In this document: in pieces, positions 1 through 64,000 of the stretch
Layout of the letters: each line of letters begins with the position of its first letter
How positions within the stretch are numbered: position 1 is the stretch's first letter
Source of the DNA: Methyloversatilis sp. XJ19-49
GTDB lineage: Bacteria > Pseudomonadota > Gammaproteobacteria > Burkholderiales > Rhodocyclaceae
NCBI RefSeq assembly: GCF_024580145.1
Contig: NZ_JANINI010000002.1
Coordinates: 62,001 to 126,000, forward strand
Length of the DNA stretch: 64,000 nt
Reading direction: 5' to 3'
Notes under the pieces: generated by a model
What the model was told of the DNA's origin: nothing
Databases searched by the model: none
Seen by the model: only the letters and a program-made list of their open reading frames with translations
Position numbers and translations under genes: made by a program

Positions 1-212
1 GCGGTATCGTCCGCGTGCTGGCGCGGCCGGATCAGCTGGATGCGATGGCCGCGCGCCAGCAGACCGTCGAGCATGCGCTTGAGGCTCATCGCAACACCGT
101 TGATTTCCGGCGGATAGGTTTCGGTCACCACGGCGATGCGCAGCGGTTCGTCTGCCGCGTGCAGTCGTTCCACGGTGAAGGCGAGTTCGTCGTCGGCGTC
201 GTCCGGTCGCAT
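1..212 (-). CDS. Glycosyltransferase family 4 protein (partial, N-terminus only)
   Basis: The first 70 codons of a minus-strand gene that leaves the window at base 1. After a short acidic leader the protein reads RIAVVTETYPPEINGV, the first beta strand and glycine-containing loop typical of GT-B glycosyltransferases of family 4 (MgtA/PimB-like, which transfer sugars from nucleotide or prenyl donors at the inner membrane). The ATG at 212 is the longest good start; a GTG about 14 codons further in would also keep the whole domain. The gene is divergent from the thioredoxin gene, with about 125 bp between them. The acceptor cannot be judged from this fragment. Confidence 0.7.
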   Translation of the reverse strand, partial: MRPDDADDELAFTVERLHAADEPLRIAVVTETYPPEINGVAMSLKRMLDGLLARGHRIQLIRPRQHADDT

Positions 213-338
213 CCGCGCAGTGTCGCGACCGGCCAATGCAGCACCATGACGGTGCGGTGACGCAACCATGACAGCCACTTGATGTCCATCCGCACAACGA
301 AGACCGGCAGTCGAACAAAAGGGAAGACGAAAACTTCG

Positions 339-863
339 ATGTGGGCGACACTTCGCGGCGCCGGAATGGGCGCGCTGCCACTCTTTCTGCTCTGGCTTGC
401 CCTGTGCGGCACGGCGACAGCCGCCGGGTCGGTTGCCGAATTGGTCGCTGAAACACCGACAGCGGCCCCGGTGGGCGACGATGTGCGGCTGGCGCAGCAG
501 CTCGCCCGCCATGCCGGTCAGCCGCTGGTGATCAATTTCTGGGCTTCGTGGTGCGAGCCCTGTCGCGATGAAATGCCAGCGCTGGCGCGCCTGCCGGAGA
601 AACTGGCGGGCACCGGACTGGTCGTGCTGACCGTGGCGGTGGCCGACCGCGAAGCCGACGCCGCGCTGTTCATGCAGCGCGCCCGCCTTGCGCTGCCGGT
701 GCTGCACGACCGCGACCAGCGGTTGAGCCGGCTGTGGGGTGCGCGTCTGCTGCCCTACACGGTGGTGCTCGACCGGCAGCACCGCATCGTGGCGCGTGCA
801 CAGGGCGTGATCGAATGGGAGGACAACGCAGTGCTGGAACGGCTGCGAAGTCTGCTGAAATAG
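339..863 (+). CDS. TlpA-like periplasmic thioredoxin-fold protein
   Basis: A 174-residue exported thiol-disulfide protein. A hydrophobic N-terminal segment (GALPLFLLWLALC, then ATAA) looks like a signal peptide or anchor, and the thioredoxin fold follows with NFWASWCEPC; the redox cysteines are about residues 72 and 75. The WCxPC motif and the following DEMPALARL match the TlpA/ResA/DsbE group, which reduces periplasmic thiols, for instance in cytochrome c maturation. The ATG at 339 was chosen because it sits directly before the signal sequence; an upstream in-frame ATG at 282 would add a basic 19-residue extension. The transglutaminase-like gene follows after 25 bp, so the two are probably co-transcribed. 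The redox partner is unknown. Confidence 0.8.
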   Translation: MWATLRGAGMGALPLFLLWLALCGTATAAGSVAELVAETPTAAPVGDDVRLAQQLARHAGQPLVINFWASWCEPCRDEMPALARLPEKLAGTGLVVLTVAVADREADAALFMQRARLALPVLHDRDQRLSRLWGARLLPYTVVLDRQHRIVARAQGVIEWEDNAVLERLRSLLK

Positions 864-888
864 CTGTTGCATCAATCGGAGTGTCATC

Positions 889-1986
889 ATGGACCGTCGT
901 CGTTTCATCCAGTCTTCCGCACTGGCCGGCCTGTCCGGCATGCTGCCGCTGCCCGGCTCAGCCGCGCAGCCCGTCTTCAAACCTTCGCCGGACGCCGGCT
1001 GGCGCACCTTCGAGGTGACCACCGTCGTCAAGCCGGTCACGCGCGGCGAGGTGGCCACGGCATGGATTCCGCTGCCGTCGATCGACAATCCGGACTGGAT
1101 CAAGCCGCTGGCCGGTGACTGGCAGGGCAACGCGATGCGCGCCGGCATCGCGGAAGACACCGTGTATGGCGCCAAAATGCTGGTGGCGCAGTGGCGCGCC
1201 GGTCAGGAGGCGCCGGTGATCGAACTGGTGAACCGCTTCGCCACGCGCGACCGCGCGGTCGATTTCAGCCGTCCGGGCGCCGTCGCGCCGCTCGATGCGC
1301 AGTCGCACAAGCTCTATACGCAGGCCACCGAACTGCTGCCGACCGACGGCATCGTGCGCGACACCGCGCTGAAGATCACCCGGGGTGCGGGCAACGACAT
1401 CGAGCGTGCACGCGCGCTGTACGAGTGGATCTGCGACAACACCGAACGCAACCCGAAAACGCGCGGCTGCGGGCTGGGCGACATCCGCAGCATGCTGGAG
1501 AGCGGCAATCTGAGCGGCAAGTGTGCCGACCTGAATGCGCTGTTCGTCGGTCTGGCCCGCGCCGCCGGCCTGCCGGCGCGCGACGTGTACGGCGTGCGCG
1601 TGGCGGATTCGAAGTTCGGCTACAAGAGCCTGGGCAAGGCGGGCGACATCACCAAGGCGCAGCACTGCCGCGCCGAAGTGTGGTTGGCCGGTTTCGGCTG
1701 GGTGCCGGTCGATCCGGCTGACGTACGCAAGGTGGTGCTGGAAGAGCGCCCCGGCCTGACGCTGCAGGACGACGTGGTGGTGGCCGCGCGCAAGGCACTG
1801 TTCGGTTCGTGGGAAATGAACTGGCTGGCCTACAACGTGGCGCACGACCTGAAGCTGCCGGAAGCGACCGGCCCGGCCATCCCGTTCCTGATGTATCCGC
1901 AGCTGGAAACATCCGCCGGGCGCGCCGACAGCCTCGATGCGGGCAGCTTCGTCTATGCCATCACATCGAAGGAAGTGACCGCCTGA
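889..1986 (+). CDS. Exported transglutaminase-like cysteine protease family protein
   Basis: A 365-residue protein with a twin-arginine-like signal (MDRRRFIQSSALAG, ending near SAAQ). The transglutaminase-like core has the triad in the expected order: Cys212 in SGKCADLN, His259 in AQHCRAEVW and Asp275 in VPVDPADV. Proteins of this family act as peptidases or amidases, and the bacterial function is usually unknown. It lies between a TlpA-like thioredoxin and an ABC exporter in one strand run with short gaps, so the three may act together in the periplasm, possibly on peptide processing or export; that link is inference. The length fits stand-alone periplasmic members. Confidence 0.8.
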   Translation: MDRRRFIQSSALAGLSGMLPLPGSAAQPVFKPSPDAGWRTFEVTTVVKPVTRGEVATAWIPLPSIDNPDWIKPLAGDWQGNAMRAGIAEDTVYGAKMLVAQWRAGQEAPVIELVNRFATRDRAVDFSRPGAVAPLDAQSHKLYTQATELLPTDGIVRDTALKITRGAGNDIERARALYEWICDNTERNPKTRGCGLGDIRSMLESGNLSGKCADLNALFVGLARAAGLPARDVYGVRVADSKFGYKSLGKAGDITKAQHCRAEVWLAGFGWVPVDPADVRKVVLEERPGLTLQDDVVVAARKALFGSWEMNWLAYNVAHDLKLPEATGPAIPFLMYPQLETSAGRADSLDAGSFVYAITSKEVTA

Positions 1987-2035
1987 GCCTGACTGCGTCC
2001 GCCGGCGCGGCCGTCCGGCGCGCCGGCCCGTCACC

Positions 2036-3748
2036 GTGAACGACTCCCGCAACCTGCGCGCCGACGCGCACTTCCGCCTGACCGACGTCCCGCGCGCCAT
2101 CCGGTTCTTTCTGGACACGGACCGGCGACGCTATCTGCTGTTCATCTGCGTGCTCGGCGTGGTGCAGTTCTACCCGATGCTGCCGCCCTTCCTGATCGGT
2201 CAGGTCGCCGACTTCCTGATCGGCTGGCAGCGCGGCGATTCGCTGACGCCGATGTACACGCTGATCGCCACGCTGGGCGTGGCGCATGCGGTGGTTGCGC
2301 TGGTGCGGCTGTCCACCAAGCGGGTGATCGGCCGCATGTCGATCGATGCGCGCATGCGCGCCAAGGTGTGGGGCTTCGAGCGCCTGCTCGGTTTTTCGCT
2401 CGGCTGGCATCAGAAGGAAAGCACCGGCAACAAGGCACAGCGCGTGCTGACCGGCGCCGACGCGGTGCGCGACTGGACCAGTGACCTGGTGAACGCGCTG
2501 CTCACGGCATCCGGTGCCTTCTTCGGCGCACTGATTGCCTGCATGCTGCTGCACCCGGCCACGGTGTTCTTCTTCCTGTACTACTGCGGCGTGCTCGGCT
2601 TCATCGAGTGGTATTTCTACCGGCGCATCGCGAAGCTGTCGGACCAGATCAACGCGTCGATGGAAAACGCCAGCGGCAGTTTCGTCGAAAGCGCCGCCAA
2701 CATTCTCTCGGTGAAGGCGATGAATGCCGGCGCCGACATGACGGCGCGGGTCGCCGCGCGCGAACAGGCGGCGCGCGACTTCGCCTACCGCCGGCTGCGG
2801 CTGACCAACACCAAGTGGATGCTGTTCCAGCTGCATACCGCGCTGGCGTGGTCACTCTACATACTCGGCGTGGCCTGGGGCGTGATGGAAGGCGGGTTGT
2901 CGGTCGGACTGGTGCTCACCTACACCGCCTACTTCAACACGCTGCGCGAAGCGTCGATGGACATGACCGACCGCGTGCAGACCATGATCGAACGCACCTC
3001 CAACCTCGGCCGCATGATGCCGCTGTTCGCGCCGCAGACCGCGCAGCACGGCACGCTGGACTGGCCGGCCGACTGGCAGCTGCTGCACGCCGAAGCGCTG
3101 ACCTTTGCGCACGACGGTCGGCGCGTGCTCGGCCCGCTCGATTTCACGATTCGGCGCGGCGAGCACATCGGCATCGCCGGGCGTTCGGGTTCCGGCAAGA
3201 GCACGCTGGTCAAGCTCCTGCTCGCGCTCTACCCGCCGGAATCGGGACGGCTGGCGGTCGACGAGGTGCCGCTGTCCGACATCCGGCACGAGGCGCTGCT
3301 GCACCAGGTCGCCGTGGTGCCGCAGGAAACCGAACTGTTCAGCCTGTCGCTGCGCGACAACCTGACGCTGGGCCGGGACGTGAGCGAACTCGAGCTGCTG
3401 AATGCCTGCCGCATCGCGCAGCTCGACGACGTAATCGCGCTGCTGCCCGACGGCCTCGACAGTCCGGTAGGAGAAAAGGGGCACAGCCTGTCCGGTGGCC
3501 AGCGACAGCGCGTAGGGCTCGCTCGCGCCGTGCTGCGCGATGCACCCGTGCTGTTGCTGGACGAAGCCACGTCGGCGCTCGACGCTGACACCGAAGCGCG
3601 CGTGATCGACGCGCTGATGAGCGATCACGCGCCCGGGCGCACAGTCATCCTGATCGCGCACCGGCCACGCGCCTTCGAGCGCATGGCCCGCGTGCTGACG
3701 ATGGACGCCGGGCAATTGGTTGGCCCCTCCGCGGCGATTCCGGCCTGA
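2036..3748 (+). CDS. ABC transporter, fused permease and ATP-binding protein
   Basis: A 570-residue half-transporter of the exporter type. The N-terminal part (about residues 25-310) is a six-helix ABC membrane domain, and the C-terminal part is the ATPase with Walker A GRSGSGKST near residue 382, signature LSGGQRQR, Walker B VLLLDEATSALD and switch LIAHR. It should work as a homodimer in the inner membrane. No substrate is indicated by the sequence. The GTG at 2036 is the probable start; no strong ribosome site is visible. It follows the transglutaminase-like gene by 49 bp. No C39 peptidase domain is present, so it is not a classical bacteriocin exporter. Confidence 0.85.
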   Translation: MNDSRNLRADAHFRLTDVPRAIRFFLDTDRRRYLLFICVLGVVQFYPMLPPFLIGQVADFLIGWQRGDSLTPMYTLIATLGVAHAVVALVRLSTKRVIGRMSIDARMRAKVWGFERLLGFSLGWHQKESTGNKAQRVLTGADAVRDWTSDLVNALLTASGAFFGALIACMLLHPATVFFFLYYCGVLGFIEWYFYRRIAKLSDQINASMENASGSFVESAANILSVKAMNAGADMTARVAAREQAARDFAYRRLRLTNTKWMLFQLHTALAWSLYILGVAWGVMEGGLSVGLVLTYTAYFNTLREASMDMTDRVQTMIERTSNLGRMMPLFAPQTAQHGTLDWPADWQLLHAEALTFAHDGRRVLGPLDFTIRRGEHIGIAGRSGSGKSTLVKLLLALYPPESGRLAVDEVPLSDIRHEALLHQVAVVPQETELFSLSLRDNLTLGRDVSELELLNACRIAQLDDVIALLPDGLDSPVGEKGHSLSGGQRQRVGLARAVLRDAPVLLLDEATSALDADTEARVIDALMSDHAPGRTVILIAHRPRAFERMARVLTMDAGQLVGPSAAIPA

Positions 3749-3800
3749 TAGGGGTTGCGCCGCTGCGGCCGGGATGCGGCGGCCGCTTGTGAAGGTCGGA

Positions 3801-3948
3801 GTTGGGCATCGCTGCGCTCACCCCAACCCACGTGTGGACGGTGCTGGGCGGGTACCCCCACCGGGGTATTGCGGCGAGTGGGCGGGGCAGCGGAAGCTGC
3901 AGACTTCTGCGGCAACAGTAGGTTGGGGTGAGCGCAGCGATGCCCAAC
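3801..3948. repeat. Extragenic inverted repeat (REP-like element)
   Basis: Bases 3801-3828 and 3921-3948 are perfect inverted copies of each other (28 bp arms, 92 bp apart) in the gap between the ABC exporter and the haemoglobin gene. The arm contains the core GCATCGCTGCGCTCACCCC. Motifs of this kind are scattered between genes in many proteobacteria and behave like REP/BIME units. No transposase lies nearby. Transcribed, the pair could form a long hairpin at the 3' end of the ABC exporter mRNA. Confidence 0.75.
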
Positions 3949-3985
3949 AAGCAGGCCCAACATGCAGCCCCGTCCAGGAGACCCG

Positions 3986-4390
3986 ATGAACAGCGGCGCG
4001 ACCCGCCCCGCCAGCATGTTCCAGCAGATCGGTGGCGAAGCGCCGCTGCGCCGGCTGGTCAATGCCTTCTACGACATCGTCGAAGCCCACCCGGACGGGG
4101 CGCCGGTACACGCGCTGCACCAGCACGGTTTCGGCGTGGCCCACCTGCGCGAGGCGCAGTTCGAGTTCCTGTGCGGCTTTCTCGGCGGCCCCCGCTATTA
4201 CGCCGAGCGCATGGGCCACGCCAACCTGCGGCAGATGCATGCGCACGTTGCCATCGGCCAGGAGGAAGTCGTGTCCTGGCTGCGCTGCATGGTGCATGCC
4301 ATCGAGGCGACCGACATTCCGATGGACCTCGCGCCGAAGCTGATGCAGCACCTGACCCGCGCGGCCGAAGCGCTGAAGAACAGGCCCTGA
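3986..4390 (+). CDS. Group II truncated haemoglobin
   Basis: A 134-residue haem protein of the 2-on-2 globin class. Residues 11-32 form the B-helix region (MFQQIGGEAPLRRLVNAFYD). The stretch GGPRYYAERMGHANLRQMH carries the proximal His (about His85), and VVSWLRCM holds the Trp (about Trp98) that marks group II at position G8. Such proteins bind O2 and NO and are linked to NO detoxification or redox sensing. The ATG at 3986 follows a clear CAGGAG site, so it is preferred over an ATG eight codons upstream. The gene converges with the PEP-CTERM gene. Confidence 0.88.
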   Translation: MNSGATRPASMFQQIGGEAPLRRLVNAFYDIVEAHPDGAPVHALHQHGFGVAHLREAQFEFLCGFLGGPRYYAERMGHANLRQMHAHVAIGQEEVVSWLRCMVHAIEATDIPMDLAPKLMQHLTRAAEALKNRP

Positions 4391-4424
4391 GCAGACATGC
4401 GCTCCCGCTGGCAGGGCGTCGACG

Positions 4425-4449
4425 AAAAAGGGGCAGCCGAAGCTGCCCC
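4425..4449 (-). terminator. Rho-independent terminator of the PEP-CTERM gene
   Basis: An 8-bp stem (GGGGCAGC / GCTGCCCC) with the loop CGAA lies 40 bp past the stop of the minus-strand PEP-CTERM gene. On that strand it is followed by a run of five T. On the plus strand no T run follows, so it mainly serves the minus-strand gene. Confidence 0.85.
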
Positions 4450-4489
4450 AAGGCGAAAGTACGTCGAGCGGAGAGTGTGCGTCGACGGC

Positions 4490-5320
4490 TCAGGCCATGC
4501 GGCGGCGCATGAACGCCATACCGGCCAGGCCAAGGCCCAGCAAACCCAGTACGCCCGGTTCCGGGATCGGCTGACCGATCGCTTCGCGGAAAGTGGTCGC
4601 CAGCACGACGCGGTCGATCAGGACGTTGTCGCCCGGATCCAGATGCGCAGTGCGGATGCCGACGCGCGTGATCTGGTTGATGCCCGAATTGCCGACGAAG
4701 CTGGCGTCCGGCGTGCCGAGGTCACCTGCAGTCGGGTTCAGCCAGGCGTCGAAGTTGGTGTAGTTGCCGGCCGCGTTGCGGTACAGGTGACCGACGATCT
4801 GATGGGTCTGACCAAGCATCACGTTGCTGGACGCCAGAAAGCTGCCGTTGCTGCCGGTGGTGCGCACGAACAGGTCGTTGCGCGACGCGTCGTTGGTCAC
4901 CTCGTTGCCCTTGAGGCCGAGCGTCGGGCGATTCAAACCTTCGTTGGCGGCGCCGTTCTGCAGCCACAGGCCCAGAAAGTCGTTGTTGCCGATATTCGAA
5001 CCGGTCGCCACCTGAATGAAGAAGCTGACGAACACGCTGTCGCCGGTAAAGGCCGATGACAGGGCGCGGTGCGCCGCGTTGCCGGCGTTCGAGGTAAACG
5101 ATGCCGCGCGGTTGCCGTCCAGATCAACCGCCGGATCGCTGACCGAAGCAGCACCCGTGGCGCTCCAGCCGCCGCTCCACCCGGTACCGCCGTTGGCGCC
5201 GTTGAGCGCGCCGGTCGCGTAGGAAAAATCATCCGAAGCAATGATGGCGGCGGAAACCTGGCTGGCCGATGCGGCAAGCGCCAGTGTCAGTGTCAGTGCA
5301 ATCTTCGAGAATTTCATCAT
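4490..5320 (-). CDS. PEP-CTERM sorting domain-containing exported protein
   Basis: A 276-residue secreted protein. It begins with MMKFSKIALTLTLALAASAS, a signal peptide cut near VSA-A. The middle is rich in Gly, Asn, Ala and Ser and looks like a beta-sandwich surface domain. The end reads PIPEPGVLGLLGLGLAG followed by MAFMRRRMA: the PEP motif, a hydrophobic helix and a basic tail that define substrates of exosortase. Such proteins are exported with exopolysaccharide and support flocs or biofilm. No exosortase lies in the window. Two adjacent ATGs at 5320 and 5317 follow an AGGA; the second has the better spacing. A sigma-54-type promoter lies about 100 bp upstream. Confidence 0.9.
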   Translation of the reverse strand: MMKFSKIALTLTLALAASASQVSAAIIASDDFSYATGALNGANGGTGWSGGWSATGAASVSDPAVDLDGNRAASFTSNAGNAAHRALSSAFTGDSVFVSFFIQVATGSNIGNNDFLGLWLQNGAANEGLNRPTLGLKGNEVTNDASRNDLFVRTTGSNGSFLASSNVMLGQTHQIVGHLYRNAAGNYTNFDAWLNPTAGDLGTPDASFVGNSGINQITRVGIRTAHLDPGDNVLIDRVVLATTFREAIGQPIPEPGVLGLLGLGLAGMAFMRRRMA

Positions 5321-5418
5321 GGTGTCCTGATCGTGGCGGGCGAACATCCGGAGCGTGCCCGCATCATCTTTGTGTGGCGACTCGACGCCCATCGCTTCGA
5401 GCCTGACGGTTTCCAGTC

Positions 5419-5434
5419 AGCAATCGCCATGCCA
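5419..5434 (-). promoter_or_regulatory. Sigma-54 (RpoN) promoter for the PEP-CTERM gene
   Basis: The minus strand reads TGGCATGGCGATTGCT, matching the TGGCAC-N5-TTGCW consensus, with the invariant GG and GC exactly ten bases apart. The predicted start point is near 5408, giving an 88-nt leader. An imperfect AT-rich inverted repeat lies upstream (5447-5458 and 5467-5480) and could bind an activator. Sigma-54 control of PEP-CTERM genes through the PrsK/PrsR regulators is known in related floc-forming bacteria; applying it here is inference. Confidence 0.65.
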
Positions 5435-5613
5435 CACCGTTCTCTTTTGTTTGTTTTCATGGACTTGAAAATGCAAACAACTGCGCACACTAACTATCAA
5501 CCGGTGCTGTAAAGCCCCCCGACAGCGACTGCAGGCCGGTACACTGCGCACCTCGCCAACCTCTTGCGCCGTCTTCCTGCCCCGCCGCTGCCGTCCGTGC
5601 GGGCGCGCCCACG

Positions 5614-6630
5614 ATGATCCCGACCGACCCCGCCGGCACCCGGCTGCAGCCTTCCTCACGACGCATCGGGCCGCCCGCCTGCGTCAGCATCGTCATCCCG
5701 GCCTATAACGAAGCGGGCGCGCTGGCCGCCACGCTGGACATGATCGCCGGCCACCTGTCGGCGCTGACACCCGCCTTCGAACTGGTGGTGGTCGATGACG
5801 GCAGCCTCGACGCGACGGCGCAGATCGCCTGCGATTGCGCGGCTCGCCTGCCCGTCACGCTGGTGCGCTTTTCGCGCAATTTCGGCAAGGAAGCAGCGAT
5901 ATCCGCCGGGCTGCAATACGCGCGCGGCGACGTGGTGGTGTGCATGGATGCCGACGGCCAGCATTCGGCCGAACTGCTGGGCGACATGCTGGCGCGCTGG
6001 CGCGACGGCTACGACATGGTCTATGCGGTACGCGCCGACCGCGGCGAACAGGGCCTGTTCAACCGGCTCGGCTCCCGGGTTTTCTACGGCCTGATGAATA
6101 TCGGTGGTCGGCTCGACATCCCGCCCAATGCCGGCGACTTCCGGCTGATGGACCGCTGCGTGGTCGATGCCCTGCTCGCGCTGCCGGAACGCCAGCGCTT
6201 CATGAAGGGCATGTACGCCTGGGTCGGCTTCCGCTCGATCGGCATTCCTTACACGCCGCTGCCGCGCGCAGCCGGCGTCACCACCTTCAACCGGCTCAAC
6301 CTGATGCGGCTGGCATGGACCGGGCTGACCAGCTTTTCGGTGCTGCCGCTGCGCATGGCCAGCCTGACCGGGCTGCTGCTGTCGACGCTGGCCTTTGCCT
6401 ATGGACTTTATGAGGTGATCGAAAAGCTGGTGTTCGGTATCGACCTCCCGGGCTGGCCGACCGTGGTGGTCAGCATCATGTTCTTCTCCGGCGTGCAGTT
6501 GCTGTTCATCGGCATCCTCGGCGAATACCTCGCGCGTGTTTACGAAGAGGTGAAGGGCCGGCCGCCGTATGTCGTTGCGGAACTCGTGCGGCGCGAGCAG
6601 GTGGCGCACGCAGACAGGCTAGAGGACTGA
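5614..6630 (+). CDS. GtrB-like polyprenyl-phosphate glycosyltransferase (GT2)
   Basis: A 338-residue membrane glycosyltransferase. Residues about 25-260 form a GT2 domain (VSIVIPAYNE, VVVDDGS, MDADGQH). Two C-terminal membrane segments and the ending ILGEYLARVYEEVKGRPPY are typical of GtrB/DPM1-type enzymes, which load a sugar from a nucleotide donor onto undecaprenyl phosphate on the cytoplasmic face. It heads a run with a GtrA flippase, a YdjC-family deacetylase and a GT39-like transferase, so its product is probably the lipid-linked donor for an extracytoplasmic modification. In Francisella FlmF2 and in the Bordetella lgm locus a related enzyme makes the HexNAc carrier used for lipid A. 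The sugar here is not known. Confidence 0.85.
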   Translation: MIPTDPAGTRLQPSSRRIGPPACVSIVIPAYNEAGALAATLDMIAGHLSALTPAFELVVVDDGSLDATAQIACDCAARLPVTLVRFSRNFGKEAAISAGLQYARGDVVVCMDADGQHSAELLGDMLARWRDGYDMVYAVRADRGEQGLFNRLGSRVFYGLMNIGGRLDIPPNAGDFRLMDRCVVDALLALPERQRFMKGMYAWVGFRSIGIPYTPLPRAAGVTTFNRLNLMRLAWTGLTSFSVLPLRMASLTGLLLSTLAFAYGLYEVIEKLVFGIDLPGWPTVVVSIMFFSGVQLLFIGILGEYLARVYEEVKGRPPYVVAELVRREQVAHADRLED

Positions 6631-6632
6631 AC

Positions 6633-7016
6633 ATGCGCGCCTCCGTGCTGCTCTTCCTCATCGTCGGCGGCTGCGCCGCGGGCGTGCATTATCTGGTCAC
6701 GCTGGCTGTGGATGCCGCCACCGGCGTGGATCCGGCGTGGTCAAACCTGATCGGCTTCGTGTGCGCCTTTCCGGTCAGCTACCTCGGCCACCGGCGCTTT
6801 TCGTTCGCCGGCACGCAAGCCAGCCACCGGCAGGCGCTGCCGCGGCTGCTGGCAGTGTCGTGCACCGCCTTCGTCGGCAACCAGTTGATGCTGGCCGCGC
6901 TGCTGCGCTACACGCCGCTGCCGCTGTGGATCGCACTGGCCATCGTGCTGGTGTGCGTCGCTGTCAGCACCTGGGTGCTCGGCCGCTACTGGGCGTTCGC
7001 ACACCGGACGGCATGA
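6633..7016 (+). CDS. GtrA family membrane protein, probable prenyl-phosphate-sugar flippase
   Basis: A 127-residue protein with four membrane segments in the GtrA pattern: a first helix at residues 3-20, GFVCAFPVSYLGHRRFSF before helix 3, and WVLGRYWAF at the end. GtrA proteins are thought to move undecaprenyl-phosphate-linked sugars across the inner membrane. It begins 2 bp after the GtrB-like stop and overlaps the deacetylase start by ATGA, so it is tightly coupled to both neighbours. Confidence 0.82.
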   Translation: MRASVLLFLIVGGCAAGVHYLVTLAVDAATGVDPAWSNLIGFVCAFPVSYLGHRRFSFAGTQASHRQALPRLLAVSCTAFVGNQLMLAALLRYTPLPLWIALAIVLVCVAVSTWVLGRYWAFAHRTA

Positions 7017-7792
7017 AGACGGTCTATCTGACCGCTGACGACTACGGCTGCCACCCGGCCGTCGATGCGGCGGTGCTCGATCTGATCGACGCCGGCCGCC
7101 TCAGCGGCGCGGCCTGCATGACGCGTGCGCCGGGCTGGCCGGCTGCGGCCAATCGTGTCGCCTCCCGCCGCAGCGCCACCGGGTTTGGCCTGCACCTGGA
7201 TTTCACCGAATTCGCGCCGGCACGCCGCAGCCTGTGGCCGCTGATTGTCCTGAGCCAGAGCCGCCGCCTCGATCAGATGTCGCTGCGCGACGAAGTCGCC
7301 GCTCAATGCGCACGGTTCGAAGACGCCACCGGCCACGCGCCGGACTACATCGACGGCCACCAGCATGTGCATCAGATGCCGCAGATCCGCGACGCGCTGA
7401 TCGACGTGCTGCTGACGCGCTATGGCAGCCGGCTGCCCTGGCTGCGCATCAGCGGCGCGCGCGCGGGCGACGGCTTCAAGCCGCGCTTCATTGCCGCGCT
7501 CGGTGCCCCTGCGCTGTTGCGCCGCGCCCGCGCCGAAGGTTTCCGCGTGATGCCGCGCCTGCTGGGCGCCTACGGCTTCGACTGCGACGCCGCCAGCTAC
7601 CGCAAACGGCTGGCGCACTGGTTCGCCACCGCCGATGACGGCGACGCGGTGATGTGCCATCCGGCGATGCAGGCCATGCCAGGCGATCCGATCGGCTGCG
7701 CGCGCGTGGTCGAACACGGCGTGCTGGCCGGGAGCGATTTCCAGGACCGGCTCGCAGCGACCGGCATTCAGATCGGGCGGCTACGACCGTGA
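7013..7792 (+). CDS. ChbG/HpnK (YdjC) family carbohydrate deacetylase, NaxD-like
   Basis: A 259-residue metal-dependent deacetylase. The metal site is visible: the Asp pair in VYLTADDYG, a His in GLHLDFTE and the His cluster in IDGHQHVHQMP. YdjC-family enzymes remove acetyl groups from N-acetyl sugars; members act on chitooligosaccharides (ChbG), hopanoid-linked GlcNAc (HpnK) or undecaprenyl-phosphate-linked HexNAc (NaxD, LgmC). The neighbours here, a GtrB-like transferase, a GtrA flippase and a GT39-like transferase, favour the last role. No hopanoid gene is present. The ATG at 7013 overlaps the gtrA stop (ATGA), indicating translational coupling. Confidence 0.85.
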   Translation: MKTVYLTADDYGCHPAVDAAVLDLIDAGRLSGAACMTRAPGWPAAANRVASRRSATGFGLHLDFTEFAPARRSLWPLIVLSQSRRLDQMSLRDEVAAQCARFEDATGHAPDYIDGHQHVHQMPQIRDALIDVLLTRYGSRLPWLRISGARAGDGFKPRFIAALGAPALLRRARAEGFRVMPRLLGAYGFDCDAASYRKRLAHWFATADDGDAVMCHPAMQAMPGDPIGCARVVEHGVLAGSDFQDRLAATGIQIGRLRP

Positions 7793-7912
7793 ACAGCTGG
7801 CATCCGGCCTCTCACCCTTGACGCCCCGCTTTCCAACCCATTCATCGACTGCACTGTCAGCGCGTGCGCAGGCAGCGCGTTACGCCTCTGCCCCCGGCTC
7901 CCGGCCCGCTCC

Positions 7913-9574
7913 ATGCATCCTTTGACACCGACCGCTACAACGTTTCACCCTGCAACACGCAGCCTCCCGCGCCTGACTGCACATGTCACGGGACTCGCGC
8001 TGTTCGCGTTCATTGCGTTGCATATCGCACTGACCTTCGGCCAGCACGGCATCAGCAACGACGAGTGGGTGCAGCACACCTACGGCCGGCTGCTGCTCGA
8101 CTACTACGCGTCCGGGCTGACCGACATGTCGGCCTTCCACTACAAGGACCTGTACCTGTATGGCGGGCTGTTCGACCTGATCGCTGCCGCGCTCGAACGC
8201 GTGCTGCCGATGAATGTGTGGGACATGCGCCATCTGCTGTCGGCTGCATTCGGTTTTGCCGGCATGGTCGCCGTGTATCGGCTGGCACGCCACCTGCTGA
8301 ACGACACCGCCGCCTGCATCGCGGTGGCACTGCTGATGCTCACCGGTGCCTGGAGCGGCGCGCTGTTCACCCACACGAAGGACATCCCGTTTGCCGCCTG
8401 CATGGCGTGGGTGACCTGGTACACGACGCTCATCGTGACGCGCCTGCCGGCACCGCCACTCGGTCTGGTGCTGAAGCTGGGCGTGGCGATCGGCTGCGCC
8501 TTCGGACTGCGCGTCGGTGCGGTATTCGGCGTCATGGTGCTCGGGTTCGGCGTGCTCGCTTCGATGGCGCTGGTCGACGGCGACTGGCGCGCCCGCCTCG
8601 CGCATCTGGGCCGCTCGCTGCGCACGCTGCTGCCCGCCCTGCCGGTCGCACTGGCGCTGATCGCGCTGTTCTGGCCCTGGGCGGCGCAGGCGCCGGGCAA
8701 TCTGATCAAGGCGCTGACCACCTTTTCGCACGTCACCTTCGCGATCCAGACCGTGCTCGACGGCCAGGTCATGGCGATCACCGAAGTGCCGCGCAGCTAC
8801 CTGCCGATCTATCTTGCAGTGCGTCTGCCGGAACTGGCGCTGGCCGGGCTCGTCGCCGCGCTGGGCATGCTGCTCACGGCGGTGCTCACCGCAGTGTTCA
8901 CTCCGGCGCTGGACGCGCGCCACCACCCGCTGCGACAGCACCTGCCCTGGCTGACGGTCATTCTGGCGGCGCTGTTGCCGCTGGCGCTGGCCATCGCGAC
9001 CCGGCCGGCGCTGTACAACGGCATCCGCCACTTCACCTTCCTGCTGCCGCCGCTGGCGGTCATCGCCGCCGCCGGGTTGTACGCCCTGTGGCGGCACGCC
9101 CGCGCCTCGCGCAGTCTGGCGGCTGCCTTCATCGCGCTGTGCCTCATCGGGGCGCTCGATCCGCTGGTCGCACTGGCGCGGCTGCATCCGTATCACTACG
9201 TCAATTACAACCGCCTGGCCGGCGGTTTCGAAGCGGCGGTCGCCGGGCGCTGGGAAGCCGATTACTGGTCGGACGGCGTGCGCGAAGCCAGCGGCCTGCT
9301 GCGCGATCATCTGAAGGGCACAACCCGGCCGGCCGCGCCCTGGCGGGTTGCGGTGTGCGCCGATCCGGTCGAAGCCGACGCCTGGCTCGGCCCGGAATTC
9401 GTCATCACCCGCGACTGGGTGAGCGCCGACTTCTTCATTTCGACCACGCACATGGACTGCGACAGCGTACTGGCCGGCCGCATCATTGGCCAGGTGGCAC
9501 GCGAAGGACTGCCGCTGACAATCCTGAAGGACCGGCGCATGCTGACGGCGGAACAGCGCCGGCTGCTGCGCTAG
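7913..9574 (+). CDS. GT39/ArnT-like integral membrane glycosyltransferase
   Basis: A 553-residue protein with about eleven membrane segments. The first extracytoplasmic loop carries ISNDEWVQHTYG, placing an Asp-Glu pair where GT-C enzymes have the catalytic acid. Further on, FTHTKDIPFA and LHPYHYVNYNRLAGG recall dolichyl-phosphate-mannose and ArnT/FlmK-type transferases, followed by a soluble tail of about 110 residues. Such enzymes use a lipid-linked sugar to modify lipid A, glycan or protein on the periplasmic side. It follows the deacetylase by 120 bp and is probably the last step of the same pathway. The acceptor is inferred, not seen. Confidence 0.75.
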   Translation: MHPLTPTATTFHPATRSLPRLTAHVTGLALFAFIALHIALTFGQHGISNDEWVQHTYGRLLLDYYASGLTDMSAFHYKDLYLYGGLFDLIAAALERVLPMNVWDMRHLLSAAFGFAGMVAVYRLARHLLNDTAACIAVALLMLTGAWSGALFTHTKDIPFAACMAWVTWYTTLIVTRLPAPPLGLVLKLGVAIGCAFGLRVGAVFGVMVLGFGVLASMALVDGDWRARLAHLGRSLRTLLPALPVALALIALFWPWAAQAPGNLIKALTTFSHVTFAIQTVLDGQVMAITEVPRSYLPIYLAVRLPELALAGLVAALGMLLTAVLTAVFTPALDARHHPLRQHLPWLTVILAALLPLALAIATRPALYNGIRHFTFLLPPLAVIAAAGLYALWRHARASRSLAAAFIALCLIGALDPLVALARLHPYHYVNYNRLAGGFEAAVAGRWEADYWSDGVREASGLLRDHLKGTTRPAAPWRVAVCADPVEADAWLGPEFVITRDWVSADFFISTTHMDCDSVLAGRIIGQVAREGLPLTILKDRRMLTAEQRRLLR

Positions 9575-9597
9575 GGTCTGTTGACATTGAATCGCCC

Positions 9598-11286
9598 ATG
9601 AGCCTCACCGATCCGCCGGTCGCCCGACATTTCCGCCAGATCCTGATGTGGCCGCTGCGGCTGATGCCGCTGCGCAGTGGTGATCAGGTGCAACGCCACC
9701 CGCAGGCACTGGCCGCCATCACCGAGGGCAATCCCTGGCGCGAACAGCGCGACGAATTCACCGGTTCGCCGGCCGATTTCCACGAGCGGCACTACCGCGA
9801 ATTCGTAACCTTTCTGCCGCATGTGCAGCGCTTCCTGTATGGCCAGGGGCGGTCGAGTTCGACCCAGCCCGGCTACGGTGAATCGCCGATCCGCGTATTC
9901 CGGCGCAACGATGTGGCCGCGGTGCGGCTCGGCTGCGAAGACGGCAGCACGCTCGACCTCGCGGTACAGCACATCGACCTGTACTTCTTCTACGACGTGG
10001 ATGTGGTCATCCTCGCGATGGAAGTGCATGCCGACAACCTTCCGCTGGCCCGGGTGCAGGAACTGCTCTTCCGCTTCGGACGCGCCTTTCCGGCGAAGTG
10101 GAGCAATGCCGATACGGATGGGCGCGCAGCACAGTGCATGCGCACCGTACAGTGGGTCGGCCACAATGGTGCGGTGCTGGCCGAGTCCGACTATGGCGAC
10201 CGCGAACGCTATCTGCACCACGCCTGGGAGCACCGCGCCTCGTGCATCGGACGCCACTGGGAATATCTGCTGCAGCCCATGGTGCTGCACCATTCGGAAG
10301 CGGTCGGCGACATCCGCTACCGGCAGCTGGAATACCACCGGCTGCCGAAGATGACCTTCCTGTCCTTCGACGATCCGTTCGCGCTGAGCCGCGAGGATTT
10401 CGTGCGTCTGGGCCAGGCCACGCAGCCGGACGACGGCCATCCACTTCCGTATTCGGAACAGGTGATGGACGAGTTCGAGCGCACCGCCTGCTATGACCGC
10501 TTCTGGGTGCCGGCGCGGCGCAGCGACAACGCCAGCACGCGCGTCATCTGCACCGGCCCCTCGATGGTGATGGTGGGCAAGCACGGCCTGGCCGGCTATT
10601 CCGACCCGCAGAACGGCCTGCTGGCGGAGTTCCGCCACCAGTACTTCCTGATCGGCCTGATTGCGCACTTCCACCGCGCGTCGCTGCTGATGCTGATGGA
10701 CCGGCTGGTGGTCGCGGTCAGCCTGCTCGACGCCGACGACGTCGATTCGCGCCGCCGTTTCAAGCGCGGCATCCGCCAGACGATGGAAATCTTCCTGCGC
10801 TTCAACCACCGCTACTGGTTCGGCGAGGTATCGAAGCAGTCGATGGCCAAGGACCTGTTCGACCTGTGGACCCGCAACCTCGGCAACGAGGCGCTTTACA
10901 ACGAGCTGCGCGCCGAGGTGCTGGACATGGACAACTACCTCGAAGCGGACGACAGCCGGCGCCAGAACGAAACCCTGCTGCGCCTCACCGTGGTGACCAT
11001 CTTCGGTCTGGTCGGCACCATCGTCACCGGCTTCCTCGGCATGAACATCTTCGACGGCCCGCCGGCCACATTGGCCGGCAAGATCGGCGCCGTGCTGGTG
11101 GTGACTGTACCGACCGTGCTGCTCGCTTTCTACACGCTGAAGAAATCGAGTGCGCTGTCGGAATTCTTCGACGCGGTGTCGGACGACACGCTGACCCGGC
11201 GACAGAAGTTCAAGTCCTTCCTGCGCATCTGGCGCGGCCGTCCGACCGGACGCCGGCGCAACGACCTGCGGGCGCGCAAGCCCTGA
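9598..11286 (+). CDS. CorA-like transporter-family protein with a large N-terminal domain
   Basis: A 562-residue protein. Two membrane segments lie at the C-terminus, the first ending in GFLGMNIFDG, which is the GMN signature of CorA magnesium channels. The second is about VLVVTVPTVLLAFYTL, followed by a basic cytoplasmic tail. The region before it is about 460 residues, roughly twice that of CorA, and contains a hydrophobic patch near YFLIGLIAHFHRASLLMLMD. Related long CorA-like proteins are known but poorly characterised. It starts 23 bp after the GT39-like gene and is likely co-transcribed. Ion selectivity cannot be told from the sequence. Confidence 0.75.
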   Translation: MSLTDPPVARHFRQILMWPLRLMPLRSGDQVQRHPQALAAITEGNPWREQRDEFTGSPADFHERHYREFVTFLPHVQRFLYGQGRSSSTQPGYGESPIRVFRRNDVAAVRLGCEDGSTLDLAVQHIDLYFFYDVDVVILAMEVHADNLPLARVQELLFRFGRAFPAKWSNADTDGRAAQCMRTVQWVGHNGAVLAESDYGDRERYLHHAWEHRASCIGRHWEYLLQPMVLHHSEAVGDIRYRQLEYHRLPKMTFLSFDDPFALSREDFVRLGQATQPDDGHPLPYSEQVMDEFERTACYDRFWVPARRSDNASTRVICTGPSMVMVGKHGLAGYSDPQNGLLAEFRHQYFLIGLIAHFHRASLLMLMDRLVVAVSLLDADDVDSRRRFKRGIRQTMEIFLRFNHRYWFGEVSKQSMAKDLFDLWTRNLGNEALYNELRAEVLDMDNYLEADDSRRQNETLLRLTVVTIFGLVGTIVTGFLGMNIFDGPPATLAGKIGAVLVVTVPTVLLAFYTLKKSSALSEFFDAVSDDTLTRRQKFKSFLRIWRGRPTGRRRNDLRARKP

Positions 11287-11362
11287 GGCTGCCGACCGCC
11301 CAACGGACGAACGGCGCGCCGGCGCACGCCTGCGACACCCTTCCCCTCAGGCAAAAGCCCGC

Positions 11363-13375
11363 TCAGTCCGCTTCGCCGCTCTCCGGTGCGGCCACCGGCA
11401 GCTCGGGCACCAGCGCGTCTGCCGCCGGCGTCTCGGGCGGCAGTTCCGCCTCGGCGATCTCTTCCGCCAACTCTTCCTCGGACACCTGTGCCGCACCGGC
11501 CAGTGCGGCGAGATCGCCAACCCAGCGGGCACGCGCGTCGTTGTCGAGCAGATTGAGCTGGTCGATCTCGACCTCGACGCGCGAGCGCGGGTCGCGCGCC
11601 GGCAGACTGGGCGAACGCAGCACCAGCGGCACATGCTCCAGCCGCACCAGCGATTCGCGCAGCACGATGGCCGGCCACACGGTATTGCCTTCGCGCGCCT
11701 GCTGGCGCAGCCAGCGCAGGCACCAGTAACGCTCCATGCCGCGCTGGAAGTCGGCGTAGGCCGCATAGGCAAGTTCGAAATCGCGCAGCGCCGACAACAG
11801 CGCTTCGGATTTCGGTGGAAACACCGGCTCGTCGCCGCGCAGCAGCGCAATCATCTGCCACTGGTTCACCAGGTCGACATAGCGGCGCAACGGCGAGGTG
11901 GACCACGCGTAGCAATCGACGCCCAGCCCCTCGTGCGGTGCCGCGACCGTGGTCATGCGCACCTTGCCGGCGCCCTGGGCGCGATACAGCGCCGGAATGC
12001 CAGCATCACGCAGATCGCTGCCCCAGGTATTGTTGGCGACGATCATCAGTTCGGCGACCAGCTTGTCGAGCGGGCTGCCGCGCGCGCGGCGCTGGATGTC
12101 GACGCGGCCTTCGCCGTCTTCCGTCGTCTGTGCCCAGTCGACGTAGAAATTGAAGTCCATCTGGCCGGCGTTGGCAGACGGCTTGCCGCGCCCGGCTTCC
12201 AGCACTTCGGCCAGACGCCACAGCAGCAGCAGTTCGTCGCGCCACTCGAATTCGGGCAGCTCACCGCCGGTGATCGTGTCTTCGTTGAACAGCGGCTCGA
12301 TCTCGTGGTGGCGCAGATTGGCGGCCACGGCAACCTGTTCGATGCGGCTTGCCTTCGCCGTGACGCGCAGGTCGGTCTCGACATCGAGGTAGAGCGACAG
12401 CGCCGGACAGCTGCGGCCGGCCTGCAGCGTGTAGGTGTCCACTGCCTCGTCCGGCAGCATGGTGATCTTGCGGCCGGGGAAGTACACCGTGGACAGCCGG
12501 CTGCGCGCGATGTCGCCCAGTGGCGTGCCCGGCTGGATGCCGAGCGACGGCGCTGCAATATGTATGCCGATGCGCCAGCCGCCACCGGCCTTCGGCTGCA
12601 CCGAAAAGGCGTCATCGATTTCGGTCGTGGTGGCGTCGTCGATCGAAAAGGCGCGCACGCCGGCCTCGGGCAGATCGCCGGCCAGCGGCACCTCGTACGT
12701 CGGAAAGTCGGTGCCGCGCGGGAAGTATTCGAACAGGAAGCGACCGAGGTGGTACTCGTGGCTGGACGCAAATGCGCCGGCCTTCGCCATCAGGCCGACC
12801 ACCGACAGGCCGGCCGACGTGGCGGCGGCTTCCACCGCCTTGGTTTCGAGCCGGTTGCGGTCCGGCTTGTACAGGATCTGCGCGCTGCAGGCCGCGATGT
12901 CCGGCGGCGTGCGCCCGGCGAGCAGCTCGGCGACCCAGCCATCGACCTGCTCCTGCTGCAGGCGCTTCTTTTCCAGGCCGGCCAGTGCGGCTTTCAGAAT
13001 GTCGGGCGGCGCCTTGCGGAAGCGGCCCTTGCCCTTGCGGTGAAAATACACCGGCGCGGCGTGCAGGCACAGCAGGATGGCAGCGGCCTGTTCGGCTGTC
13101 GGCGCGGCACCGTGATACTCGCGCGCCAGCTCCTCGAACGGAAATTCGTCGTCGCCGCACACGTCCCACAGGAAGGTGGCATCGAGATCGGCCGCCTGCA
13201 CTTCGGCCGCAGCCAGCAGGGCTGCCGGATCGGGGCTGGCAAAACGCAGCAGCACGTTGGCTGCCTTCACCTTGGAACGCTTGCCGCTCGGCAGTTCGAC
13301 CTGCAGCGAGGACACGCTGTCGGTCATCACGGAGCCGGCGCGGAAGTGGCCGTCCTCTTCGAAAAGAACATTCAT
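11363..13375 (-). CDS. RNB-domain 3'-5' exoribonuclease (RNase II/VacB family)
   Basis: A 670-residue protein. The catalytic RNB domain starts near residue 241 with FSIDDATTTEIDDAFSV, holding the Asp residues that bind two metal ions, and continues through SCPALSLYLDVE and WSTSPLRRYVDLVNQWQ, the usual end of the domain. The N-terminal part replaces the cold-shock domains of RNase II with a poorly conserved region, as in many betaproteobacterial RNB proteins. The C-terminal end is acidic (SEEELAEEIAEAELPPE). It probably degrades single-stranded RNA. It converges with the CorA-like gene and is divergent from mgtE. Confidence 0.85.
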   Translation of the reverse strand: MNVLFEEDGHFRAGSVMTDSVSSLQVELPSGKRSKVKAANVLLRFASPDPAALLAAAEVQAADLDATFLWDVCGDDEFPFEELAREYHGAAPTAEQAAAILLCLHAAPVYFHRKGKGRFRKAPPDILKAALAGLEKKRLQQEQVDGWVAELLAGRTPPDIAACSAQILYKPDRNRLETKAVEAAATSAGLSVVGLMAKAGAFASSHEYHLGRFLFEYFPRGTDFPTYEVPLAGDLPEAGVRAFSIDDATTTEIDDAFSVQPKAGGGWRIGIHIAAPSLGIQPGTPLGDIARSRLSTVYFPGRKITMLPDEAVDTYTLQAGRSCPALSLYLDVETDLRVTAKASRIEQVAVAANLRHHEIEPLFNEDTITGGELPEFEWRDELLLLWRLAEVLEAGRGKPSANAGQMDFNFYVDWAQTTEDGEGRVDIQRRARGSPLDKLVAELMIVANNTWGSDLRDAGIPALYRAQGAGKVRMTTVAAPHEGLGVDCYAWSTSPLRRYVDLVNQWQMIALLRGDEPVFPPKSEALLSALRDFELAYAAYADFQRGMERYWCLRWLRQQAREGNTVWPAIVLRESLVRLEHVPLVLRSPSLPARDPRSRVEVEIDQLNLLDNDARARWVGDLAALAGAAQVSEEELAEEIAEAELPPETPAADALVPELPVAAPESGEAD

Positions 13376-13485
13376 GAAGCGGGTACGGAAGAACTCGGAC
13401 CGCGATTATCGCGGATAAGCGCCGCCCGGGGTCCGCACGTTGTCGCATTGCGGCAAAAACCCGGAGCCGGCTGACAGGCGGCAGC

Positions 13486-13491
13486 TACAAT
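13486..13491 (+). promoter_or_regulatory. Possible -10 element (TACAAT) very close to the mgtE start
   Basis: TACAAT ends 2 bp before the proposed ATG at 13494. If it is used, the transcript would begin inside the first codons and the real start would be the in-frame GTG at 13536. No clear -35 is visible. Confidence 0.35.
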
Positions 13492-13493
13492 CG

Positions 13494-14978
13494 ATGCCTC
13501 CTTCTGCACCGATCACCCTGCCTGAACGACACCCTGTGGACGAACACGACGAAATCCTGCCGCTTGATGCAATGCACCGTCGCCTGAAAGAGGTGAGGTC
13601 GCTGCTCGACCGTCAGAAGCGGGTCGAAAGCCTGCTGCACCGTCAGGAAATGCCGCGTCACGACCTGGTGGAAACGCTGGTCGCCAAGCAGCACCACAGC
13701 GAGTTGACGAAAAAGCTCGACACGATGCACCCGGCCGACATCGCCTACATCCTTGAGGCGCTGCCGCCGGAGGACCGGCTACTGGTGTGGGATCTGGTGC
13801 GCGCCGACCGCGACGGCGAAATCCTGCTCGAAGTGTCAGATGCGGTGCGCGAATCGCTGATCGATGCGATGGAGCCGAAGGAACTGGTGGCTGCCGTCGA
13901 ACAGCTGGACGCCGACGAACTGGCCGATCTCGCGCCGGACCTGCCGACCGAGGTCATGCAGGACGTGTTCAGCGCGCTCGACGTCGAAGAGCGCGAACAG
14001 CTGCGTTCCGCCATGTCCTACCCGGACGATTCGGTCGGCGCGCTGATGGATTTCGACATGGTCACCGTGCGCGAGGACGTGACGCTCGAAGTGGTGCTGC
14101 GCTATCTGCGCCGCTTCGATGAACTGCCCGATCACACCGACCAGATCTTCGTCGTCGACCGCGAAGAAAAACTGCGCGGCGTGCTGTCGCTGAGCACCCT
14201 GCTGATCAACGACGGCGAAGTCGAAGTGGCGGCCGTGATGCGTGAGCACCCGCTGGTGCTGCACGCCTCGGACGACGCCGAATCGGCCGCCCAGGCCTTC
14301 GAGCGCTACGACCTCGTGTCGGCGCCGGTGATCGATCACCACGATCAGCTGATCGGCCGGCTGACGGTGAACGAGGTGATGGACTTCATCCGCGAACAGT
14401 CCGAAGAAGAGCTGCTGGCCCAGGCCGGCCTGCGCGAGGAAGAGGACATCTTCGCGCCCATCATGGATTCGGTGCGCAACCGCTGGGCCTGGCTGGCGAT
14501 CAATCTGGGCACCGCCTTCTTCGCCTCGCGCGTCATCGGCGCCTTCGAAGGCTCGATCGAGAAACTGGTCGCGCTGGCCGCATTGATGCCCATCGTGGCC
14601 GGCATCGGCGGCAATTCGGGCAACCAGACCATCACGATGATCGTGCGTGCGATCGCGCTCGGCCAGATCGCACCCGATGCGGCACGCCGGCTCTATCGCA
14701 AGGAGATGGGCGTGGCACTGATCAACGGCATCGTCTGGGGCGGCCTGCTCGGCCTGCTGGCCGCCTGGCTGTACGATTCGTGGGCGCTGGGCGCCGTGAT
14801 GAGCGCGGCGATGACGCTGAACCTCCTGCTGGCCGCCTTCATCGGCGTGACGGTTCCGATCATGTTGGCGCGGCTCGGCCGCGACCCGGCGGTTGGCGGT
14901 TCGGTGCTGATCACCGCGGTCACAGACTCCGGCGGTTTCTTCATCTTTCTCGGGCTGGCCACCCTTGTTTTGCTCTGA
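13494..14978 (+). CDS. mgtE: Magnesium transporter MgtE
   Basis: A 494-residue Mg2+ channel. Domains in order: the acidic N domain (about residues 35-160, with HPADIAYILEALPPEDR), two CBS domains (about 165-290, including FVVDREEKLRGVLSL and SAPVIDHHDQLIGRLTVNE) that sense Mg2+, and a five-helix membrane domain (about 310-494) with GIGGNSGNQTITMIVRAIALGQ, the conserved pore region. It sits in the inner membrane. The ATG at 13494 was taken; a GTG at 13536 is an alternative because a TACAAT box ends just before the ATG. A CorA-like gene lies 2.2 kb away. Confidence 0.92.
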   Translation: MPPSAPITLPERHPVDEHDEILPLDAMHRRLKEVRSLLDRQKRVESLLHRQEMPRHDLVETLVAKQHHSELTKKLDTMHPADIAYILEALPPEDRLLVWDLVRADRDGEILLEVSDAVRESLIDAMEPKELVAAVEQLDADELADLAPDLPTEVMQDVFSALDVEEREQLRSAMSYPDDSVGALMDFDMVTVREDVTLEVVLRYLRRFDELPDHTDQIFVVDREEKLRGVLSLSTLLINDGEVEVAAVMREHPLVLHASDDAESAAQAFERYDLVSAPVIDHHDQLIGRLTVNEVMDFIREQSEEELLAQAGLREEEDIFAPIMDSVRNRWAWLAINLGTAFFASRVIGAFEGSIEKLVALAALMPIVAGIGGNSGNQTITMIVRAIALGQIAPDAARRLYRKEMGVALINGIVWGGLLGLLAAWLYDSWALGAVMSAAMTLNLLLAAFIGVTVPIMLARLGRDPAVGGSVLITAVTDSGGFFIFLGLATLVLL

Positions 14979-14990
14979 TCGGGAACGTCC

Positions 14991-15518
14991 ATGCGCCTCC
15001 GGCTCTTCACTGCCAGCCTTGCCCTGATGATCGCAGGCGCCTGCGCCGAAGCGGCCGACCGCGCTCTTGTCATCACCTGTGCCGAAGCGGGCTCGCTCGA
15101 ACTGAGCGTGCCGGACAGCTGGACCGTGGAGGAAAGCCGGCACGATGTGCGCATGCCGCCAACCCTGACCGTGTCGGCGCCCGACGGCATGACACAGTGG
15201 GTGGTGACCGCGGTGTGGAAGGCGGCCGATCGCAAGCCGCCGTCAACGCTGGATGAAATCCGCACCCGCGTGGCGCGCACCGCACAGACCGTCGGTGCGG
15301 CCGATGCACCGCTGCAACCGGTGCCGGCAAGCGCACCCGCCGGCTACTTCTTCGACGCCGGTGGCGACATCACGCCGGAGCCGTTCTCGATGCTGCGTCA
15401 GGGCATGCTGAAGGTGGGTGAATTGACGGTGAGCTTCACCGCGATGGGCGCCGCCGGCCGCAGCGCCGATCAGGACGCGCTGGTGGAGCGGCTGGCCCGG
15501 GCGACGCATCGGCGTTGA
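14991..15518 (+). CDS. Exported protein of unknown function
   Basis: A 175-residue protein with a signal peptide (MRLRLFTASLALMIAGACAEA) and no recognised domain. The mature part has two cysteine positions near its start and a stretch about predicted periplasmic beta structure (ELSVPDSWTVEES). It starts 12 bp after mgtE and may be co-transcribed with it. The IAGAC sequence could be a lipobox (AGAC), which would make it a lipoprotein; the signal peptidase I site ACAEA-A is the other option. No function is proposed. Confidence 0.65.
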   Translation: MRLRLFTASLALMIAGACAEAADRALVITCAEAGSLELSVPDSWTVEESRHDVRMPPTLTVSAPDGMTQWVVTAVWKAADRKPPSTLDEIRTRVARTAQTVGAADAPLQPVPASAPAGYFFDAGGDITPEPFSMLRQGMLKVGELTVSFTAMGAAGRSADQDALVERLARATHRR

Positions 15519-15531
15519 ACCACGGCGCGGT

Positions 15532-16350
15532 TCAGGCGTTCCACAGCTTCCACAGCATGCGCACGGCCAGCGCAACCAGCAGCAGCGAAAACAGCCGCTT
15601 GATCAGCGGCACCGGCAGCCGGTGTGCGGCGCGCGCGCCGAGCTGTGTCGTGAACAGGCTGCCCGCGACGATGGCGACCAGCGCCGGCAGGTGCACATAG
15701 CCCAGCACCTGCGGCGGCATGTCCGGCACTCCCCAGCCATTGAAGATGTAACCGGCCGTGCCGCCCAGCGCGATCGGCAGGCCGAGCGCGGCCGAGGTGC
15801 CGATGGCCTGGCGGATGTCGCGGTTGCACCAGGTCAGGAAGGGCACCGTCAGCGCGCCGCCGCCGATGGCGACCAGCGCCGACACCACGCCGATGCCGCC
15901 ACCGGCCGCGATCAAACCGCCTGCTCCGGGCAACTGACGGGCAGGCTTCGGCTTGAAACCGATCAGCATGGTCAGCGCGACGTAGCCGATGAACACCGCG
16001 AAGATCAGCGACAGTACCTGGGTCGACACTTCGCGCGCGATGAAGGTACCGAACAGGGTGCCGATCAGCACGCCTGCGGTCATCGTGCGCACGGTCGGCC
16101 AGTCGACTGCGCCATGCGCATGGTGGGTGCGCAGGCTGATCGCGGCCGACGCGACGATGGCCGCCATCGAGGTGCCGAGCGCCAGATGCAGGATGTGGTC
16201 GGGCGTGACGTGCAGCCGTTCGAACAGGCTGACCAGAATCGGCACTAGCAGCGCGCCGCCGCCGATGCCCAGCAATCCGGCCAGGAAGCCCGTGACGGTG
16301 CCCAGCAACAGGCAGGCAAGCACGAATTCGGTATCGGGGAAGAAAATCAT
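15532..16350 (-). CDS. TauE/SafE family sulfite or organosulfonate exporter-like permease
   Basis: A 272-residue inner-membrane protein with eight predicted helices. The two repeats start with GTVTGFLAGLLGIGGGALLV and GVVSALVAIGGGALTVPFL, the glycine-rich motif of the TauE/SafE (DUF81) family. Members export sulfite, sulfoacetate or related anions, but most are uncharacterised. The ATG at 16350 was taken; the reading frame continues to a TTG four codons upstream. It converges with the exported-protein gene, 13 bp apart. Confidence 0.85.
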   Translation of the reverse strand: MIFFPDTEFVLACLLLGTVTGFLAGLLGIGGGALLVPILVSLFERLHVTPDHILHLALGTSMAAIVASAAISLRTHHAHGAVDWPTVRTMTAGVLIGTLFGTFIAREVSTQVLSLIFAVFIGYVALTMLIGFKPKPARQLPGAGGLIAAGGGIGVVSALVAIGGGALTVPFLTWCNRDIRQAIGTSAALGLPIALGGTAGYIFNGWGVPDMPPQVLGYVHLPALVAIVAGSLFTTQLGARAAHRLPVPLIKRLFSLLLVALAVRMLWKLWNA

Positions 16351-16421
16351 GGTGCGCTGCAAAAACCGCTATCTGAACACAGGCCGCAGTGCGACCGCAA
16401 AGCCCGCGTTGCGCAGAAGCA

Positions 16422-16447
16422 CACAGGGCACCCGCAGGTGCCCTGTG
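16422..16447 (-). terminator. Strong hairpin after the reductase gene
   Basis: An 11-bp perfect stem (CACAGGGCACC / GGTGCCCTGTG) with a 4-nt loop lies 16 bp past the stop of the minus-strand ketopantoate-reductase-like gene. No real T run follows, so it is a terminator or 3' mRNA stabiliser of the operon. Confidence 0.6.
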
Positions 16448-16463
16448 ACGGCAACGCGCCGCG

Positions 16464-17468
16464 TCAACCAGCGATGGCCAGCTTGCCGCGCTTGTCCGAC
16501 AGCGTGCGCGCCAGGAGCGACACCAGCGCATAGACCGCATCGATGTTCGGCGTCGGAATGCCGGTGATGCGGCCCAGTTCGCGCACCGAACCGACCAGCG
16601 CCTCGAATTCGAGCGGCCGGCCGGCTTCGACGTCCTGCAGCATCGAGGTCTTGTGCGCGCCCACCGCTTCGGCGCCGGCGATGCGTTTGTCGAGCGCGAT
16701 CTTGAATTCCACGCCGAGCTTTTCGCCGACCGACTGCGCCTCGCGCATCATGTTGGCAGCCAGTTCGCGGGTCAGCGGGAAGCGGCAGATATCTTCAAGC
16801 GTGGCATGCGTCAGCGCCGAAATCGGGTTGAAGCTCAGATTGCCCCACAGCTTCACCCACATTTCGGAGCGGATGTCCTTCGACACCGGCGATTTGAAGC
16901 CGGCGGCGATCATGGCTTGCGACAGCGCCTCGATGCGCGGCGAGCGCGAACCGTCGAGTTCGCCCAGCGTGAAGCGATTGCCTTCGATCAGCTTGATGAC
17001 GCCCGGCTCGACAAGCTCGGACGCCGGATACACCACGCTGCCGATGACCCGCTCGACTTCGATGTTCGCGGCGACGATGCCGTCCGGGTCCACCGAGGTG
17101 ACCGGCGTGCCTTCGTAATCGCCGGCCAGCTTGTGGAAGTACCACCACGGAATGCCGTTCTGCATCGTCACGACCAGCGTGTCCGGGCCGAACAGCGCCC
17201 GCATGTCGGCAGCGACGTCCTTCACCTGATGCGCCTTGAGCGTCAGCAGGATCACGTCCTGCACGCCGGCGTCCGTCATCTTCTGCACTCCGCGGATGTC
17301 CGGCGCGTGCTCGACCGTGCCGTCTTCCAGCATCAGCGACATGCCCTTCGCCTGGATGGCGGCGAGGTTGGGGCCGCGCGCGATGCAGGTGACTTCATTG
17401 CCGGCACGCGACAGCTTCACGGCCAGATAACCTCCGATGGCACCTGCGCCAACGACTGCAATCTTCAT
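16464..17468 (-). CDS. 2-dehydropantoate 2-reductase family (PanE/ApbA) protein
   Basis: A 334-residue NAD(P)-dependent reductase. The N-terminus MKIAVVGAGAIGGYLAVKLS is the Rossmann loop of ketopantoate reductases, and QNGIPWWYFHKL and KLWGNLSFNPISALTHATL match the family's conserved stretches. KLWGNL carries the catalytic-type Lys and the Asn. It would normally make pantoate from ketopantoate, but its place at the end of a TctCBA and CoA-ligase operon suggests it may reduce the 2-oxo acid handled by that operon instead. Many such paralogues exist; the substrate is open. Confidence 0.8.
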   Translation of the reverse strand: MKIAVVGAGAIGGYLAVKLSRAGNEVTCIARGPNLAAIQAKGMSLMLEDGTVEHAPDIRGVQKMTDAGVQDVILLTLKAHQVKDVAADMRALFGPDTLVVTMQNGIPWWYFHKLAGDYEGTPVTSVDPDGIVAANIEVERVIGSVVYPASELVEPGVIKLIEGNRFTLGELDGSRSPRIEALSQAMIAAGFKSPVSKDIRSEMWVKLWGNLSFNPISALTHATLEDICRFPLTRELAANMMREAQSVGEKLGVEFKIALDKRIAGAEAVGAHKTSMLQDVEAGRPLEFEALVGSVRELGRITGIPTPNIDAVYALVSLLARTLSDKRGKLAIAG

Positions 17469-17569
17469 CTTTTCATCTCCCTCGAGAGCGCGGCGGCGCG
17501 CCGGACACCGGTCACGCCGCCGCCGCCGGCCGCGCCCGGCCGTCGTGCGGCGGGCGCGGCGGTTTCAGA

Positions 17570-19066
17570 TCAAGTACGGCGGCGCAGCTGGTGCTTCAGC
17601 ACCGGCACGATGGGCCACAGCAGCATCACGAACGACAAGGCCATCAGGCCGCCGACCAGCGGATTCGCCCAGAAGATGTCCAGGCTGCCCTGCGACAGAA
17701 GCATCGACTGGCGGAAGCTCGATTCGGCCATGTCGCCCAGCACCAGCGCGAGCACCAGAGGCGCGAGCGGATAGCGCAGCTTCTTGAACAGGTAACCGAA
17801 CACGCCGAACACCAGCATCATCACCACGTCGAAGATCGAACTGTGCACCGTGTAGGCGCCGATCGCGCAGATGACGATGATGATCGGGCCGATGACCGAG
17901 AACGGAATGCGCAGGATGGCTGCCCACCACGGCACGGTGGTCAGCACGATGATCAGGCCGACGATGTTGCCCAGATACATCGAGGCGATCAGGCCCCACA
18001 CGAAGTCCGGCTTCTCGGTGAACAGCAGCGGCCCCGGCTGCAGACCCCAGATAAGCAGGCCGCCCAGCAGCACGGCGGCGGTCGGCGAACCCGGAATGCC
18101 GAGCGTCAGCATCGGCAGCAGCGCCGACGTACCGGCCGCGTGCGCTGCGGTTTCCGGCGCCACCACCCCTTCGATGTTGCCCTTGCCGAACGAATCCTTG
18201 TCCTTTGCACCGCGACGGGCCAGACCGTAGGCCATGAAGGAGGCCGGCGTGGCACCACCCGGCGTAACGCCCATCCAGCAGCCCACCAGCACCGAGCGGA
18301 TCGAGGTTTTCCAGTAACGCAGCAGTTCAGCCCAGGTCTTCAGCACGACATCGAGCTGGATCTTCGCGCTCTTGCCCTTGAAAGCCAGCCCTTCTTCCAT
18401 CGTCAGCAGGATTTCGCCGATGCCGAACAGGCCGATCACCGCAATCAGGAAGTCGAAACCCTTCAGCAGTTCGGTCACGCCATAGGTCATGCGCAACGTG
18501 CCGGTCACCGTGTCCATGCCGACCGCGGCCAGCGCGAAACCCAGTGCCATCACAGCCAGCGTCTTGGCGGGTGGTTCCTTGCTCATGCCGACGAAGGAAC
18601 AGAAGGTGAGCATCTGCACCGCGAACATTTCCGCCGCACCGAATTTCAGCGCGAACCTCGCCACCAGGGGAGCGAGGAAGGTGATCAGCAGCACGGCGAA
18701 GAACGCACCGACGAATGACGACGTGAATGCCGCGGTCAGTGCGGCGCCGGCACGACCCTGCTGCGCCATCGGATAGCCGTCAAAGGTGGTCGCGACAGAC
18801 CACGGCTCGCCCGGAATGTTGAACAGGATCGACGTGATCGCGCCGCCGAACAATGCGCCCCAGTAGATGCAGGACAACATGATGATGGCCGAGGTCTGGT
18901 CCATCGAAAAGGTCAGCGGAAGCAGGATGGCGATGCCGTTGGCGCCGCCCAGACCGGGCAGCACGCCGATCAGGATGCCCAGCGTGACGCCGAGCACCAT
19001 GAAGCCCAGGTTGGGCAGCGTCATCGCGACGCTGAACCCGTGCATGAGGTTATTGAGTTCGTCCAT
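17570..19066 (-). CDS. tctA: Tripartite tricarboxylate transporter permease TctA
   Basis: A 498-residue large membrane subunit of a TTT-type carrier, with about 11-12 helices. LGVTLGILIGVLPGLGGANG and GVTPGGATPASFMAYGLARR are the two conserved TctA repeats. It works with TctB and the periplasmic TctC to take up carboxylates using an ion gradient. It is part of the minus-strand ligase-tctC-tctB-tctA-reductase run, 30 bp after tctB. Confidence 0.92.
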   Translation of the reverse strand: MDELNNLMHGFSVAMTLPNLGFMVLGVTLGILIGVLPGLGGANGIAILLPLTFSMDQTSAIIMLSCIYWGALFGGAITSILFNIPGEPWSVATTFDGYPMAQQGRAGAALTAAFTSSFVGAFFAVLLITFLAPLVARFALKFGAAEMFAVQMLTFCSFVGMSKEPPAKTLAVMALGFALAAVGMDTVTGTLRMTYGVTELLKGFDFLIAVIGLFGIGEILLTMEEGLAFKGKSAKIQLDVVLKTWAELLRYWKTSIRSVLVGCWMGVTPGGATPASFMAYGLARRGAKDKDSFGKGNIEGVVAPETAAHAAGTSALLPMLTLGIPGSPTAAVLLGGLLIWGLQPGPLLFTEKPDFVWGLIASMYLGNIVGLIIVLTTVPWWAAILRIPFSVIGPIIIVICAIGAYTVHSSIFDVVMMLVFGVFGYLFKKLRYPLAPLVLALVLGDMAESSFRQSMLLSQGSLDIFWANPLVGGLMALSFVMLLWPIVPVLKHQLRRRT

Positions 19067-19096
19067 CTCGGTCTCGGAGGATGAGTTCTTGTGGTG

Positions 19097-19609
19097 TCAC
19101 AGACCGAGCATCAGCTCGATCGGACCTTTTGGAAGCGGCACGAGAAACCAGCGCTCGAACAGCAGGAAGGCGCCCAGCGGCACGCCGATCGAGGTGATCA
19201 CCGTGGCCAGCCAGCCGAATTTGCCGTGCACCTTCATGAAGAAGGCGATCAGCACCAGCGAAGAGACATAGATGCCCAGGAACACCACTGCCGCCACATA
19301 GATGGTCAGCGGCACCAGCATCTGCATGACCGAGCGCAGTTCCGTCCAGCTGGCGAACTGCGGCTGCGCGCGCTTGAACTTCATCAGCGCGGTGATCAGG
19401 ATCCAGCCGCTTGACGCCAGCAGGATGCAGCCGATGTAGAACGGGAAATAGCCGGCGCGCGGGCCTTCGCCCTCTTCCCAGCCTATGCCGACGCGGATGC
19501 TGTCAATGACCGCGATGATTCCCATGACGAACAGGAACAGCGCGACCAGTAGTTCCGGCCAGCGGTTGGACAAGCCGGCTTCAGCGGCTTCCTCGGATCG
19601 CTCCATCAC
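19097..19609 (-). CDS. tctB: Tripartite tricarboxylate transporter small membrane subunit TctB
   Basis: A 170-residue protein with four membrane segments, starting after a short acidic N-terminus (MMERSEEAAEAGLSNRWPEL). The GWEEGEGPRAGYFPFYIGCIL stretch, here split by position about residues 43-63, is the TctB signature. It partners with TctA. It lies 103 bp after tctC, and this gap holds a strong hairpin (19667-19690). Confidence 0.88.
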   Translation of the reverse strand: MMERSEEAAEAGLSNRWPELLVALFLFVMGIIAVIDSIRVGIGWEEGEGPRAGYFPFYIGCILLASSGWILITALMKFKRAQPQFASWTELRSVMQMLVPLTIYVAAVVFLGIYVSSLVLIAFFMKVHGKFGWLATVITSIGVPLGAFLLFERWFLVPLPKGPIELMLGL

Positions 19610-19666
19610 GAATCTCCAGAATGAAAACAGGGCGCATGCATCTTTGCGGCGGGGCGACTAAATGAA

Positions 19667-19690
19667 CACGGGCGGGATGACCCGCCCGTG
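19667..19690 (-). other. Intercistronic hairpin between tctC and tctB
   Basis: A 10-bp perfect stem (CACGGGCGGG / CCCGCCCGTG) with the loop ATGA lies 22 bp past the tctC stop. No T run follows. Hairpins at this place in binding-protein operons commonly protect the upstream mRNA and lower downstream expression, giving more binding protein than membrane subunits. This role is inferred. Confidence 0.6.
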
Positions 19691-19712
19691 TGACTCACTT
19701 GCTTGAGGCGGA

Positions 19713-20717
19713 TTACTTGGCGAGGAAGCCGGCGTCCTTCATCAGGCCGTAGTGCATCGCTTCGGTCTTGCCCACCCAGTCGGCGAATTCCTTGCCGCTC
19801 ATGAAGGTCTGCTTGAATGCACCCTTCTTCATGAAATCGGCCCATTCCGGTGTTTCACGCACCTTCTTGAACAGATTGACGTAGAAATCAACCTGCTCCT
19901 GGGTGACTCCCGGAGCGAGGAAGATGCCGCGCAGCATCAGGTACTCGATCGGCACACCGGCGCTCTTGCAGGTCGGAATGTCAGCCCATGACTGGGTGTC
20001 CGTCACCTTATCGGTGTAGTTCAGCTTTTCGGTGTCCATGATGCACAGCGGGCGCAGCTTGCCGCCACGCCAGTGGGCTTCGGCTTCGATCGGGTTGTTG
20101 ACGGTCGAATTGACATGGCCGCCAACCAGTTGCACCGCTACATCGCCGCCGCCCTTGAACGGCACGTAGATGATCTTCTTGCCGGTGGCCTTGTCGATCA
20201 TCGCAGTGATGATCTGGTCTTCCTGCTTCGAACCGGTACCGGCCATCTTGAACGTGCTGGCCGGCTTGGCCTTGATGTCGTCGATATATTCCTTGGCCGT
20301 CTTGTACGGCGCATCGGCATTCACCCACAGCACGAACTGGTCGAGTGCGAGCATCGCGCCCGGCGTCAGGTCACGCCAGTTGAACGGAACACCGGTCGCC
20401 AATGGCGTGGTGAACAGGTTTGACAGCGTGATGATGATCTTGTGCGGGTTGCCCTTGGCACCCTTCACTTCCAGAAAGCCTTCGGCACCCGCGCCACCCG
20501 ACTTGTTGACGACGACCAGCGGCTGCTCCATCAGCTTGTTCTTGGCCACGATGCCCTGGATGAAACGGGCCATCTGATCGGCGCCGCCACCCGTGCCGGC
20601 CGGCACGACGAACTCGACAGGCTTGGTCGGTTCCCAGGCGTGTGCCGCACCGGTCAGACCGATCGCTGCAACCGCAGACACCAGGGCTCTTGCGGCCCAG
20701 TTCTTGAACTCGATCAT
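19713..20717 (-). CDS. tctC: Tripartite tricarboxylate transporter substrate-binding protein (TctC/Bug)
   Basis: A 334-residue periplasmic protein with a signal peptide (ARALVSAVAAIGLTGAAHA, cut before WEPTKPVEF). VEFVVPAGTGGGADQMAR is the first ligand-binding loop of Bug-type receptors, and VNKSGGAGAEGF follows the usual layout. These receptors bind carboxylates through two bound water molecules. It lies 54 bp after the CoA-ligase gene and feeds TctA/TctB. The ligand is unknown; the ligase next to it suggests oxalate or another small dicarboxylate. Confidence 0.9.
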   Translation of the reverse strand: MIEFKNWAARALVSAVAAIGLTGAAHAWEPTKPVEFVVPAGTGGGADQMARFIQGIVAKNKLMEQPLVVVNKSGGAGAEGFLEVKGAKGNPHKIIITLSNLFTTPLATGVPFNWRDLTPGAMLALDQFVLWVNADAPYKTAKEYIDDIKAKPASTFKMAGTGSKQEDQIITAMIDKATGKKIIYVPFKGGGDVAVQLVGGHVNSTVNNPIEAEAHWRGGKLRPLCIMDTEKLNYTDKVTDTQSWADIPTCKSAGVPIEYLMLRGIFLAPGVTQEQVDFYVNLFKKVRETPEWADFMKKGAFKQTFMSGKEFADWVGKTEAMHYGLMKDAGFLAK

Positions 20718-20771
20718 TGCGCTCTCCTCAGTGGATATTGTTGATGACGGTACTGCGGGAAAGGTCGTGGA

Positions 20772-22298
20772 TCAGACACCCAGACCCAATTTCTGTGCCA
20801 GCCCGATGCGTTGCAGCTTGCCGGTCGCACCCTTGGGAATTTCGTCCATGAACAGGATCTTGCGCGGCACCTTGAAGTCGGCGAGCTTCGTTGAAGCGAA
20901 GGCCTGGATTTCCTTGTCGGTCGCGCTCTGCCCTTCGCGCAGCACGACGACGGCGCCGACTTCCTCGCCCAGCTTCGGGTGCGGAATGCCGAAGGTCACG
21001 ACCTGGGCGACCGCAGGGTGGTCCATCAGCACTTCGTCGACTTCGCGCGGTGAAATCTTCTCGCCACCGCGGTTGATGATTTCCTTCAGGCGGCCGGTCA
21101 GCGACAGATAGCCCTCGGCGTCCTTGCTGCCCTGATCACCGGTGCGGAACCAGCCGTGGGTGAAACCTTCCTTGTTCGCCTTCTCGTTGTTTTCGTAGCC
21201 GGGCGTCACGTTGGCACCGCGGATGACGATTTCGCCGATCTCGCCGGCCGGAAGGATATTGCCGTCGTCATCCATGATTTCCACTTCGGGACCGGCCGCC
21301 AGCCCGACCGCACCTGGCTTGCGCGGGCGCGGCGGCAGCGGGTTGGACGCCATCTGGTGCGACGCCTCGGTCATGCCGTAGGCTTCGATCAACGGCGCGC
21401 CGAACACCTCTTCCAGCTCGCGGATGACCTGCGGCGGAATCGACGACGACGACGAGCGCAGGAAACGCAGCGGGTTGCGGGCTATCGTTTCCTTGTTGCG
21501 CGATGCGCGCGACAGGATGGCCTGGTGCATCGTCGGCACCGCGGTGTACCAGGTCGGACGCGCTTCATCCATCCAGGAGAAGAACTTCAGCGCGTCGAAG
21601 CCCGGTGTGCAGAACACCGATGCGCCGGCGGACAGCGGCGCCATGATGCCGGCGATCAGACCGTGGATGTGGAACAGCGGCATGATGTTCAGGCCGCGGT
21701 CCTTTTCGGTGAAGGCGAGCGTCGCGCAGATGTTCTGCGCCGATGCCGACACATTGCGCTGGGTCAGCGGGACGATTTTCGGACGTGAGGTCGTACCCGA
21801 TGTGTGCAGCACGAGTGCCACATCGTCCGGCTGGGCGTTGCCCGGGTGCGCCGGTGCGGACACATCGGCCGCCTCGCGCGGTTCCAGCATGAAGTCTCCT
21901 GCCGCGTCCTGCGCCACCAGATCGATGACGCGCACACCCAGCTTCTTAGCCACCTCGATGGCCGGCGACACGCTGCCGCGATCGACCACGAGCGCCTTGG
22001 CGTTCAGATCGGACAGATAGAACTCGAATTCTTCCGCGCGATAGCCGGCGTTGAGCGGTGCGGCCGTGGCGCCGGCGGCGATGCTGATGAATGCGCTGGC
22101 CATGTCCGGGCCGTTCGGCAACACGATGGCGACGCGATCATTGCGGCCGATGCCGAGCGCGTTCAGGCGTGCGATGGTGCGTGCCATCAGGGCACGCAGC
22201 TGACCGAAGCTCAGGTCCGAACGCGTCGGCGCAGACAGCGCGACGGATGCATCGGCACCGGTGGAAAACAGCTCGATCAGCGTAGAAGTGGCCGACAT
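20772..22298 (-). CDS. Acyl-CoA synthetase, oxalyl-CoA synthetase (AAE3/Pcs60)-like
   Basis: A 508-residue AMP-forming ligase. Motifs: the P-loop LHTSGTTSRPKIVPLTQ, PLFHIHGLIAG, TWYTAVPTMHQAIL, EAYGMTEASHQM, GWFRTGDQG, GRLKEIINRGGEKISP and the C-terminal PKGATGKLQR with the catalytic Lys. The TSRPK and FHIHG forms and EAYGMTEASH are shared with plant AAE3 and yeast Pcs60, which make oxalyl-CoA; other small acids remain possible. ATG 22298 follows a GGAG site. It heads the operon with tctCBA and a reductase-like gene, so the operon probably imports and activates one carboxylate. No formyl-CoA transferase or oxalyl-CoA decarboxylase is in the window. Confidence 0.82.
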   Translation of the reverse strand: MSATSTLIELFSTGADASVALSAPTRSDLSFGQLRALMARTIARLNALGIGRNDRVAIVLPNGPDMASAFISIAAGATAAPLNAGYRAEEFEFYLSDLNAKALVVDRGSVSPAIEVAKKLGVRVIDLVAQDAAGDFMLEPREAADVSAPAHPGNAQPDDVALVLHTSGTTSRPKIVPLTQRNVSASAQNICATLAFTEKDRGLNIMPLFHIHGLIAGIMAPLSAGASVFCTPGFDALKFFSWMDEARPTWYTAVPTMHQAILSRASRNKETIARNPLRFLRSSSSSIPPQVIRELEEVFGAPLIEAYGMTEASHQMASNPLPPRPRKPGAVGLAAGPEVEIMDDDGNILPAGEIGEIVIRGANVTPGYENNEKANKEGFTHGWFRTGDQGSKDAEGYLSLTGRLKEIINRGGEKISPREVDEVLMDHPAVAQVVTFGIPHPKLGEEVGAVVVLREGQSATDKEIQAFASTKLADFKVPRKILFMDEIPKGATGKLQRIGLAQKLGLGV

Positions 22299-22441
22299 AC
22301 AGACTCCGTAAGACAGTTTGAAATTCAGGAAGCTGCCAATGGCGCGCTTCGGGGTACCGCAGAGGCAAGCCGACAGGTCACCGCGGACAACCGCTGTTCC
22401 GCGAAAGCAAAACAATGGGGGCTGTGAGTGTCGTCCATAAC

Positions 22442-22453
22442 GAACGATCGTTC
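22442..22453. promoter_or_regulatory. Perfect 12-bp palindrome GAACGATCGTTC, operator candidate
   Basis: The site lies about 145 bp upstream of the ligase start and overlaps a possible -35 box on the minus strand. Its form and length resemble TetR-family operators that control acyl-CoA and organic acid genes. No regulator gene lies in the window. Confidence 0.5.
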
Positions 22454-22579
22454 AAGCCATGTCCGCACCAAGCGATCAGCTTATGCAAAACTTTGCTGCA
22501 AAGACACTGAGTTGGAACAGTCTGTGGCAGATAAGCCACAAGACCTTGGCCTGCGATGTGTCTCATCGCCAACCAGAGG

Positions 22580-22597
22580 CGGTCACCTCGGTGACCG
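22580..22597. promoter_or_regulatory. Palindrome CGGTCACC-TC-GGTGACCG
   Basis: Two 8-bp inverted arms with 2 bp between them lie 36 bp past the predicted 3' end of 6S RNA and 280 bp upstream of the ligase gene. It could be an operator or a 3' hairpin of the 6S transcript (a real hairpin would need to open the centre). There is no T run beside it. Confidence 0.35.
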
Positions 22598-22632
22598 TAC
22601 CGCGCACCCGGGGTGGTGGGCGTCGGTAGGGG

Positions 22633-22812
22633 GACCCCCGCGCATGTCGCTAGGCCGGCATCCTGAACCGTGGGTTCAGAGCGGCTGCGTTCCTGCCGCA
22701 TCAGGCCAGCCCGTGAAGGGCCGGCACAACAGCGGCGTCCTAGGTTCGCGACCTCATGCCAATCAACATTGGTTCAAGGAATCTATGACCTTGGCGAACA
22801 CCGCAGGGGATT
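22633..22812 (-). ncRNA. ssrS: 6S RNA
   Basis: A non-coding stretch directly downstream of zapA on the same strand, the usual place of ssrS in beta- and gammaproteobacteria. The 5' part (CCCCTGCGGTGTTCGCC) pairs with the 3' part (GCGACATGCGCGGGGG) to close a long stem with an internal loop. The 5' TGTTCGC and the 3' TGAACCCACGGTTCAGG-type block resemble the E. coli molecule. 6S RNA binds sigma-70 RNA polymerase in stationary phase. The ends are estimated from the closing stem. Confidence 0.8.
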
Positions 22813-22848
22813 GATGCTCAGGGCGTTCAGCCCTGACGCAACCGACAT

Positions 22849-23166
22849 CTAGAAAAGCTTTTCCTGACTGGAAAGCACCTCTTCGATGCGCGATTGCATG
22901 GAATTTATTCTACGCCGCAGCGGCACCAAATCAACACCGCCGGTCGCCTGCATCTGAAAAATTTCGTGTGCCAGATTGAGCGCGCACATCACCGCAAGCC
23001 GTTCGCCGGACGCGCGCGTCGTTTCCGCCAGATCGCGCATGCGGCGCTCAACCAGTTCGACCGACGCATTCAGCGCGTCACGATCACCTTCCCGACATTG
23101 CACCCGGTACTCGCGTCCGAGTATCGTGATTTCAGTGGTTTCCGCCTGCGCGGGTTCGCGGCTCAT
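22849..23166 (-). CDS. zapA: Cell division protein ZapA
   Basis: A 105-residue cytoplasmic protein. The N-terminal half has EITILGREYRVQC and ALNASVELVERRMRDLAE, the ZapA globular part; the C-terminal half is a coiled coil (VPLRRRINSMQSRIEEVLSS). It promotes FtsZ bundling at the division ring. Its ATG overlaps the stop of the preceding zapB-like gene (ATGA). 6S RNA follows 36 bp after the stop. Confidence 0.9.
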   Translation of the reverse strand: MSREPAQAETTEITILGREYRVQCREGDRDALNASVELVERRMRDLAETTRASGERLAVMCALNLAHEIFQMQATGGVDLVPLRRRINSMQSRIEEVLSSQEKLF

Positions 23167-23357
23167 TCCTGTGGCAACCTTTCGAGCAGTCTGCTCACCT
23201 TCTCGCGCGCCGCTTCGACCTTGTCGCCGAGTACCCTGTTTTCGCCTTCCAGCGCCGCCACGCGGTTGCGCAGCACGATGTTTTCATCGTGCAGCGCCCC
23301 GAATCGACCCAGCAGGATGTCGAGACGGTCGCCCAATTGATTGATATCGTGATCCAT
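23163..23357 (-). CDS. ZapB-like small coiled-coil protein (TIGR02449 type)
   Basis: A 64-residue protein that is almost entirely one coiled coil, MDHDINQLGDRLDILLGRFG followed by heptads such as ENIVLRNRVAALEGENRVLG. Short proteins of this kind sit directly before zapA in many proteobacteria and are grouped as TIGR02449/ZapB-like. The stop overlaps the zapA start by 4 bp. A role in division beside ZapA is inferred from position. Confidence 0.75.
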   Translation of the reverse strand: MDHDINQLGDRLDILLGRFGALHDENIVLRNRVAALEGENRVLGDKVEAAREKVSRLLERLPQE

Positions 23358-23425
23358 CGGCGAACTATAGGTGGGCGCCCATCGGGCGGTCAAGACAAGC
23401 GCCGACCGGGCGGCAGCGCAAAAGA

Positions 23426-23451
23426 AAAAGCCACTCTCAGGAGTGGCTTTT
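23426..23451 (-). terminator. Rho-independent terminator of the 84-residue exported protein gene
   Basis: An 11-bp stem (AAAAGCCACTC / GAGTGGCTTTT) with the loop TCAG. T runs lie on both sides, so it can act on both strands; it sits 40 bp past the stop of the minus-strand gene at 23491. Confidence 0.88.
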
Positions 23452-23490
23452 CCGGGTGAGCGGCGGGAACAAACCCGCCGGATCCTGCGA

Positions 23491-23745
23491 TCAACGCGAC
23501 AGTTCGGCCGTGTCGATGCGCTTGTCGGCAGACGTTTCGGCGACCTGGCTGCCGTCCACCTTGCGGGTGAATACCCAGCGCGCCGGCGTACGCACGAAAG
23601 CGTAACCGGTCTTGGCATCGATGAACACCTTGTAATCTTCGGGGTGTCCGACCGCCTTCGATGCCTCGGTGGTGTCGGCGGAGGCCGCAACGGCCGAAAG
23701 CGAAAGGCTCGCAATGAGCAAGATACGGAGTGCAGTGGTTTTCAT
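23491..23745 (-). CDS. Small exported protein of unknown function
   Basis: An 84-residue protein with a clear signal peptide (ALRILLIASLSLSAVAASA-D). The mature 60 residues (DYKVFIDAKTGYAFVRTPARW) are polar, have no cysteine and match no family I recognise. It has its own terminator downstream. The region upstream (23773-23807) carries an 8-bp inverted repeat around its probable promoter. Similar small exported proteins are common in betaproteobacteria, without known roles. Confidence 0.7.
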   Translation of the reverse strand: MKTTALRILLIASLSLSAVAASADTTEASKAVGHPEDYKVFIDAKTGYAFVRTPARWVFTRKVDGSQVAETSADKRIDTAELSR

Positions 23746-23959
23746 GATGAAGCTCCCAGCAAGTTAAAAAGCAGTTGTTGAATACAATGTAGTGCACTGC
23801 AACAACTCTTTCAACCCCGCGCCAGTATTGGATTGTGACGAAATTCGTAGTTTATTTTTGCACCGCAGCACAGTGGGTCGCAAGCTCAGCACAGTGTGTC
23901 AGCGCTGCGACTCGTGCTGGCGCGCCGGCCAGTTCGCGTGATGTCACAGGCGGCACACC

Positions 23960-24541
23960 ATGAGCGGAATGTTCCGTTTGAGTGATCCGCTCCAGCTCTA
24001 TCTGGTGCGTCATCCGAAGCCCGCCGTGGCACCGGGGCTCTGTTATGGCGTGACGGACCTGGACGTCGCCGAAGATCCGCTGACCTGCGCCGACCGACTG
24101 CGCCCGCTCCTGCCGGCCGACGTACGCATCGTCAGCAGTCCGCTGCAACGCGCGCGATTGCTGGCGCACGCCCTCGATCCGGCAGTCGAAACGGACGAGC
24201 GGCTGCGCGAACTCGACTTCGGCGACTGGGAGATGAAGCCGTTCAGCGACATTCCGCCGCACGGCTTCGACACCTGGGGCAATGCGCTGATCGACTTCCG
24301 GGCGCCGGCCGGCGAGCTGTACGCCGACATGGCCGCGCGTGTCTGGGCCGCCTTCGAGGCGCACCGGCACGGCACCGGTGCGCTGGTGCTGGTCGGCCAC
24401 AACGGGCCGATGCGCGCGCTGACCGGCACCCTGCTCGGGCTGCCGCCCGGGCGCTGGCTGAATCTCGAATTCGACTTCGCCCACCTGACGCATCTGGCAA
24501 TCGGTCCGCTCGGCGCCAAACTTCGCGCATTCAACCGCTGA
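23960..24541 (+). CDS. Histidine phosphatase family protein, CobC-like
   Basis: A 193-residue phosphatase of the phosphoglycerate-mutase fold. LYLVRHPKPAVAPGLCYGVTDLD holds the catalytic His (in RHP instead of the usual RHG), SSPLQRARLLA the second Arg, LRELDFGDWE the Glu, and LVGHNGPMRA the second His. The LCYG-TDLD form is that of alpha-ribazole phosphatase (CobC) from cobalamin assembly. No other cobalamin gene is near, so a general phosphatase is possible. A second ATG at 23969 would shorten it by three residues. Confidence 0.75.
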   Translation: MSGMFRLSDPLQLYLVRHPKPAVAPGLCYGVTDLDVAEDPLTCADRLRPLLPADVRIVSSPLQRARLLAHALDPAVETDERLRELDFGDWEMKPFSDIPPHGFDTWGNALIDFRAPAGELYADMAARVWAAFEAHRHGTGALVLVGHNGPMRALTGTLLGLPPGRWLNLEFDFAHLTHLAIGPLGAKLRAFNR

Positions 24542-24553
24542 GCGGGCTGCACC

Positions 24554-24559
24554 TATAAT
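24554..24559 (+). promoter_or_regulatory. -10 element TATAAT of the msbA promoter
   Basis: A perfect TATAAT lies 26 bp before the msbA ATG and just after the stop of the phosphatase gene. A weak TTCAAC at 24530 with an 18-bp spacer may be the -35. The resulting leader would be about 20 nt. Confidence 0.55.
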
Positions 24560-24585
24560 CCGCGCTTCTCCGCACCTGACCCGCC

Positions 24586-26334
24586 ATGACTTCAGTCCAG
24601 GTTTCCAGCCGCGCGATCTATGTGCGCCTGCTCGGTTATGTGCGTCCCTACTGGGTGGCTTTTGCCGTTGCACTGCTCTGCATGGCGCTCACGGCGGCAG
24701 CCGAACCGGTATTTCCGGCCATCATGAAATCGCTGCTCGACGGCGGTTTCGGCGGCAGTGACCCGGATGCCGTGTGGTTCTACCCGGTGCTCATCGTCGC
24801 GCTGTTCGCGGCGCGCGGCATTTTCGGCTTCATCGCCGACTACGCCTTCGCCTGGGCTGCCAACAACGTGGTGCTCGATCTGCGCCGCGCGATGTTCGGA
24901 CGCCTGCTCGCGCTGCCGACCGAATTCTTCGACAACCACAACTCCGGCGCGCTGATTTCCAAGGTCGCCTATGACGTGCAGGGCGTGACGCAGGCGGCGA
25001 CCAATGTCATCACCGTGTTCGTGCGCGACACGCTGACCGTGGCCGGCCTGCTGGCCTGGCTGCTGTGGCTGGACTGGAAACTCACGCTCATCGTGCTCGG
25101 CATGCTGCCGCTGATCGCCATCGTGGTGCGCCTCAGTTCGCGCCGCATCCGCGAGTCGGCGCGCGGTGCGCAAACCGCCATGGGCAGCATCGCGCACACG
25201 CTGGAAGAAACCATCGAAGCACACAAGGTGGTCAAGATATTCGGCGGCCAGGACTATGAGATGGGCCGTTTCGATGCAGCCTGTCGCAAGCAGCGTCGGC
25301 AGAACATGCGCAACATCGTCGCCGCATCGCTGGTGTCGCCGATGACCCAGGTGCTGACCGCGATGGCGCTGGGCATCGTCATCGCAGTCGCGCTGCACGA
25401 CTCGGCAAGCAACCGCACGACGGTCGGCAGCTTCATGGGCTTCGTCACCGCGATGCTGATGCTGCTGGCGCCGCTGAAGCGGCTGACCGACGTCAATGCG
25501 CCGCTGCAACGCGGGCTGGCTGCGGCGGAAAGCGTGTTCCAGCTGATCGACGAACAGGCCGAGCGTGACACCGGGACGGTCGAAATCGAGCGCGCGCGCG
25601 GCCGCATAGACTTCGACCAGCTCGGCTTCGGCTATCCGGGGCGCGACGAACGCGTGCTGCAGCACATCGATCTGGCGATCGCTCCAGGCGAGACGGTGGC
25701 GCTGGTCGGCGCATCCGGCTCCGGCAAGACCACGCTGGCCCATCTGCTGGCGCGCTTCTATACGCCGGGCAGCGGGCGCATCCTGCTCGACGGTCACGAC
25801 ATCCAGAACATCCGGCTGGCCAGCCTGCGCGCGAACATGGCGCTGGTGAGCCAGGACGTGGTGCTTTTCAATGACACCGTGGCCGCCAACATCGCCTACG
25901 GCGCGCTGCGCGAAACCGATCGCGGCGACATCGAAGCCGCCGCGCGCGCAGCCTACGCGCTCGATTTCATCCAGGCCATGCCGGAAGGTTTCGACACGCT
26001 GATCGGGGAAAACGGCGTCAAACTGTCGGGCGGCCAGCGCCAGCGGCTGGCGATCGCGCGCGCGCTGCTGAAGGACGCACCGGTGCTCATTCTCGACGAA
26101 GCGACGTCGGCGCTCGATACCGAATCGGAGCGGCAGGTGCAGGCGGCACTTGAAGTGCTGATGAAAAACCGCACCACGCTGGTCATCGCGCACCGGTTGT
26201 CCACGATCGAACGCGCCGACCGCATCGTCGTGATGGATCGCGGGCGCATCGCCGAGATCGGTCGCCACGCAGAGCTGCTGGCAGCCGGCGGCATGTACGC
26301 GAACCTTTACCACTCGCAGCTCGGCGGCGACTGA
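24586..26334 (+). CDS. msbA: Lipid A export ATP-binding/permease protein MsbA
   Basis: A 582-residue ABC exporter half that flips core-lipid A across the inner membrane as a homodimer. The membrane domain (about residues 15-320) includes LPTEFFDNHNSGALISKVAYD, typical of MsbA. The ATPase has Walker A GASGSGKTT, signature LSGGQRQR, Walker B VLILDEATSALD and VIAHRLSTIERAD. The full length matches E. coli MsbA (582 residues). It has its own promoter. No lpxK or waaA follows, as it would in enterics. Confidence 0.88.
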   Translation: MTSVQVSSRAIYVRLLGYVRPYWVAFAVALLCMALTAAAEPVFPAIMKSLLDGGFGGSDPDAVWFYPVLIVALFAARGIFGFIADYAFAWAANNVVLDLRRAMFGRLLALPTEFFDNHNSGALISKVAYDVQGVTQAATNVITVFVRDTLTVAGLLAWLLWLDWKLTLIVLGMLPLIAIVVRLSSRRIRESARGAQTAMGSIAHTLEETIEAHKVVKIFGGQDYEMGRFDAACRKQRRQNMRNIVAASLVSPMTQVLTAMALGIVIAVALHDSASNRTTVGSFMGFVTAMLMLLAPLKRLTDVNAPLQRGLAAAESVFQLIDEQAERDTGTVEIERARGRIDFDQLGFGYPGRDERVLQHIDLAIAPGETVALVGASGSGKTTLAHLLARFYTPGSGRILLDGHDIQNIRLASLRANMALVSQDVVLFNDTVAANIAYGALRETDRGDIEAAARAAYALDFIQAMPEGFDTLIGENGVKLSGGQRQRLAIARALLKDAPVLILDEATSALDTESERQVQAALEVLMKNRTTLVIAHRLSTIERADRIVVMDRGRIAEIGRHAELLAAGGMYANLYHSQLGGD

Positions 26335-26373
26335 GCCGCACCCGTGAATTCCCGTCGCACGGCCGCATCGGCT

Positions 26374-26379
26374 TATAGT
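26374..26379 (+). promoter_or_regulatory. -10 element TATAGT of the small Lys-rich protein gene
   Basis: TATAGT lies 53 bp before the ATG at 26433, in the short gap after msbA. No good -35 is seen. Confidence 0.4.
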
Positions 26380-26432
26380 GGTCGGGCCGAGCCGTGCGCC
26401 CACTGCGCCGGCGGCACTCGAAAGGTCACACC

Positions 26433-26564
26433 ATGAGCAAGGAACGAAACAGCGTGAAGGCGACGAAGAAACAGCCGGCGTCGACACCGAAGGAAAAGAA
26501 GGCCGCCAAGCAGGCGAAGAAAAATGCGTCCGAACTGATGCAGCCACTGATCAAGCCGCACTGA
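26433..26564 (+). CDS. 43-residue lysine-rich small protein
   Basis: A short gene starting MSKERNSVKATKKQP and ending in SELMQPLIKPH. About one residue in three is Lys and the Ala-Lys blocks (KEKKAAKQAKKNA) are likely helical and may bind nucleic acid or a membrane surface. A TATAGT box lies upstream, and codon use is like the neighbours. AAAGG lies about nine bases before the ATG. No family is recognised, and it was accepted on its start context and position. It ends 9 bp before the convergent CIA30 gene. Confidence 0.55.
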   Translation: MSKERNSVKATKKQPASTPKEKKAAKQAKKNASELMQPLIKPH

Positions 26565-26573
26565 GCGGAACGT

Positions 26574-27071
26574 TCATTCGACACGGATTGCGCGAATGCC
26601 GAGCGAGAAGGTGCCCGCCTGACGGTCGGCGATCATCAGGCCGATCTGGCGTGCGCGTGACGGGTCGAGCGGCGGTGCGCCCATCACGTTGCGCCCGCGG
26701 AAGGTGGCGCGAAACGCCGCCACCGGCAGGTGCACGGTGGCCCACTGACCCGCCGGGGGTTCAAAGCTGATCTGGTGGCTCAGGCCGTCGAAATCGTCGT
26801 CGCAGCGCAGGCTGAGCTTGTAGCGCTTGCCGTCGCCGAGCACCACGAGCGCGTAATGGGTCGCACCCGCTTCGGCGATGTTTCCGGGCTGGGCGCGCAC
26901 CGAGGCGAATCCGCCGTTGCGTTCCAGCGATACGATGCCTTCGAATACCGCGTGCCCGGCCGGGTCGGGTCGCAGCCTGCTGCGCGACATGCCGCCCATC
27001 ACGCCATCATCGATCGGCGACCAGTCATCGACTGCGCCAGCGTTGCCGAAATCAAATAGTTTGCGCGCCAT
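26574..27071 (-). CDS. CIA30 family protein
   Basis: A 165-residue protein of the CIA30 (complex I intermediate-associated 30) beta-sandwich family, a carbohydrate-binding-like fold. Visible family stretches are LFDFGNAGAVDDWSPIDDGVMGGMS, positioned at residues 5-29, and FRGRNVMGAPPLDPSRARQIGLMIAD near the C-terminus. Bacterial members have no established role; some are linked to complex I assembly by name only. The ATG at 27071 gives the domain without a signal peptide. Confidence 0.8.
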   Translation of the reverse strand: MARKLFDFGNAGAVDDWSPIDDGVMGGMSRSRLRPDPAGHAVFEGIVSLERNGGFASVRAQPGNIAEAGATHYALVVLGDGKRYKLSLRCDDDFDGLSHQISFEPPAGQWATVHLPVAAFRATFRGRNVMGAPPLDPSRARQIGLMIADRQAGTFSLGIRAIRVE

Positions 27072-27168
27072 GGGCGCATTGTAAGGTGCTTGGTGCGGCG
27101 GGCAATCGTCGCGCGCCGAAGCATCGCCCAACCCGGCTGCCCGACCGCCTCATCCGCCTGCTGTCTGT

Positions 27169-29643
27169 TCAGTCATCCAGCTTCACTGCCCGCACCGCCG
27201 CGACACCCAGTGCACCGCGCGCGCCCAGTATCGCCGCGAGCGTCGAGGCCGCCAGCATGGCGAGCACGATGACGGCAAGCCAGCCCCAGGGCACCACCCA
27301 GTCCATGCTCCAGTGGAAGGACTGGCGGTTCACCACTTCGATCAGCAGCGCGCTCATCGCGAACCCCGCGACCAGACCGAGCATCAGCCCGGGCAGCGCG
27401 GACAGCAGGCCTTCGGCAGCCAGTTGTGCAGCGATCTGCCGGCGCGTGCAGCCGAGGTGGCGCAACAGCCCGAATTCGCGCGCGCGCGCGCTGGCCGACG
27501 CGGCAAACGCCGCGGCGATGCCGGCCAGACCGATCAGCGCCGACGCCGCCTCCAGCGCATAGGTCGCGGCAAAGGTGCGGTCGAACACGCCGAGCGACAG
27601 GCGGCGCACCTCGTCGCTCGACGTCAGCTCCAGCGCTTCGCCCTTGCCGCTGGCTTCGCGCAACGCCCGCGCGACGCTCCCTTCATCGGACCCTGCGTCG
27701 AGCCACAGTCCGAAATCGTCGGACGCCGTGTCGCCGGTCAGCGCGCGGTAGCGCGCCAGATCGATCACCACCGCACCGTGCTGGCGCGCGTAGTCGCGCC
27801 ACAGGCCGGCGACCTGCACGCGCAGCCGCTGTCCGGCGAGCGGCAGTTCGACTTCGCGGCCGGTCGTCCAGCCATACAGATCCGCCATCGCCTCGGACGC
27901 CCACACCTGAGGCAGCACGCCCGGCGGCACCGATACGCCGACGCGCGGCAGCACGCGACCGGCGTCATCCGGCAGCGGCCGGGCGATCAGCGCCACCGCC
28001 GGCAGGTCGGCGCTCAGCAGCAGGCTCTGATGCCGGATCGCTTCCAGCCGCTCGACACCGGGCACTGCGGCCAGCCGCGCTTCGATGTCGTCCGGCCACG
28101 GTCGATCTCGATCGCCGCGCAGGTACAGCTCGGCCGGCAGCACATCGGTCAGCCAGCGGTCGACCGAGCTGCGGAAGGACGACACCATCACGGCCATCGC
28201 GACGATCAGCGCCGTGGCGGCGAGCACGCCGGCCGCACTGCGCGACGCGAACCCGGGCTCGGCCATCAGCCGCGCCCTTGCCAGATCCAGCGGTACTGCC
28301 GAGAACGTCGGCACGCGCCGCGCCAGCGCCCGGGCGAGTGGCGGCACGGCGAGCACGGCGGCCACCAGCACGCAGGCGATCGCCGCGTAGCCGCCGAGCG
28401 GCAGACCGGCCAGCGGCGGCAGCGACGCGGCGGCCAGCGCCAGCAACAGGGCACTCAGCGCCGCCACGGTGCGGCGGTCGGTGCCCAGCGTGCGCAGCGC
28501 AGGACCGAAATGACCGGCCCGCAGCGCCTGTGCCGGCGCAATCAGCAGCGCATCGCGCGCCGGCCAGCCCGCGCCGGCGGCCGCGCTGGCCACGCCGAGC
28601 AGGCCGAAGCCCGCGCTGGCCGCGAGGTCGAACGACAGTGCCGGCGCCACGCCGGACACCAGGCCGGCGCCCAGATCGGCACCGATCAGCGACAGCGCGA
28701 GCGCCGCCAGTGCGTGTCCGAGCGCGATGCCCAGCAGCGCACCGCACGCGCCCAGCAGCGCCCCTTCGCCGATCAGCATCCGGAACAGCTGCGCGCGCGT
28801 CAGTCCGGCCGCCCGCAGAAAGGCGATTTCAGCCGTGCGCCGCGCAATCGCCGCGGCCTTGGTCGCCGCCACCAGAAAGCTGCCGACCGCCAGCGCGATC
28901 AGCACCAGCAGGCCCAGATTGACGCGATAGGCGCGCGACAGCCGGTCCGCCCGTTCCAGCGCCTGCGCGGGCGTCTGCCACTGCACGCCCGGCGGCAGCA
29001 CGGCTGCGATGCGCGCGGTCGCCTCGGCGCGATTCACGCCTTCGCGCAGGCGCAGCGCGACGCGGCTGATCTGACCGAGTGTGGCCAGCCGCCACTGCGC
29101 CTCTCCGATGTCCATCACGGCCAGCACGGCACCACTGCCGGCCGACGGCAGCCAGCCGGCAACGGTGAAAGCCGTGTTGTCGCGACCGAGCACCAGCGTC
29201 TGCCCCGGCTGGACGCCGAGCGCCTGACCGGCGGCATGACTCAGAAAGATCGCGCCCGGCTCCATCAGCTGCCCGATGTCGCCCGCCGGCGGCAGCAAGG
29301 TCGGCTGAACCGCCGACGCGCGAAAGGCATCGAGGCCGATGACGCGCAGCTTCAGCGCGCGCGCGCCGATCGCAACGTCGAGTTCGCGCTCGACCAGCGG
29401 ACTGGCGTGTGCCACGTCGGGCAGACGGGCGAGCAAGGGATAGACCGATTCGTCCATGCCGCGCGCCGCCACCACTTCCAGATCGGCCGAGCCCGATACG
29501 GCACGCAGGCCGGATTCGAACTCGTCGAGTGCTGCCCGGTGAATGGCGGATACCGCGACGCCAAGCGCCACCCCGAGCGCGATGGCCAGCAGCGCAAGCC
29601 GGCTCGCGCCGCGCCAGGCCGAGCGGCACAGCAGCTCAAGCAT
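27169..29643 (-). CDS. ABC transporter permease of the FtsX/LolE (MacB-type) group
   Basis: An 824-residue membrane protein with an N-terminal helix, a large periplasmic domain, two FtsX-like membrane blocks and a further periplasmic domain, so it is the long double-FtsX form. Typical stretches are LALLAIALGVALGVAVSAIH at the start and EIAFLRAAGLTRAQLFRMLIGEGALL and EFGLLRHLGCTRRQIAAQLAAEGLLS before the membrane blocks. It should pair with the ATPase whose gene overlaps its start by 8 bp. Long double-FtsX proteins are suggested to release lipids or lipoproteins; the substrate is unknown. Confidence 0.82.
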   Translation of the reverse strand: MLELLCRSAWRGASRLALLAIALGVALGVAVSAIHRAALDEFESGLRAVSGSADLEVVAARGMDESVYPLLARLPDVAHASPLVERELDVAIGARALKLRVIGLDAFRASAVQPTLLPPAGDIGQLMEPGAIFLSHAAGQALGVQPGQTLVLGRDNTAFTVAGWLPSAGSGAVLAVMDIGEAQWRLATLGQISRVALRLREGVNRAEATARIAAVLPPGVQWQTPAQALERADRLSRAYRVNLGLLVLIALAVGSFLVAATKAAAIARRTAEIAFLRAAGLTRAQLFRMLIGEGALLGACGALLGIALGHALAALALSLIGADLGAGLVSGVAPALSFDLAASAGFGLLGVASAAAGAGWPARDALLIAPAQALRAGHFGPALRTLGTDRRTVAALSALLLALAAASLPPLAGLPLGGYAAIACVLVAAVLAVPPLARALARRVPTFSAVPLDLARARLMAEPGFASRSAAGVLAATALIVAMAVMVSSFRSSVDRWLTDVLPAELYLRGDRDRPWPDDIEARLAAVPGVERLEAIRHQSLLLSADLPAVALIARPLPDDAGRVLPRVGVSVPPGVLPQVWASEAMADLYGWTTGREVELPLAGQRLRVQVAGLWRDYARQHGAVVIDLARYRALTGDTASDDFGLWLDAGSDEGSVARALREASGKGEALELTSSDEVRRLSLGVFDRTFAATYALEAASALIGLAGIAAAFAASASARAREFGLLRHLGCTRRQIAAQLAAEGLLSALPGLMLGLVAGFAMSALLIEVVNRQSFHWSMDWVVPWGWLAVIVLAMLAASTLAAILGARGALGVAAVRAVKLDD

Positions 29644-30322
29644 CGACGTGCGCGTCGGCCGGATGCAGGCGGCCGTCGCGGCCCAGCCTGAGCACGCGGT
29701 CAGCGGTTGACGCGACGGCGGCCGAATGGGTGACCAGCAGGCCGCAGGCACCGCCCGACTTCACGGCATCGCGCAGCAACGCGGCGATCCGCTCGGCGTT
29801 GTCGGCGTCCAGATTGCCGGTCGGCTCATCCGCCAGCAGCAGGCGCGGCTGGCGCACCAGCGCGCGCGCGATCGCCCCACGCTGCAGCTCGCCGCCGGAC
29901 AACTGCGTCGGGCTGTCGTCGGCGCGTGTCGCAAGCCCGACCGTGGCCAGCTGCGCGAGCGCGCGCGCGCGGCGCTCGCGCAGCGGCACACCGGCCAACG
30001 CCAGCGGCAGCCCCACGTTGTCGCGCAGGCTCAGCCAGGGCAGCACATGGAAGGCCTGGAACACAAAGCCGACCCGGGTGCGCCGCCATACGGTGGCGGC
30101 GTCATCGTCCAGCGCCGACACCTCGACGCCGTCGAAACGCACAGAACCTGCATCGGGGCGATCGAGTGCCGCCACGACGTTGAGCAGCGTGGATTTGCCG
30201 GAGCCGGATTCACCGATCACCGCCACGTATTCACCGGCGGCGATGTCGAGGTCGAGCGCGTGCAGCAGCACGCGCGGCGGTGAACCGGGCAGGGTCTTGT
30301 CGAGGGCAGTCAGGGAAAGCAC
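29636..30322 (-). CDS. ABC transporter ATP-binding protein, LolD-like
   Basis: A 228-residue ATPase with Walker A GESGSGKST, signature LSGGELQRGAIARALV, Walker B LLLADEPTGNLDADNAE and LVTHSAAVAS. The TGNLD form and size place it with the LolD/MacB/FtsE subgroup, which drives mechanotransmission without moving a substrate through the membrane. It overlaps the permease gene by 8 bp, so the two form one transporter. Confidence 0.88.
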   Translation of the reverse strand: MLSLTALDKTLPGSPPRVLLHALDLDIAAGEYVAVIGESGSGKSTLLNVVAALDRPDAGSVRFDGVEVSALDDDAATVWRRTRVGFVFQAFHVLPWLSLRDNVGLPLALAGVPLRERRARALAQLATVGLATRADDSPTQLSGGELQRGAIARALVRQPRLLLADEPTGNLDADNAERIAALLRDAVKSGGACGLLVTHSAAVASTADRVLRLGRDGRLHPADAHVDA

Positions 30323-30352
30323 GGCGGATGGACTGCGCGCCGCGCCGTACGT

Positions 30353-31909
30353 TCAGGCGCGCGTGGCGAGGAACTGACGGAATTCGGCGGCATCCATCGG
30401 CCGCGCGTACAGGAAACCTTGCGCAATCTGAACGCCCTGCTCGCGCAGATAGGTCGCCTGCTGTTCTGTCTCGACACCCTCCGCCACCATCTGCAGCTTA
30501 CGCGAGCGGGCAATTTCGGCGATGTGCGGCACCAGCGGTGCGTGCGGCGAATCGGCACCGATGGTGCCGACGAAGGCGCGGTCGATTTTCAGCGCATCGA
30601 CCGGCAAATCATGCAGGTAGGACAGACTGGAGTAACCGGTCCCGAAGTCGTCGAGCAGCACCTTGTGGCCGGCTTCGCGCAACTGTGCCAGCACGAGACC
30701 GGCCGATCCGGCCTGGATCAGGTTGCGTTCGGTCAGTTCGAGTTCGATCTGGCTGCGCCGGATGCCGTTGCCGTCGAGCACGTCGGACAGCAGCTCGCTC
30801 AGGCCGCCGCTCTCCAGATCGTGCGACGCCACGTTCAGCGACACCGTGAGTTCGGGCCGGCGCTGCAGCAGGTCGCCGATCTCGGCAATCGCGGTACGCA
30901 GCACACGCGAGGTGATTTCATGTTCGAAACCGGAGTGTTCGGCCAGATGCACCAGATCGTCGGTGCTCATGACCGGTTCGTTCTGGTCAGGCCAGCGCAC
31001 CAGCAGTTCCGCGCCGACGCAGCGGCCGTCGGACAGGCGTATCTGCGGATGGTAGGCCACCCGCAACTCGCCTCGCCGGATGGCCGCCAGCAGCGCCGTG
31101 GCCGGTGAGAAGAACTGGCGCGTGAAACGGCGCACCGCCCACACCATCAGCGTACTGACGAGGACACCGAACAGTGTGGTCATCACCAGCGGTTCGGTCC
31201 AAGCCGCGAGCAGCTGGGCGCGCGACTGGGCCGCCACTGCCACGATGGGCAGCTGACCGGACTGCGCGACGGCATACAGGCGGTCGCCCTGGACATGCTC
31301 CCGGCCGGTCATGGCGGTATCGATCATGCTCGACACCAGCGGCTCATCGACCACGGCGAGCGGAAGCCAGTCGGTGATACTCAGTACGACCAGACGGGTG
31401 TCGGCGATGCTGCGTACCTGAAAATGACTGGCGTGGATCAGCGCCAGATGCGAACCGCGACCGATGGCGACAGACGGTCGTGCATCGTCGAGCGGGTGCG
31501 TCAGCCGGAACCAAATCTGGCGTCCCTTGCCATCGGTCCAGTCGGCAGCGGGCAGCGAACGGATACCGTATTCTTCGTCAGGACCCATGCTACTGCACAG
31601 TATGCGGCCATCGCGGGCGTAAGCGATCTCGCGCACGAACGGCGTGCAGTAGGCGATCTGACGCATGCGTTCAATGTGGGCCGGCGAGCACGGCGTATCC
31701 GGAACCGTGTCGAGGCCATGCAGCTCGGACTGCGCCTCGTCGAACACTTGCTCCGCGCGCAGCAGCGCCTGCTGCGCCAGCGCGTCGAGGTGCAGCGTTT
31801 CGACCCTGAGCGTATAGCTCCAGGAAAAATAGAGCGCTGCAGCGAGCGGCAGCAGCCCGGCAAACAGGGCAGCGACCGTCAGCAGCGTGATGAATGCGCG
31901 GCGTCGCAT
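30353..31909 (-). CDS. CSS-motif EAL-domain cyclic-di-GMP phosphodiesterase
   Basis: A 518-residue inner-membrane protein. A first helix (about residues 8-28) leads to a periplasmic domain containing the CSS motif in GRILCSSMGP, then a second helix near residue 245 and the cytoplasmic EAL domain (about 265-515). EAL motifs: GAELLVRW (ELL for EAL, Glu kept), SLNVAS, IELELTE, LLDDFGTGYSSLSYL, LKIDRAF and VAEGVET, all with their metal or catalytic residues, so it should hydrolyse c-di-GMP. CSS-EAL proteins sense redox through the periplasmic cysteines and DsbA/DsbB. It is 30 bp upstream of the LolD-like gene. Confidence 0.9.
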   Translation of the reverse strand: MRRRAFITLLTVAALFAGLLPLAAALYFSWSYTLRVETLHLDALAQQALLRAEQVFDEAQSELHGLDTVPDTPCSPAHIERMRQIAYCTPFVREIAYARDGRILCSSMGPDEEYGIRSLPAADWTDGKGRQIWFRLTHPLDDARPSVAIGRGSHLALIHASHFQVRSIADTRLVVLSITDWLPLAVVDEPLVSSMIDTAMTGREHVQGDRLYAVAQSGQLPIVAVAAQSRAQLLAAWTEPLVMTTLFGVLVSTLMVWAVRRFTRQFFSPATALLAAIRRGELRVAYHPQIRLSDGRCVGAELLVRWPDQNEPVMSTDDLVHLAEHSGFEHEITSRVLRTAIAEIGDLLQRRPELTVSLNVASHDLESGGLSELLSDVLDGNGIRRSQIELELTERNLIQAGSAGLVLAQLREAGHKVLLDDFGTGYSSLSYLHDLPVDALKIDRAFVGTIGADSPHAPLVPHIAEIARSRKLQMVAEGVETEQQATYLREQGVQIAQGFLYARPMDAAEFRQFLATRA

Positions 31910-32074
31910 CAGGGCGTTCTTCGATCAACAGTCGCTCGGGCGACTTTATTGTGTGTGTGCACGATGCCGAAGTGTAAGCGCATCGTGTCGTTTCACTTAC
32001 GTGGGCTGCGTGAAATTCACGATGCGTCGTGACGGGCGAACACACGCCCGGTGCGGCAGCATCGCCGCCGCGTG

Positions 32075-32989
32075 TTACATCAACCGCAACATCAACTCGA
32101 CACGCGCCTGCACCGACGTGAGCGCACCGGCGCCCGGCAATGCAGCGCCGGGGGTGTCGATGACACTGCCGCGCGCGGTCCGGCTGGTACGCAGCACGGC
32201 GACGCCGCCCGCCTGCGCTCGCAGCAGCGCCGCCTCGAGCGGCACGCCGAGGGTGCCGTTGCCGGTACCCGCCGCGACGATGCCGCGCACACCCAGCGTG
32301 CACAGCGCATCGACCAGCGCACCGTCGGCGCCGGCATGGTTCAGCACGATGTCAACGCGCGGCCAGTCGTCACGCAGCACATGCGCCAGACCCAGTGCGT
32401 CGCCGCGTGGCCAGTCGCGCAGGCGGCGCAGCACGCCCTCTTCGAGGTAGGCGAGCGGACCGGCATCACCGGAATCGAAGGCGTCGACACGATACGGATG
32501 CGCCTTGCGCACCTCGCAGCCGGCATGAACGGTGCCCGCCATGCAGACCAGTACGCCGCTCGCTTCGGGCGACGCGGCCAGGCGCACGGCGTCGAGCAGG
32601 TTCTGCGGTCCGTCGGCGGCCAGCGCGCCCGCCGGGCGCATCGCGCCAGTCAGCACGACGGGTCTGGCCGGCGCCAGCACGCGATGCAGGAAGTAGGCGG
32701 TTTCTTCCAGTGTATCGGTGCCGTGGGTGATGACGATGCCTGCGACATCCTTGCGTGCAAGGTGATGCGCAACCCGCTGCGCCAGTGAACGCCAGATGGC
32801 GAAAGTCATGTCCTTGCTGTCTGTCTGGGCGACCTGCTCGGCATCGATCGCAAACGCCGCCAGCGGCGGCACGGCAGCGATCAGATCCGCAACGGCGATC
32901 GTGCCGGCGACATAGCCGGTGTTGTCGGCGGCGCTGCGCGCCTGGCCGGCGATGGTGCCACCGGTGCCGAGGATGACGATGCGTTTCAT
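32075..32989 (-). CDS. L-asparaginase
   Basis: A 304-residue cytoplasmic-type asparaginase without signal peptide. Catalytic Thr residues lie in RIVILGTGGTIAGQA and VITHGTDTLEETAYF, and LTGAMRP carries the following conserved region. It turns asparagine into aspartate and ammonia. The ATG at 32989 directly starts the first beta strand; the frame continues upstream without a good start. It is divergent from dbpA. Confidence 0.85.
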   Translation of the reverse strand: MKRIVILGTGGTIAGQARSAADNTGYVAGTIAVADLIAAVPPLAAFAIDAEQVAQTDSKDMTFAIWRSLAQRVAHHLARKDVAGIVITHGTDTLEETAYFLHRVLAPARPVVLTGAMRPAGALAADGPQNLLDAVRLAASPEASGVLVCMAGTVHAGCEVRKAHPYRVDAFDSGDAGPLAYLEEGVLRRLRDWPRGDALGLAHVLRDDWPRVDIVLNHAGADGALVDALCTLGVRGIVAAGTGNGTLGVPLEAALLRAQAGGVAVLRTSRTARGSVIDTPGAALPGAGALTSVQARVELMLRLM

Positions 32990-33083
32990 CGGGTCGCTGC
33001 CTGTCGGATGCTGTCGGCGCATTCTGGTGGAGCGGCGCGCCACGGCGCAAGGGCGATGCACACGCCGGGCCGGCACGGGCCCT

Positions 33084-33089
33084 TATAAT
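33084..33089 (+). promoter_or_regulatory. -10 element TATAAT of dbpA, close to the start codon
   Basis: A perfect TATAAT ends only 5 bp before the dbpA ATG at 33095, so transcription would start at or next to the ATG and the mRNA would be leaderless. The -35 region is poor. Confidence 0.5.
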
Positions 33090-33094
33090 CGTGC

Positions 33095-34537
33095 ATGACC
33101 GAATCCACTGCTTCCGAATCCTCCGCCCCCGACCTCGCACCACCGGCGGTGACCGAGACCGCTTTCGACACCTTGCCACTGGCGCCCGAAACGCTTGCCA
33201 ACCTGAATACGCTTGGCTACCTCGCGATGACGCCGGTACAGGCGGCGACGCTGCCGCTGGCGCTTTCAGGCCGCGACCTGATCGCGCAGGCGAAGACCGG
33301 CAGCGGCAAGACGGCGGCGTTTGCATTGCCCTTGCTGGCCAAACTCAATCCGCGCTGGTTTTCCCCACAGGCGCTGGTGCTGTGCCCGACGCGCGAACTG
33401 GCCGATCAGGTGGCGAAGGAAATCCGCCGGCTGGCGCGCGCCACCGACAACATCAAGGTGGTGACGCTGTGCGGCGGTGCGAAGATGGGGCCTCAGATCG
33501 GCAGCCTGGAGCACGGTGCGCATGTGGCCGTCGGTACGCCGGGCCGCATCATGGATCACCTGGAACGCGGCACGCTGGATATGCGCGGCCTGAACATGCT
33601 GGTGCTCGACGAAGCCGACCGCATGCTCGACATGGGCTTCTTCGACGACATCGTGTGGATCGCGCAACAGTGTCCGGCCGCGCGCCAGACCCTGCTGTTT
33701 TCGGCCACTTTCCCGCCCGGCATCGAAAAGCTGGCGTCGCAGTTCCTGCGCGAGCCGGAACGGGTGCAGGTCGCGACGCAGCACGCGGCCGGCAAGATCC
33801 GCCAGCGCTTCTACGAAATCGACAACACCGAGCGGCTCGACGCCGTGGCGCAACTGCTGCGCCACTTCCGGCCGGTCAGCACGCTGGCGTTCTGCAACAC
33901 CAAGGCACGCTGCCGCGAACTGGCGGACCGTCTGAGCGCGCAGGGTTTCGAAGCGCTGGCACTGTATGGCGACATGGAACAGCGCGAACGCGACCAGGTG
34001 CTGGTGCGTTTCGCACACCGCAGCGCGTCGGTGCTGGTGGCGACCGACGTGGCCGCGCGCGGTCTGGACATCGACAAGCTCGAAGCCGTGATCAATGTCG
34101 ACGTGACGCCCGACCCGGAGGTGCACGTACACCGCATCGGACGCACCGGTCGCGGTGACGCCGAGGGCTGGGCACTCAGCCTGGTCAGCCGCAACGAGAT
34201 GGGCCGGGCGCTTCGCATCGAGAAGGCGCAGGGCGTGGCGCTCGAATGGCAGCCGCTGGCGGAACTGGAGCCGGCCGGTCATGCACCGCTGGTGCCGCCG
34301 ATGGCCACCTTGCAGATACTGGGCGGGCGCAAGGAAAAGATCCGGCCAGGCGACGTGCTGGGCGCGCTGACCGGCGAAGCCGGCTTCACCCGTGAACAGG
34401 TGGGCCGGATCGACGTGACCGACTACCTGACCTATGTCGCGGTGGAACGGAACATTGCCGACGAGGTGGTGCGCCGGCTCGACGGCGGGCGGGTGAAGGG
34501 GCGTGACGTGAAGGTGAAGCGGCTCGGCACCGACTGA
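33095..34537 (+). CDS. dbpA: ATP-dependent RNA helicase DbpA
   Basis: A 480-residue DEAD-box helicase. Motifs in order: the Q motif with MTPVQAATLP, Walker A AKTGSGKT, PTRELADQ, TPGRIMDHL, LDEADRMLD, FSATFPPG, and in the second RecA domain VATDVAARGLDI and HRIGRTGRG. The C-terminal part (about residues 405-480) is the DbpA RNA-binding domain (LQILGGRKEKIRPGDVLGAL), which binds hairpin 92 of 23S rRNA for large-subunit assembly. It converges with the patatin gene with no gap. Confidence 0.92.
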   Translation: MTESTASESSAPDLAPPAVTETAFDTLPLAPETLANLNTLGYLAMTPVQAATLPLALSGRDLIAQAKTGSGKTAAFALPLLAKLNPRWFSPQALVLCPTRELADQVAKEIRRLARATDNIKVVTLCGGAKMGPQIGSLEHGAHVAVGTPGRIMDHLERGTLDMRGLNMLVLDEADRMLDMGFFDDIVWIAQQCPAARQTLLFSATFPPGIEKLASQFLREPERVQVATQHAAGKIRQRFYEIDNTERLDAVAQLLRHFRPVSTLAFCNTKARCRELADRLSAQGFEALALYGDMEQRERDQVLVRFAHRSASVLVATDVAARGLDIDKLEAVINVDVTPDPEVHVHRIGRTGRGDAEGWALSLVSRNEMGRALRIEKAQGVALEWQPLAELEPAGHAPLVPPMATLQILGGRKEKIRPGDVLGALTGEAGFTREQVGRIDVTDYLTYVAVERNIADEVVRRLDGGRVKGRDVKVKRLGTD

Positions 34538-35446
34538 TCAGGGCGACGGTGGCCGGCCGCGCACGCCGGACGACGCCTCCAGCCGGTCCAGTGCGTCGAC
34601 GGCGAGGCGGCGGCCGTACTCGATCAGCGGCGACGCCAGATGGAATTCATGAAACCGGCAGGTATTCTTCGGCACATTGATGACCACATCGGGCCAGAAC
34701 ACCGCGAGATTGCGGCGCGTCAGTGCGGCCTGCATGGTTTCCAGCGAACGCATCAGCACATCCGACATGGCCAGTCCTGATTCGGCGACCTTCACCGCGC
34801 CATTTCCGTTGCCGCCGGGCAGGTAGCTGCGCAAACGCGCCAGCAGGCCAGGATCGGTTTCGGTGTCGATGCGCAGGGGCGGTGGCATGACGGCTTCGCC
34901 GTTGAGATCGACGATGACCGTCAGATCGGTCAGTGTGCGCAGGGTCGGCGCCACCGGAACCGGATTCAGCAGTCCGCCATCGACCAGCAGACGACCGCGG
35001 TAGGCGTGCGGCGTAAAAACCGATGGCACGGCCATCGAAGCACGGATGGCTTCAAACAGCGAGCCGTCCGACAGCCACACTTCCCGTCCGCGTTCGATGT
35101 CGACGGCGACAGCCGTATAGTCGAGCGGCAGATCTTCGATATTGCATTCGCCGACCAGCTCGCGCAGACGCTGGATCAACACATCGCCGCGGATCAGGCC
35201 GCCACCGGAGAGCGTGAGGTCGAGCAGGCGGAGCATGTCCGATTGACCGAGCGCGATCACCCAGTTTTCGTAGGCGTCAAGTCCACCCAGCGCGTGAATG
35301 CCACCCACCAGCGCGCCCATCGACGAGCCCGAAATCGCCCGGATGTCGTAGCCGCGCGATTCCAGTTCGCGGATGACGCCGATGTGTGCGAGCCCGCGCG
35401 CGCCGCCGGAGCCGAGCACAAGCGATACGGTAGGTCGATTGCCCAT
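34538..35446 (-). CDS. Patatin-like phospholipase family protein (RssA-like)
   Basis: A 302-residue lipid acyl hydrolase. VLGSGGARGLAHIGVI is the oxyanion loop, ISGSSMGALVGGIHALGG holds the nucleophile Ser of GxSxG, and LLVDGGLLNPVPV the catalytic Asp in DGG. No signal peptide and no membrane segment, so it is cytoplasmic and RssA-like. The ATG at 35446 lies 5 bp after the stop of the metallopeptidase gene, so both are in one operon. Confidence 0.88.
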   Translation of the reverse strand: MGNRPTVSLVLGSGGARGLAHIGVIRELESRGYDIRAISGSSMGALVGGIHALGGLDAYENWVIALGQSDMLRLLDLTLSGGGLIRGDVLIQRLRELVGECNIEDLPLDYTAVAVDIERGREVWLSDGSLFEAIRASMAVPSVFTPHAYRGRLLVDGGLLNPVPVAPTLRTLTDLTVIVDLNGEAVMPPPLRIDTETDPGLLARLRSYLPGGNGNGAVKVAESGLAMSDVLMRSLETMQAALTRRNLAVFWPDVVINVPKNTCRFHEFHLASPLIEYGRRLAVDALDRLEASSGVRGRPPSP

Positions 35447-35451
35447 CGGAT

Positions 35452-35955
35452 TCAGGCGGGCCCGCCGCACAGGTCGAGCCGGGTCAGGTGCAGCCGCAAG
35501 TCGAATTCATACTGGTGGTACTGCGGTTCCATATGAGTACACAGCTGGTAGAACGCCTTGTCATGCTCGCGCGATTTCAGGTGGGCCAGTTCGTGCACGA
35601 CGATCATCTTCAGGAACTCCGGCGGCGTATCACGGAACAATGTGGCGACCCGTATTTCGTGCTTCGCCTTCAGCTTGCCACCCTGCACACGCGACACCGT
35701 GGTGTGCGTGCCGAGCGCCCGGGCGACCAGGCCAAGGCTGCTGTCGTACATGACCTTGTTGATCGGCGCGCCATTGCGAAGATGGCGCTGTTTCAGCGCC
35801 ATCACGTAATCGTACAGTGCGCCATCGCTGCGCACCGCATGCGAGTCGGGATAACGCGCCCGCAGTGTTTCGGCAAGGCGGCCCTGCGCGATCAACGTGC
35901 GCACCTGATCCTGGATGTGCGCCGGGTAGCCGGCCAGGTACTTCAGCGTGTCCAT
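35452..35955 (-). CDS. YgjP-like (DUF45) zinc metallopeptidase
   Basis: A 167-residue protein with the zinc motif VVHELAHLKSREHDKAFYQL, the HExxH plus distal His of the YgjP/WLM group. The N-terminal part (MDTLKYLAGYP) is helical. YgjP proteins are cytoplasmic minigluzincins whose substrates are unknown. The ATG at 35955 is preferred to one 12 codons upstream because it follows GGACGGA. The patatin gene follows after 5 bp. Confidence 0.82.
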   Translation of the reverse strand: MDTLKYLAGYPAHIQDQVRTLIAQGRLAETLRARYPDSHAVRSDGALYDYVMALKQRHLRNGAPINKVMYDSSLGLVARALGTHTTVSRVQGGKLKAKHEIRVATLFRDTPPEFLKMIVVHELAHLKSREHDKAFYQLCTHMEPQYHQYEFDLRLHLTRLDLCGGPA

Positions 35956-36004
35956 TCCGTCCGGGCGGAGGGGGGCGGATTCGGTCCGCACCCGACCGCT
36001 GCAC

Positions 36005-36577
36005 TCAGTCGCGGAAGGCCTCGACCGGAATCTCGATGTAAACGATGTCGCTGATGCCCGGCAGGTACTTGGTCATGCCGAAGTCGGAGCGCTTGATCGT
36101 GGTGGAAATGTCGGCGCCGCACAGTGCCTTCTTGTTGATCGGATGCGTGCCGCAGGCAAAGCCCTTCACGTCCAGCGTGACCGGCCTGGTCACCCCGAGC
36201 AGCGTCAGGTCGCCTTCGGCACCGACCAGCTTGTCGCCGTCGAACATGAGCTTCGTGGATTTGAAGGTCATGGCGGGAAACTGCTCGGAATTGAAGAAGT
36301 CTTCGCCGCGCATGTGCTTGTCCCATGCTTCGAGCCCCATGTCGATCGAGGCGGTGTCGATCTTGACCTCGATGCTGCCGCTGTTCTGCGACGGCACCAG
36401 CATGATCTTGCCGCTGGCGCTGTTGAAGCGGCCGCGCTGGGTCGAAAAGCCGAGGTGGTTGATTTCGAAGGTCGGGAAGGTGTGACGGGAATCGATGGTG
36501 TAGCTGTCGGCGGCGATCGCACCGCTGGTCAGCGAGGCGCCCATCAACAGGCCAAACAGAGCGGAAGTGAATTTCAT
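36005..36577 (-). CDS. YceI family periplasmic lipid-binding protein (first of a pair)
   Basis: A 190-residue protein with a signal peptide (LFGLLMGASLTSGAIAA) and a YceI beta barrel (YTIDSRHTFPTFEINHLGFS, LTLLGVTRPVTLDVKGF). YceI proteins bind polyisoprenoids or other amphiphiles in the periplasm. It contains two cysteines (CGTHPINKKALCG), as in the classical YceI form. The second YceI gene lies 37 bp upstream on the same strand, so they form a pair. Confidence 0.88.
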   Translation of the reverse strand: MKFTSALFGLLMGASLTSGAIAADSYTIDSRHTFPTFEINHLGFSTQRGRFNSASGKIMLVPSQNSGSIEVKIDTASIDMGLEAWDKHMRGEDFFNSEQFPAMTFKSTKLMFDGDKLVGAEGDLTLLGVTRPVTLDVKGFACGTHPINKKALCGADISTTIKRSDFGMTKYLPGISDIVYIEIPVEAFRD

Positions 36578-36614
36578 GTGGGTTCCAGAATTTTGTTGAG
36601 TTGGAAGCAGCCGC

Positions 36615-37199
36615 TTACTTGCCTGCGACGGCCAGCTTGAAACGGATCTGCACTTCGTCGGCGACGACCGATGTATCGCCCCAGGCGCCGGTGCCAATGC
36701 CGAACTCGAGGCGCTTGAGCGGGAAACTGCCTTCCAGCAGCGCGCCGGTGCCGTCAGGCTTCAGCGTGAAGGGTGCCGCGACCTCGCGTGTCTTGCCCTT
36801 GATGCTCATCTGCCCGCGCACCTCGTAACGGTTGTTGCCGAGCGGCTTCACCGAACTCGACACGAAGCGGGCCGTCGGGTGCTGCTTGACGTCGAACCAG
36901 TTCTTGCCCTTGACCTCGTCGTTCGCTTCCGGACCGCCGGCATCGATCGACGCCAGTTCGATGTCGAGCGTGGCGCTGCCTGCTTCCGGCTTCGCAAGAT
37001 CGAAGTCGAGCGTGGCCGAAAAGCGGGTGAACCGGCCGTCGACCGATACGCCCATCTGCTGCGACACGAAAGCGAGCGAACTCTTTTCCGGCACAACACG
37101 CGAGTAACTGCCCGCCGCCTGCACGGCGGACGACATCAGCGCAAGGCCGGCGCCGAGCGTCAGCACGCGGCGCGCAAGCGGCGAAATTCCCTGCTTCAT
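36615..37199 (-). CDS. YceI family periplasmic lipid-binding protein (second of a pair)
   Basis: A 194-residue exported protein. The signal peptide is VLTLGAGLALMSSAVQA; the barrel has SSLAFVSQQMGVSVDGRFTRFS and GQMSIKGKTREVAAPF. It differs clearly from the downstream YceI gene and lacks its cysteine pair, so the two are paralogues of different subgroups. Such pairs often lie beside a cytochrome b561, but none is here. Confidence 0.88.
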   Translation of the reverse strand: MKQGISPLARRVLTLGAGLALMSSAVQAAGSYSRVVPEKSSLAFVSQQMGVSVDGRFTRFSATLDFDLAKPEAGSATLDIELASIDAGGPEANDEVKGKNWFDVKQHPTARFVSSSVKPLGNNRYEVRGQMSIKGKTREVAAPFTLKPDGTGALLEGSFPLKRLEFGIGTGAWGDTSVVADEVQIRFKLAVAGK

Positions 37200-37288
37200 C
37201 GACGGCTCCAGACTATGAAAGACAACGGTGTGATGTCACCGGGGCCAAAAAATTCCGCTGCGAGCCCGGCCGCCACGGAGCCGGGCGA

Positions 37289-37537
37289 TCAGCCGGCACG
37301 TGCGGCGAGCTGCTTTTCCAGCTCGGATACCCGCGCTTCGAGTCCTTCTAGCTGCGCCCGGGTGCGGGCCAGCACATCTTTCTGCACGTCGAATTCCTCG
37401 CGCGTGACCAGATCGAGGCGCGAAAACATGGCGCTTGCCATCGCCTTGGCGTTTTTTTCCAGATCCCTGGCCGGGCTGGCGGCGAGCAGTTCGGAAAAGC
37501 GCGACGACAGTTCTTCGAGCATCTTTGGATTCAGCAT
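37289..37537 (-). CDS. ubiK: Ubiquinone biosynthesis accessory factor UbiK
   Basis: An 82-residue protein of the BMFP (DUF526) family: MLNPKMLEELSSRFSELLAA, then LVTREEFDVQKDVLARTRAQ and a C-terminal coiled coil with EARVSELEKQLAA. UbiK binds UbiJ and assists the soluble ubiquinone-making complex. It has a good ribosome site (GGAGAG). The divergent neighbour is the TorF-glnK-amtB operon; it is not linked to that operon by function. Confidence 0.88.
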   Translation of the reverse strand: MLNPKMLEELSSRFSELLAASPARDLEKNAKAMASAMFSRLDLVTREEFDVQKDVLARTRAQLEGLEARVSELEKQLAARAG

Positions 37538-37723
37538 AAGTTTCTCTCCAGGCTATGGCCGGTACAACGCAGCACATCCGGTCTCCGCCGACCGCGAAGC
37601 CTCGCATTGTGCCGTCGCGCAGCGGAACGTGCGATCCCGGCGTGACGGAATTCACGCCAAATGACTGCAGAGGCGGTGTGCGAGGCACCGATTGTGCGCA
37701 AAGCAGAGCAGCACGCCCGCGAA

Positions 37724-37740
37724 TGCACTGTCTTGGTGCA
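37724..37740 (+). promoter_or_regulatory. NtrC (NRI) enhancer site
   Basis: TGCACTGTCTTGGTGCA fits the consensus TGCACC-N4-5-TGGTGCA with GCAC and GTGC seven bases apart. Its centre is about 140 bp upstream of the predicted sigma-54 start point, the same distance as one of the sites at E. coli glnA. Confidence 0.75.
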
Positions 37741-37845
37741 AAGCCATATTGCAGTGCGTGCATTTGGGGCGGGGGATTCCTTCGGACCGACCCGGATATT
37801 CGCCGTACTGCATCAAGTCATTGAAAAAAAAGGAGTAACAACGTC

Positions 37846-37861
37846 TGGCACGGTCCATGCA
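37846..37861 (+). promoter_or_regulatory. Sigma-54 promoter of the torF-glnK-amtB operon
   Basis: TGGCACGGTCCATGCA matches TGGCAC-N5-TTGCA in all but one base (ATGCA), with the GG and GC elements correctly ten bases apart. The predicted start point is near 37872, leaving a 31-nt leader before torF. With the NtrC site upstream, nitrogen-limitation control is likely. Confidence 0.8.
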
Positions 37862-37902
37862 AGACAAGCCGGGCAGTTTCCCTAAATCAAGGAGTGAACC
37901 CA

Positions 37903-39077
<1,175 letters not shown>

Positions 39078-39090
39078 GGGAGAACACAAG

Positions 39091-40530
39091 ATGAAACGTT
39101 TCCTGGGCATCCTGTGCGCAACCTTGGCTATCGGCCTGGCTGCGCCTGTCATGGCAGAAGATCCCCCGGCAGCTCCGGCTGCCGTAACCGAAGAAGCAGC
39201 CGCTGCACCGGCGGATGCGGCAGTTGAAGCACCTATGGCGGCGGAAGCTGCACCGGCCGAGGCAGCCGCAGAAGCTGCACCGGCGGAAGAAGTGAAGGCG
39301 GCGGTGCACAAGGGCGACATCGCCTGGATGCTGGTGGCCACCATCATCGTGCTGTTCATGGCGCTGCCCGGCCTGGCACTGTTCTACGGCGGCATGGTTC
39401 GCGCCAAGAACATGCTGTCGGTGCTGATGCAGGTCATGGTGGTGTTTTCACTGATCGGCATCCTGTGGATCGTCTATGGCTACAGCCTCGCCTTCACCGA
39501 AGCGACGCCGTTCATCGGTTCGCTGGACAAGCTGTTCCTCAGCGGCGTGACGGTTGATTCACTGTCCGACACGTTCAGTGCCGACGTGAAGATTCCGGAA
39601 TACCTGTTCGTCGTGTTCCAGCTGACGTTCGCCGGCATCACCGCCGCGCTGATCGTCGGGTCGTTCGCCGAGCGGGTGAAGTTCTCCGCGGTGCTGCTGT
39701 TCAGCGTGCTGTGGTTCACCTTCTCCTACATCCCCATTGCACACATGGTGTGGGGCGCCGGCGGCTACCTGCTGGGTCATGGCGCGCTGGACTTCGCGGG
39801 CGGCACGGTGGTGCACATCAACGCCGGTGTGGCCGGCCTGGTGGGCGCCTACATGGTCGGCAAGCGCATCGGCTACGGCAAGGAATCGATGGCACCGCAT
39901 TCGCTGGTGCTGACGATGGTCGGTGCATCGATGCTGTGGGTGGGCTGGTTCGGTTTCAACGCCGGCTCCAACCTCGAAGCGAACGCCGGTACGGTACTCG
40001 CCGCTCTCAACACCATGGTTGCCGCTGCTGCAGGCATCGTGGCATGGGTGGCTGCGGAAGCCGTGTTCAAGGGCAAGCCGTCGATGCTCGGTGCGGCTTC
40101 AGGTTCGATCGCCGGTCTGGTGGCGATCACACCGGCCTGCGGTACGGTAGGGCCGATCGGCGCGGTGGTCATCGGCCTGCTGGCAGGCGTGATCTGCCTG
40201 TGGGGCGTCAATGGCCTCAAGCACATGCTCGGTGCAGATGATTCGCTCGACGTGTTCGGCGTGCATGGTGTCGGTGGCATCGTCGGTGCAATCCTGACCG
40301 GCGTGTTCACGGCCCCGTCGCTTGGCGGCACCGGTGCCGATGACTTCTCGATCGGTTCGCAGGTCACCATTCAGGTGATGAGCGTCGTGATCACGATCAT
40401 CTGGTCGGCCGTCGTGTCCTTCATCGCCTTCAAGCTGGTGGATATCTTCATCGGCCTGCGGGTGCCGGAAGATGAAGAGCGCGAAGGTCTGGACGTGACG
40501 GCGCACGGCGAAACCGCCTACCGCATCTGA
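39091..40530 (+). CDS. amtB: Ammonium transporter AmtB
   Basis: A 479-residue channel with a signal peptide (FLGILCATLAIGLAAPVMA) and eleven helices. FYGGMVRAKNMLSVLMQ, DFAGGTVVHINAGVAGLVGA and FGVHGVGGIVGAILTG carry the paired pore His residues and the gating Phe region. Between signal and channel lies an Ala/Glu/Pro-rich stretch of about 45 residues (PAAPAAVTEEAAAAPAD) that would be periplasmic. It ends in a strong terminator. P-II control through GlnK is expected. Confidence 0.93.
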   Translation: MKRFLGILCATLAIGLAAPVMAEDPPAAPAAVTEEAAAAPADAAVEAPMAAEAAPAEAAAEAAPAEEVKAAVHKGDIAWMLVATIIVLFMALPGLALFYGGMVRAKNMLSVLMQVMVVFSLIGILWIVYGYSLAFTEATPFIGSLDKLFLSGVTVDSLSDTFSADVKIPEYLFVVFQLTFAGITAALIVGSFAERVKFSAVLLFSVLWFTFSYIPIAHMVWGAGGYLLGHGALDFAGGTVVHINAGVAGLVGAYMVGKRIGYGKESMAPHSLVLTMVGASMLWVGWFGFNAGSNLEANAGTVLAALNTMVAAAAGIVAWVAAEAVFKGKPSMLGAASGSIAGLVAITPACGTVGPIGAVVIGLLAGVICLWGVNGLKHMLGADDSLDVFGVHGVGGIVGAILTGVFTAPSLGGTGADDFSIGSQVTIQVMSVVITIIWSAVVSFIAFKLVDIFIGLRVPEDEEREGLDVTAHGETAYRI

Positions 40531-40557
40531 ACTGCACGCTCTCTCCTCTGCAAAGTT

Positions 40558-40587
40558 CGGGCACCTTCGGGTGCCCGTTTTTTTTTT
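40558..40587 (+). terminator. Rho-independent terminator of torF-glnK-amtB
   Basis: An 8-bp stem (CGGGCACC / GGTGCCCG) with a TTCG loop, followed by ten T, 28 bp after the amtB stop. A textbook intrinsic terminator. Confidence 0.95.
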
Positions 40588-40739
40588 GCGTTGCGACCTG
40601 TATCACGGACCGTCAGAGCGGCGCAGCGGGCAGTGTTCGAAATCGCACGGAATACCGGGGAATCTCGGCGATATTCTGGACTTCGCCCATGGGCAAACCG
40701 CGTGAAACTCAGCACCTGATGCGTTTGAGGAGAATTGCC

Positions 40740-40928
40740 ATGCCTACTCCAGTCAATCGATTCCTTCGCGCCGGACGCCGGTCTGCAACCCGTCAGGCCA
40801 TGCCGCTGTGCGCGGTGGCGGCCGTGGCCTCCGTGGCGGCCGGTCTGCCGACCGGCATATCGCTGGCGCTGGGCGGGCTGGCTGTTGTCAGCTATGTGCT
40901 GCGACCGGCCCCGACCGTGCAGATCTGA
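40740..40928 (+). CDS. Small membrane protein of unknown function
   Basis: A 62-residue protein: a basic N-terminus (NRFLRAGRRSATRQ) and one or two hydrophobic segments (MPLCAVAAVASVAAGLPTG and ISLALGGLAVVSYVLR). The ATG is preceded by GAGGAG, a strong ribosome site. No family is recognised. It stands alone between the nitrogen operon terminator and a coiled-coil gene. Confidence 0.6.
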   Translation: MPTPVNRFLRAGRRSATRQAMPLCAVAAVASVAAGLPTGISLALGGLAVVSYVLRPAPTVQI

Positions 40929-41104
40929 GCGCTCTGCCACCTGCCACGCGGCGCCCGTCTGCCCGGCCCGCAATCGAAGACACACTCTGTCCATCGATGC
41001 CCGTCCTGATGCGTTGTGTCCCCTTCGCATATCGAACGTCCGCACGCCGGGTTAGCATCTCGGCGGATGGACAGCACGGCGCCACCTGGCGTCGAAGTTC
41101 AAGG

Positions 41105-41845
41105 ATGAGGACGCTCGTGAACACTTTTGCCGCACACCTGCTGGCGGGACTGATTGCCCTGACGGCAAGCGGTCTGGCTGCCGCCGGCTCCGCCGCCGCC
41201 AACGACACCCCTGCAGCAGAGGCTGACGCCTTCCCGGCCGAGGAGCGCGACCGGCTTCGCCAGCGCGCCAGCGATCTGAAGAATCAGGCGCGCGAGTTGC
41301 GGCGCAAGGCGGATGCCGATCGGGCGGCCGCGGACGCGCTCTGCTGGCAGCGCACGTTGGTGTCGTCCTGCATCGAAGAAGCCGACGAAACCTTGCGTGT
41401 GCGCGTGACCGAAGTGCGCAAGCTCGAGCTCGAGGCACGCGACATCGAACGTGACGTGCGCACGCGGTCCGCGCAGGCGCGACGCGCGGAAAAGCAGCGG
41501 GCAGCCGATGAACGCCGGCTCAAGTCGATCGAAATGAGCGTGAAGACGCGTGAAACCGAACAGGCGCAGTCACGGCAGCGCGAGCAGGAAGCGAAGGAGC
41601 GCGCGCAGAAGGACGCCGACGCGGAAGCACGCGCACGGCTGAAAGCACAGGACGCCGCTCGCAAGGATGCCGAACAGGCCGCCGGACGACAACGCGAGGA
41701 TGCACGTGCCGCGGAACGTGCGGCAGACCAGCGGCGCCATGCCGACAAGATCGACGAACGGGTGCGCCGGAAGGAAGCGCAGCGCCTGCAGCGCGAAGCC
41801 GAAGCAGCCGCCAAGGCCGCGGCTCAGCCTCAGCCCGCACATTAG
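41105..41845 (+). CDS. Exported charged coiled-coil protein
   Basis: A 246-residue protein with a signal peptide (FAAHLLAGLIALTASGLAAA) and then a long, almost unbroken alpha-helical coiled coil rich in Arg, Glu, Ala and Lys (EERDRLRQRASDLKNQAREL to the Pro-rich end QPQPAH). A CWQRTLVSSCIEEA stretch adds two cysteines. It resembles periplasmic coiled-coil linkers without matching a known one. The start is unsure: ATG 41105 has little ribosome signal, while GTG 41117 has GAGGA five bases before it. Confidence 0.65.
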   Translation: MRTLVNTFAAHLLAGLIALTASGLAAAGSAAANDTPAAEADAFPAEERDRLRQRASDLKNQARELRRKADADRAAADALCWQRTLVSSCIEEADETLRVRVTEVRKLELEARDIERDVRTRSAQARRAEKQRAADERRLKSIEMSVKTRETEQAQSRQREQEAKERAQKDADAEARARLKAQDAARKDAEQAAGRQREDARAAERAADQRRHADKIDERVRRKEAQRLQREAEAAAKAAAQPQPAH

Positions 41846-41848
41846 CGA

Positions 41849-43351
41849 TCAGCGCGGCGGCGGGGTATGACCGGTGGCGGCGTGATGCGTGCCGGCGGCG
41901 GCATGGTGATGCAGCGCTGCGTGGTCCGGCTCATGCGGCAGACGATGGCCCACCCACTGCGGCAGCAGCGAGCCGACGATCATTCCGGTTGCACTGACCG
42001 CCAGACCGATCAGTTGGGCCGGTACCGCACTGGCCTCGCCCACCAGTATCTCGACCAGCAACCATGAGCCCAGGCCGCCGATGATCGCGGCCAGCGCGCC
42101 CTGGGTGGTGGCGCGCTTCCAGAACGCACCGAAGAACAGGGGCACGAAGGCGCCGGCCAGCGTCACCTTGTAGGCGTTCTCGACCATTTCGAATATGCCC
42201 GCCTCGGAATTCAGCGCCACCACCAGCACGATGCTGGCAAAGCCGACGATCGCACCGCGCATGACAAACAGCAACTGGCGATCGCCCATGCGCGGGTAGA
42301 AACCCTTTACGATGTTTTCGGCGAAGGTGACTGACGGTGCCAGCAGCGTGGCTGACGAACAGCTCATGATGGCCGACAGCACCGCACCGAAAAACAGGAT
42401 CTGCGCGATCAGCGGCGTGTGCTGCATGACCAGCGTCGGCAGCACGCGCTGCGAATCCTCCTCGATCAACGCGTTGAAGGTGCCGGGGTCGATCAGCGTC
42501 GCCGAATAGGCGATGAACATCGGCACGAAGCAAAAGCAGAAGTAGATCGATGCACCGAGCACCGAACCGCCGATCGCGACCTTTGCGCTCTTCGCCGACG
42601 TGATGCGCTGGAACACGTCCTGCTGCGGCACGGAGCCGAGCATCATGGTCAGCCAGGCGCCGAGGAAGGTGATCCACAGCCATGGATCGGCCGGCGGAAA
42701 GAAATCGAGCTTGCCGGCCGCCGACGCGTGGTCGATAACCGGCGCCACACCCCCGGTCAGGCCACTGATGACGTAGGCGATGTAGAGAAGGCCGCCCATC
42801 GACACCGCCATCTGCACGAAATCGAGGATGGCCACCGAGAACATGCCGCCGAAGGTGGTGTAGGTCAGCACGATGAGGGCACCGAGCACCATGCCGGTCT
42901 CCTGACTGACCGCACCATCGGTCACCATGAAGAAGATGAGGCCCATGGCCTTGATCTGCGCCGCCACCCAGCCCAGATAGGACATGACGATGCACAGCGA
43001 CGTGATGACTTCGACGGTACGGTTGTAGCGCAGGCGATAGTAGTCGCCGACGGTCATGATGTTCAGCTTGTACAGCTTGGTCGAATAGAAGATGCCGGCG
43101 ATGATCAGGCACATCGATGCGCCGAACGGATCGGCGACCACGCCGCCGAGGCCTTCGGTGACGAACTGCGCCGACACCCCGAACACCGCCTCGGCACCGA
43201 ACCAGGTGGCGAATACCGTGGCCGTCACCACCGGCAGCGGCAGGCTGCGGCCGGCCACGGCGAAATCCCTGGCGTTATGGACCCGTGTCGCGGCGTACAG
43301 GCCGATGCCGACCGACACCATCAGATAGAGCACTACGAACCAGATCAGCAT
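41849..43351 (-). CDS. Sodium:solute symporter family protein with His-rich tail
   Basis: A 500-residue transporter with 13 helices of the SSS (LeuT-fold) family: DFAVAGRSLPLPVVTATVFATWFGAEAVFG, in pieces at residues 25-55, GASMCLIIAGI, and SCSSATLLAPSVTFAENI. The substrate class, e.g. amino acid, proline or organic acid, cannot be read from the motifs. The last 25 residues are His-rich (HEPDHAALHHHAAAGTHHA). It ends 3 bp from the convergent coiled-coil gene. Confidence 0.85.
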   Translation of the reverse strand: MLIWFVVLYLMVSVGIGLYAATRVHNARDFAVAGRSLPLPVVTATVFATWFGAEAVFGVSAQFVTEGLGGVVADPFGASMCLIIAGIFYSTKLYKLNIMTVGDYYRLRYNRTVEVITSLCIVMSYLGWVAAQIKAMGLIFFMVTDGAVSQETGMVLGALIVLTYTTFGGMFSVAILDFVQMAVSMGGLLYIAYVISGLTGGVAPVIDHASAAGKLDFFPPADPWLWITFLGAWLTMMLGSVPQQDVFQRITSAKSAKVAIGGSVLGASIYFCFCFVPMFIAYSATLIDPGTFNALIEEDSQRVLPTLVMQHTPLIAQILFFGAVLSAIMSCSSATLLAPSVTFAENIVKGFYPRMGDRQLLFVMRGAIVGFASIVLVVALNSEAGIFEMVENAYKVTLAGAFVPLFFGAFWKRATTQGALAAIIGGLGSWLLVEILVGEASAVPAQLIGLAVSATGMIVGSLLPQWVGHRLPHEPDHAALHHHAAAGTHHAATGHTPPPR

Positions 43352-43452
43352 GCACGCCCCGGAGCAACATTTCGCGGCGCGGCACAACACCGCGCGGACT
43401 CAATGATAGCGGCGCACAAGCCTTGCGGGCACTGGATTTGCGGCGTTTTCGC

Positions 43453-44049
43453 TCAGGCGTCGAGGCGCCGCGGCGGCAGCATGGGCAGACCGGCGAGAGC
43501 AGTCATTTCGAGCACGACAAGACCATCGACGCGCAGGCCCGACAGATGCATGCGCAGATGAGTCACCAGCGCGCAGCGCACCGATTCATCCATGCCGAAA
43601 AGCCGATCAGGCATCGACAGCGTGACGCGCGGCTGCGACGCCTCGATGTGCCAACCGAGCGCTCCGGCCAGCACGCCGGAGCAGGCGTCGATGACGATGT
43701 TGCCGACCTCTGCGAGTGCGTCCTGTTCAAGTTCGCCCGGTTCGGCAATGTCACCCGGCAGACCGAGCATGCGCCGCACCAGCGCCAGACCGCCGATCTG
43801 CGGCAGCACCAGCATGGCTTCGGCGCCGCAACCGTCGGTGGTGCGCATGCGCTGGGCCACGCCGCACAGGCAGCTGTCGAGGCTGGCCAGGCAAAGATCG
43901 AGGCGGGCGCGGTCGGCGATTTCGACATGCGAAACCGACATGCCCACCTGCTCGGACACGATCTGCGTGAAGGTGGATGCGGCACCATGCACCGATCGGC
44001 TCATCGAGCCGGCCAGTTCGCCGAATGCCTTCATGTGTGGAGGAATCAT
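43453..44049 (-). CDS. CheC/CheX-family phosphatase-like protein
   Basis: A 198-residue protein. ELEQDALAEVGNIVIDACSGVLAGALG carries the E-x(3)-N core of CheC/CheX phosphatases, which remove phosphate from CheY-type receivers; here the Glu and Asn of E-V-G-N are present in one active site. No chemotaxis gene adjoins it; the Pil-Chp cluster is 9 kb away. The start codon (ATG 44049) overlaps the stop of an upstream short frame by ATGA. Confidence 0.72.
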   Translation of the reverse strand: MIPPHMKAFGELAGSMSRSVHGAASTFTQIVSEQVGMSVSHVEIADRARLDLCLASLDSCLCGVAQRMRTTDGCGAEAMLVLPQIGGLALVRRMLGLPGDIAEPGELEQDALAEVGNIVIDACSGVLAGALGWHIEASQPRVTLSMPDRLFGMDESVRCALVTHLRMHLSGLRVDGLVVLEMTALAGLPMLPPRRLDA

Positions 44050-44117
44050 GTTCCCGCCCCTGCGCTGCCCCGTGCAAGCCACGCCGCAGCTACCGTGGTC
44101 GTTTTCATCGTTGGCAT
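44046..44117 (-). CDS. Possible short leader peptide upstream of the CheC-like gene
   Basis: A 23-codon frame (MPTMKTTTVAAAWLARGSAG...) with GGGAG before it. Its stop overlaps the CheC-like start (ATGA), which is what translational coupling looks like. It has a weakly signal-like composition. It may equally be chance; no conserved context is visible. Confidence 0.3.
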   Translation of the reverse strand: MPTMKTTTVAAAWLARGSAGAGT

Positions 44118-44185
44118 CTCCCGGTATGAACAGGGGCTAACGACTTTCGTGGCGACATCTTTAGGGAAGACATCCCGAGCGAAGC

Positions 44186-45709
44186 TCAGGCGAAGGCGTG
44201 CCACACCTCGAAGCCGATCAGCAGTGCGACCAGCAGGCACAGGAACTGTATCCAGCGCAGCTGCCGGCGGCTGCGCTGCTCGAGATCGACCGCCTCCTGC
44301 CGCACGTCCTGCGCGGCAGACTGGCTCAGTATCTTGTGCGCCAGCCGCGGCAGCTCCGGCATCATCATCGCCCACGCCGGCGCCTCGTCGAGCAGCTTGC
44401 GGCGCAGCGCGCGCCAGCCGACCTGTTCGCTCATCCAGCGTTCCAGAAAGGGCTTGGCGGTTTTCCACAGGTCCAGCTCCGGGTCGAGCTGGCGCCCCAG
44501 ACCTTCGATGTTGAGCAGGGTTTTCTGCAGCAGCACAAGCTGCGGCTGGATTTCGACATTGAACCGGCGCGACACCTGGAACAGCCGCAGCAGCGTGCGG
44601 CCGAACTCGATTTCCTTCAGCGGCTTGTCGAAGATCGGCTCGCAAACGGCACGGATCGACGCCTCGAACTCATCCACCCGGGTGCCGCGCGGCACCCAGC
44701 CGGCATCGACGTGCGCCTGCGCCACCCGCTTGTAGTCGCGCTGGAAGAACGCGAGGAAGTTCTGCGCCAGGTAGTTCTTGTCCACATCGGTGAGCGTACC
44801 CATGATGCCGAAGTCGAGTGCGATGTACTGGCCGTCGGGCGCGACGAAAATGTTGCCCGGATGCATGTCGGCGTGGAAGAAACCGTCGCGGAACACCTGG
44901 GTGAAGAAGATTTCGACGCCGGCGCGCGACAGCGCCGCCATGTCGACACCCTGGGCACGCAGCGCGTCGGTGTGCGAAATCGGCAGACCATACATGCGCT
45001 CCATCACCATGGCGGTGGGGCCGCAGAAGTCCCAGTAGACCTCGGGGACGGCGAGCAGCGGCGAATCGCGGAAGTTGCGGCGCAGCTGCGAACAGTTCGA
45101 CGCCTCGCGCATCAGGTCGAGTTCGTCGCCCAGATGCTTGGAAAACTCGGCCACCACCTCGCGCGCCTTCAGCCGGCGTCCTTCCGACCACACGCGCTCC
45201 AGCAGGGCGGCGGCGGTTTCCATCAGCAGGATGTCGTTGGCGATGATGTGTTCGATGCCGGGGCGCAGCACCTTGACCGCGACATCTTCGCCATTCGGCA
45301 GCACCGCGAAATGCACCTGCGCCACCGATGCCGACGCCACCGGCCGGGTTTCGAAACTGCGGAACACCTGGTCCAGCGGCTTGCCGTAGAAGGCCTCGAG
45401 CCGAGCGATCGCCTGTTCGGACGGGAATGGCGGCACGCGGTCCTGCAGCTTGGCCAGTTCGTCGGCGATGTCCGGTGGCAGCAGGTCGCGCCGCGTCGAC
45501 AGCATCTGGCCGAACTTGACGAAAATCGGACCGAGCGCCTCCAGCGCTTCGCGCAGCCTGACAGCGCGCGGATCGGTGAAGCGCCGACCCAGGCGGGTGA
45601 CGCGCAGCAGGCCGGCAAAGCGCAGCTTGCTGCCGGCATCGAGCAGCATCTGGTCGAGCCCGAACCGCAGGCTCACCGTGAGGATCTTGAGCAGTCGCAG
45701 CCAGCGCAT
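44186..45709 (-). CDS. ubiB: Ubiquinone biosynthesis regulatory protein kinase UbiB
   Basis: A 507-residue atypical kinase of the UbiB/ADCK family. The KxGQ motif ([17 protein letters not shown]), the Ala-rich loop ASVAQVHFA, the catalytic [13 protein letters not shown] and metal site IALDFGIMG are all present. A C-terminal hydrophobic end ([18 protein letters not shown]) anchors it to the membrane. It is needed for ubiquinone synthesis, probably by ATP-dependent lipid extraction. ATG 45709 was taken; the usual ubiE-ubiJ neighbours are absent. Confidence 0.9.
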
Positions 45710-45869
45710 GCGGCTCAGCCCTCGGCCGCGCGTTGCGGGGCAGGAACAGACGATCTGGGGGGTTGAAACCTCATGTTGCGGGGACTCGACAGCGGCGTGC
45801 GGAGCGCGCACTGTACAAGAAGCACCGCCACGCCGGAAGCGGCTTTCCGGGCTGAATGCGGGCTCGCGC

Positions 45870-45875
45870 TATACT
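45870..45875 (+). promoter_or_regulatory. -10 element TATACT of the argS promoter
   Basis: TATACT lies 45 bp before the argS start in the gap divergent to ubiB. No good -35 is visible. Confidence 0.45.
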
Positions 45876-45920
45876 TCGCGGTCTTCAAATGCACTTGCGC
45901 ATCGCGCTTCCGTTTCACTC

Positions 45921-47663
45921 ATGACCCCCGAACTGCGCCGAGAACTGACCCGTCTGCTGCATGCCGCACTGGCCAGTGTGGCGCCCGACATCGCGCCACC
46001 CGACATCCTTCTTGATCGCCCGAAGCAGGCTTCGCACGGCGACCTCGCCTGCAACGTCGCGCTGCAGCTGGCCAAGGCGCTGAAACTGAACCCGCGCGTC
46101 ATCGCCGAACGCATCGTGCGCGAACTGCCGCCATCGCGCATCGTCGAGCGCGCCGAAGTGGCAGGCGCCGGTTTCATCAATTTCTTCTTCAGCGCCTCGG
46201 TCAAGCAGGCCATCGTTGGCCGCATCCTGAACGAAGGCGAACGCTACGGCCGCTCGGACACCGGAACCGGCAAAAAGGTGCAGGTCGAATTCGTGTCGGC
46301 CAACCCGACCGGGCCGCTGCACGTCGGCCACGGTCGCGGTGCTGCCTACGGATCTGCGCTGTGCAACCTGCTCGACGCCGCCGGCTACGCGGTGACGCGC
46401 GAGTTCTACGTCAATGACGCCGGTCGCCAGCTGGACATCCTCGCTGTGTCGGTATGGCTGCGCTACATGGAAACGCAGGGGGCGGCGGTGAAATTCCCGG
46501 CCGACGGCTACCGCGGCGACTATGTGCGCGACATCGGCGCGGAACTGTTCATCCAGCAGGGCACCCTACTGAACAGGCACACGGCCGAGCTGCCCGATGC
46601 CTCGGTCGCCGGCGATACCGCAGACGCCATGCTTGACGCATTGATCGCCCACGCCAAGACCACACTGGGCGAAGACTGGTGGACGGTGCACCGCTACGCG
46701 CTCGATGCCATGCTGGCCGACCAGCGCAATGATCTGGGCGAATTCCGAGTGCATTACGACGTGTGGTATTCGGAACAGTCGCTGCACAGCAATGGCGCGG
46801 TGGATCGCGCAGTGAAGCGCCTGCAGGACGGCGGCCACCTTTATGAACAGGATGGTGCGCTGTGGTTTCGATCGACCCGCTTCGGTGACGAGAAGGACCG
46901 TGTCGTGCGTCGCGAAAATGGCGCCTACACCTATTTCGCGTCCGACATCGCCTATCACGCGGAGAAGTTCGCGCGCGGCTTCGACCTCGTCATCGATGTC
47001 TGGGGTGCCGACCATCACGGCTATATCCCGCGCGTGAAGGGCGCGCTGACTGCGCTGGGCGAAAACCCGGACAAGCTCGAAATCGCGCTGGTGCAGTTCG
47101 CCGTGTTGTACCGCGGCGGTGAAAAGGCGGCCATGGGCAAGCGTTCTGGCGACTTCGTCACGCTGCGCGACCTGCGAGCCGAAGTCGGCAACGACGCGGC
47201 GCGCTTCTTCTACGTGCTGCGCAAGAGCGACCAGCACCTCGACTTCGACCTCGATCTTGCCAAATCCGAGTCGAACGACAATCCGGTCTACTACATACAG
47301 TACGCTCACGCACGCATCTGCTCGGTGCTGCGCGAGGCAGTGGCCAATCACGCGCTCGACCTGTCGCTGCTGCCCGGCATCCCGTTCGATGTGTTGACCG
47401 GCGAGCGCGAACTGCTGCTGGCCCAGCGTCTGGCCGAATTCCCGGACGTGATCACCCAGGCGGTGGCCGACCGCGCACCGCACTCTGTCGCCTTCTACCT
47501 GCGCGATGTGGCGTCCGATTTCCACGCCTTCTACAACGCCTCGCGCATGCTGGTCGACGATCTGGCGGTGCGCGAAGCCCGTCTGGCGCTGGCCGCCGCC
47601 ACGCGGCAGGTCATCGCCAACGGGCTGTCGCTGCTTGGCGTATCCGCACCGGAATCGATGTAA
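45921..47663 (+). CDS. argS: Arginyl-tRNA synthetase
   Basis: A 580-residue class I synthetase. The N-terminal Add-1 domain is [17 protein letters not shown] onward; SANPTGPLHVGHGRG is the HIGH motif, followed by the insertion domain. VKGALTALG and YRGGEKAAMGKRSGDFVTL hold the KMSKS-equivalent, and YIQYAHARICSVLREA starts the anticodon-binding domain. Length is usual for ArgRS. It overlaps the next gene by one base (TAATG). Confidence 0.95.
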   Translation: MTPELRRELTRLLHAALASVAPDIAPPDILLDRPKQASHGDLACNVALQLAKALKLNPRVIAERIVRELPPSRIVERAEVAGAGFINFFFSASVKQAIVGRILNEGERYGRSDTGTGKKVQVEFVSANPTGPLHVGHGRGAAYGSALCNLLDAAGYAVTREFYVNDAGRQLDILAVSVWLRYMETQGAAVKFPADGYRGDYVRDIGAELFIQQGTLLNRHTAELPDASVAGDTADAMLDALIAHAKTTLGEDWWTVHRYALDAMLADQRNDLGEFRVHYDVWYSEQSLHSNGAVDRAVKRLQDGGHLYEQDGALWFRSTRFGDEKDRVVRRENGAYTYFASDIAYHAEKFARGFDLVIDVWGADHHGYIPRVKGALTALGENPDKLEIALVQFAVLYRGGEKAAMGKRSGDFVTLRDLRAEVGNDAARFFYVLRKSDQHLDFDLDLAKSESNDNPVYYIQYAHARICSVLREAVANHALDLSLLPGIPFDVLTGERELLLAQRLAEFPDVITQAVADRAPHSVAFYLRDVASDFHAFYNASRMLVDDLAVREARLALAAATRQVIANGLSLLGVSAPESM

Positions 47664-48262
47664 TGGCCAAAGCTGCACAAAAGAGGGCACCCGCGCGCAA
47701 GCATCGCGGCGGCACCGTAGTCGGCATCTTCATCGGCCTGGTCCTGGGCGTGGTGCTGTGCGCCGGAGTGATGTGGTACATCAACGGCTCGGCGCTGCCA
47801 CTTCAGTTGCGTGAAGCGGCGCCCGCGGCGTCTGCACCGGGGAGCGAACCGGTCGCACTGCCCGGCAAACCGGGTGACAAGCCCCCCGTCAAGCCGCGCT
47901 TCGACTTCTATGAAATCCTGCCCGGCGGTCAGAGCGCACAGCCTGCTCCGGCCCGGACGCCGCCTGCGGCAGCACCGACGCCGCCCGCAGACAGCCCGGT
48001 GCCCGCGGTCGCGCCGGCACCGGCCGCCGCCCCGGAATCGCTGGTTCTGCAGGCCGGTGCCTTTTCGTCGGAAGAAGAAGCCGACAACCTGCGCGCCCGT
48101 CTTGCGTTGATGGGTCTGGAGTCGAACGTTCAGACCCATGCCGTTGCCGGCAAGGGCACGCTGTACCGCGTACGGCTCGGCCCGTTCGCCAGCCCGGACG
48201 ACATGAGCCGGGTCCGAGCCGAACTGGCCCAGAACGGGATCGACACTTCGCTTGTCCGATGA
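47663..48262 (+). CDS. SPOR domain-containing membrane protein
   Basis: A 199-residue protein with a single N-terminal membrane helix (GTVVGIFIGLVLGVVLCAG), a Pro/Ala-rich periplasmic linker and a C-terminal SPOR domain (LQAGAFSSEEEADNLRARLA, RVRLGPFASPDDMSRV). SPOR domains bind denuded septal peptidoglycan, so it probably sits at the division site, like FtsN, though shorter. It starts in the argS stop and precedes dsbA by 31 bp. Confidence 0.88.
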   Translation: MAKAAQKRAPARKHRGGTVVGIFIGLVLGVVLCAGVMWYINGSALPLQLREAAPAASAPGSEPVALPGKPGDKPPVKPRFDFYEILPGGQSAQPAPARTPPAAAPTPPADSPVPAVAPAPAAAPESLVLQAGAFSSEEEADNLRARLALMGLESNVQTHAVAGKGTLYRVRLGPFASPDDMSRVRAELAQNGIDTSLVR

Positions 48263-48293
48263 CCGGACTTGCCATGCACATACAGGAGACAGC

Positions 48294-48932
48294 ATGAAAT
48301 TCGGATTCAAGCAGATCGCCGCGCTGGCTTTTGCCGGCTTCATGGCCAGCGGCGTCGCCGCCGCCCCGCTGAACGAGAAGGACTTTCGCGAAATCAAGCC
48401 GGCCCAGTCGGTCGAACCGGGCCCAAAGGTCGAGGTGATCGAGTTCTTCTGGTACGGCTGCCCGCACTGCTTCGAGCTCGAGCCGTCATTGAAGAAGTGG
48501 CTCGACCGCAAGCCGGACGACGTGACCTTCAAGCGGGTACCGGCCATCTTCCGCCAGTCCTGGGTGGCCGGCGCACAGACCTTCTACACGCTGGAAACGC
48601 TCGGCGAGCTCGACCGCATGCACAGCAAGGTGTTCGACGCCATCCACATGGAACGCCAGGCGTTCAACGACATGGCGACCATCAGCAGCTGGATGGGCAA
48701 GAACGGCATCGATGCGAAGAAGTTCGAAGACACCGCCAAGTCGTTCGCCGTGTCGGGCAAGGTGCAGCGCGCGCAGCAGATGAGTGCCGCCTATCAGCTG
48801 ACCGGCGTGCCTGCGCTGGTGGTCGATGGCAAGTACATCGCGCTCGGCAACAGTTATGAAGGCATGCTCGTCATCGTCGACCAGCTGATCGAGCGCGCCC
48901 GCGGCGAGCGCGCAGCGGCCGCCAAGAAGTAA
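48294..48932 (+). CDS. dsbA: Thiol:disulfide interchange protein DsbA
   Basis: A 212-residue periplasmic oxidase with a signal peptide (IAALAFAGFMASGVAA). The active site is FWYGCPHCFELE (CPHC), and TGVPALVVDGKY supplies the cis-Pro loop. It introduces disulfides into exported proteins. A clean AGGAGA precedes the ATG at 48294. The CSS-EAL protein and the YceI protein in this window may be clients, which is inference. Confidence 0.93.
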   Translation: MKFGFKQIAALAFAGFMASGVAAAPLNEKDFREIKPAQSVEPGPKVEVIEFFWYGCPHCFELEPSLKKWLDRKPDDVTFKRVPAIFRQSWVAGAQTFYTLETLGELDRMHSKVFDAIHMERQAFNDMATISSWMGKNGIDAKKFEDTAKSFAVSGKVQRAQQMSAAYQLTGVPALVVDGKYIALGNSYEGMLVIVDQLIERARGERAAAAKK

Positions 48933-48937
48933 ACCGC

Positions 48938-49738
48938 ATGGACGCAGCGCGTCCGGCGGCAACGGGTGCCCGCGCGGCACCCGTTGTCTTTCTGACCGGC
49001 GCATCGAGCGGCATCGGCGAAGCGCTGGCCCGCCATTACGCCGCGGAAGGCGCCACGCTCGGCCTGGTGGCGCGGCGGGCGGCGCAGCTCGATGCGCTGG
49101 CTGCCAGCCTGCCCGGACAGCATTTCACCTTTGCCGCCGACGTGCGCGACGCCGCCGCGCTGCAGGCGGCGGCCGAATCCTTCATGCAGCAGACCGGCGT
49201 GCCGGACATCGTCATCGGCAACGCGGGCGTATCGGTCGGCACGCTGACCGGCGAGCAGGAGGACCTGCCGGCGTTCGAAACCGTGTTCGACATCAACGTC
49301 CTTGGCCTGGTGCGCACCTTCGCACCCTTCGTGAAACCGATGCAGGCGCGGCGCAGCGGCGCGCTGGTCGGCATCGCCTCGGTCGCCGGCATCCGCGGAC
49401 TGCCGGGTGCCGGTGCCTACTGCGCGTCGAAATCGGCGGCGATCACCTATCTGGAAAGCCTGCGGGTGGAACTGCGCGGCAGCGGCGTGAAGGTACAGAC
49501 GATCTGCCCCGGCTACATCGATACGCCGATGACCGCCATCAACCCCTACCCGATGCCCTTCCTGCTCAGCGCCGACGAAGCCGCCCCGCGCTTCGCCCGC
49601 GTCATCGCACGCGGCACGTCCTATGCAGTCGTGCCGTGGCAGATGGGGCTGGTGGCCAGGCTGCTGCGCCTGCTGCCCGACCCCGTATTCGACTTCGCGT
49701 TCGCGAAGGCCGGCCGCAAACCGCGCGGCACGTTGTAG
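48938..49738 (+). CDS. Short-chain dehydrogenase/reductase
   Basis: A 266-residue SDR: TGASSGIGEALARHY (cofactor loop), ADVRD, IGNAGVSVG, IASVAG for the catalytic Ser and YCASKSA for Tyr and Lys. The C-terminus has hydrophobic residues (PWQMGLVARLLRLLPDPVF) that may bind membrane or a lipid substrate. It is 5 bp after dsbA, a common place for this SDR in betaproteobacteria, with no known link in function. Confidence 0.85.
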   Translation: MDAARPAATGARAAPVVFLTGASSGIGEALARHYAAEGATLGLVARRAAQLDALAASLPGQHFTFAADVRDAAALQAAAESFMQQTGVPDIVIGNAGVSVGTLTGEQEDLPAFETVFDINVLGLVRTFAPFVKPMQARRSGALVGIASVAGIRGLPGAGAYCASKSAAITYLESLRVELRGSGVKVQTICPGYIDTPMTAINPYPMPFLLSADEAAPRFARVIARGTSYAVVPWQMGLVARLLRLLPDPVFDFAFAKAGRKPRGTL

Positions 49739-49739
49739 G

Positions 49740-49818
49740 GCAGATGCAAGTTACAAGTTTCAAGATGCAAGGAAGGGCGGCGCTAGCTTGAATCTTGCAT
49801 CTTGAAACTTGCATCTGC
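49740..49818. repeat. Imperfect inverted repeat between convergent genes
   Basis: The arms 49740-49771 and 49794-49818 are inverted copies, identical except for a 7-bp insertion (TTACAAG) in the first arm. They are built of the unit GATGCAAG/CTTGCATC and sit exactly in the gap between the convergent SDR and hemL genes. It may act as a two-way terminator or be a mobile extragenic repeat. Confidence 0.7.
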
Positions 49819-49827
49819 GGTCAGCCG

Positions 49828-51108
49828 TCAGGCCTTCGCGAACGCGGCCTTCGCCCGCGCCAGCGTCTGCGCCACGTCGTCCTCGCTGTGCGCACCCGAC
49901 ACGAAACCGGCTTCGAACGCCGACGGTGCCAGATAGACGCCGGCATCGAGCATGGCATGGAAGAAGCGGTTGAAGCGCTCGCGGTCGGACTGCATCACTT
50001 CGGCGTAACTGGCCGGCGCCGCGTCGCGGAAATACAGGCCGAACATGCCGCCGACCGACTGTGCCGAAAACGGCACGCCTGCTTCGTGGGCCGCGGCGAC
50101 CATGCCGTCGGTGAATTGCTTCGTGCGGGCGGCGAGCCGGTCGTGGAAGCCGGGTACGTCGATCAGTTCCAGCGTCTTCAGTCCCGCCGCCACGGCGACC
50201 GGGTTGCCGGACAGCGTGCCGGCCTGATAGACGGCGCCGATCGGCGCGATGGCGGCCATGATGTCGCGCCGGCCGCCGAACGCACCGACCGGCATGCCGC
50301 CGCCGATCACCTTGCCCAGCGTGGTCAGGTCGGGCGTGATGCCGAACAGGCCCTGGGCGCCGACCGGACCGACGCGGAAACCGGTCATCACCTCGTCGAA
50401 GATCAGCACCGCACCATATTGTGTACACAGCGTGCGCATCGCATCGAGGAAGGCGCGCGTCGGCACGATGAGGTTCATGTTGCCGACCACCGGCTCGACG
50501 ATGACGCAGGCAATGCGCTCGCCGTGGTTGCGGAAGCAGTCTTCCAGCTGCTGCGGATCGTTGTAGTCGAGCACCAGCGTGTGCTTGGCGAAGTCGGCCG
50601 GCACGCCGCCCGAACTTGGATTGCCGAAGGTGAGCGCGCCGGAGCCGGCCTTGACCAGCAGGCTGTCGGCGTGGCCGTGATAGCAGCCTTCGAACTTCAC
50701 GATGGTGTCGCGACCGGTGAAACCGCGTGCCAGACGGATGGCGCTCATCGTCGCCTCGGTGCCGGAACTGACCAGGCGCACCTGTTCGATCGACGGCACG
50801 CGGGCGCACAGCAGTTCGGCCATCAGGATTTCGCCTTCGGTCGGCGCACCGAAGGACAGGCCGCCCACCGCAGCCTCCTGCACGGCCCGGATCACGTCCG
50901 GGTGTGCATGACCCAGGATCGCCGGCCCCCAGGACCCCACATAGTCGATGTACTCGACGCCATCGGCGTCCCACAGCCGGCTGCCCACGCCGCGCGTGAA
51001 GAAGCGCGGCGTGCCGCCGACCGAGCGGAAGGCCCGGACCGGCGAATTGACGCCGCCCGGAATGCTGCGCTGGGCGCGTTCGAAAAGCTGCTCGTTGCGG
51101 GTGGTCAT
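49828..51108 (-). CDS. hemL: Glutamate-1-semialdehyde 2,1-aminomutase
   Basis: A 426-residue pyridoxal-phosphate enzyme. [19 protein letters not shown] is the family start, [14 protein letters not shown] binds phosphate, and [17 protein letters not shown] carries the cofactor Lys. It makes 5-aminolevulinate in the C5 route to haem. The ATG at 51108 is set by GAAGGA before it. thiE and thiD lie upstream in the same direction. Confidence 0.95.
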
Positions 51109-51118
51109 GGCAATTCCT

Positions 51119-51742
51119 TCAGAAAAGCTGCGCATAGGCACGTGCCCGCGCGGAAATATCGGGGGCGTCGAACAGATCGGACACCACGGCGAGCAGATCG
51201 GCTCCGGCTTCGATCAGCCGCGGTGCCCGATCCAGCGTGATGCCGCCGATGGCGCAGCGGGCAATGCCCAGATCGGCCACCTCGGCGAAACGCGCGCGGT
51301 CGGCGACCGGCGCGGCGGGTTTGGTCGCCGACGCGAACATCGCGCCGAAGGCCACGTAATCGGCGCCGGCACGCCGGGCCTCGTGCGCCAGCCCGGCATC
51401 GTTGTAGCAGGACACGCCGATCAGCGCCGCCGGACCCAGCCGCCGGCGGGCCGCCGCCGGATCGCCATCTTCGCGGCCGACGTGCACGCCGTCGGCGCCG
51501 ACTTCGCGCGCCAGTTCGACATCATCGTTGACGATGAAGCGCGTCCCGCAGACGGTGGTGATGGCGCGCAGCGCAAGAGCATCCGCAAGCCGGCACGCGA
51601 CGTTGTGCGACTTGTTGCGGTACTGCAGCAGCACCGCGCCGCCGGCGCAGGCGGCTTCCGCTGCCCGGTAAAGCGCAGCGCCGCTGAGGGCTTCGGGTGT
51701 CACTGCGTACAGACCGCGCAATGGAAGGAGGTCGCCAGGCAT
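51119..51742 (-). CDS. thiE: Thiamine-phosphate synthase
   Basis: A 207-residue TIM-barrel enzyme joining HMP-PP and thiazole phosphate. Motifs: [18 protein letters not shown] (pyrophosphate Lys), DGVHVGRED and [14 protein letters not shown]. The phosphate loop reads GVSCYND in place of the usual GxSxH, an accepted variant. It ends 10 bp before hemL and starts 3 bp after thiD. Confidence 0.92.
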
Positions 51743-51745
51743 TGT

Positions 51746-52633
51746 CTAGTCGTCGCTGCCGTCGTCCGCGTCCATATTGCTGTTGCGCGTCCAGAAGAAA
51801 CGGTCGGGCAGGTACTGGCCCATGCCGGGCCGGAAACCGTTGACCAGCGTACGCCACGTATATTCCTGCGCCGCCTGCACGGCTGCGCCGACGTCCAGAC
51901 CCTGCGCCAGCCAGGCCGCCAGCGCGGACGCCAGCGTACAGCCGGAACCGTGATAGCTGCCCGGCAGACGGTCCCATTCGTCGCGCCGGATCACGCCGCC
52001 ATGGCCGTACAGCACGTTGCTGACGCGCAGCGTCGATTCATGGGTGCCGGTCAGCAGCACATGCCCGCAGCCGGCTGCAATCAGCAACCGGGCGCACTCG
52101 TCGAGCGCGAGCGGATCCTGACGGTTGTCCGATTCATCGTCTCCGTCCTCGTCCTCGTCGTCGCCGAACTGCGCCAGCCGGCGCGCTTCGAGGCTGTTCG
52201 GCGTCAGCACCGTGGTCAGCGGCAGCAGCAGTTCCTGCAGCGCGATCACCATTTCCTCGTCGGCCAGCTCGTCACCGCGGCCGGATGACAGCACCGGATC
52301 GAACACCACCGGCAGATGCGGGTAATCGGAAATGATCTCGGCGATGGCGGCGATGTTCTCCACGCTGCCCATGACGCCGATCTTGAATGCCGCCACCGGC
52401 ACATCCGACAGCAGCACGCGCGCCTGGTCGACCACCAGGTCGTCGTCCATCGGCACGATTTCCTCGACGCCGGTGGTGTCCTGCACGGTGACGGCCGTGA
52501 CCACGCCGAGCGGATGGCAGCCGAGCGCCGACAGCGTCATCAGATCGGCCTGCATGCCGGCGCCACCCGTGGGGTCGGTGGCGGAAAAACACATGACAAG
52601 AGGCGGATGCGCCCGCACATCACGATTGACCAT
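51746..52633 (-). CDS. thiD: Hydroxymethylpyrimidine/phosphomethylpyrimidine kinase
   Basis: A 295-residue ribokinase-fold enzyme. CFSATDPTGGAGMQADL is the start, VLTPNSLEARRL and LTGTHES follow, and GSYHGSGCTLASALA holds the anion hole and catalytic Cys. A 17-residue acidic insertion (DDEDEDGDDESDNRQD) lies near residue 157, and the C-terminus DADDGSDD is also acidic. It phosphorylates HMP twice for thiamine. Divergent from rubredoxin. Confidence 0.9.
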   Translation of the reverse strand: MVNRDVRAHPPLVMCFSATDPTGGAGMQADLMTLSALGCHPLGVVTAVTVQDTTGVEEIVPMDDDLVVDQARVLLSDVPVAAFKIGVMGSVENIAAIAEIISDYPHLPVVFDPVLSSGRGDELADEEMVIALQELLLPLTTVLTPNSLEARRLAQFGDDEDEDGDDESDNRQDPLALDECARLLIAAGCGHVLLTGTHESTLRVSNVLYGHGGVIRRDEWDRLPGSYHGSGCTLASALAAWLAQGLDVGAAVQAAQEYTWRTLVNGFRPGMGQYLPDRFFWTRNSNMDADDGSDD

Positions 52634-52709
52634 AAAGCGCGCGCCCGGATTGTCGTTACAGAAGGTTAATTACGGTAATATCGATTCGATTCTAACAAAC
52701 CATACTGCC

Positions 52710-52898
52710 ATGAGTTCCACAGTCACGGCCGAATTCCAGAGTTACATGTGTCTCATTTGCGGCTTCATCTACGACGAAGCCGCCGGTCTGCCGGAAGAGG
52801 GTATCGCGCCCGGCACGCGTTGGGCGGACGTACCGCCCAACTGGACCTGTCCGGAGTGCAGCGCACGCAAGGACGACTTTGAAATGGTCCAGATCTGA
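52710..52898 (+). CDS. rubA: Rubredoxin
   Basis: A 62-residue iron protein. The two Cys pairs YMCLICGFIYDEAAG and WTCPECSARKDDFE bind one Fe. It is a cytoplasmic single-electron carrier, for instance in oxidative stress defence or alkane oxidation, but its partner is unknown here. The thiD-rubA-pilG order is conserved in related bacteria. Confidence 0.93.
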   Translation: MSSTVTAEFQSYMCLICGFIYDEAAGLPEEGIAPGTRWADVPPNWTCPECSARKDDFEMVQI

Positions 52899-53002
52899 CC
52901 AGCCGACGGCCGTTTCCGCAGCGGGCGACCCGCGTCGCTGTCTGACGGCGCACGGCACAACATCGCGGCATCGATCGTCGCGCACAAGAACGGGAGAGCA
53001 TC

Positions 53003-53401
53003 TTGGCTGAATCGGGTGGCAGTGCCGGCGTCAAGGTGATGGTGATCGACGACAGCAACACCATCCGCCGCAGTGCCGAAATCTTTCTTGTCCAGGCGGG
53101 ATATCAGGTCGTCCTCGCGGAAGACGGCTTCGATGCGCTGTCGAAGATCAGCGACCATCATCCGCAGGTGATCTTCTGCGACATCATGATGCCCCGTCTC
53201 GACGGTTATCAGACCTGCGCACTCATCAAGAAAAACCCCAGGTTTGCCGCTACTCCTGTCGTGATGCTTTCTTCGCGCGACGGTCTGTTCGACCGCGCAC
53301 GCGGCCGGATGGTCGGCTCGGACGAATACCTCACCAAACCTTTCACCAAGGACAGCCTGCTGCAGGCAGTGTCGCGTCACGCGCGCAACGGCGCTGACTG
53401 A
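53003..53401 (+). CDS. pilG: Response regulator PilG
   Basis: A 132-residue stand-alone receiver. VMVIDDSNTIRRSAEIFLVQ holds the acidic pair, IFCDIMMPRLDGYQ the phospho-Asp, MLSSRDG the Ser and YLTKPFT the Lys. It matches PilG of the Pil-Chp system, which drives type IV pilus extension through PilB. The start is a TTG at 53003 with GGGAGA eight bases upstream; the next ATG (53038) would cut the domain. Confidence 0.9.
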   Translation: MAESGGSAGVKVMVIDDSNTIRRSAEIFLVQAGYQVVLAEDGFDALSKISDHHPQVIFCDIMMPRLDGYQTCALIKKNPRFAATPVVMLSSRDGLFDRARGRMVGSDEYLTKPFTKDSLLQAVSRHARNGAD

Positions 53402-53432
53402 CCTGCCGGCGCTTACCGAACGCGGAGCCACA

Positions 53433-53816
53433 ATGGCCATCAAGCGCATCATGGTGGTGGACGACTCGCCCACCGAACGCCATGTACTGAACGACTTCCT
53501 GACCCGCAAGGGCTTCGAGGTCATCATCGCCGAGAACGGCGAGCAGGCCATCGAGAAAGCCAAGGCTGAAAAGCCCGACCTCATCCTGATGGACGTCGTG
53601 ATGCCCGGCGTCAATGGCTACCAGGCAACGCGCACCATCACGCGCGAAGACAGCACGCGCGACATCCCGGTCATCATGTGCACAAGCAAGGATCTGCCGA
53701 CCGACCGCATCTGGGGCATGCGACAGGGCGCGCTCGATTACATGGTCAAGCCGGTCAATCTCGAAGAACTGCTGGGCCGCATCCAGCAGCTGGGCGCGGC
53801 GGGCAACGATGGCTAG
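53433..53816 (+). CDS. pilH: Response regulator PilH
   Basis: A 127-residue receiver: IMVVDDSPTERHVLNDFL, LILMDVVMPGVNGYQ for the phospho-Asp, MCTSKD and YMVKPVN for the Lys. In the Pil-Chp system PilH counters PilG and favours pilus retraction or acts as a phosphate sink. It overlaps the pilI start by 8 bp. Confidence 0.9.
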   Translation: MAIKRIMVVDDSPTERHVLNDFLTRKGFEVIIAENGEQAIEKAKAEKPDLILMDVVMPGVNGYQATRTITREDSTRDIPVIMCTSKDLPTDRIWGMRQGALDYMVKPVNLEELLGRIQQLGAAGNDG

Positions 53817-54321
53817 GACGTCGCTGCGCGAATTCGAGGAAGAGTTGGCCCGGAAGCTGTCCGACACTTCAGGACAGACGAGCGCGCGCGCGCTGCTCGG
53901 CGTGCAGGCGGGCGACGAATGGTGGCTGATCGATCTGGCCGAATCCGGCGAAATCCTGCCGGTGCCGGCACTGACGCCTGTGCCGCTCACCCGCGGCTGG
54001 CTGCGCGGTATCGCCAACGTGCGCGGTCTGCTCTACGCGGTGAATGACTTCGCCGCGTTCCAGGGTGGCGCATCGACCGGCGTGGCCGGCGAAACACGGC
54101 TGCTGCTGCCGCACGCCAAATTCGGGACCAACAGTGCGCTGCTGGTGTCCCGCGTGCTCGGCTTGCGCGCACTCGAGGATTTCGAAAGCGCTGATACCGG
54201 TCAGGCCGATGCCCGGCCCTGGGTGTCGGCCCGGCTGGTCGACACCCAGGGCCGCGTGTGGCTGCGGCTGGATCCGCGGCGCCTGTACGCAGACCCCGGC
54301 TTTGCCGACGTGGCGGCCTGA
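53809..54321 (+). CDS. pilI: CheW-like adaptor PilI
   Basis: A 170-residue CheW-domain protein (ARALLGVQAGDEWWLIDLAES, LTRGWLRGIANVRGLLYAVND). It links the receptor PilJ to the kinase ChpA. Its ATG lies within the pilH end, so the two are translationally coupled. pilJ follows after a 160-bp gap. Confidence 0.88.
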   Translation: MARTSLREFEEELARKLSDTSGQTSARALLGVQAGDEWWLIDLAESGEILPVPALTPVPLTRGWLRGIANVRGLLYAVNDFAAFQGGASTGVAGETRLLLPHAKFGTNSALLVSRVLGLRALEDFESADTGQADARPWVSARLVDTQGRVWLRLDPRRLYADPGFADVAA

Positions 54322-54481
54322 TCCGCATGCCGGCCCTGCTCGCGTGCTATCCCGCTGCCGGCCGCCGCCGCTCACCCGGCGATGCATCGGGCCATGCTTT
54401 CACTGTCGCTGTTCCGGGCTGGCCGCTGCTCCAGTCTCCTGCCTTTCTCCCCAAGCAACGTAGTCCCCGAGGAAAGTCCCG

Positions 54482-56575
54482 ATGGCGTTGAACATTCCTG
54501 GACTGAAGTCCGCTGCGCAGGCCGGCAGCGACCCCGCGCCGTCGAAGCCGGTGGATGCGGCGGGATTCCTGCGCGGCCGCCTGCCGCTGATCGGCCACCT
54601 GCCGCTCGGCCAGCAGGTGCGGGCGCTGGCCGTGATCTTCCTGCTGTTCATCGGGCTGGCTGCGGTACTGGTGTGGCAGGACTGGCGCGGCACGCGGCAA
54701 AATGCGGCCCACATCCATGCCGCGGGTCAGTTGCGCACGCTGATGCAGGGGGTGACTCATTCAGCGCCGCAGGCATTGGCCGGACAGGCCAGTGCGCTGG
54801 GCGAACTTTCGTCCGCTCGCGCGGCTGTGACGGCGCTGCTCGACACATTGAACCGTGGCGGCGAGGCGGACGGCGTGGCGCTGCCGCCCGCCCGCGGCGC
54901 CGCAAAGGACGCGCTGCAACAGATCGACGCCGCGTGGAGCGGCCAGGACCGCAACGTGGCCCTGCTGCTTGGTCAGCAGAAAACCCTGCTTGCGCTTGGC
55001 GAGGCCGGCCGCGCGCTCGATGCTGCCGCAACACCGATGATGGCCGCGCTCGCTCGCATCGCTGCCCAGCGTGGCGCACGCGATGGCGGGCTCAGTCTGT
55101 TGTTCGCTGGCAGCGTCGGTCAGGTCCGGGCGGCGATCCATGCGCTGACGTCAACCACGCCGACGTCAGCCGATACGCTCGACACGCTTCAGCGCGCCCT
55201 GCCCGTGCTGCTCGACACCGCAGCCCAACTCGAACAAAGCGCCGAGGGCGAGCCGCGTGAGGCCTTTGCGCAGGCGCACAACGAACTGGTGCCGCGCATG
55301 ACCGCGCTGGTTACGGCGCTGGACAAGCCAGCCGACCTGCTCGCCGCACGTGCCGCAGGCCTCTTGCTGATCGGCGGCACTGCGGCGCTGGCGGGCCCGA
55401 CCGATGCGCTGGCTGCCATCTATTCGACGGAGCGCGATGCCCGTGCGTTGCGGATCCTTGGCGCGGTACTGTGCGTGCTGCTTGCCTTGGCCAGCGTGTT
55501 CCTGATGGTGCGCGCCTACAACGAAGACCAGCACCGGCAGCGCATTCTCGTCGAGGGCTCGCGCGAGGAAGCGAAACGCGAGAAGGACACGACCCAACAG
55601 GCCATCCTGCGCCTGATGAATGAAATGGGCGATCTGGCGGACGGCGACCTGACGGTGCGTGCGACGGTGTCGGAAGACATCACCGGTGCCATCGCCGACT
55701 CGGTCAACTACACCATCGAGGAACTTTCGGTGCTGGTGAAGCGGATCAACGACGCGGCCGGGCGCGTGGCGGAAGCGTCGGAGTCCGCGCAGCGCATTTC
55801 GACCCAGTTGCTGACGGCCGCGGAGCGGCAGTCGCGCGAAGTGACCGAGTCCGGCCAGTCGGTGCTGGCCATGGCGAAATCGATGAATGCGGTGTCGGAA
55901 GAGGCGACCCGCTCGGCGCAGGTGGCGCGCCAGTCGCTGGCAGCAGCCCAGAACGGCTCGAACGCGGTGTCGAATTCGATCCGCGGCATGAACGACATCC
56001 GCGACCAGATTCAGGAAACATCGAAGCGCATCAAACGCCTCGGCGAGTCGTCGCAGGAAATCAGCGAAATCGTCGAACTGATTTCCGACATTACCGAACA
56101 GACCAACGTGCTGGCGCTGAATGCCGCCATCCAGGCCGCGGGCGCCGGCGAGGCCGGGCGCGGCTTCACCGTGGTGGCCGAAGAAGTGCAGCGGCTGGCC
56201 GAACGGTCGGGCGAGGCGACCAAGCAGATCGCAGCCATCGTGCGCACCATCCAGACCGACACCCAGGATGCGGTCGCCGCGATGGAAAATTCGACCCGCG
56301 GCGTGGTCGAGGGTGCGCGCCTGTCCGACGCAGCCGGACAGGCGCTGGACGAAATTTCAACCGTATCGACCGAACTGACCGAACTGATCGAAGCGATTTC
56401 GTCGTCGGCGCAGGTACAGGCAGAACAGGCGACCCGGGTGGCGCACGGCATGCAGGGCATTCTGCGCATCACCGAACAGACCACGGTCGGCACCAAGCAG
56501 ACCGCACTTTCCATCGGACAGCTGGCCGATCTGGCGGCTGAACTCAAAGGCTCGGTCGCGGGCTTCAAGGTATGA
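54482..56575 (+). CDS. pilJ: Methyl-accepting chemotaxis protein PilJ
   Basis: A 697-residue receptor. Helices near residues 46-66 and 321-345 bracket a periplasmic PilJ domain; a HAMP region follows, and the signalling tip lies near residues 510-590 ([40 protein letters not shown]). It detects surface contact or pilin state for type IV pili. An N-terminal Pro/Ala-rich stretch of 40 residues precedes the first helix. It overlaps chpA by ATGA. Confidence 0.92.
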
Positions 56576-59500
56576 ACACGACGCCTTCCACCCATCAGGA
56601 TCTGGGCCCGCTGATCTGGGTCCGCGGCGAAATCGATCTGGCGCTGATCCGCGCATCCGAAGCACTCGGCAACGAAGATCATCAGGCGGGTGCCGAGCCG
56701 CTCAAGTTCGCGCAGACCCATCTGCACCAGGCGCGCGGCGCGCTGGCCATTGTCGGCCTCGACGGCCTGACCCATTTCTGCGACGCGCTCGAACAGTTGT
56801 TCGCCGACTGGCACGCTGGCCGGCTGGCCAGCAGCCGGGGCGCTGCATCGCTCGCCCAGCGCGCCATTGCGTCGGTGCGCGGTCATCTCGACGAACTGGT
56901 CGCAGGTGGCGCAGACCAGCCGATGCGGCTGATGCCGCTGTATCGCGACCTGATGGCGCTGCGCGGCGAAACGGTCGTCGTGCCGTCCGAACTGTTTTTC
57001 CCCGACCTCACGCTGCGCCCGCCTGCTCCGGCCCAGCTGGCGTCGCAACTGTCGCCACTGGACCGCGCGCGTGCGCTGCGTGCCGCACGCAGCCAGTTCG
57101 AACGCGGCCTGCTGCGTTTCCTGCGCGACGATCGCGAAGGACTGCCGCAGATGCGTCAGGCCATCGGTGCCATCGAACAGATGCAGTCGGTCCCGGCGAC
57201 GCGCGCTTTCTGGTGGGTGTGCGGTGCGCTGACCGACGGTCTTGCACAAGGCGCCATTCGCGGCGATTTCTTCATCAAGCGACTGTGCGCACGCATGGAT
57301 GTGCAGATGCGCCGCCTGCTCGAAGGCTCGCGCGGCGTGGCTGAACGACTGATGCGCGATTCGCTGTACTTCATCGCCACCGCCGAGCAGTTGACGCCGC
57401 ACATCCGTCAGGTGCGCGATACCTATCAGCTCGACGCACTGCTGGCACCTGGCGACACCGCCGGCCACGACGACTTCGGCACCCTGCGCCCGGCACTGGC
57501 CGCGCTGCGCGAATCGCTTGGCCAGGGCAAGGATGCATGGACACGGTTTTCGTCCGGAGCGGCGGTCGGCCTGCCGCAATTCCATGAACAATGCGAAGCC
57601 ATGGTCGCCGCGGCGGGCCGCGTCGGTCAGCCGGATCTGGCACGCCTGGCCGCCGCTCTGCTGGACCTTGGCCAGTGGCTGCGCCGCGATCCGCTGCAGC
57701 ACACCGAAAATCTGGCGATGGAGGTCGCCACCGCGCTGCTGGTGATGGACGCGCTGGTCGAACAGTTCAGCCGCGCGCAGAGCGAAGACCTGCCGGGCCA
57801 GGTCGATACGTTGATCGACCGCCTCGCGCGAGCGCGCCGCGGTGAAACGCTGCCGGCGATGCAGATCCCGCTGTTCGACGAAATGTCGCGCCGCGCTCAG
57901 GAACGGCTGTTCATGGGTCAGGTGGCACGCGAAATCATGGCCAGCCTGGCCGATGTCGAACAGCAGCTCGACGGCTACTTCCGCGATCCCTCGCGCGCGG
58001 CCGAACTGGCGGCGCTGGCCGGCCCGCTGAAGCAGATCGACGGCGCCCTCAACATGCTGGGGCAGGACGCCGCCGTATCGCTGGTGCGTCGCGCAGCGGC
58101 GCAGATCGCCGACATGGCGAAGCCGGAACATGAAATCGTGGAAGGCGAGTTCGAAGCCCTCGCGCACCAGCTCTCCGGCCTGGGCTTCTTTGTCGACAAG
58201 CTGCAGTACGGCCCGGCCGACCTCGACCTGATCCTGAACCCGCGCAGTGCGGCGCAGGACGCCGCCGAAGCCGGCGAAGGCGCAAGCGTGGAGTCGGAAC
58301 TTGCGAACCGACGCGAGAAAGCGGCTCAGCTGCTCGACCGGCTGTCGCACGGCGGCGCCGACGAGCACACGCGCGACGAACTGCGTCAGGCACTCGAAAC
58401 CATCCGGCAGGACGCCAAACTGCTCGCCGATGAAAAGCTCGAGCAGCGCGCCACCGAAGCCCTCGCCGCACTCAAGGCCGGCGAGGCGGTACCCGATGCC
58501 GCCATTGCCGACGCAGTGCAGGGGATCGGCCAGACGCCGCACGAGTCGCTCGCGCCGTCGGCAGATACGGTGCGTCTGGCCGAAGCCAGCCAGGAAGATT
58601 TCGATGCCGAACTGCTCGAAATCTTCATCGAGGAAGCGCGCGAAGTGCTGGACACGATGGCGTCGAGCACCGATGCCGCCCGCCGGCAGCCGCACAGCCA
58701 GGACCTGCTGACCACGCTGCGACGCGGCTTCCATACGCTCAAGGGCAGCGGTCGCATGGTCGGCTTGCGCGATCTGGGCGAGGCGGCGTTTGCGGTCGAG
58801 CAGGTCATGAACCGCTGGCTGGGCAGCGAGCGCGACGGCACACCGGAACTGTTCGACCTGCTCGATGGTGCGCGCATGCTGTTCGCTGGCTGGGTTGACC
58901 GGCTGTCACAGGGCGATACCCGCTCGCCGGAGCACGATTGGCTGCAGCCGGCCTGCGACGCGATACAGACGCACGACGCAGAGCCCGCTGCCGCGCCGGC
59001 CGCCGAAGCACTGGCTGAAGACGCGGTCCCGGGCGCAGCCGTCGCGGGCAGCGATCTCGACCTGGACATCGACTTCGATTTCGATCTGGAGGCGGACATG
59101 CCAGCCGCCGGGCCGGTTGCCGCCAATGCCTTCGAGCCCGACACCGGCCTCGATTCGGTGACCAACATCGTCGCGCTGGACGCACCGCTGGACGCCACAG
59201 GCGGCGATGTCGACCTCGAACTCGATTTCGACCTCGATGCACCGGGCGTCGAACTGACGCTGCCGGAAAGCACGATAGACATCACGTCCGACATCGACGC
59301 CGAAGAGCGCGCACTCGATGCCGGCGCAGACCGCACGCTGTTCGACCTGTTCCTCGCCGAAGCGCGCGGCCACGTCGCCACATTGCGGCGCGAACTGACG
59401 CGACTGCACATCAACCCGTCGCTGCGTCCGAGCCAGGACAGCCTGCTCGCCGCTCATACGCTGGGCGGCATTTCGCTCACCGTCAGTCAGGAAGACATCA

Positions 59501-62247
59501 GCGCGCTGGCGCGCTCGCTCGAACATGCACTGCTGCGCTGCGAAGCGCGCGGCGACGCGCCGCACGCCGACCAGTCCGCGCTGCTGAACAGCGCCGCCAG
59601 CGCGCTGGAAGCCCAGGTCGCCGCCATCGGCTCGGGTGCGATCGCCACACCCGCACCGGAACTGATCGCACGGCTTGATGCGCTGTTCGGCGCAGCAACC
59701 ATCGTGCCCGAGACAGTCGAACTGCAGGTTCTTGAACTGCCGGACATGGACATCATGCCGCTTGGCGGCATGACGGAAGTACTGGCGGAAGCTCCCGAGC
59801 CGATGCGACCCGAGGCCTTCGACACCGCGGACGAAATGGCCGCCCCGGGCGAACCCGCACTGGATATCGTCGCGGCAGACCTGCCGCCGGTGAACCCGTT
59901 CGAGAAGGTCGCGCTGCCGGACGAATATGTGCTGGCCGAGACAGCCGGCAACGAAGCGCAGCCGTTCGAACTGGCACGCCTGCCATCAGCCCGCGCCACC
60001 GTGCCGGCCGAGAGCGCGCAGGCCTTCGTGGTACCGGATGAAATCGATCATCAGTTGCTGCCGATCTTCATCGAGGAGGCCCATGACCTGCTGCGGGAAA
60101 TCGGCAGCGAACTGCGCAGCTGGCGCGACGACACCGACGCGTTGAGTGCTTCGGACGCATTGCGCCGGCAACTGCACACGCTCAAGGGCAGTGCCCGGAT
60201 GGCCGGCGTGATGCGCTTCGGCGATCTGGTGCACAGCATGGAGACGCTGATCGAGCAGCCTTGTGCGCCGGACGATCGCGCGCTGCTGCTCGACGAGCTC
60301 GACCTCGGCTATGACCGCTGCGAAGAACTGGTGGCGAAGCTGGAACGCGGCGAAGCGCTGACTCCGGAGACCGTGGCGGCCGAGGACGCGGTGGCCCCGA
60401 CGTCCGCGGCCGAGGGCGATGCCGGCGCGCCGCGCGAGCGTCCGTCGGTGCGCGTGCGCTCCGACATGGTCGACCGCTTCGTCAATGAAGCCGGCGAAAT
60501 GAGCATTGCACGCACCCGCATCGAAGGCGAGCTGCGCTCGCTGCGTGGCTCGCTGAATGACCTGACGGAAAACGTGCAGCGCCTGCGCAGCCAGTTGCGC
60601 GAGATCGAAATCCAGGCCGAGAGCCAGATGCAGTCGCGCATGGCAGCCGCCGAAGCACAGCACGAACAGTTCGACCCGCTCGAAATGGATCGCTTCACGC
60701 GCTTCCAGGAACTGTCGCGCATGATGGCCGAAAGCCTGTCAGACGTGACCACGGTGCAGTACAACCTGGTGCGTAACCTCGATGCGGCCGACACCGCCAT
60801 CCAGTCGCAGGCGCGGCTGAACCGCGACCTGTCGCAGGCGCTGATGTCGGTGCGCATGGTGCCGTTCTCGACGCTGGAAGACCGGCTGTACCGGGTGGCG
60901 CGCCAGTCGGCCAAGGAAACCGGCAAGAAGGTCAATCTTGAACTGACCAACACGCGCATCGAACTCGACCGCGAGGTGCTGGAAAAGATGACCGGTCCCA
61001 TCGAGCACCTGCTGCGCAACGCGGTGGCCCACGGCATCGAGCCGCGCGCGACACGTGAAGCGGCAGGCAAGTCGGAAACCGGCGAAATCGTCATTTCCCT
61101 GACCCAGCAAACCAACGAGGTCGTCATCGAACTGGTCGACGACGGTGGCGGGCTGGCGTTCGAACGCATCCGTGCTCGCGCCGTCGAGCGTGGGCTGCTC
61201 GGCGCAGACGAGGAGGCCGACGAGCGGCGTCTGACCAGCCTCATTTTCGAGCCGGGCTTCTCGACTGCCGAACAGCTGTCGGAACTGGCCGGCCGCGGCG
61301 TCGGCATGGATGTGGTGAGGAATGCCACGACCGCACTGGGCGGCCGCATCGAAACCACATCGGAAGCCGGCCGCGGTACGCGCTTCAGGCTGTCGCTGCC
61401 GATGACGCTGGCAGTGACCCAGTCGCTGCTGGTGAGCAGCGGGGGCAAGACCTACGCCATTCCGTCTTCGATGGTGAAGCACGCGCACGAGCTGCGCGAT
61501 GACGAAGCGGTTGCCCTTCGTCTGGCCGGCGGCCAGGAGTGGATGGACCACCACTACACCTATCATTACCTGCCCCGCCTGCTTGGCAATACCGATGCTC
61601 AGCCGGGCACCGGCACCTGGCTGCTGCTGCTCGGTGCCGGCAACGAATTGATGGCGCTGGAAGCAGACGGACTGCGCGGCAACCAGGAAGTGGTCGTCAA
61701 GCCGGTCGGACCGCAACTGTCGCGGCTGGCCGGCATCGCCGGCGCCACCGTGCTGGCCGATGGCGAAGTCACGCTGATCATCAACCCGGTGTCGCTCGCT
61801 TCACGCATCGGCCGCATGGCCGACCGACCCGACATCGTGCGCGCCGTGCCGGAAGTGCCGGAAGCGCTGCCGCCGCTGATCATGGTGGTGGATGATTCGC
61901 TGACGGTGCGCAAGGTGAGCAGCCGGTTGCTGGAACGCGAAGGCTACCGCGTCATCACGGCCAAGGATGGTATCGATGCGCTGGAAAAGCTGGCCGACAA
62001 GCTGCCGGCAGTCATGCTCGTGGATATCGAAATGCCGCGCATGGACGGTTTCGAACTGACGCTGCAGGTGCGCGCCGACGCGCGCACGCGCGACATTCCC
62101 ATCGTGATGATCACCTCGCGCATCGCCGAGAAGCATCAGGCCTATGCGCGTGAGATCGGGGTTAACGAGTACCTCGGCAAGCCTTACGACGAGGCCCACC
62201 TGCTGCAGCGGGTGGCAGACTTCACCGGCGGCAGCGGCCGCCGGTGA
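56572..62247 (+). CDS. chpA: Hybrid chemosensory kinase ChpA (CheA type) with receiver
   Basis: A 1891-residue kinase of the type IV pilus pathway. In order: a degenerate N-terminal Hpt-like unit near residue 52 ([17 protein letters not shown]), a long helical region, Hpt with His721 ([11 protein letters not shown]), Hpt-like with His962 ([10 protein letters not shown]), Hpt with His1202 ([11 protein letters not shown]), CheA dimer and ATPase domains with the N box at about residue 1483 ([11 protein letters not shown]) and [18 protein letters not shown], a CheW-like domain, and a receiver with phospho-Asp1818 ([13 protein letters not shown]). It is shorter than the 2472-residue P. aeruginosa protein, which has more Hpt-type units. 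The stretch at about residues 840-900 is unusually acidic. Confidence 0.92.
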
Positions 62248-62251
62248 AGTT

Positions 62252-62273
62252 CAGGGCGCCTTGCGCGCCCCTG
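62252..62273. terminator. Hairpin between the convergent chpA and phaC genes
   Basis: An imperfect hairpin (CAGGGCGC / GCGCCCCTG with one bulge) fills the 28-bp gap. A second strong palindrome at 62221-62248 lies over the end of chpA. No T run, so efficiency is uncertain. Confidence 0.4.
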
Positions 62274-62275
62274 GC

Positions 62276-64000
62276 TCAACCTTTCGTCGTGTCCAGACGC
62301 AGCTTGGCGTAGCGGCCAGGCGCGTCTTCGATCACCTTCAGCTTGCCCTTTGCCGGATCGCGCGCGGGCACCATGTCGGCATCGAGCGCGGTCACCCACT
62401 GCTGCCAGTCGGTCCACCAGGAGCCGGTGTGTTGTGTGCATCCCTCCAGCCAGGTGTCGGCATCGGCTGCCAGCTTGGGCGCGGCACTGGTCCAGTAGCC
62501 GTACTTGTTGGCGGCCGGCGGATTGACGATGCCCGCAATGTGGCCCGAGCCGCCGAGCACGAAGCGCGTCGGGCCCGACAGCAGGGTGGCACCTGTATAG
62601 GTGCTTTTCCACGGCGCGATGTGGTCTTCGATAGCGGAAATGAAATACACCGGCTGCTTGATCTTGCGGATGTCGATCGCTTCACCGAGCACCGTGATGC
62701 CACCCGGCTCGCGCAGCTTGTTGTGGATGTACATCTGGCGCAGGTAGTAGCTGTGCATGCAGGCCGGCATGCGGGTCGAGTCGGAATTCCAGTACAGCAG
62801 GTCAAACGGGAAGGGCTCGCGACCCATCAGGTAGTTATTCACGACGAAGGACCAGATGAGATCGTTCGAGCGCAGCATGTTGAAGGTGCCGGCCATTTCC
62901 GAACCTTCGAGATAGCCGCGCGAGAACATCTTCTTTTCCAGCCCCTCAACGGCCTTCTCGTCGATGAACACGCCCAGTTCGCCCGGTTCGGAGAAGTCGA
63001 TCAACGTGGTGAAGAAGGTCGCGCTGGCGATCCGCTTGTCCTTCTTCGCCGACAGGTAGGCCAGCGTGGTGGCCAGCAGCGTACCGCCCAGGCAGTAGCC
63101 GGCGGCATTCACTTCGGTTTCGCCGGTCTGCTTCGTGATCATGTCGAGTGCAGCCAGCGGCCCCTGCTGCACATAATCTTCGAAGGTCAGCTGGGCCAGC
63201 TTTTCGTCAGGATTCACCCAGGAAATGACGAACACCGTGTGCCCCTGATCGGTCGCCCACTTGATGTAGCTGTTCGAGTCGCGCAGGTCGAGGATGTAGT
63301 ACTTGTTGATCCAGGGCGGCACGATGAGCAGCGGACGCTTGAACTGCTGCTCGGTCGTCGGGTTGAACTGCAGCAGCTGCATCAGCGCGTTTTCGCCCAC
63401 CACCTTGCCCTGCGTGGTGGCCACGTTGCGACCCAGTTCGAAGGCCGTGGTGTCTGTCATGCGCACGCGCAGCTGGCCGTCACCGTCCTCGATGTCGCGC
63501 AGCAGGTTGTTGAAGCCCTTCAGCAGGTTCTGGCCGTGGCTGCGTACCGTTTCGCGCAGCACTTCGGGGTTGGTCAGCGCGAAATTGCTCGGGCTGAACG
63601 CATTGATGGTCTGTCGGGTGAAGAAATTGACCTTCTGCAGCGTATGTTCGTCCATGCCTTCGACGTTGCTCACCACATCATGGATGTGGCGCGCCGAGAT
63701 CAGGTAGCTCTGCTTGAAGAAATCGAACAGGAAGTGGCTCTGCCACTCCTCGCCGCGAAAGCGGTTGTCGCCCTTGACCGGGGTGACCACCGGGGCGGCA
63801 TCGACACCCATGAATTTCAGCATCGATTGCTGCCACAGCGTGTAGTAGTCCCACACCAGCCCCATCTGCGCCTGCGCCAGCTTGTACGGGTTGGACAGCA
63901 GATGCGACGTCATGTCCATGAAGGCCTGGGCGATGCCCAGTTCGTCGGCCGGCGGCGTGATGCCGCGCTTGAGCTGTCGCTGCACGTGGTCACCGAGCAG
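62276..64000 (-). CDS. phaC: Class I polyhydroxyalkanoate synthase (partial, N-terminus missing)
   Basis: The last 574 residues of PHA synthase; the gene runs off the right end of the window, and no true start is inside. NAAGYCLGGTLLATTLAYLS holds the catalytic Cys of the lipase-like box, FISAIEDHIAPW the Asp and VLGGSGHIAGIVNPP the His. GREPFPFDLLYWNSDSTRMP is a further family block. It polymerises short-chain hydroxyacyl-CoA into storage granules. Class I is favoured by the length. Confidence 0.92.
   Translation of the reverse strand: MLGDHVQRQLKRGITPPADELGIAQAFMDMTSHLLSNPYKLAQAQMGLVWDYYTLWQQSMLKFMGVDAAPVVTPVKGDNRFRGEEWQSHFLFDFFKQSYLISARHIHDVVSNVEGMDEHTLQKVNFFTRQTINAFSPSNFALTNPEVLRETVRSHGQNLLKGFNNLLRDIEDGDGQLRVRMTDTTAFELGRNVATTQGKVVGENALMQLLQFNPTTEQQFKRPLLIVPPWINKYYILDLRDSNSYIKWATDQGHTVFVISWVNPDEKLAQLTFEDYVQQGPLAALDMITKQTGETEVNAAGYCLGGTLLATTLAYLSAKKDKRIASATFFTTLIDFSEPGELGVFIDEKAVEGLEKKMFSRGYLEGSEMAGTFNMLRSNDLIWSFVVNNYLMGREPFPFDLLYWNSDSTRMPACMHSYYLRQMYIHNKLREPGGITVLGEAIDIRKIKQPVYFISAIEDHIAPWKSTYTGATLLSGPTRFVLGGSGHIAGIVNPPAANKYGYWTSAAPKLAADADTWLEGCTQHTGSWWTDWQQWVTALDADMVPARDPAKGKLKVIEDAPGRYAKLRLDTTKG

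What the first reader, a model, noticed from the sequence alone, without database searches (positions are those of the whole stretch)
5614..9574. Complete putative amino-sugar lipid A (or glycolipid) modification locus: GtrB-like, GtrA, NaxD-like, GT39-like
Four adjacent genes supply every step of a known chemistry: loading HexNAc onto undecaprenyl phosphate (GtrB-like), flipping (GtrA), N-deacetylation (YdjC/ChbG family with its DD and His residues), and periplasmic transfer by a GT-C enzyme. Francisella FlmF2-NaxD-FlmK and the Bordetella lgm genes work in this way and add galactosamine or glucosamine to lipid A phosphates, giving resistance to cationic peptides. An apparently environmental betaproteobacterium with the full set in one run is worth testing. 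The acceptor may be lipid A, another glycan or a protein.
Basis: partly seen in the sequence, partly recalled or inferred. Interest (0 to 1): 0.75.

Follow-up and report, generated by a model that had tools for sequence, protein, structure and literature searches.

The report
Amino-sugar transfer genes with unusual transferase
Four neighbouring genes in an environmental bacterium look like a complete kit for making an amino sugar on a lipid carrier, flipping it across the membrane and attaching it to the cell envelope, but the final attaching enzyme shows no sequence match to the known lipid A enzymes, so what it decorates is still open.

Summary
In detail: four intact genes lie head to tail at 5614-9574, a GtrB/ArnC-like GT2, GtrA, a YdjC deacetylase with its catalytic residues, and a GT-C transferase (PMT_2).

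The donor half is well supported. GT2, GtrA and YdjC match the naxD-type locus of Acinetobacter baumannii (44, 37 and 31% identity), and the deacetylase groups with NaxD, away from ChbG. The hopanoid rival fails: HpnK scores far below cut-off and no hopene cyclase was found in the genome.

The transferase half differs. The A. baumannii GT39 and two loci of the window's order match the ArnT model (172-186 bits); the window's GT-C and one tested relative match no NCBIfam model. This GT-C family recurs with the GT2-YdjC pair in rearranged orders, is fused to the GT2 once, and sits unlinked in genomes that hold the pair elsewhere (pair in 6 of 13 genera with the GT-C, 15 of 200 without).

Most likely it transfers a hexosamine from undecaprenyl phosphate to a periplasmic acceptor. 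Lipid A phosphate is possible but lacks homology support. I read it as a new variant of a known kind: a common donor cassette with an unassigned transferase.

The parts
5614..6630 (+). GT2 polyprenyl-phosphate (N-acetyl)hexosamine transferase, GtrB/ArnC/PgfS type, with two C-terminal membrane helices by hydropathy
   Evidence: best NCBIfam matches PgfS 240 and ArnC 155 bits, both under cut-off; 44% to the A. baumannii locus GT2; 39% YfdH; 30% ArnC
6633..7016 (+). GtrA family membrane protein, putative flippase of the lipid-linked sugar
   Evidence: the only PF04138 match found in the genome; 37% over 91 aa to the A. baumannii GtrA
7013..7792 (+). YdjC/ChbG-family N-deacetylase on the NaxD side of the family tree, no membrane helix by hydropathy
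   Evidence: 31%; catalytic residues; trees
7913..9574 (+). GT-C transferase of an unassigned PMT_2 family: DE motif at D50-E51 after the first helix, C-terminal hydrophilic domain with two cysteines (C482, C516)
9598..11286 (+). CorA-like protein 23 nt downstream, possibly co-transcribed; found next to the GT-C in L002-L006 but not in L007-L010, so not a core part

Best explanation
The locus encodes a four-protein amino-sugar transfer system. The GT2 loads an N-acetylhexosamine from UDP onto undecaprenyl phosphate at the cytoplasmic face; the YdjC/NaxD-like enzyme removes the acetyl group while the sugar is still cytoplasmic; GtrA flips undecaprenyl-phosphate hexosamine; the GT-C transfers the hexosamine from that carrier to an acceptor on the periplasmic face. 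Inferred from homology: the loading, deacetylation and flipping steps. Shown from genome comparison: that this GT-C family tends to go with the donor pair. Not shown: that the sugar is GlcN or GalN, that the GT-C takes it, and the acceptor. I give LPS (lipid A phosphate or inner core) about one chance in two, lipid A phosphate itself about one in three.
For: Four genes in close order. GT2, GtrA and YdjC all match the YdjC-GT2-GtrA-GT39 locus of A. baumannii, whose deacetylase start has PmrA-like boxes upstream, as PMC10927774 describes for naxD (passages). The window YdjC lies on the NaxD side of the tree, separated from ChbG at 100/99, and keeps the conserved residues. Conserved partnership: 9 of 9 named relatives; rearranged orders in L071, L072, L091, L092; GT2 and GT-C in one 939-residue frame with YdjC divergent beside it in L073. 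Unlinked: of 10 GT-C genomes without linkage whose YdjC surroundings I read, 8 have a GT2 next to YdjC, 5 of them NaxD-side. In 4 of these 5 (G128, G464, G567, G638) an ArnT-type query found nothing. Genus-level association 6 of 13 against 15 of 200, Fisher p 0.0005; counting genomes with only those checked, 7 of 30 against 26 of 368, p 0.007 (tallies made by hand).
Against: 7 of 35 GT-C genomes searched have no YdjC, and 2 of the 10 unlinked genomes read (both of one genus) have YdjC without a GT2 beside it, so the GT-C family as a whole is not bound to an amino sugar; some members sit beside a GtrB-like GT2 alone (L084, L085). Three of the eight unlinked pairs are ChbG-side, and ChbG-side YdjC with a GT2 beside it also occurs in 10 of 51 genomes without this GT-C. 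An ArnT-type query matches 6 of 15 GT-C genomes (G792 and G918 at E about 1e-20, G303, G134, G493; the window's own genome only weakly, E 5e-4), so another consumer of the donor is possible there. The genus statistic ignores relatedness. Methylovorus lacks an adjacent GtrA. The 120-nt gap before the GT-C leaves co-transcription untested. No structure could be predicted.
Confidence: 0.68

Rival explanations
1. True lipid A phosphate hexosamine system, working as the Bordetella lgm locus or the Francisella/Acinetobacter NaxD systems: the GT-C caps lipid A phosphates and lowers surface charge.
For: Same donor genes as the naxD-type locus; deletion of the Bordetella lgm locus removes lipid A species 161 mass units heavier (PMC11895810 passages); the deacetylases that join the window's eight-member clade next are those of two ArnT-type loci of the same order, L207 and L208 (92/83 support).
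Against: The GT-C has no ArnT match by blastp or NCBIfam, and its family profile finds no transferase among solved structures, while the A. baumannii, L207 and L208 enzymes all match the ArnT model. No PmrA-type box in the 64 kb window.
Confidence: 0.33
2. The hexosamine goes to another envelope acceptor: LPS core or O-antigen sugars, a phospholipid or other membrane glycolipid, an exopolysaccharide or a protein.
For: The same donor cassette stands elsewhere beside other PMT_2 transferases without an ArnT match, such as those of Variovorax (L029), L182, L185, L203 and L213, and in Sphingomonas a GT87 stands beside a YdjC and a different kind of GT2 (L033); this suggests that the acceptor is set by the transferase. 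Amino-sugar phospholipids and glycolipids exist (PMC12713373, abstract and passages; PMC10128005, passages).
Against: I recognised no acceptor genes in the cluster; GlcN-PG and HNHDRG are made by other enzyme families, with no GT-C named in the passages that I saw.
Confidence: 0.4
3. O-antigen glucosylation (GtrABC) with a deacetylase by chance beside it.
For: The GT2 is nearer YfdH (39%) than ArnC (30%).
Against: The A. baumannii locus GT2 shows the same leaning (45% YfdH, 32% ArnC), so it says nothing against a HexNAc. The deacetylase is conserved with the set across lineages. No blastp match of the GT-C to YfdI.
Confidence: 0.07
4. Hopanoid glucosamine pathway (HpnI/HpnK).
For: YdjC family membership; HpnK is the top NCBIfam hit of the window YdjC.
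Against: HpnK 49 bits against a cut-off of 232.6; no squalene-hopene cyclase match in the genome; the GT2's best NCBIfam models are PgfS and ArnC.
Confidence: 0.01

Closest known systems
naxD-type locus of Acinetobacter baumannii (L030, CP040041: YdjC-GT2-GtrA-GT39)
   Same: same four functional classes in one run; GT2 44%, GtrA 37%, YdjC 31% identical
   Different: its GT39 is ArnT-like (28.7% to E. coli ArnT, 186 bits to the ArnT model); the window's GT-C is not; gene order differs; PmrA-like boxes upstream there, none in the window
Bordetella lgmA-D lipid A glucosamine locus
Francisella FlmF2-NaxD-FlmK
   Same: proposed chemistry: undecaprenyl-phosphate HexNAc, deacetylation, periplasmic transfer (recalled; FlmF2 and FlmK as lipid A galactosamine genes in passages of PMC4688374 and PMC8306577)
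   Different: sequences not fetched or compared here
Three-component glycosylation systems (GtrABC and relatives; PMC11127046, passages)
   Same: GT2 that loads undecaprenyl phosphate, GtrA-type flippase, GT-C transferase
   Different: an added deacetylase would make the sugar cationic; a GT-C family with no named model
GpgSDF (GlcN-phosphatidylglycerol, P. aeruginosa) and HexSDF (C. difficile)
   Same: add HexNAc, deacetylate and (proposed) flip, giving an amino-sugar membrane lipid
   Different: GpgS is GT4 and GpgD is COG3233 in the paper's table; HexS is annotated as an MGDG synthase; no undecaprenyl carrier or GT-C for the sugar in the passages I saw

Membership tests
Lipid A hexosamine systems (Lgm, FlmF2-NaxD-FlmK, A. 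baumannii naxD) | polyprenyl-phosphate GT2 | tested here: met
   by homology: 44% to the A. baumannii GT2, E 9e-98; closest solved relatives are Sll0501 and ArnC
Lipid A hexosamine systems (Lgm, FlmF2-NaxD-FlmK, A. baumannii naxD) | NaxD-type deacetylase with catalytic residues | tested here: met
   activity not tested
Lipid A hexosamine systems (Lgm, FlmF2-NaxD-FlmK, A. baumannii naxD) | ArnT-family lipid A transferase | tested here: not met
   no blastp hit to E. coli ArnT or the A. baumannii GT39 at E 10; no NCBIfam hit; positive controls score 172-186 bits. FlmK and LgmB themselves not compared
Lipid A hexosamine systems (Lgm, FlmF2-NaxD-FlmK, A. baumannii naxD) | hexosamine on lipid A phosphate | not testable with these tools
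   needs lipid A mass spectrometry
Three-component glycosylation systems | GT2 + GtrA-type flippase + GT-C in one locus | tested here: met
Three-component glycosylation systems | transfer from undecaprenyl-phosphate sugar in the periplasm | not testable with these tools
   inferred from families only
Hopanoid HpnK | HpnK equivalog score and a hopene cyclase in the genome | tested here: not met
   49 of 232.6 bits; no cyclase match
Chitin disaccharide deacetylase (ChbG) | ChbG equivalog score / clade | tested here: not met
   47 of 227 bits; tree separates ChbG, 100/99
ArnT by structure | same fold and phosphate-binding residues as ArnT | not tested

The most novel reading that the evidence does not exclude
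The GT-C founds an unassigned family of hexosamine transferases that uses the NaxD-type donor (undecaprenyl-phosphate GlcN or GalN) to decorate an acceptor other than lipid A phosphate, so that a single widespread donor cassette serves several exchangeable transferases (ArnT type, Variovorax PMT_2 type, this one, perhaps a GT87 type), each giving the cell surface a different cationic amino sugar.
Probability: 0.4. Interest if true: 0.62.

Novelty: new variant of a known kind. Interest (0 to 1): 0.42.

Why it matters
NaxD-type deacetylases are readily taken as a sign of lipid A hexosamine and polymyxin resistance (my framing). Among 79 YdjC-bearing genomes without this GT-C, 24 carry a NaxD-side deacetylase with a GT2 within 1.5 kb, and only two of the 79 have an ArnT-type enzyme in the neighbourhood read (the rest of those genomes was not searched for ArnT). 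Together with the window's cluster this suggests that the donor may often be used for something else. If so, calling resistance from naxD-like genes alone over-calls, and there is a set of uncharacterised amino-sugar transferases to assign, testable by simple deletions in harmless methylotrophs.

Tried and rejected
Considered and rejected: hopanoid pathway; O-antigen glucosylation as such; PEP-CTERM protein as a partner (its gene is beside the cluster in L002 and L003 but gave no match in L004, L005 or L006); CorA-like gene as a core part (adjacent in L002-L006 only). A single clade for all GT-Cs linked to YdjC is rejected (p-AU 1e-21): the tree needs three changes of linkage, two of them forced by well-supported branches.

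Led nowhere: profile search of solved structures with the GT-C alignment (three nanobodies, best E 0.02); hhalign of the GT-C profile against single sequences (probability at most 1.4%, and equally empty for another PMT_2 protein of the same genome and for an unrelated transporter, so uninformative); promoter/terminator scan (no more than shuffles give); literature on Methyloversatilis lipid A (12 papers listed, none on it by title); papers with four of five terms for an undecaprenyl-phosphate hexosamine deacetylase with a GT-C (0 papers). First reads of the loci in the box failed or were jumbled because the files were not yet there or hold many records; repeated.

Limits and rows left out: the NaxD-side or ChbG-side label of the 79 comparison genomes is by best tblastn match, one YdjC neighbourhood per genome. 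Of the 30 GT-C genomes of the phylum draw I read the GT-C surroundings in 21 (own included) and not in 9. YdjC surroundings of 13 further GT-C genomes with YdjC were not read (7 of genus g363, 6 of g355), and in G418 one of two. The 37-row GT-C tree leaves out L003, L004 and L008, near copies of other rows. L090 was taken as a second copy of L008 from its contig length and not used. In the 45-row trees three YdjC rows of genus g355 were dropped (long or fused) and 19 of the 26 comparison loci with a pair were used. The GT2 tree has long branches that meet, so I draw nothing from its deep forks. The A. baumannii gene is called naxD-type from its gene set, species and PmrA-like boxes; the record itself says ChbG/HpnK family deacetylase. 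The boxes match the looser pattern; the strict TTTAAG repeat was not found, and no chance rate was computed.
Full report
Observation. The first three are tightly packed (2 nt apart, then a 4-nt overlap), with 120 nt before the GT-C and 23 nt between it and a CorA-like gene. Pfam confirms each family over its cut-off. The nearest named relatives are Methyloversatilis MAGs (GT2 95-97%, GT-C 92-94% identical), so the window is from or near that genus (inference). In its genome (4.1 Mb, 45 contigs) one YdjC and one GtrA were found, both here, and three PMT_2 transferases, the other two on another contig.

The donor half. By blastp the window proteins match the A. baumannii run YdjC-GT2-GtrA-GT39 (L030): GT2 44%, E 9e-98; GtrA 37% over 91 residues, E 2e-16; YdjC 31%, E 1e-40. 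I take the A. baumannii run as the naxD locus: it has the right gene set in that species, and PmrA-like boxes (HTTAAD-N5-HTTAAD) lie at L030:4888 and 4899, about 100 nt before the deacetylase start. PMC10927774 reports such boxes upstream of naxD (passages). PMC6635527 describes NaxD, after earlier work, as the GalNAc deacetylase behind lipid A galactosamine, but found its overexpression not sufficient for colistin resistance in the strain studied (passages). The window deacetylase keeps residues that are invariant across nine YdjC proteins including the A. baumannii one and ChbG: D9, D10, H61, D114, H116, H118, H120, H216. In a tree of 45 YdjC proteins it lies on the side that holds the A. 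baumannii protein, separated from ChbG at 100/99. It scores far below the HpnK and ChbG equivalog cut-offs, as the A. baumannii protein does. No squalene-hopene cyclase was found in the genome.

The transferase half. The window GT-C finds neither ArnT nor the A. baumannii GT39 by blastp at E 10 and no NCBIfam model, and the profile of its family finds only three nanobodies among solved structures. The controls behave: the A. baumannii GT39 matches E. coli ArnT (28.7%, E 2e-32) and the ArnT model with 186 bits, and two unnamed loci of the window's order, L207 and L208, match it with 183 and 172 bits. Of 37 aligned members of the window's GT-C family 35 match Pfam PMT_2 and 1 matches PMT, so it belongs to the GT-C superfamily but to a family without a model of its own among those searched. 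Conserved features are the DE motif at D50-E51 after the first helix, K156-D157, R200, R372-H373 and a hydrophilic C-terminal domain with C482 and C516. All are invariant in the 12-member alignment; in 37 members D157, R200, R372 and H373 stay invariant and D50 nearly so, while E51, K156 and the cysteines are not on the list.

How the family is distributed. The GT-C profile found 4 of 369 genomes of the class, 30 of 398 of the phylum and 6 of 200 of the order, the window's own genome included in each. It travels with the donor genes in three arrangements: GT2-GtrA-YdjC-GT-C in the window and L002-L006; GT-C-GT2-(GtrA)-YdjC in Methylovorus (L007, L008, no adjacent GtrA) and L071, L091, L092; and divergent YdjC with GT2-GT-C-GtrA in Hydrogenophilus (L009, L010) and L072. 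In L073 the GT2 and the GT-C are one open frame of 939 residues, with YdjC divergent beside it. The linked members do not form one clade.

Where the GT-C stands alone, the pair is often elsewhere in the genome. Of 35 GT-C genomes searched, 28 have YdjC. I read YdjC surroundings in ten genomes without linkage (G792, G303, G128, G134, G464, G638, G493, G382, G418, G567): eight have a GT2 next to YdjC, five of them on the NaxD side of the tree (G792, G128, G464, G638, G567) and three on the ChbG side; the two of genus g355 (G382, G418) have none. G128 has a NaxD-side GT2-GtrA-YdjC trio, this GT-C elsewhere, and no match to the ArnT-type query; G464, G567 and G638 likewise give no match, but G792 does. 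In all, that query matched 6 of 15 genomes tried, the window's own only weakly. Also against a tight bond, 7 of the 35 genomes have no YdjC, and some GT-Cs sit next to a GtrB-like GT2 alone (L084, L085), so the family as a whole need not use an amino sugar.

Control. In the phylum draw, 102 of 398 genomes have YdjC, 79 of them without this GT-C. I read one YdjC neighbourhood in each of the 79: 28 have a NaxD-side deacetylase, 24 of these with a GT2 within 1.5 kb; two more (L207, L208) have a GT2 on the other strand beyond an ArnT-type and a GtrA gene. Of the 51 ChbG-side ones, 10 also have a GT2 within 1.5 kb. Counting the 26 NaxD-side loci by genus gives 15 of 200 genera without the GT-C, against 6 of 13 genera with it (Fisher p 0.0005; by genomes checked, 7 of 30 against 26 of 368, p 0.007, tallied by hand). 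This ignores relatedness among genera; three of the six share one family. In the same survey the partner next to the cassette varies: among the 26 loci an ArnT type in two (L207, L208), PMT_2 enzymes nearest to that of Variovorax or to another GT-C of the window's genome in seven (L182, L185, L186, L203, L206, L210, L213), and none that my queries recognised in 17. Among annotated records there is a GT39 in Variovorax, none adjacent in Comamonas (GT2-GtrA-YdjC only), and in Sphingomonas a GT87 beside a YdjC and a GT2 of a different kind (its GT2 matches the window's over 106 residues only).

Reading. The donor pathway is very probably undecaprenyl-phosphate HexNAc synthesis followed by deacetylation, with GtrA as the likely flippase. 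The order of steps (deacetylation before flipping) rests on the absence of hydrophobic helices in the YdjC protein and on what I recall for NaxD. The GT-C is the natural consumer of that donor. Whether the acceptor is lipid A cannot be read from the sequence: the part that would settle it, the transferase, is the part that differs. GlcN or GalN also remains open.

Novelty. Lipid A hexosamine loci and three-component systems are known (PMC11401268, PMC11895810 and PMC11127046, passages), and amino-sugar membrane lipids made by other enzymes are known (PMC12713373, abstract and passages; PMC10128005, passages). The listings of my searches showed no paper on this GT-C family with a NaxD-type donor; the library lacks most subscription journals. 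I call it a new variant of a known kind, of moderate interest.

Noticed in passing
   Followed up: partly
L022 (own genome C41:158000-172000): A second possible three-component set in the window's genome: a PMT_2 GT-C divergent from a GT2 followed by an LPG_synthase_TM membrane protein.
   Followed up: no
L097:5706-7361 (own genome C4): A 551-residue protein with weak similarity to ArnT (23% to E. coli ArnT, E 6e-4) and no Pfam hit at E 0.001.
   Followed up: partly
window 4490-5392 (-): PEP-CTERM sorting-signal protein upstream of the cluster; present at this place in L002 and L003 but with no match in L004, L005 and L006.
   Followed up: partly
window 9598-11286 (+): A 562-residue protein with a CorA match only at residues 435-516, 23 nt after the GT-C and next to it in 5 of 5 close relatives (L002-L006, cut short in L003).
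   Followed up: no
L135, L137: A YdjC domain at the start of a frame of about 680-690 residues in two genomes of one genus, next to a gene that looks to me like an ABC-2-type export permease (by eye, not searched); the rest of the protein was not identified.
   Followed up: no
L034 (Azospirillum ramasamyi plasmid): NaxD-side YdjC overlapping a DMT-family transporter gene, a possible ArnE/F-like flippase in place of GtrA, while this strain's GT-C of the window's family sits on another replicon (L031).
   Followed up: no
L030 (CP040041.1): A 561-kb A. baumannii record labelled plasmid carries gyrA beside the naxD-type genes, so it may be a piece of chromosome labelled as a plasmid.
   Followed up: no
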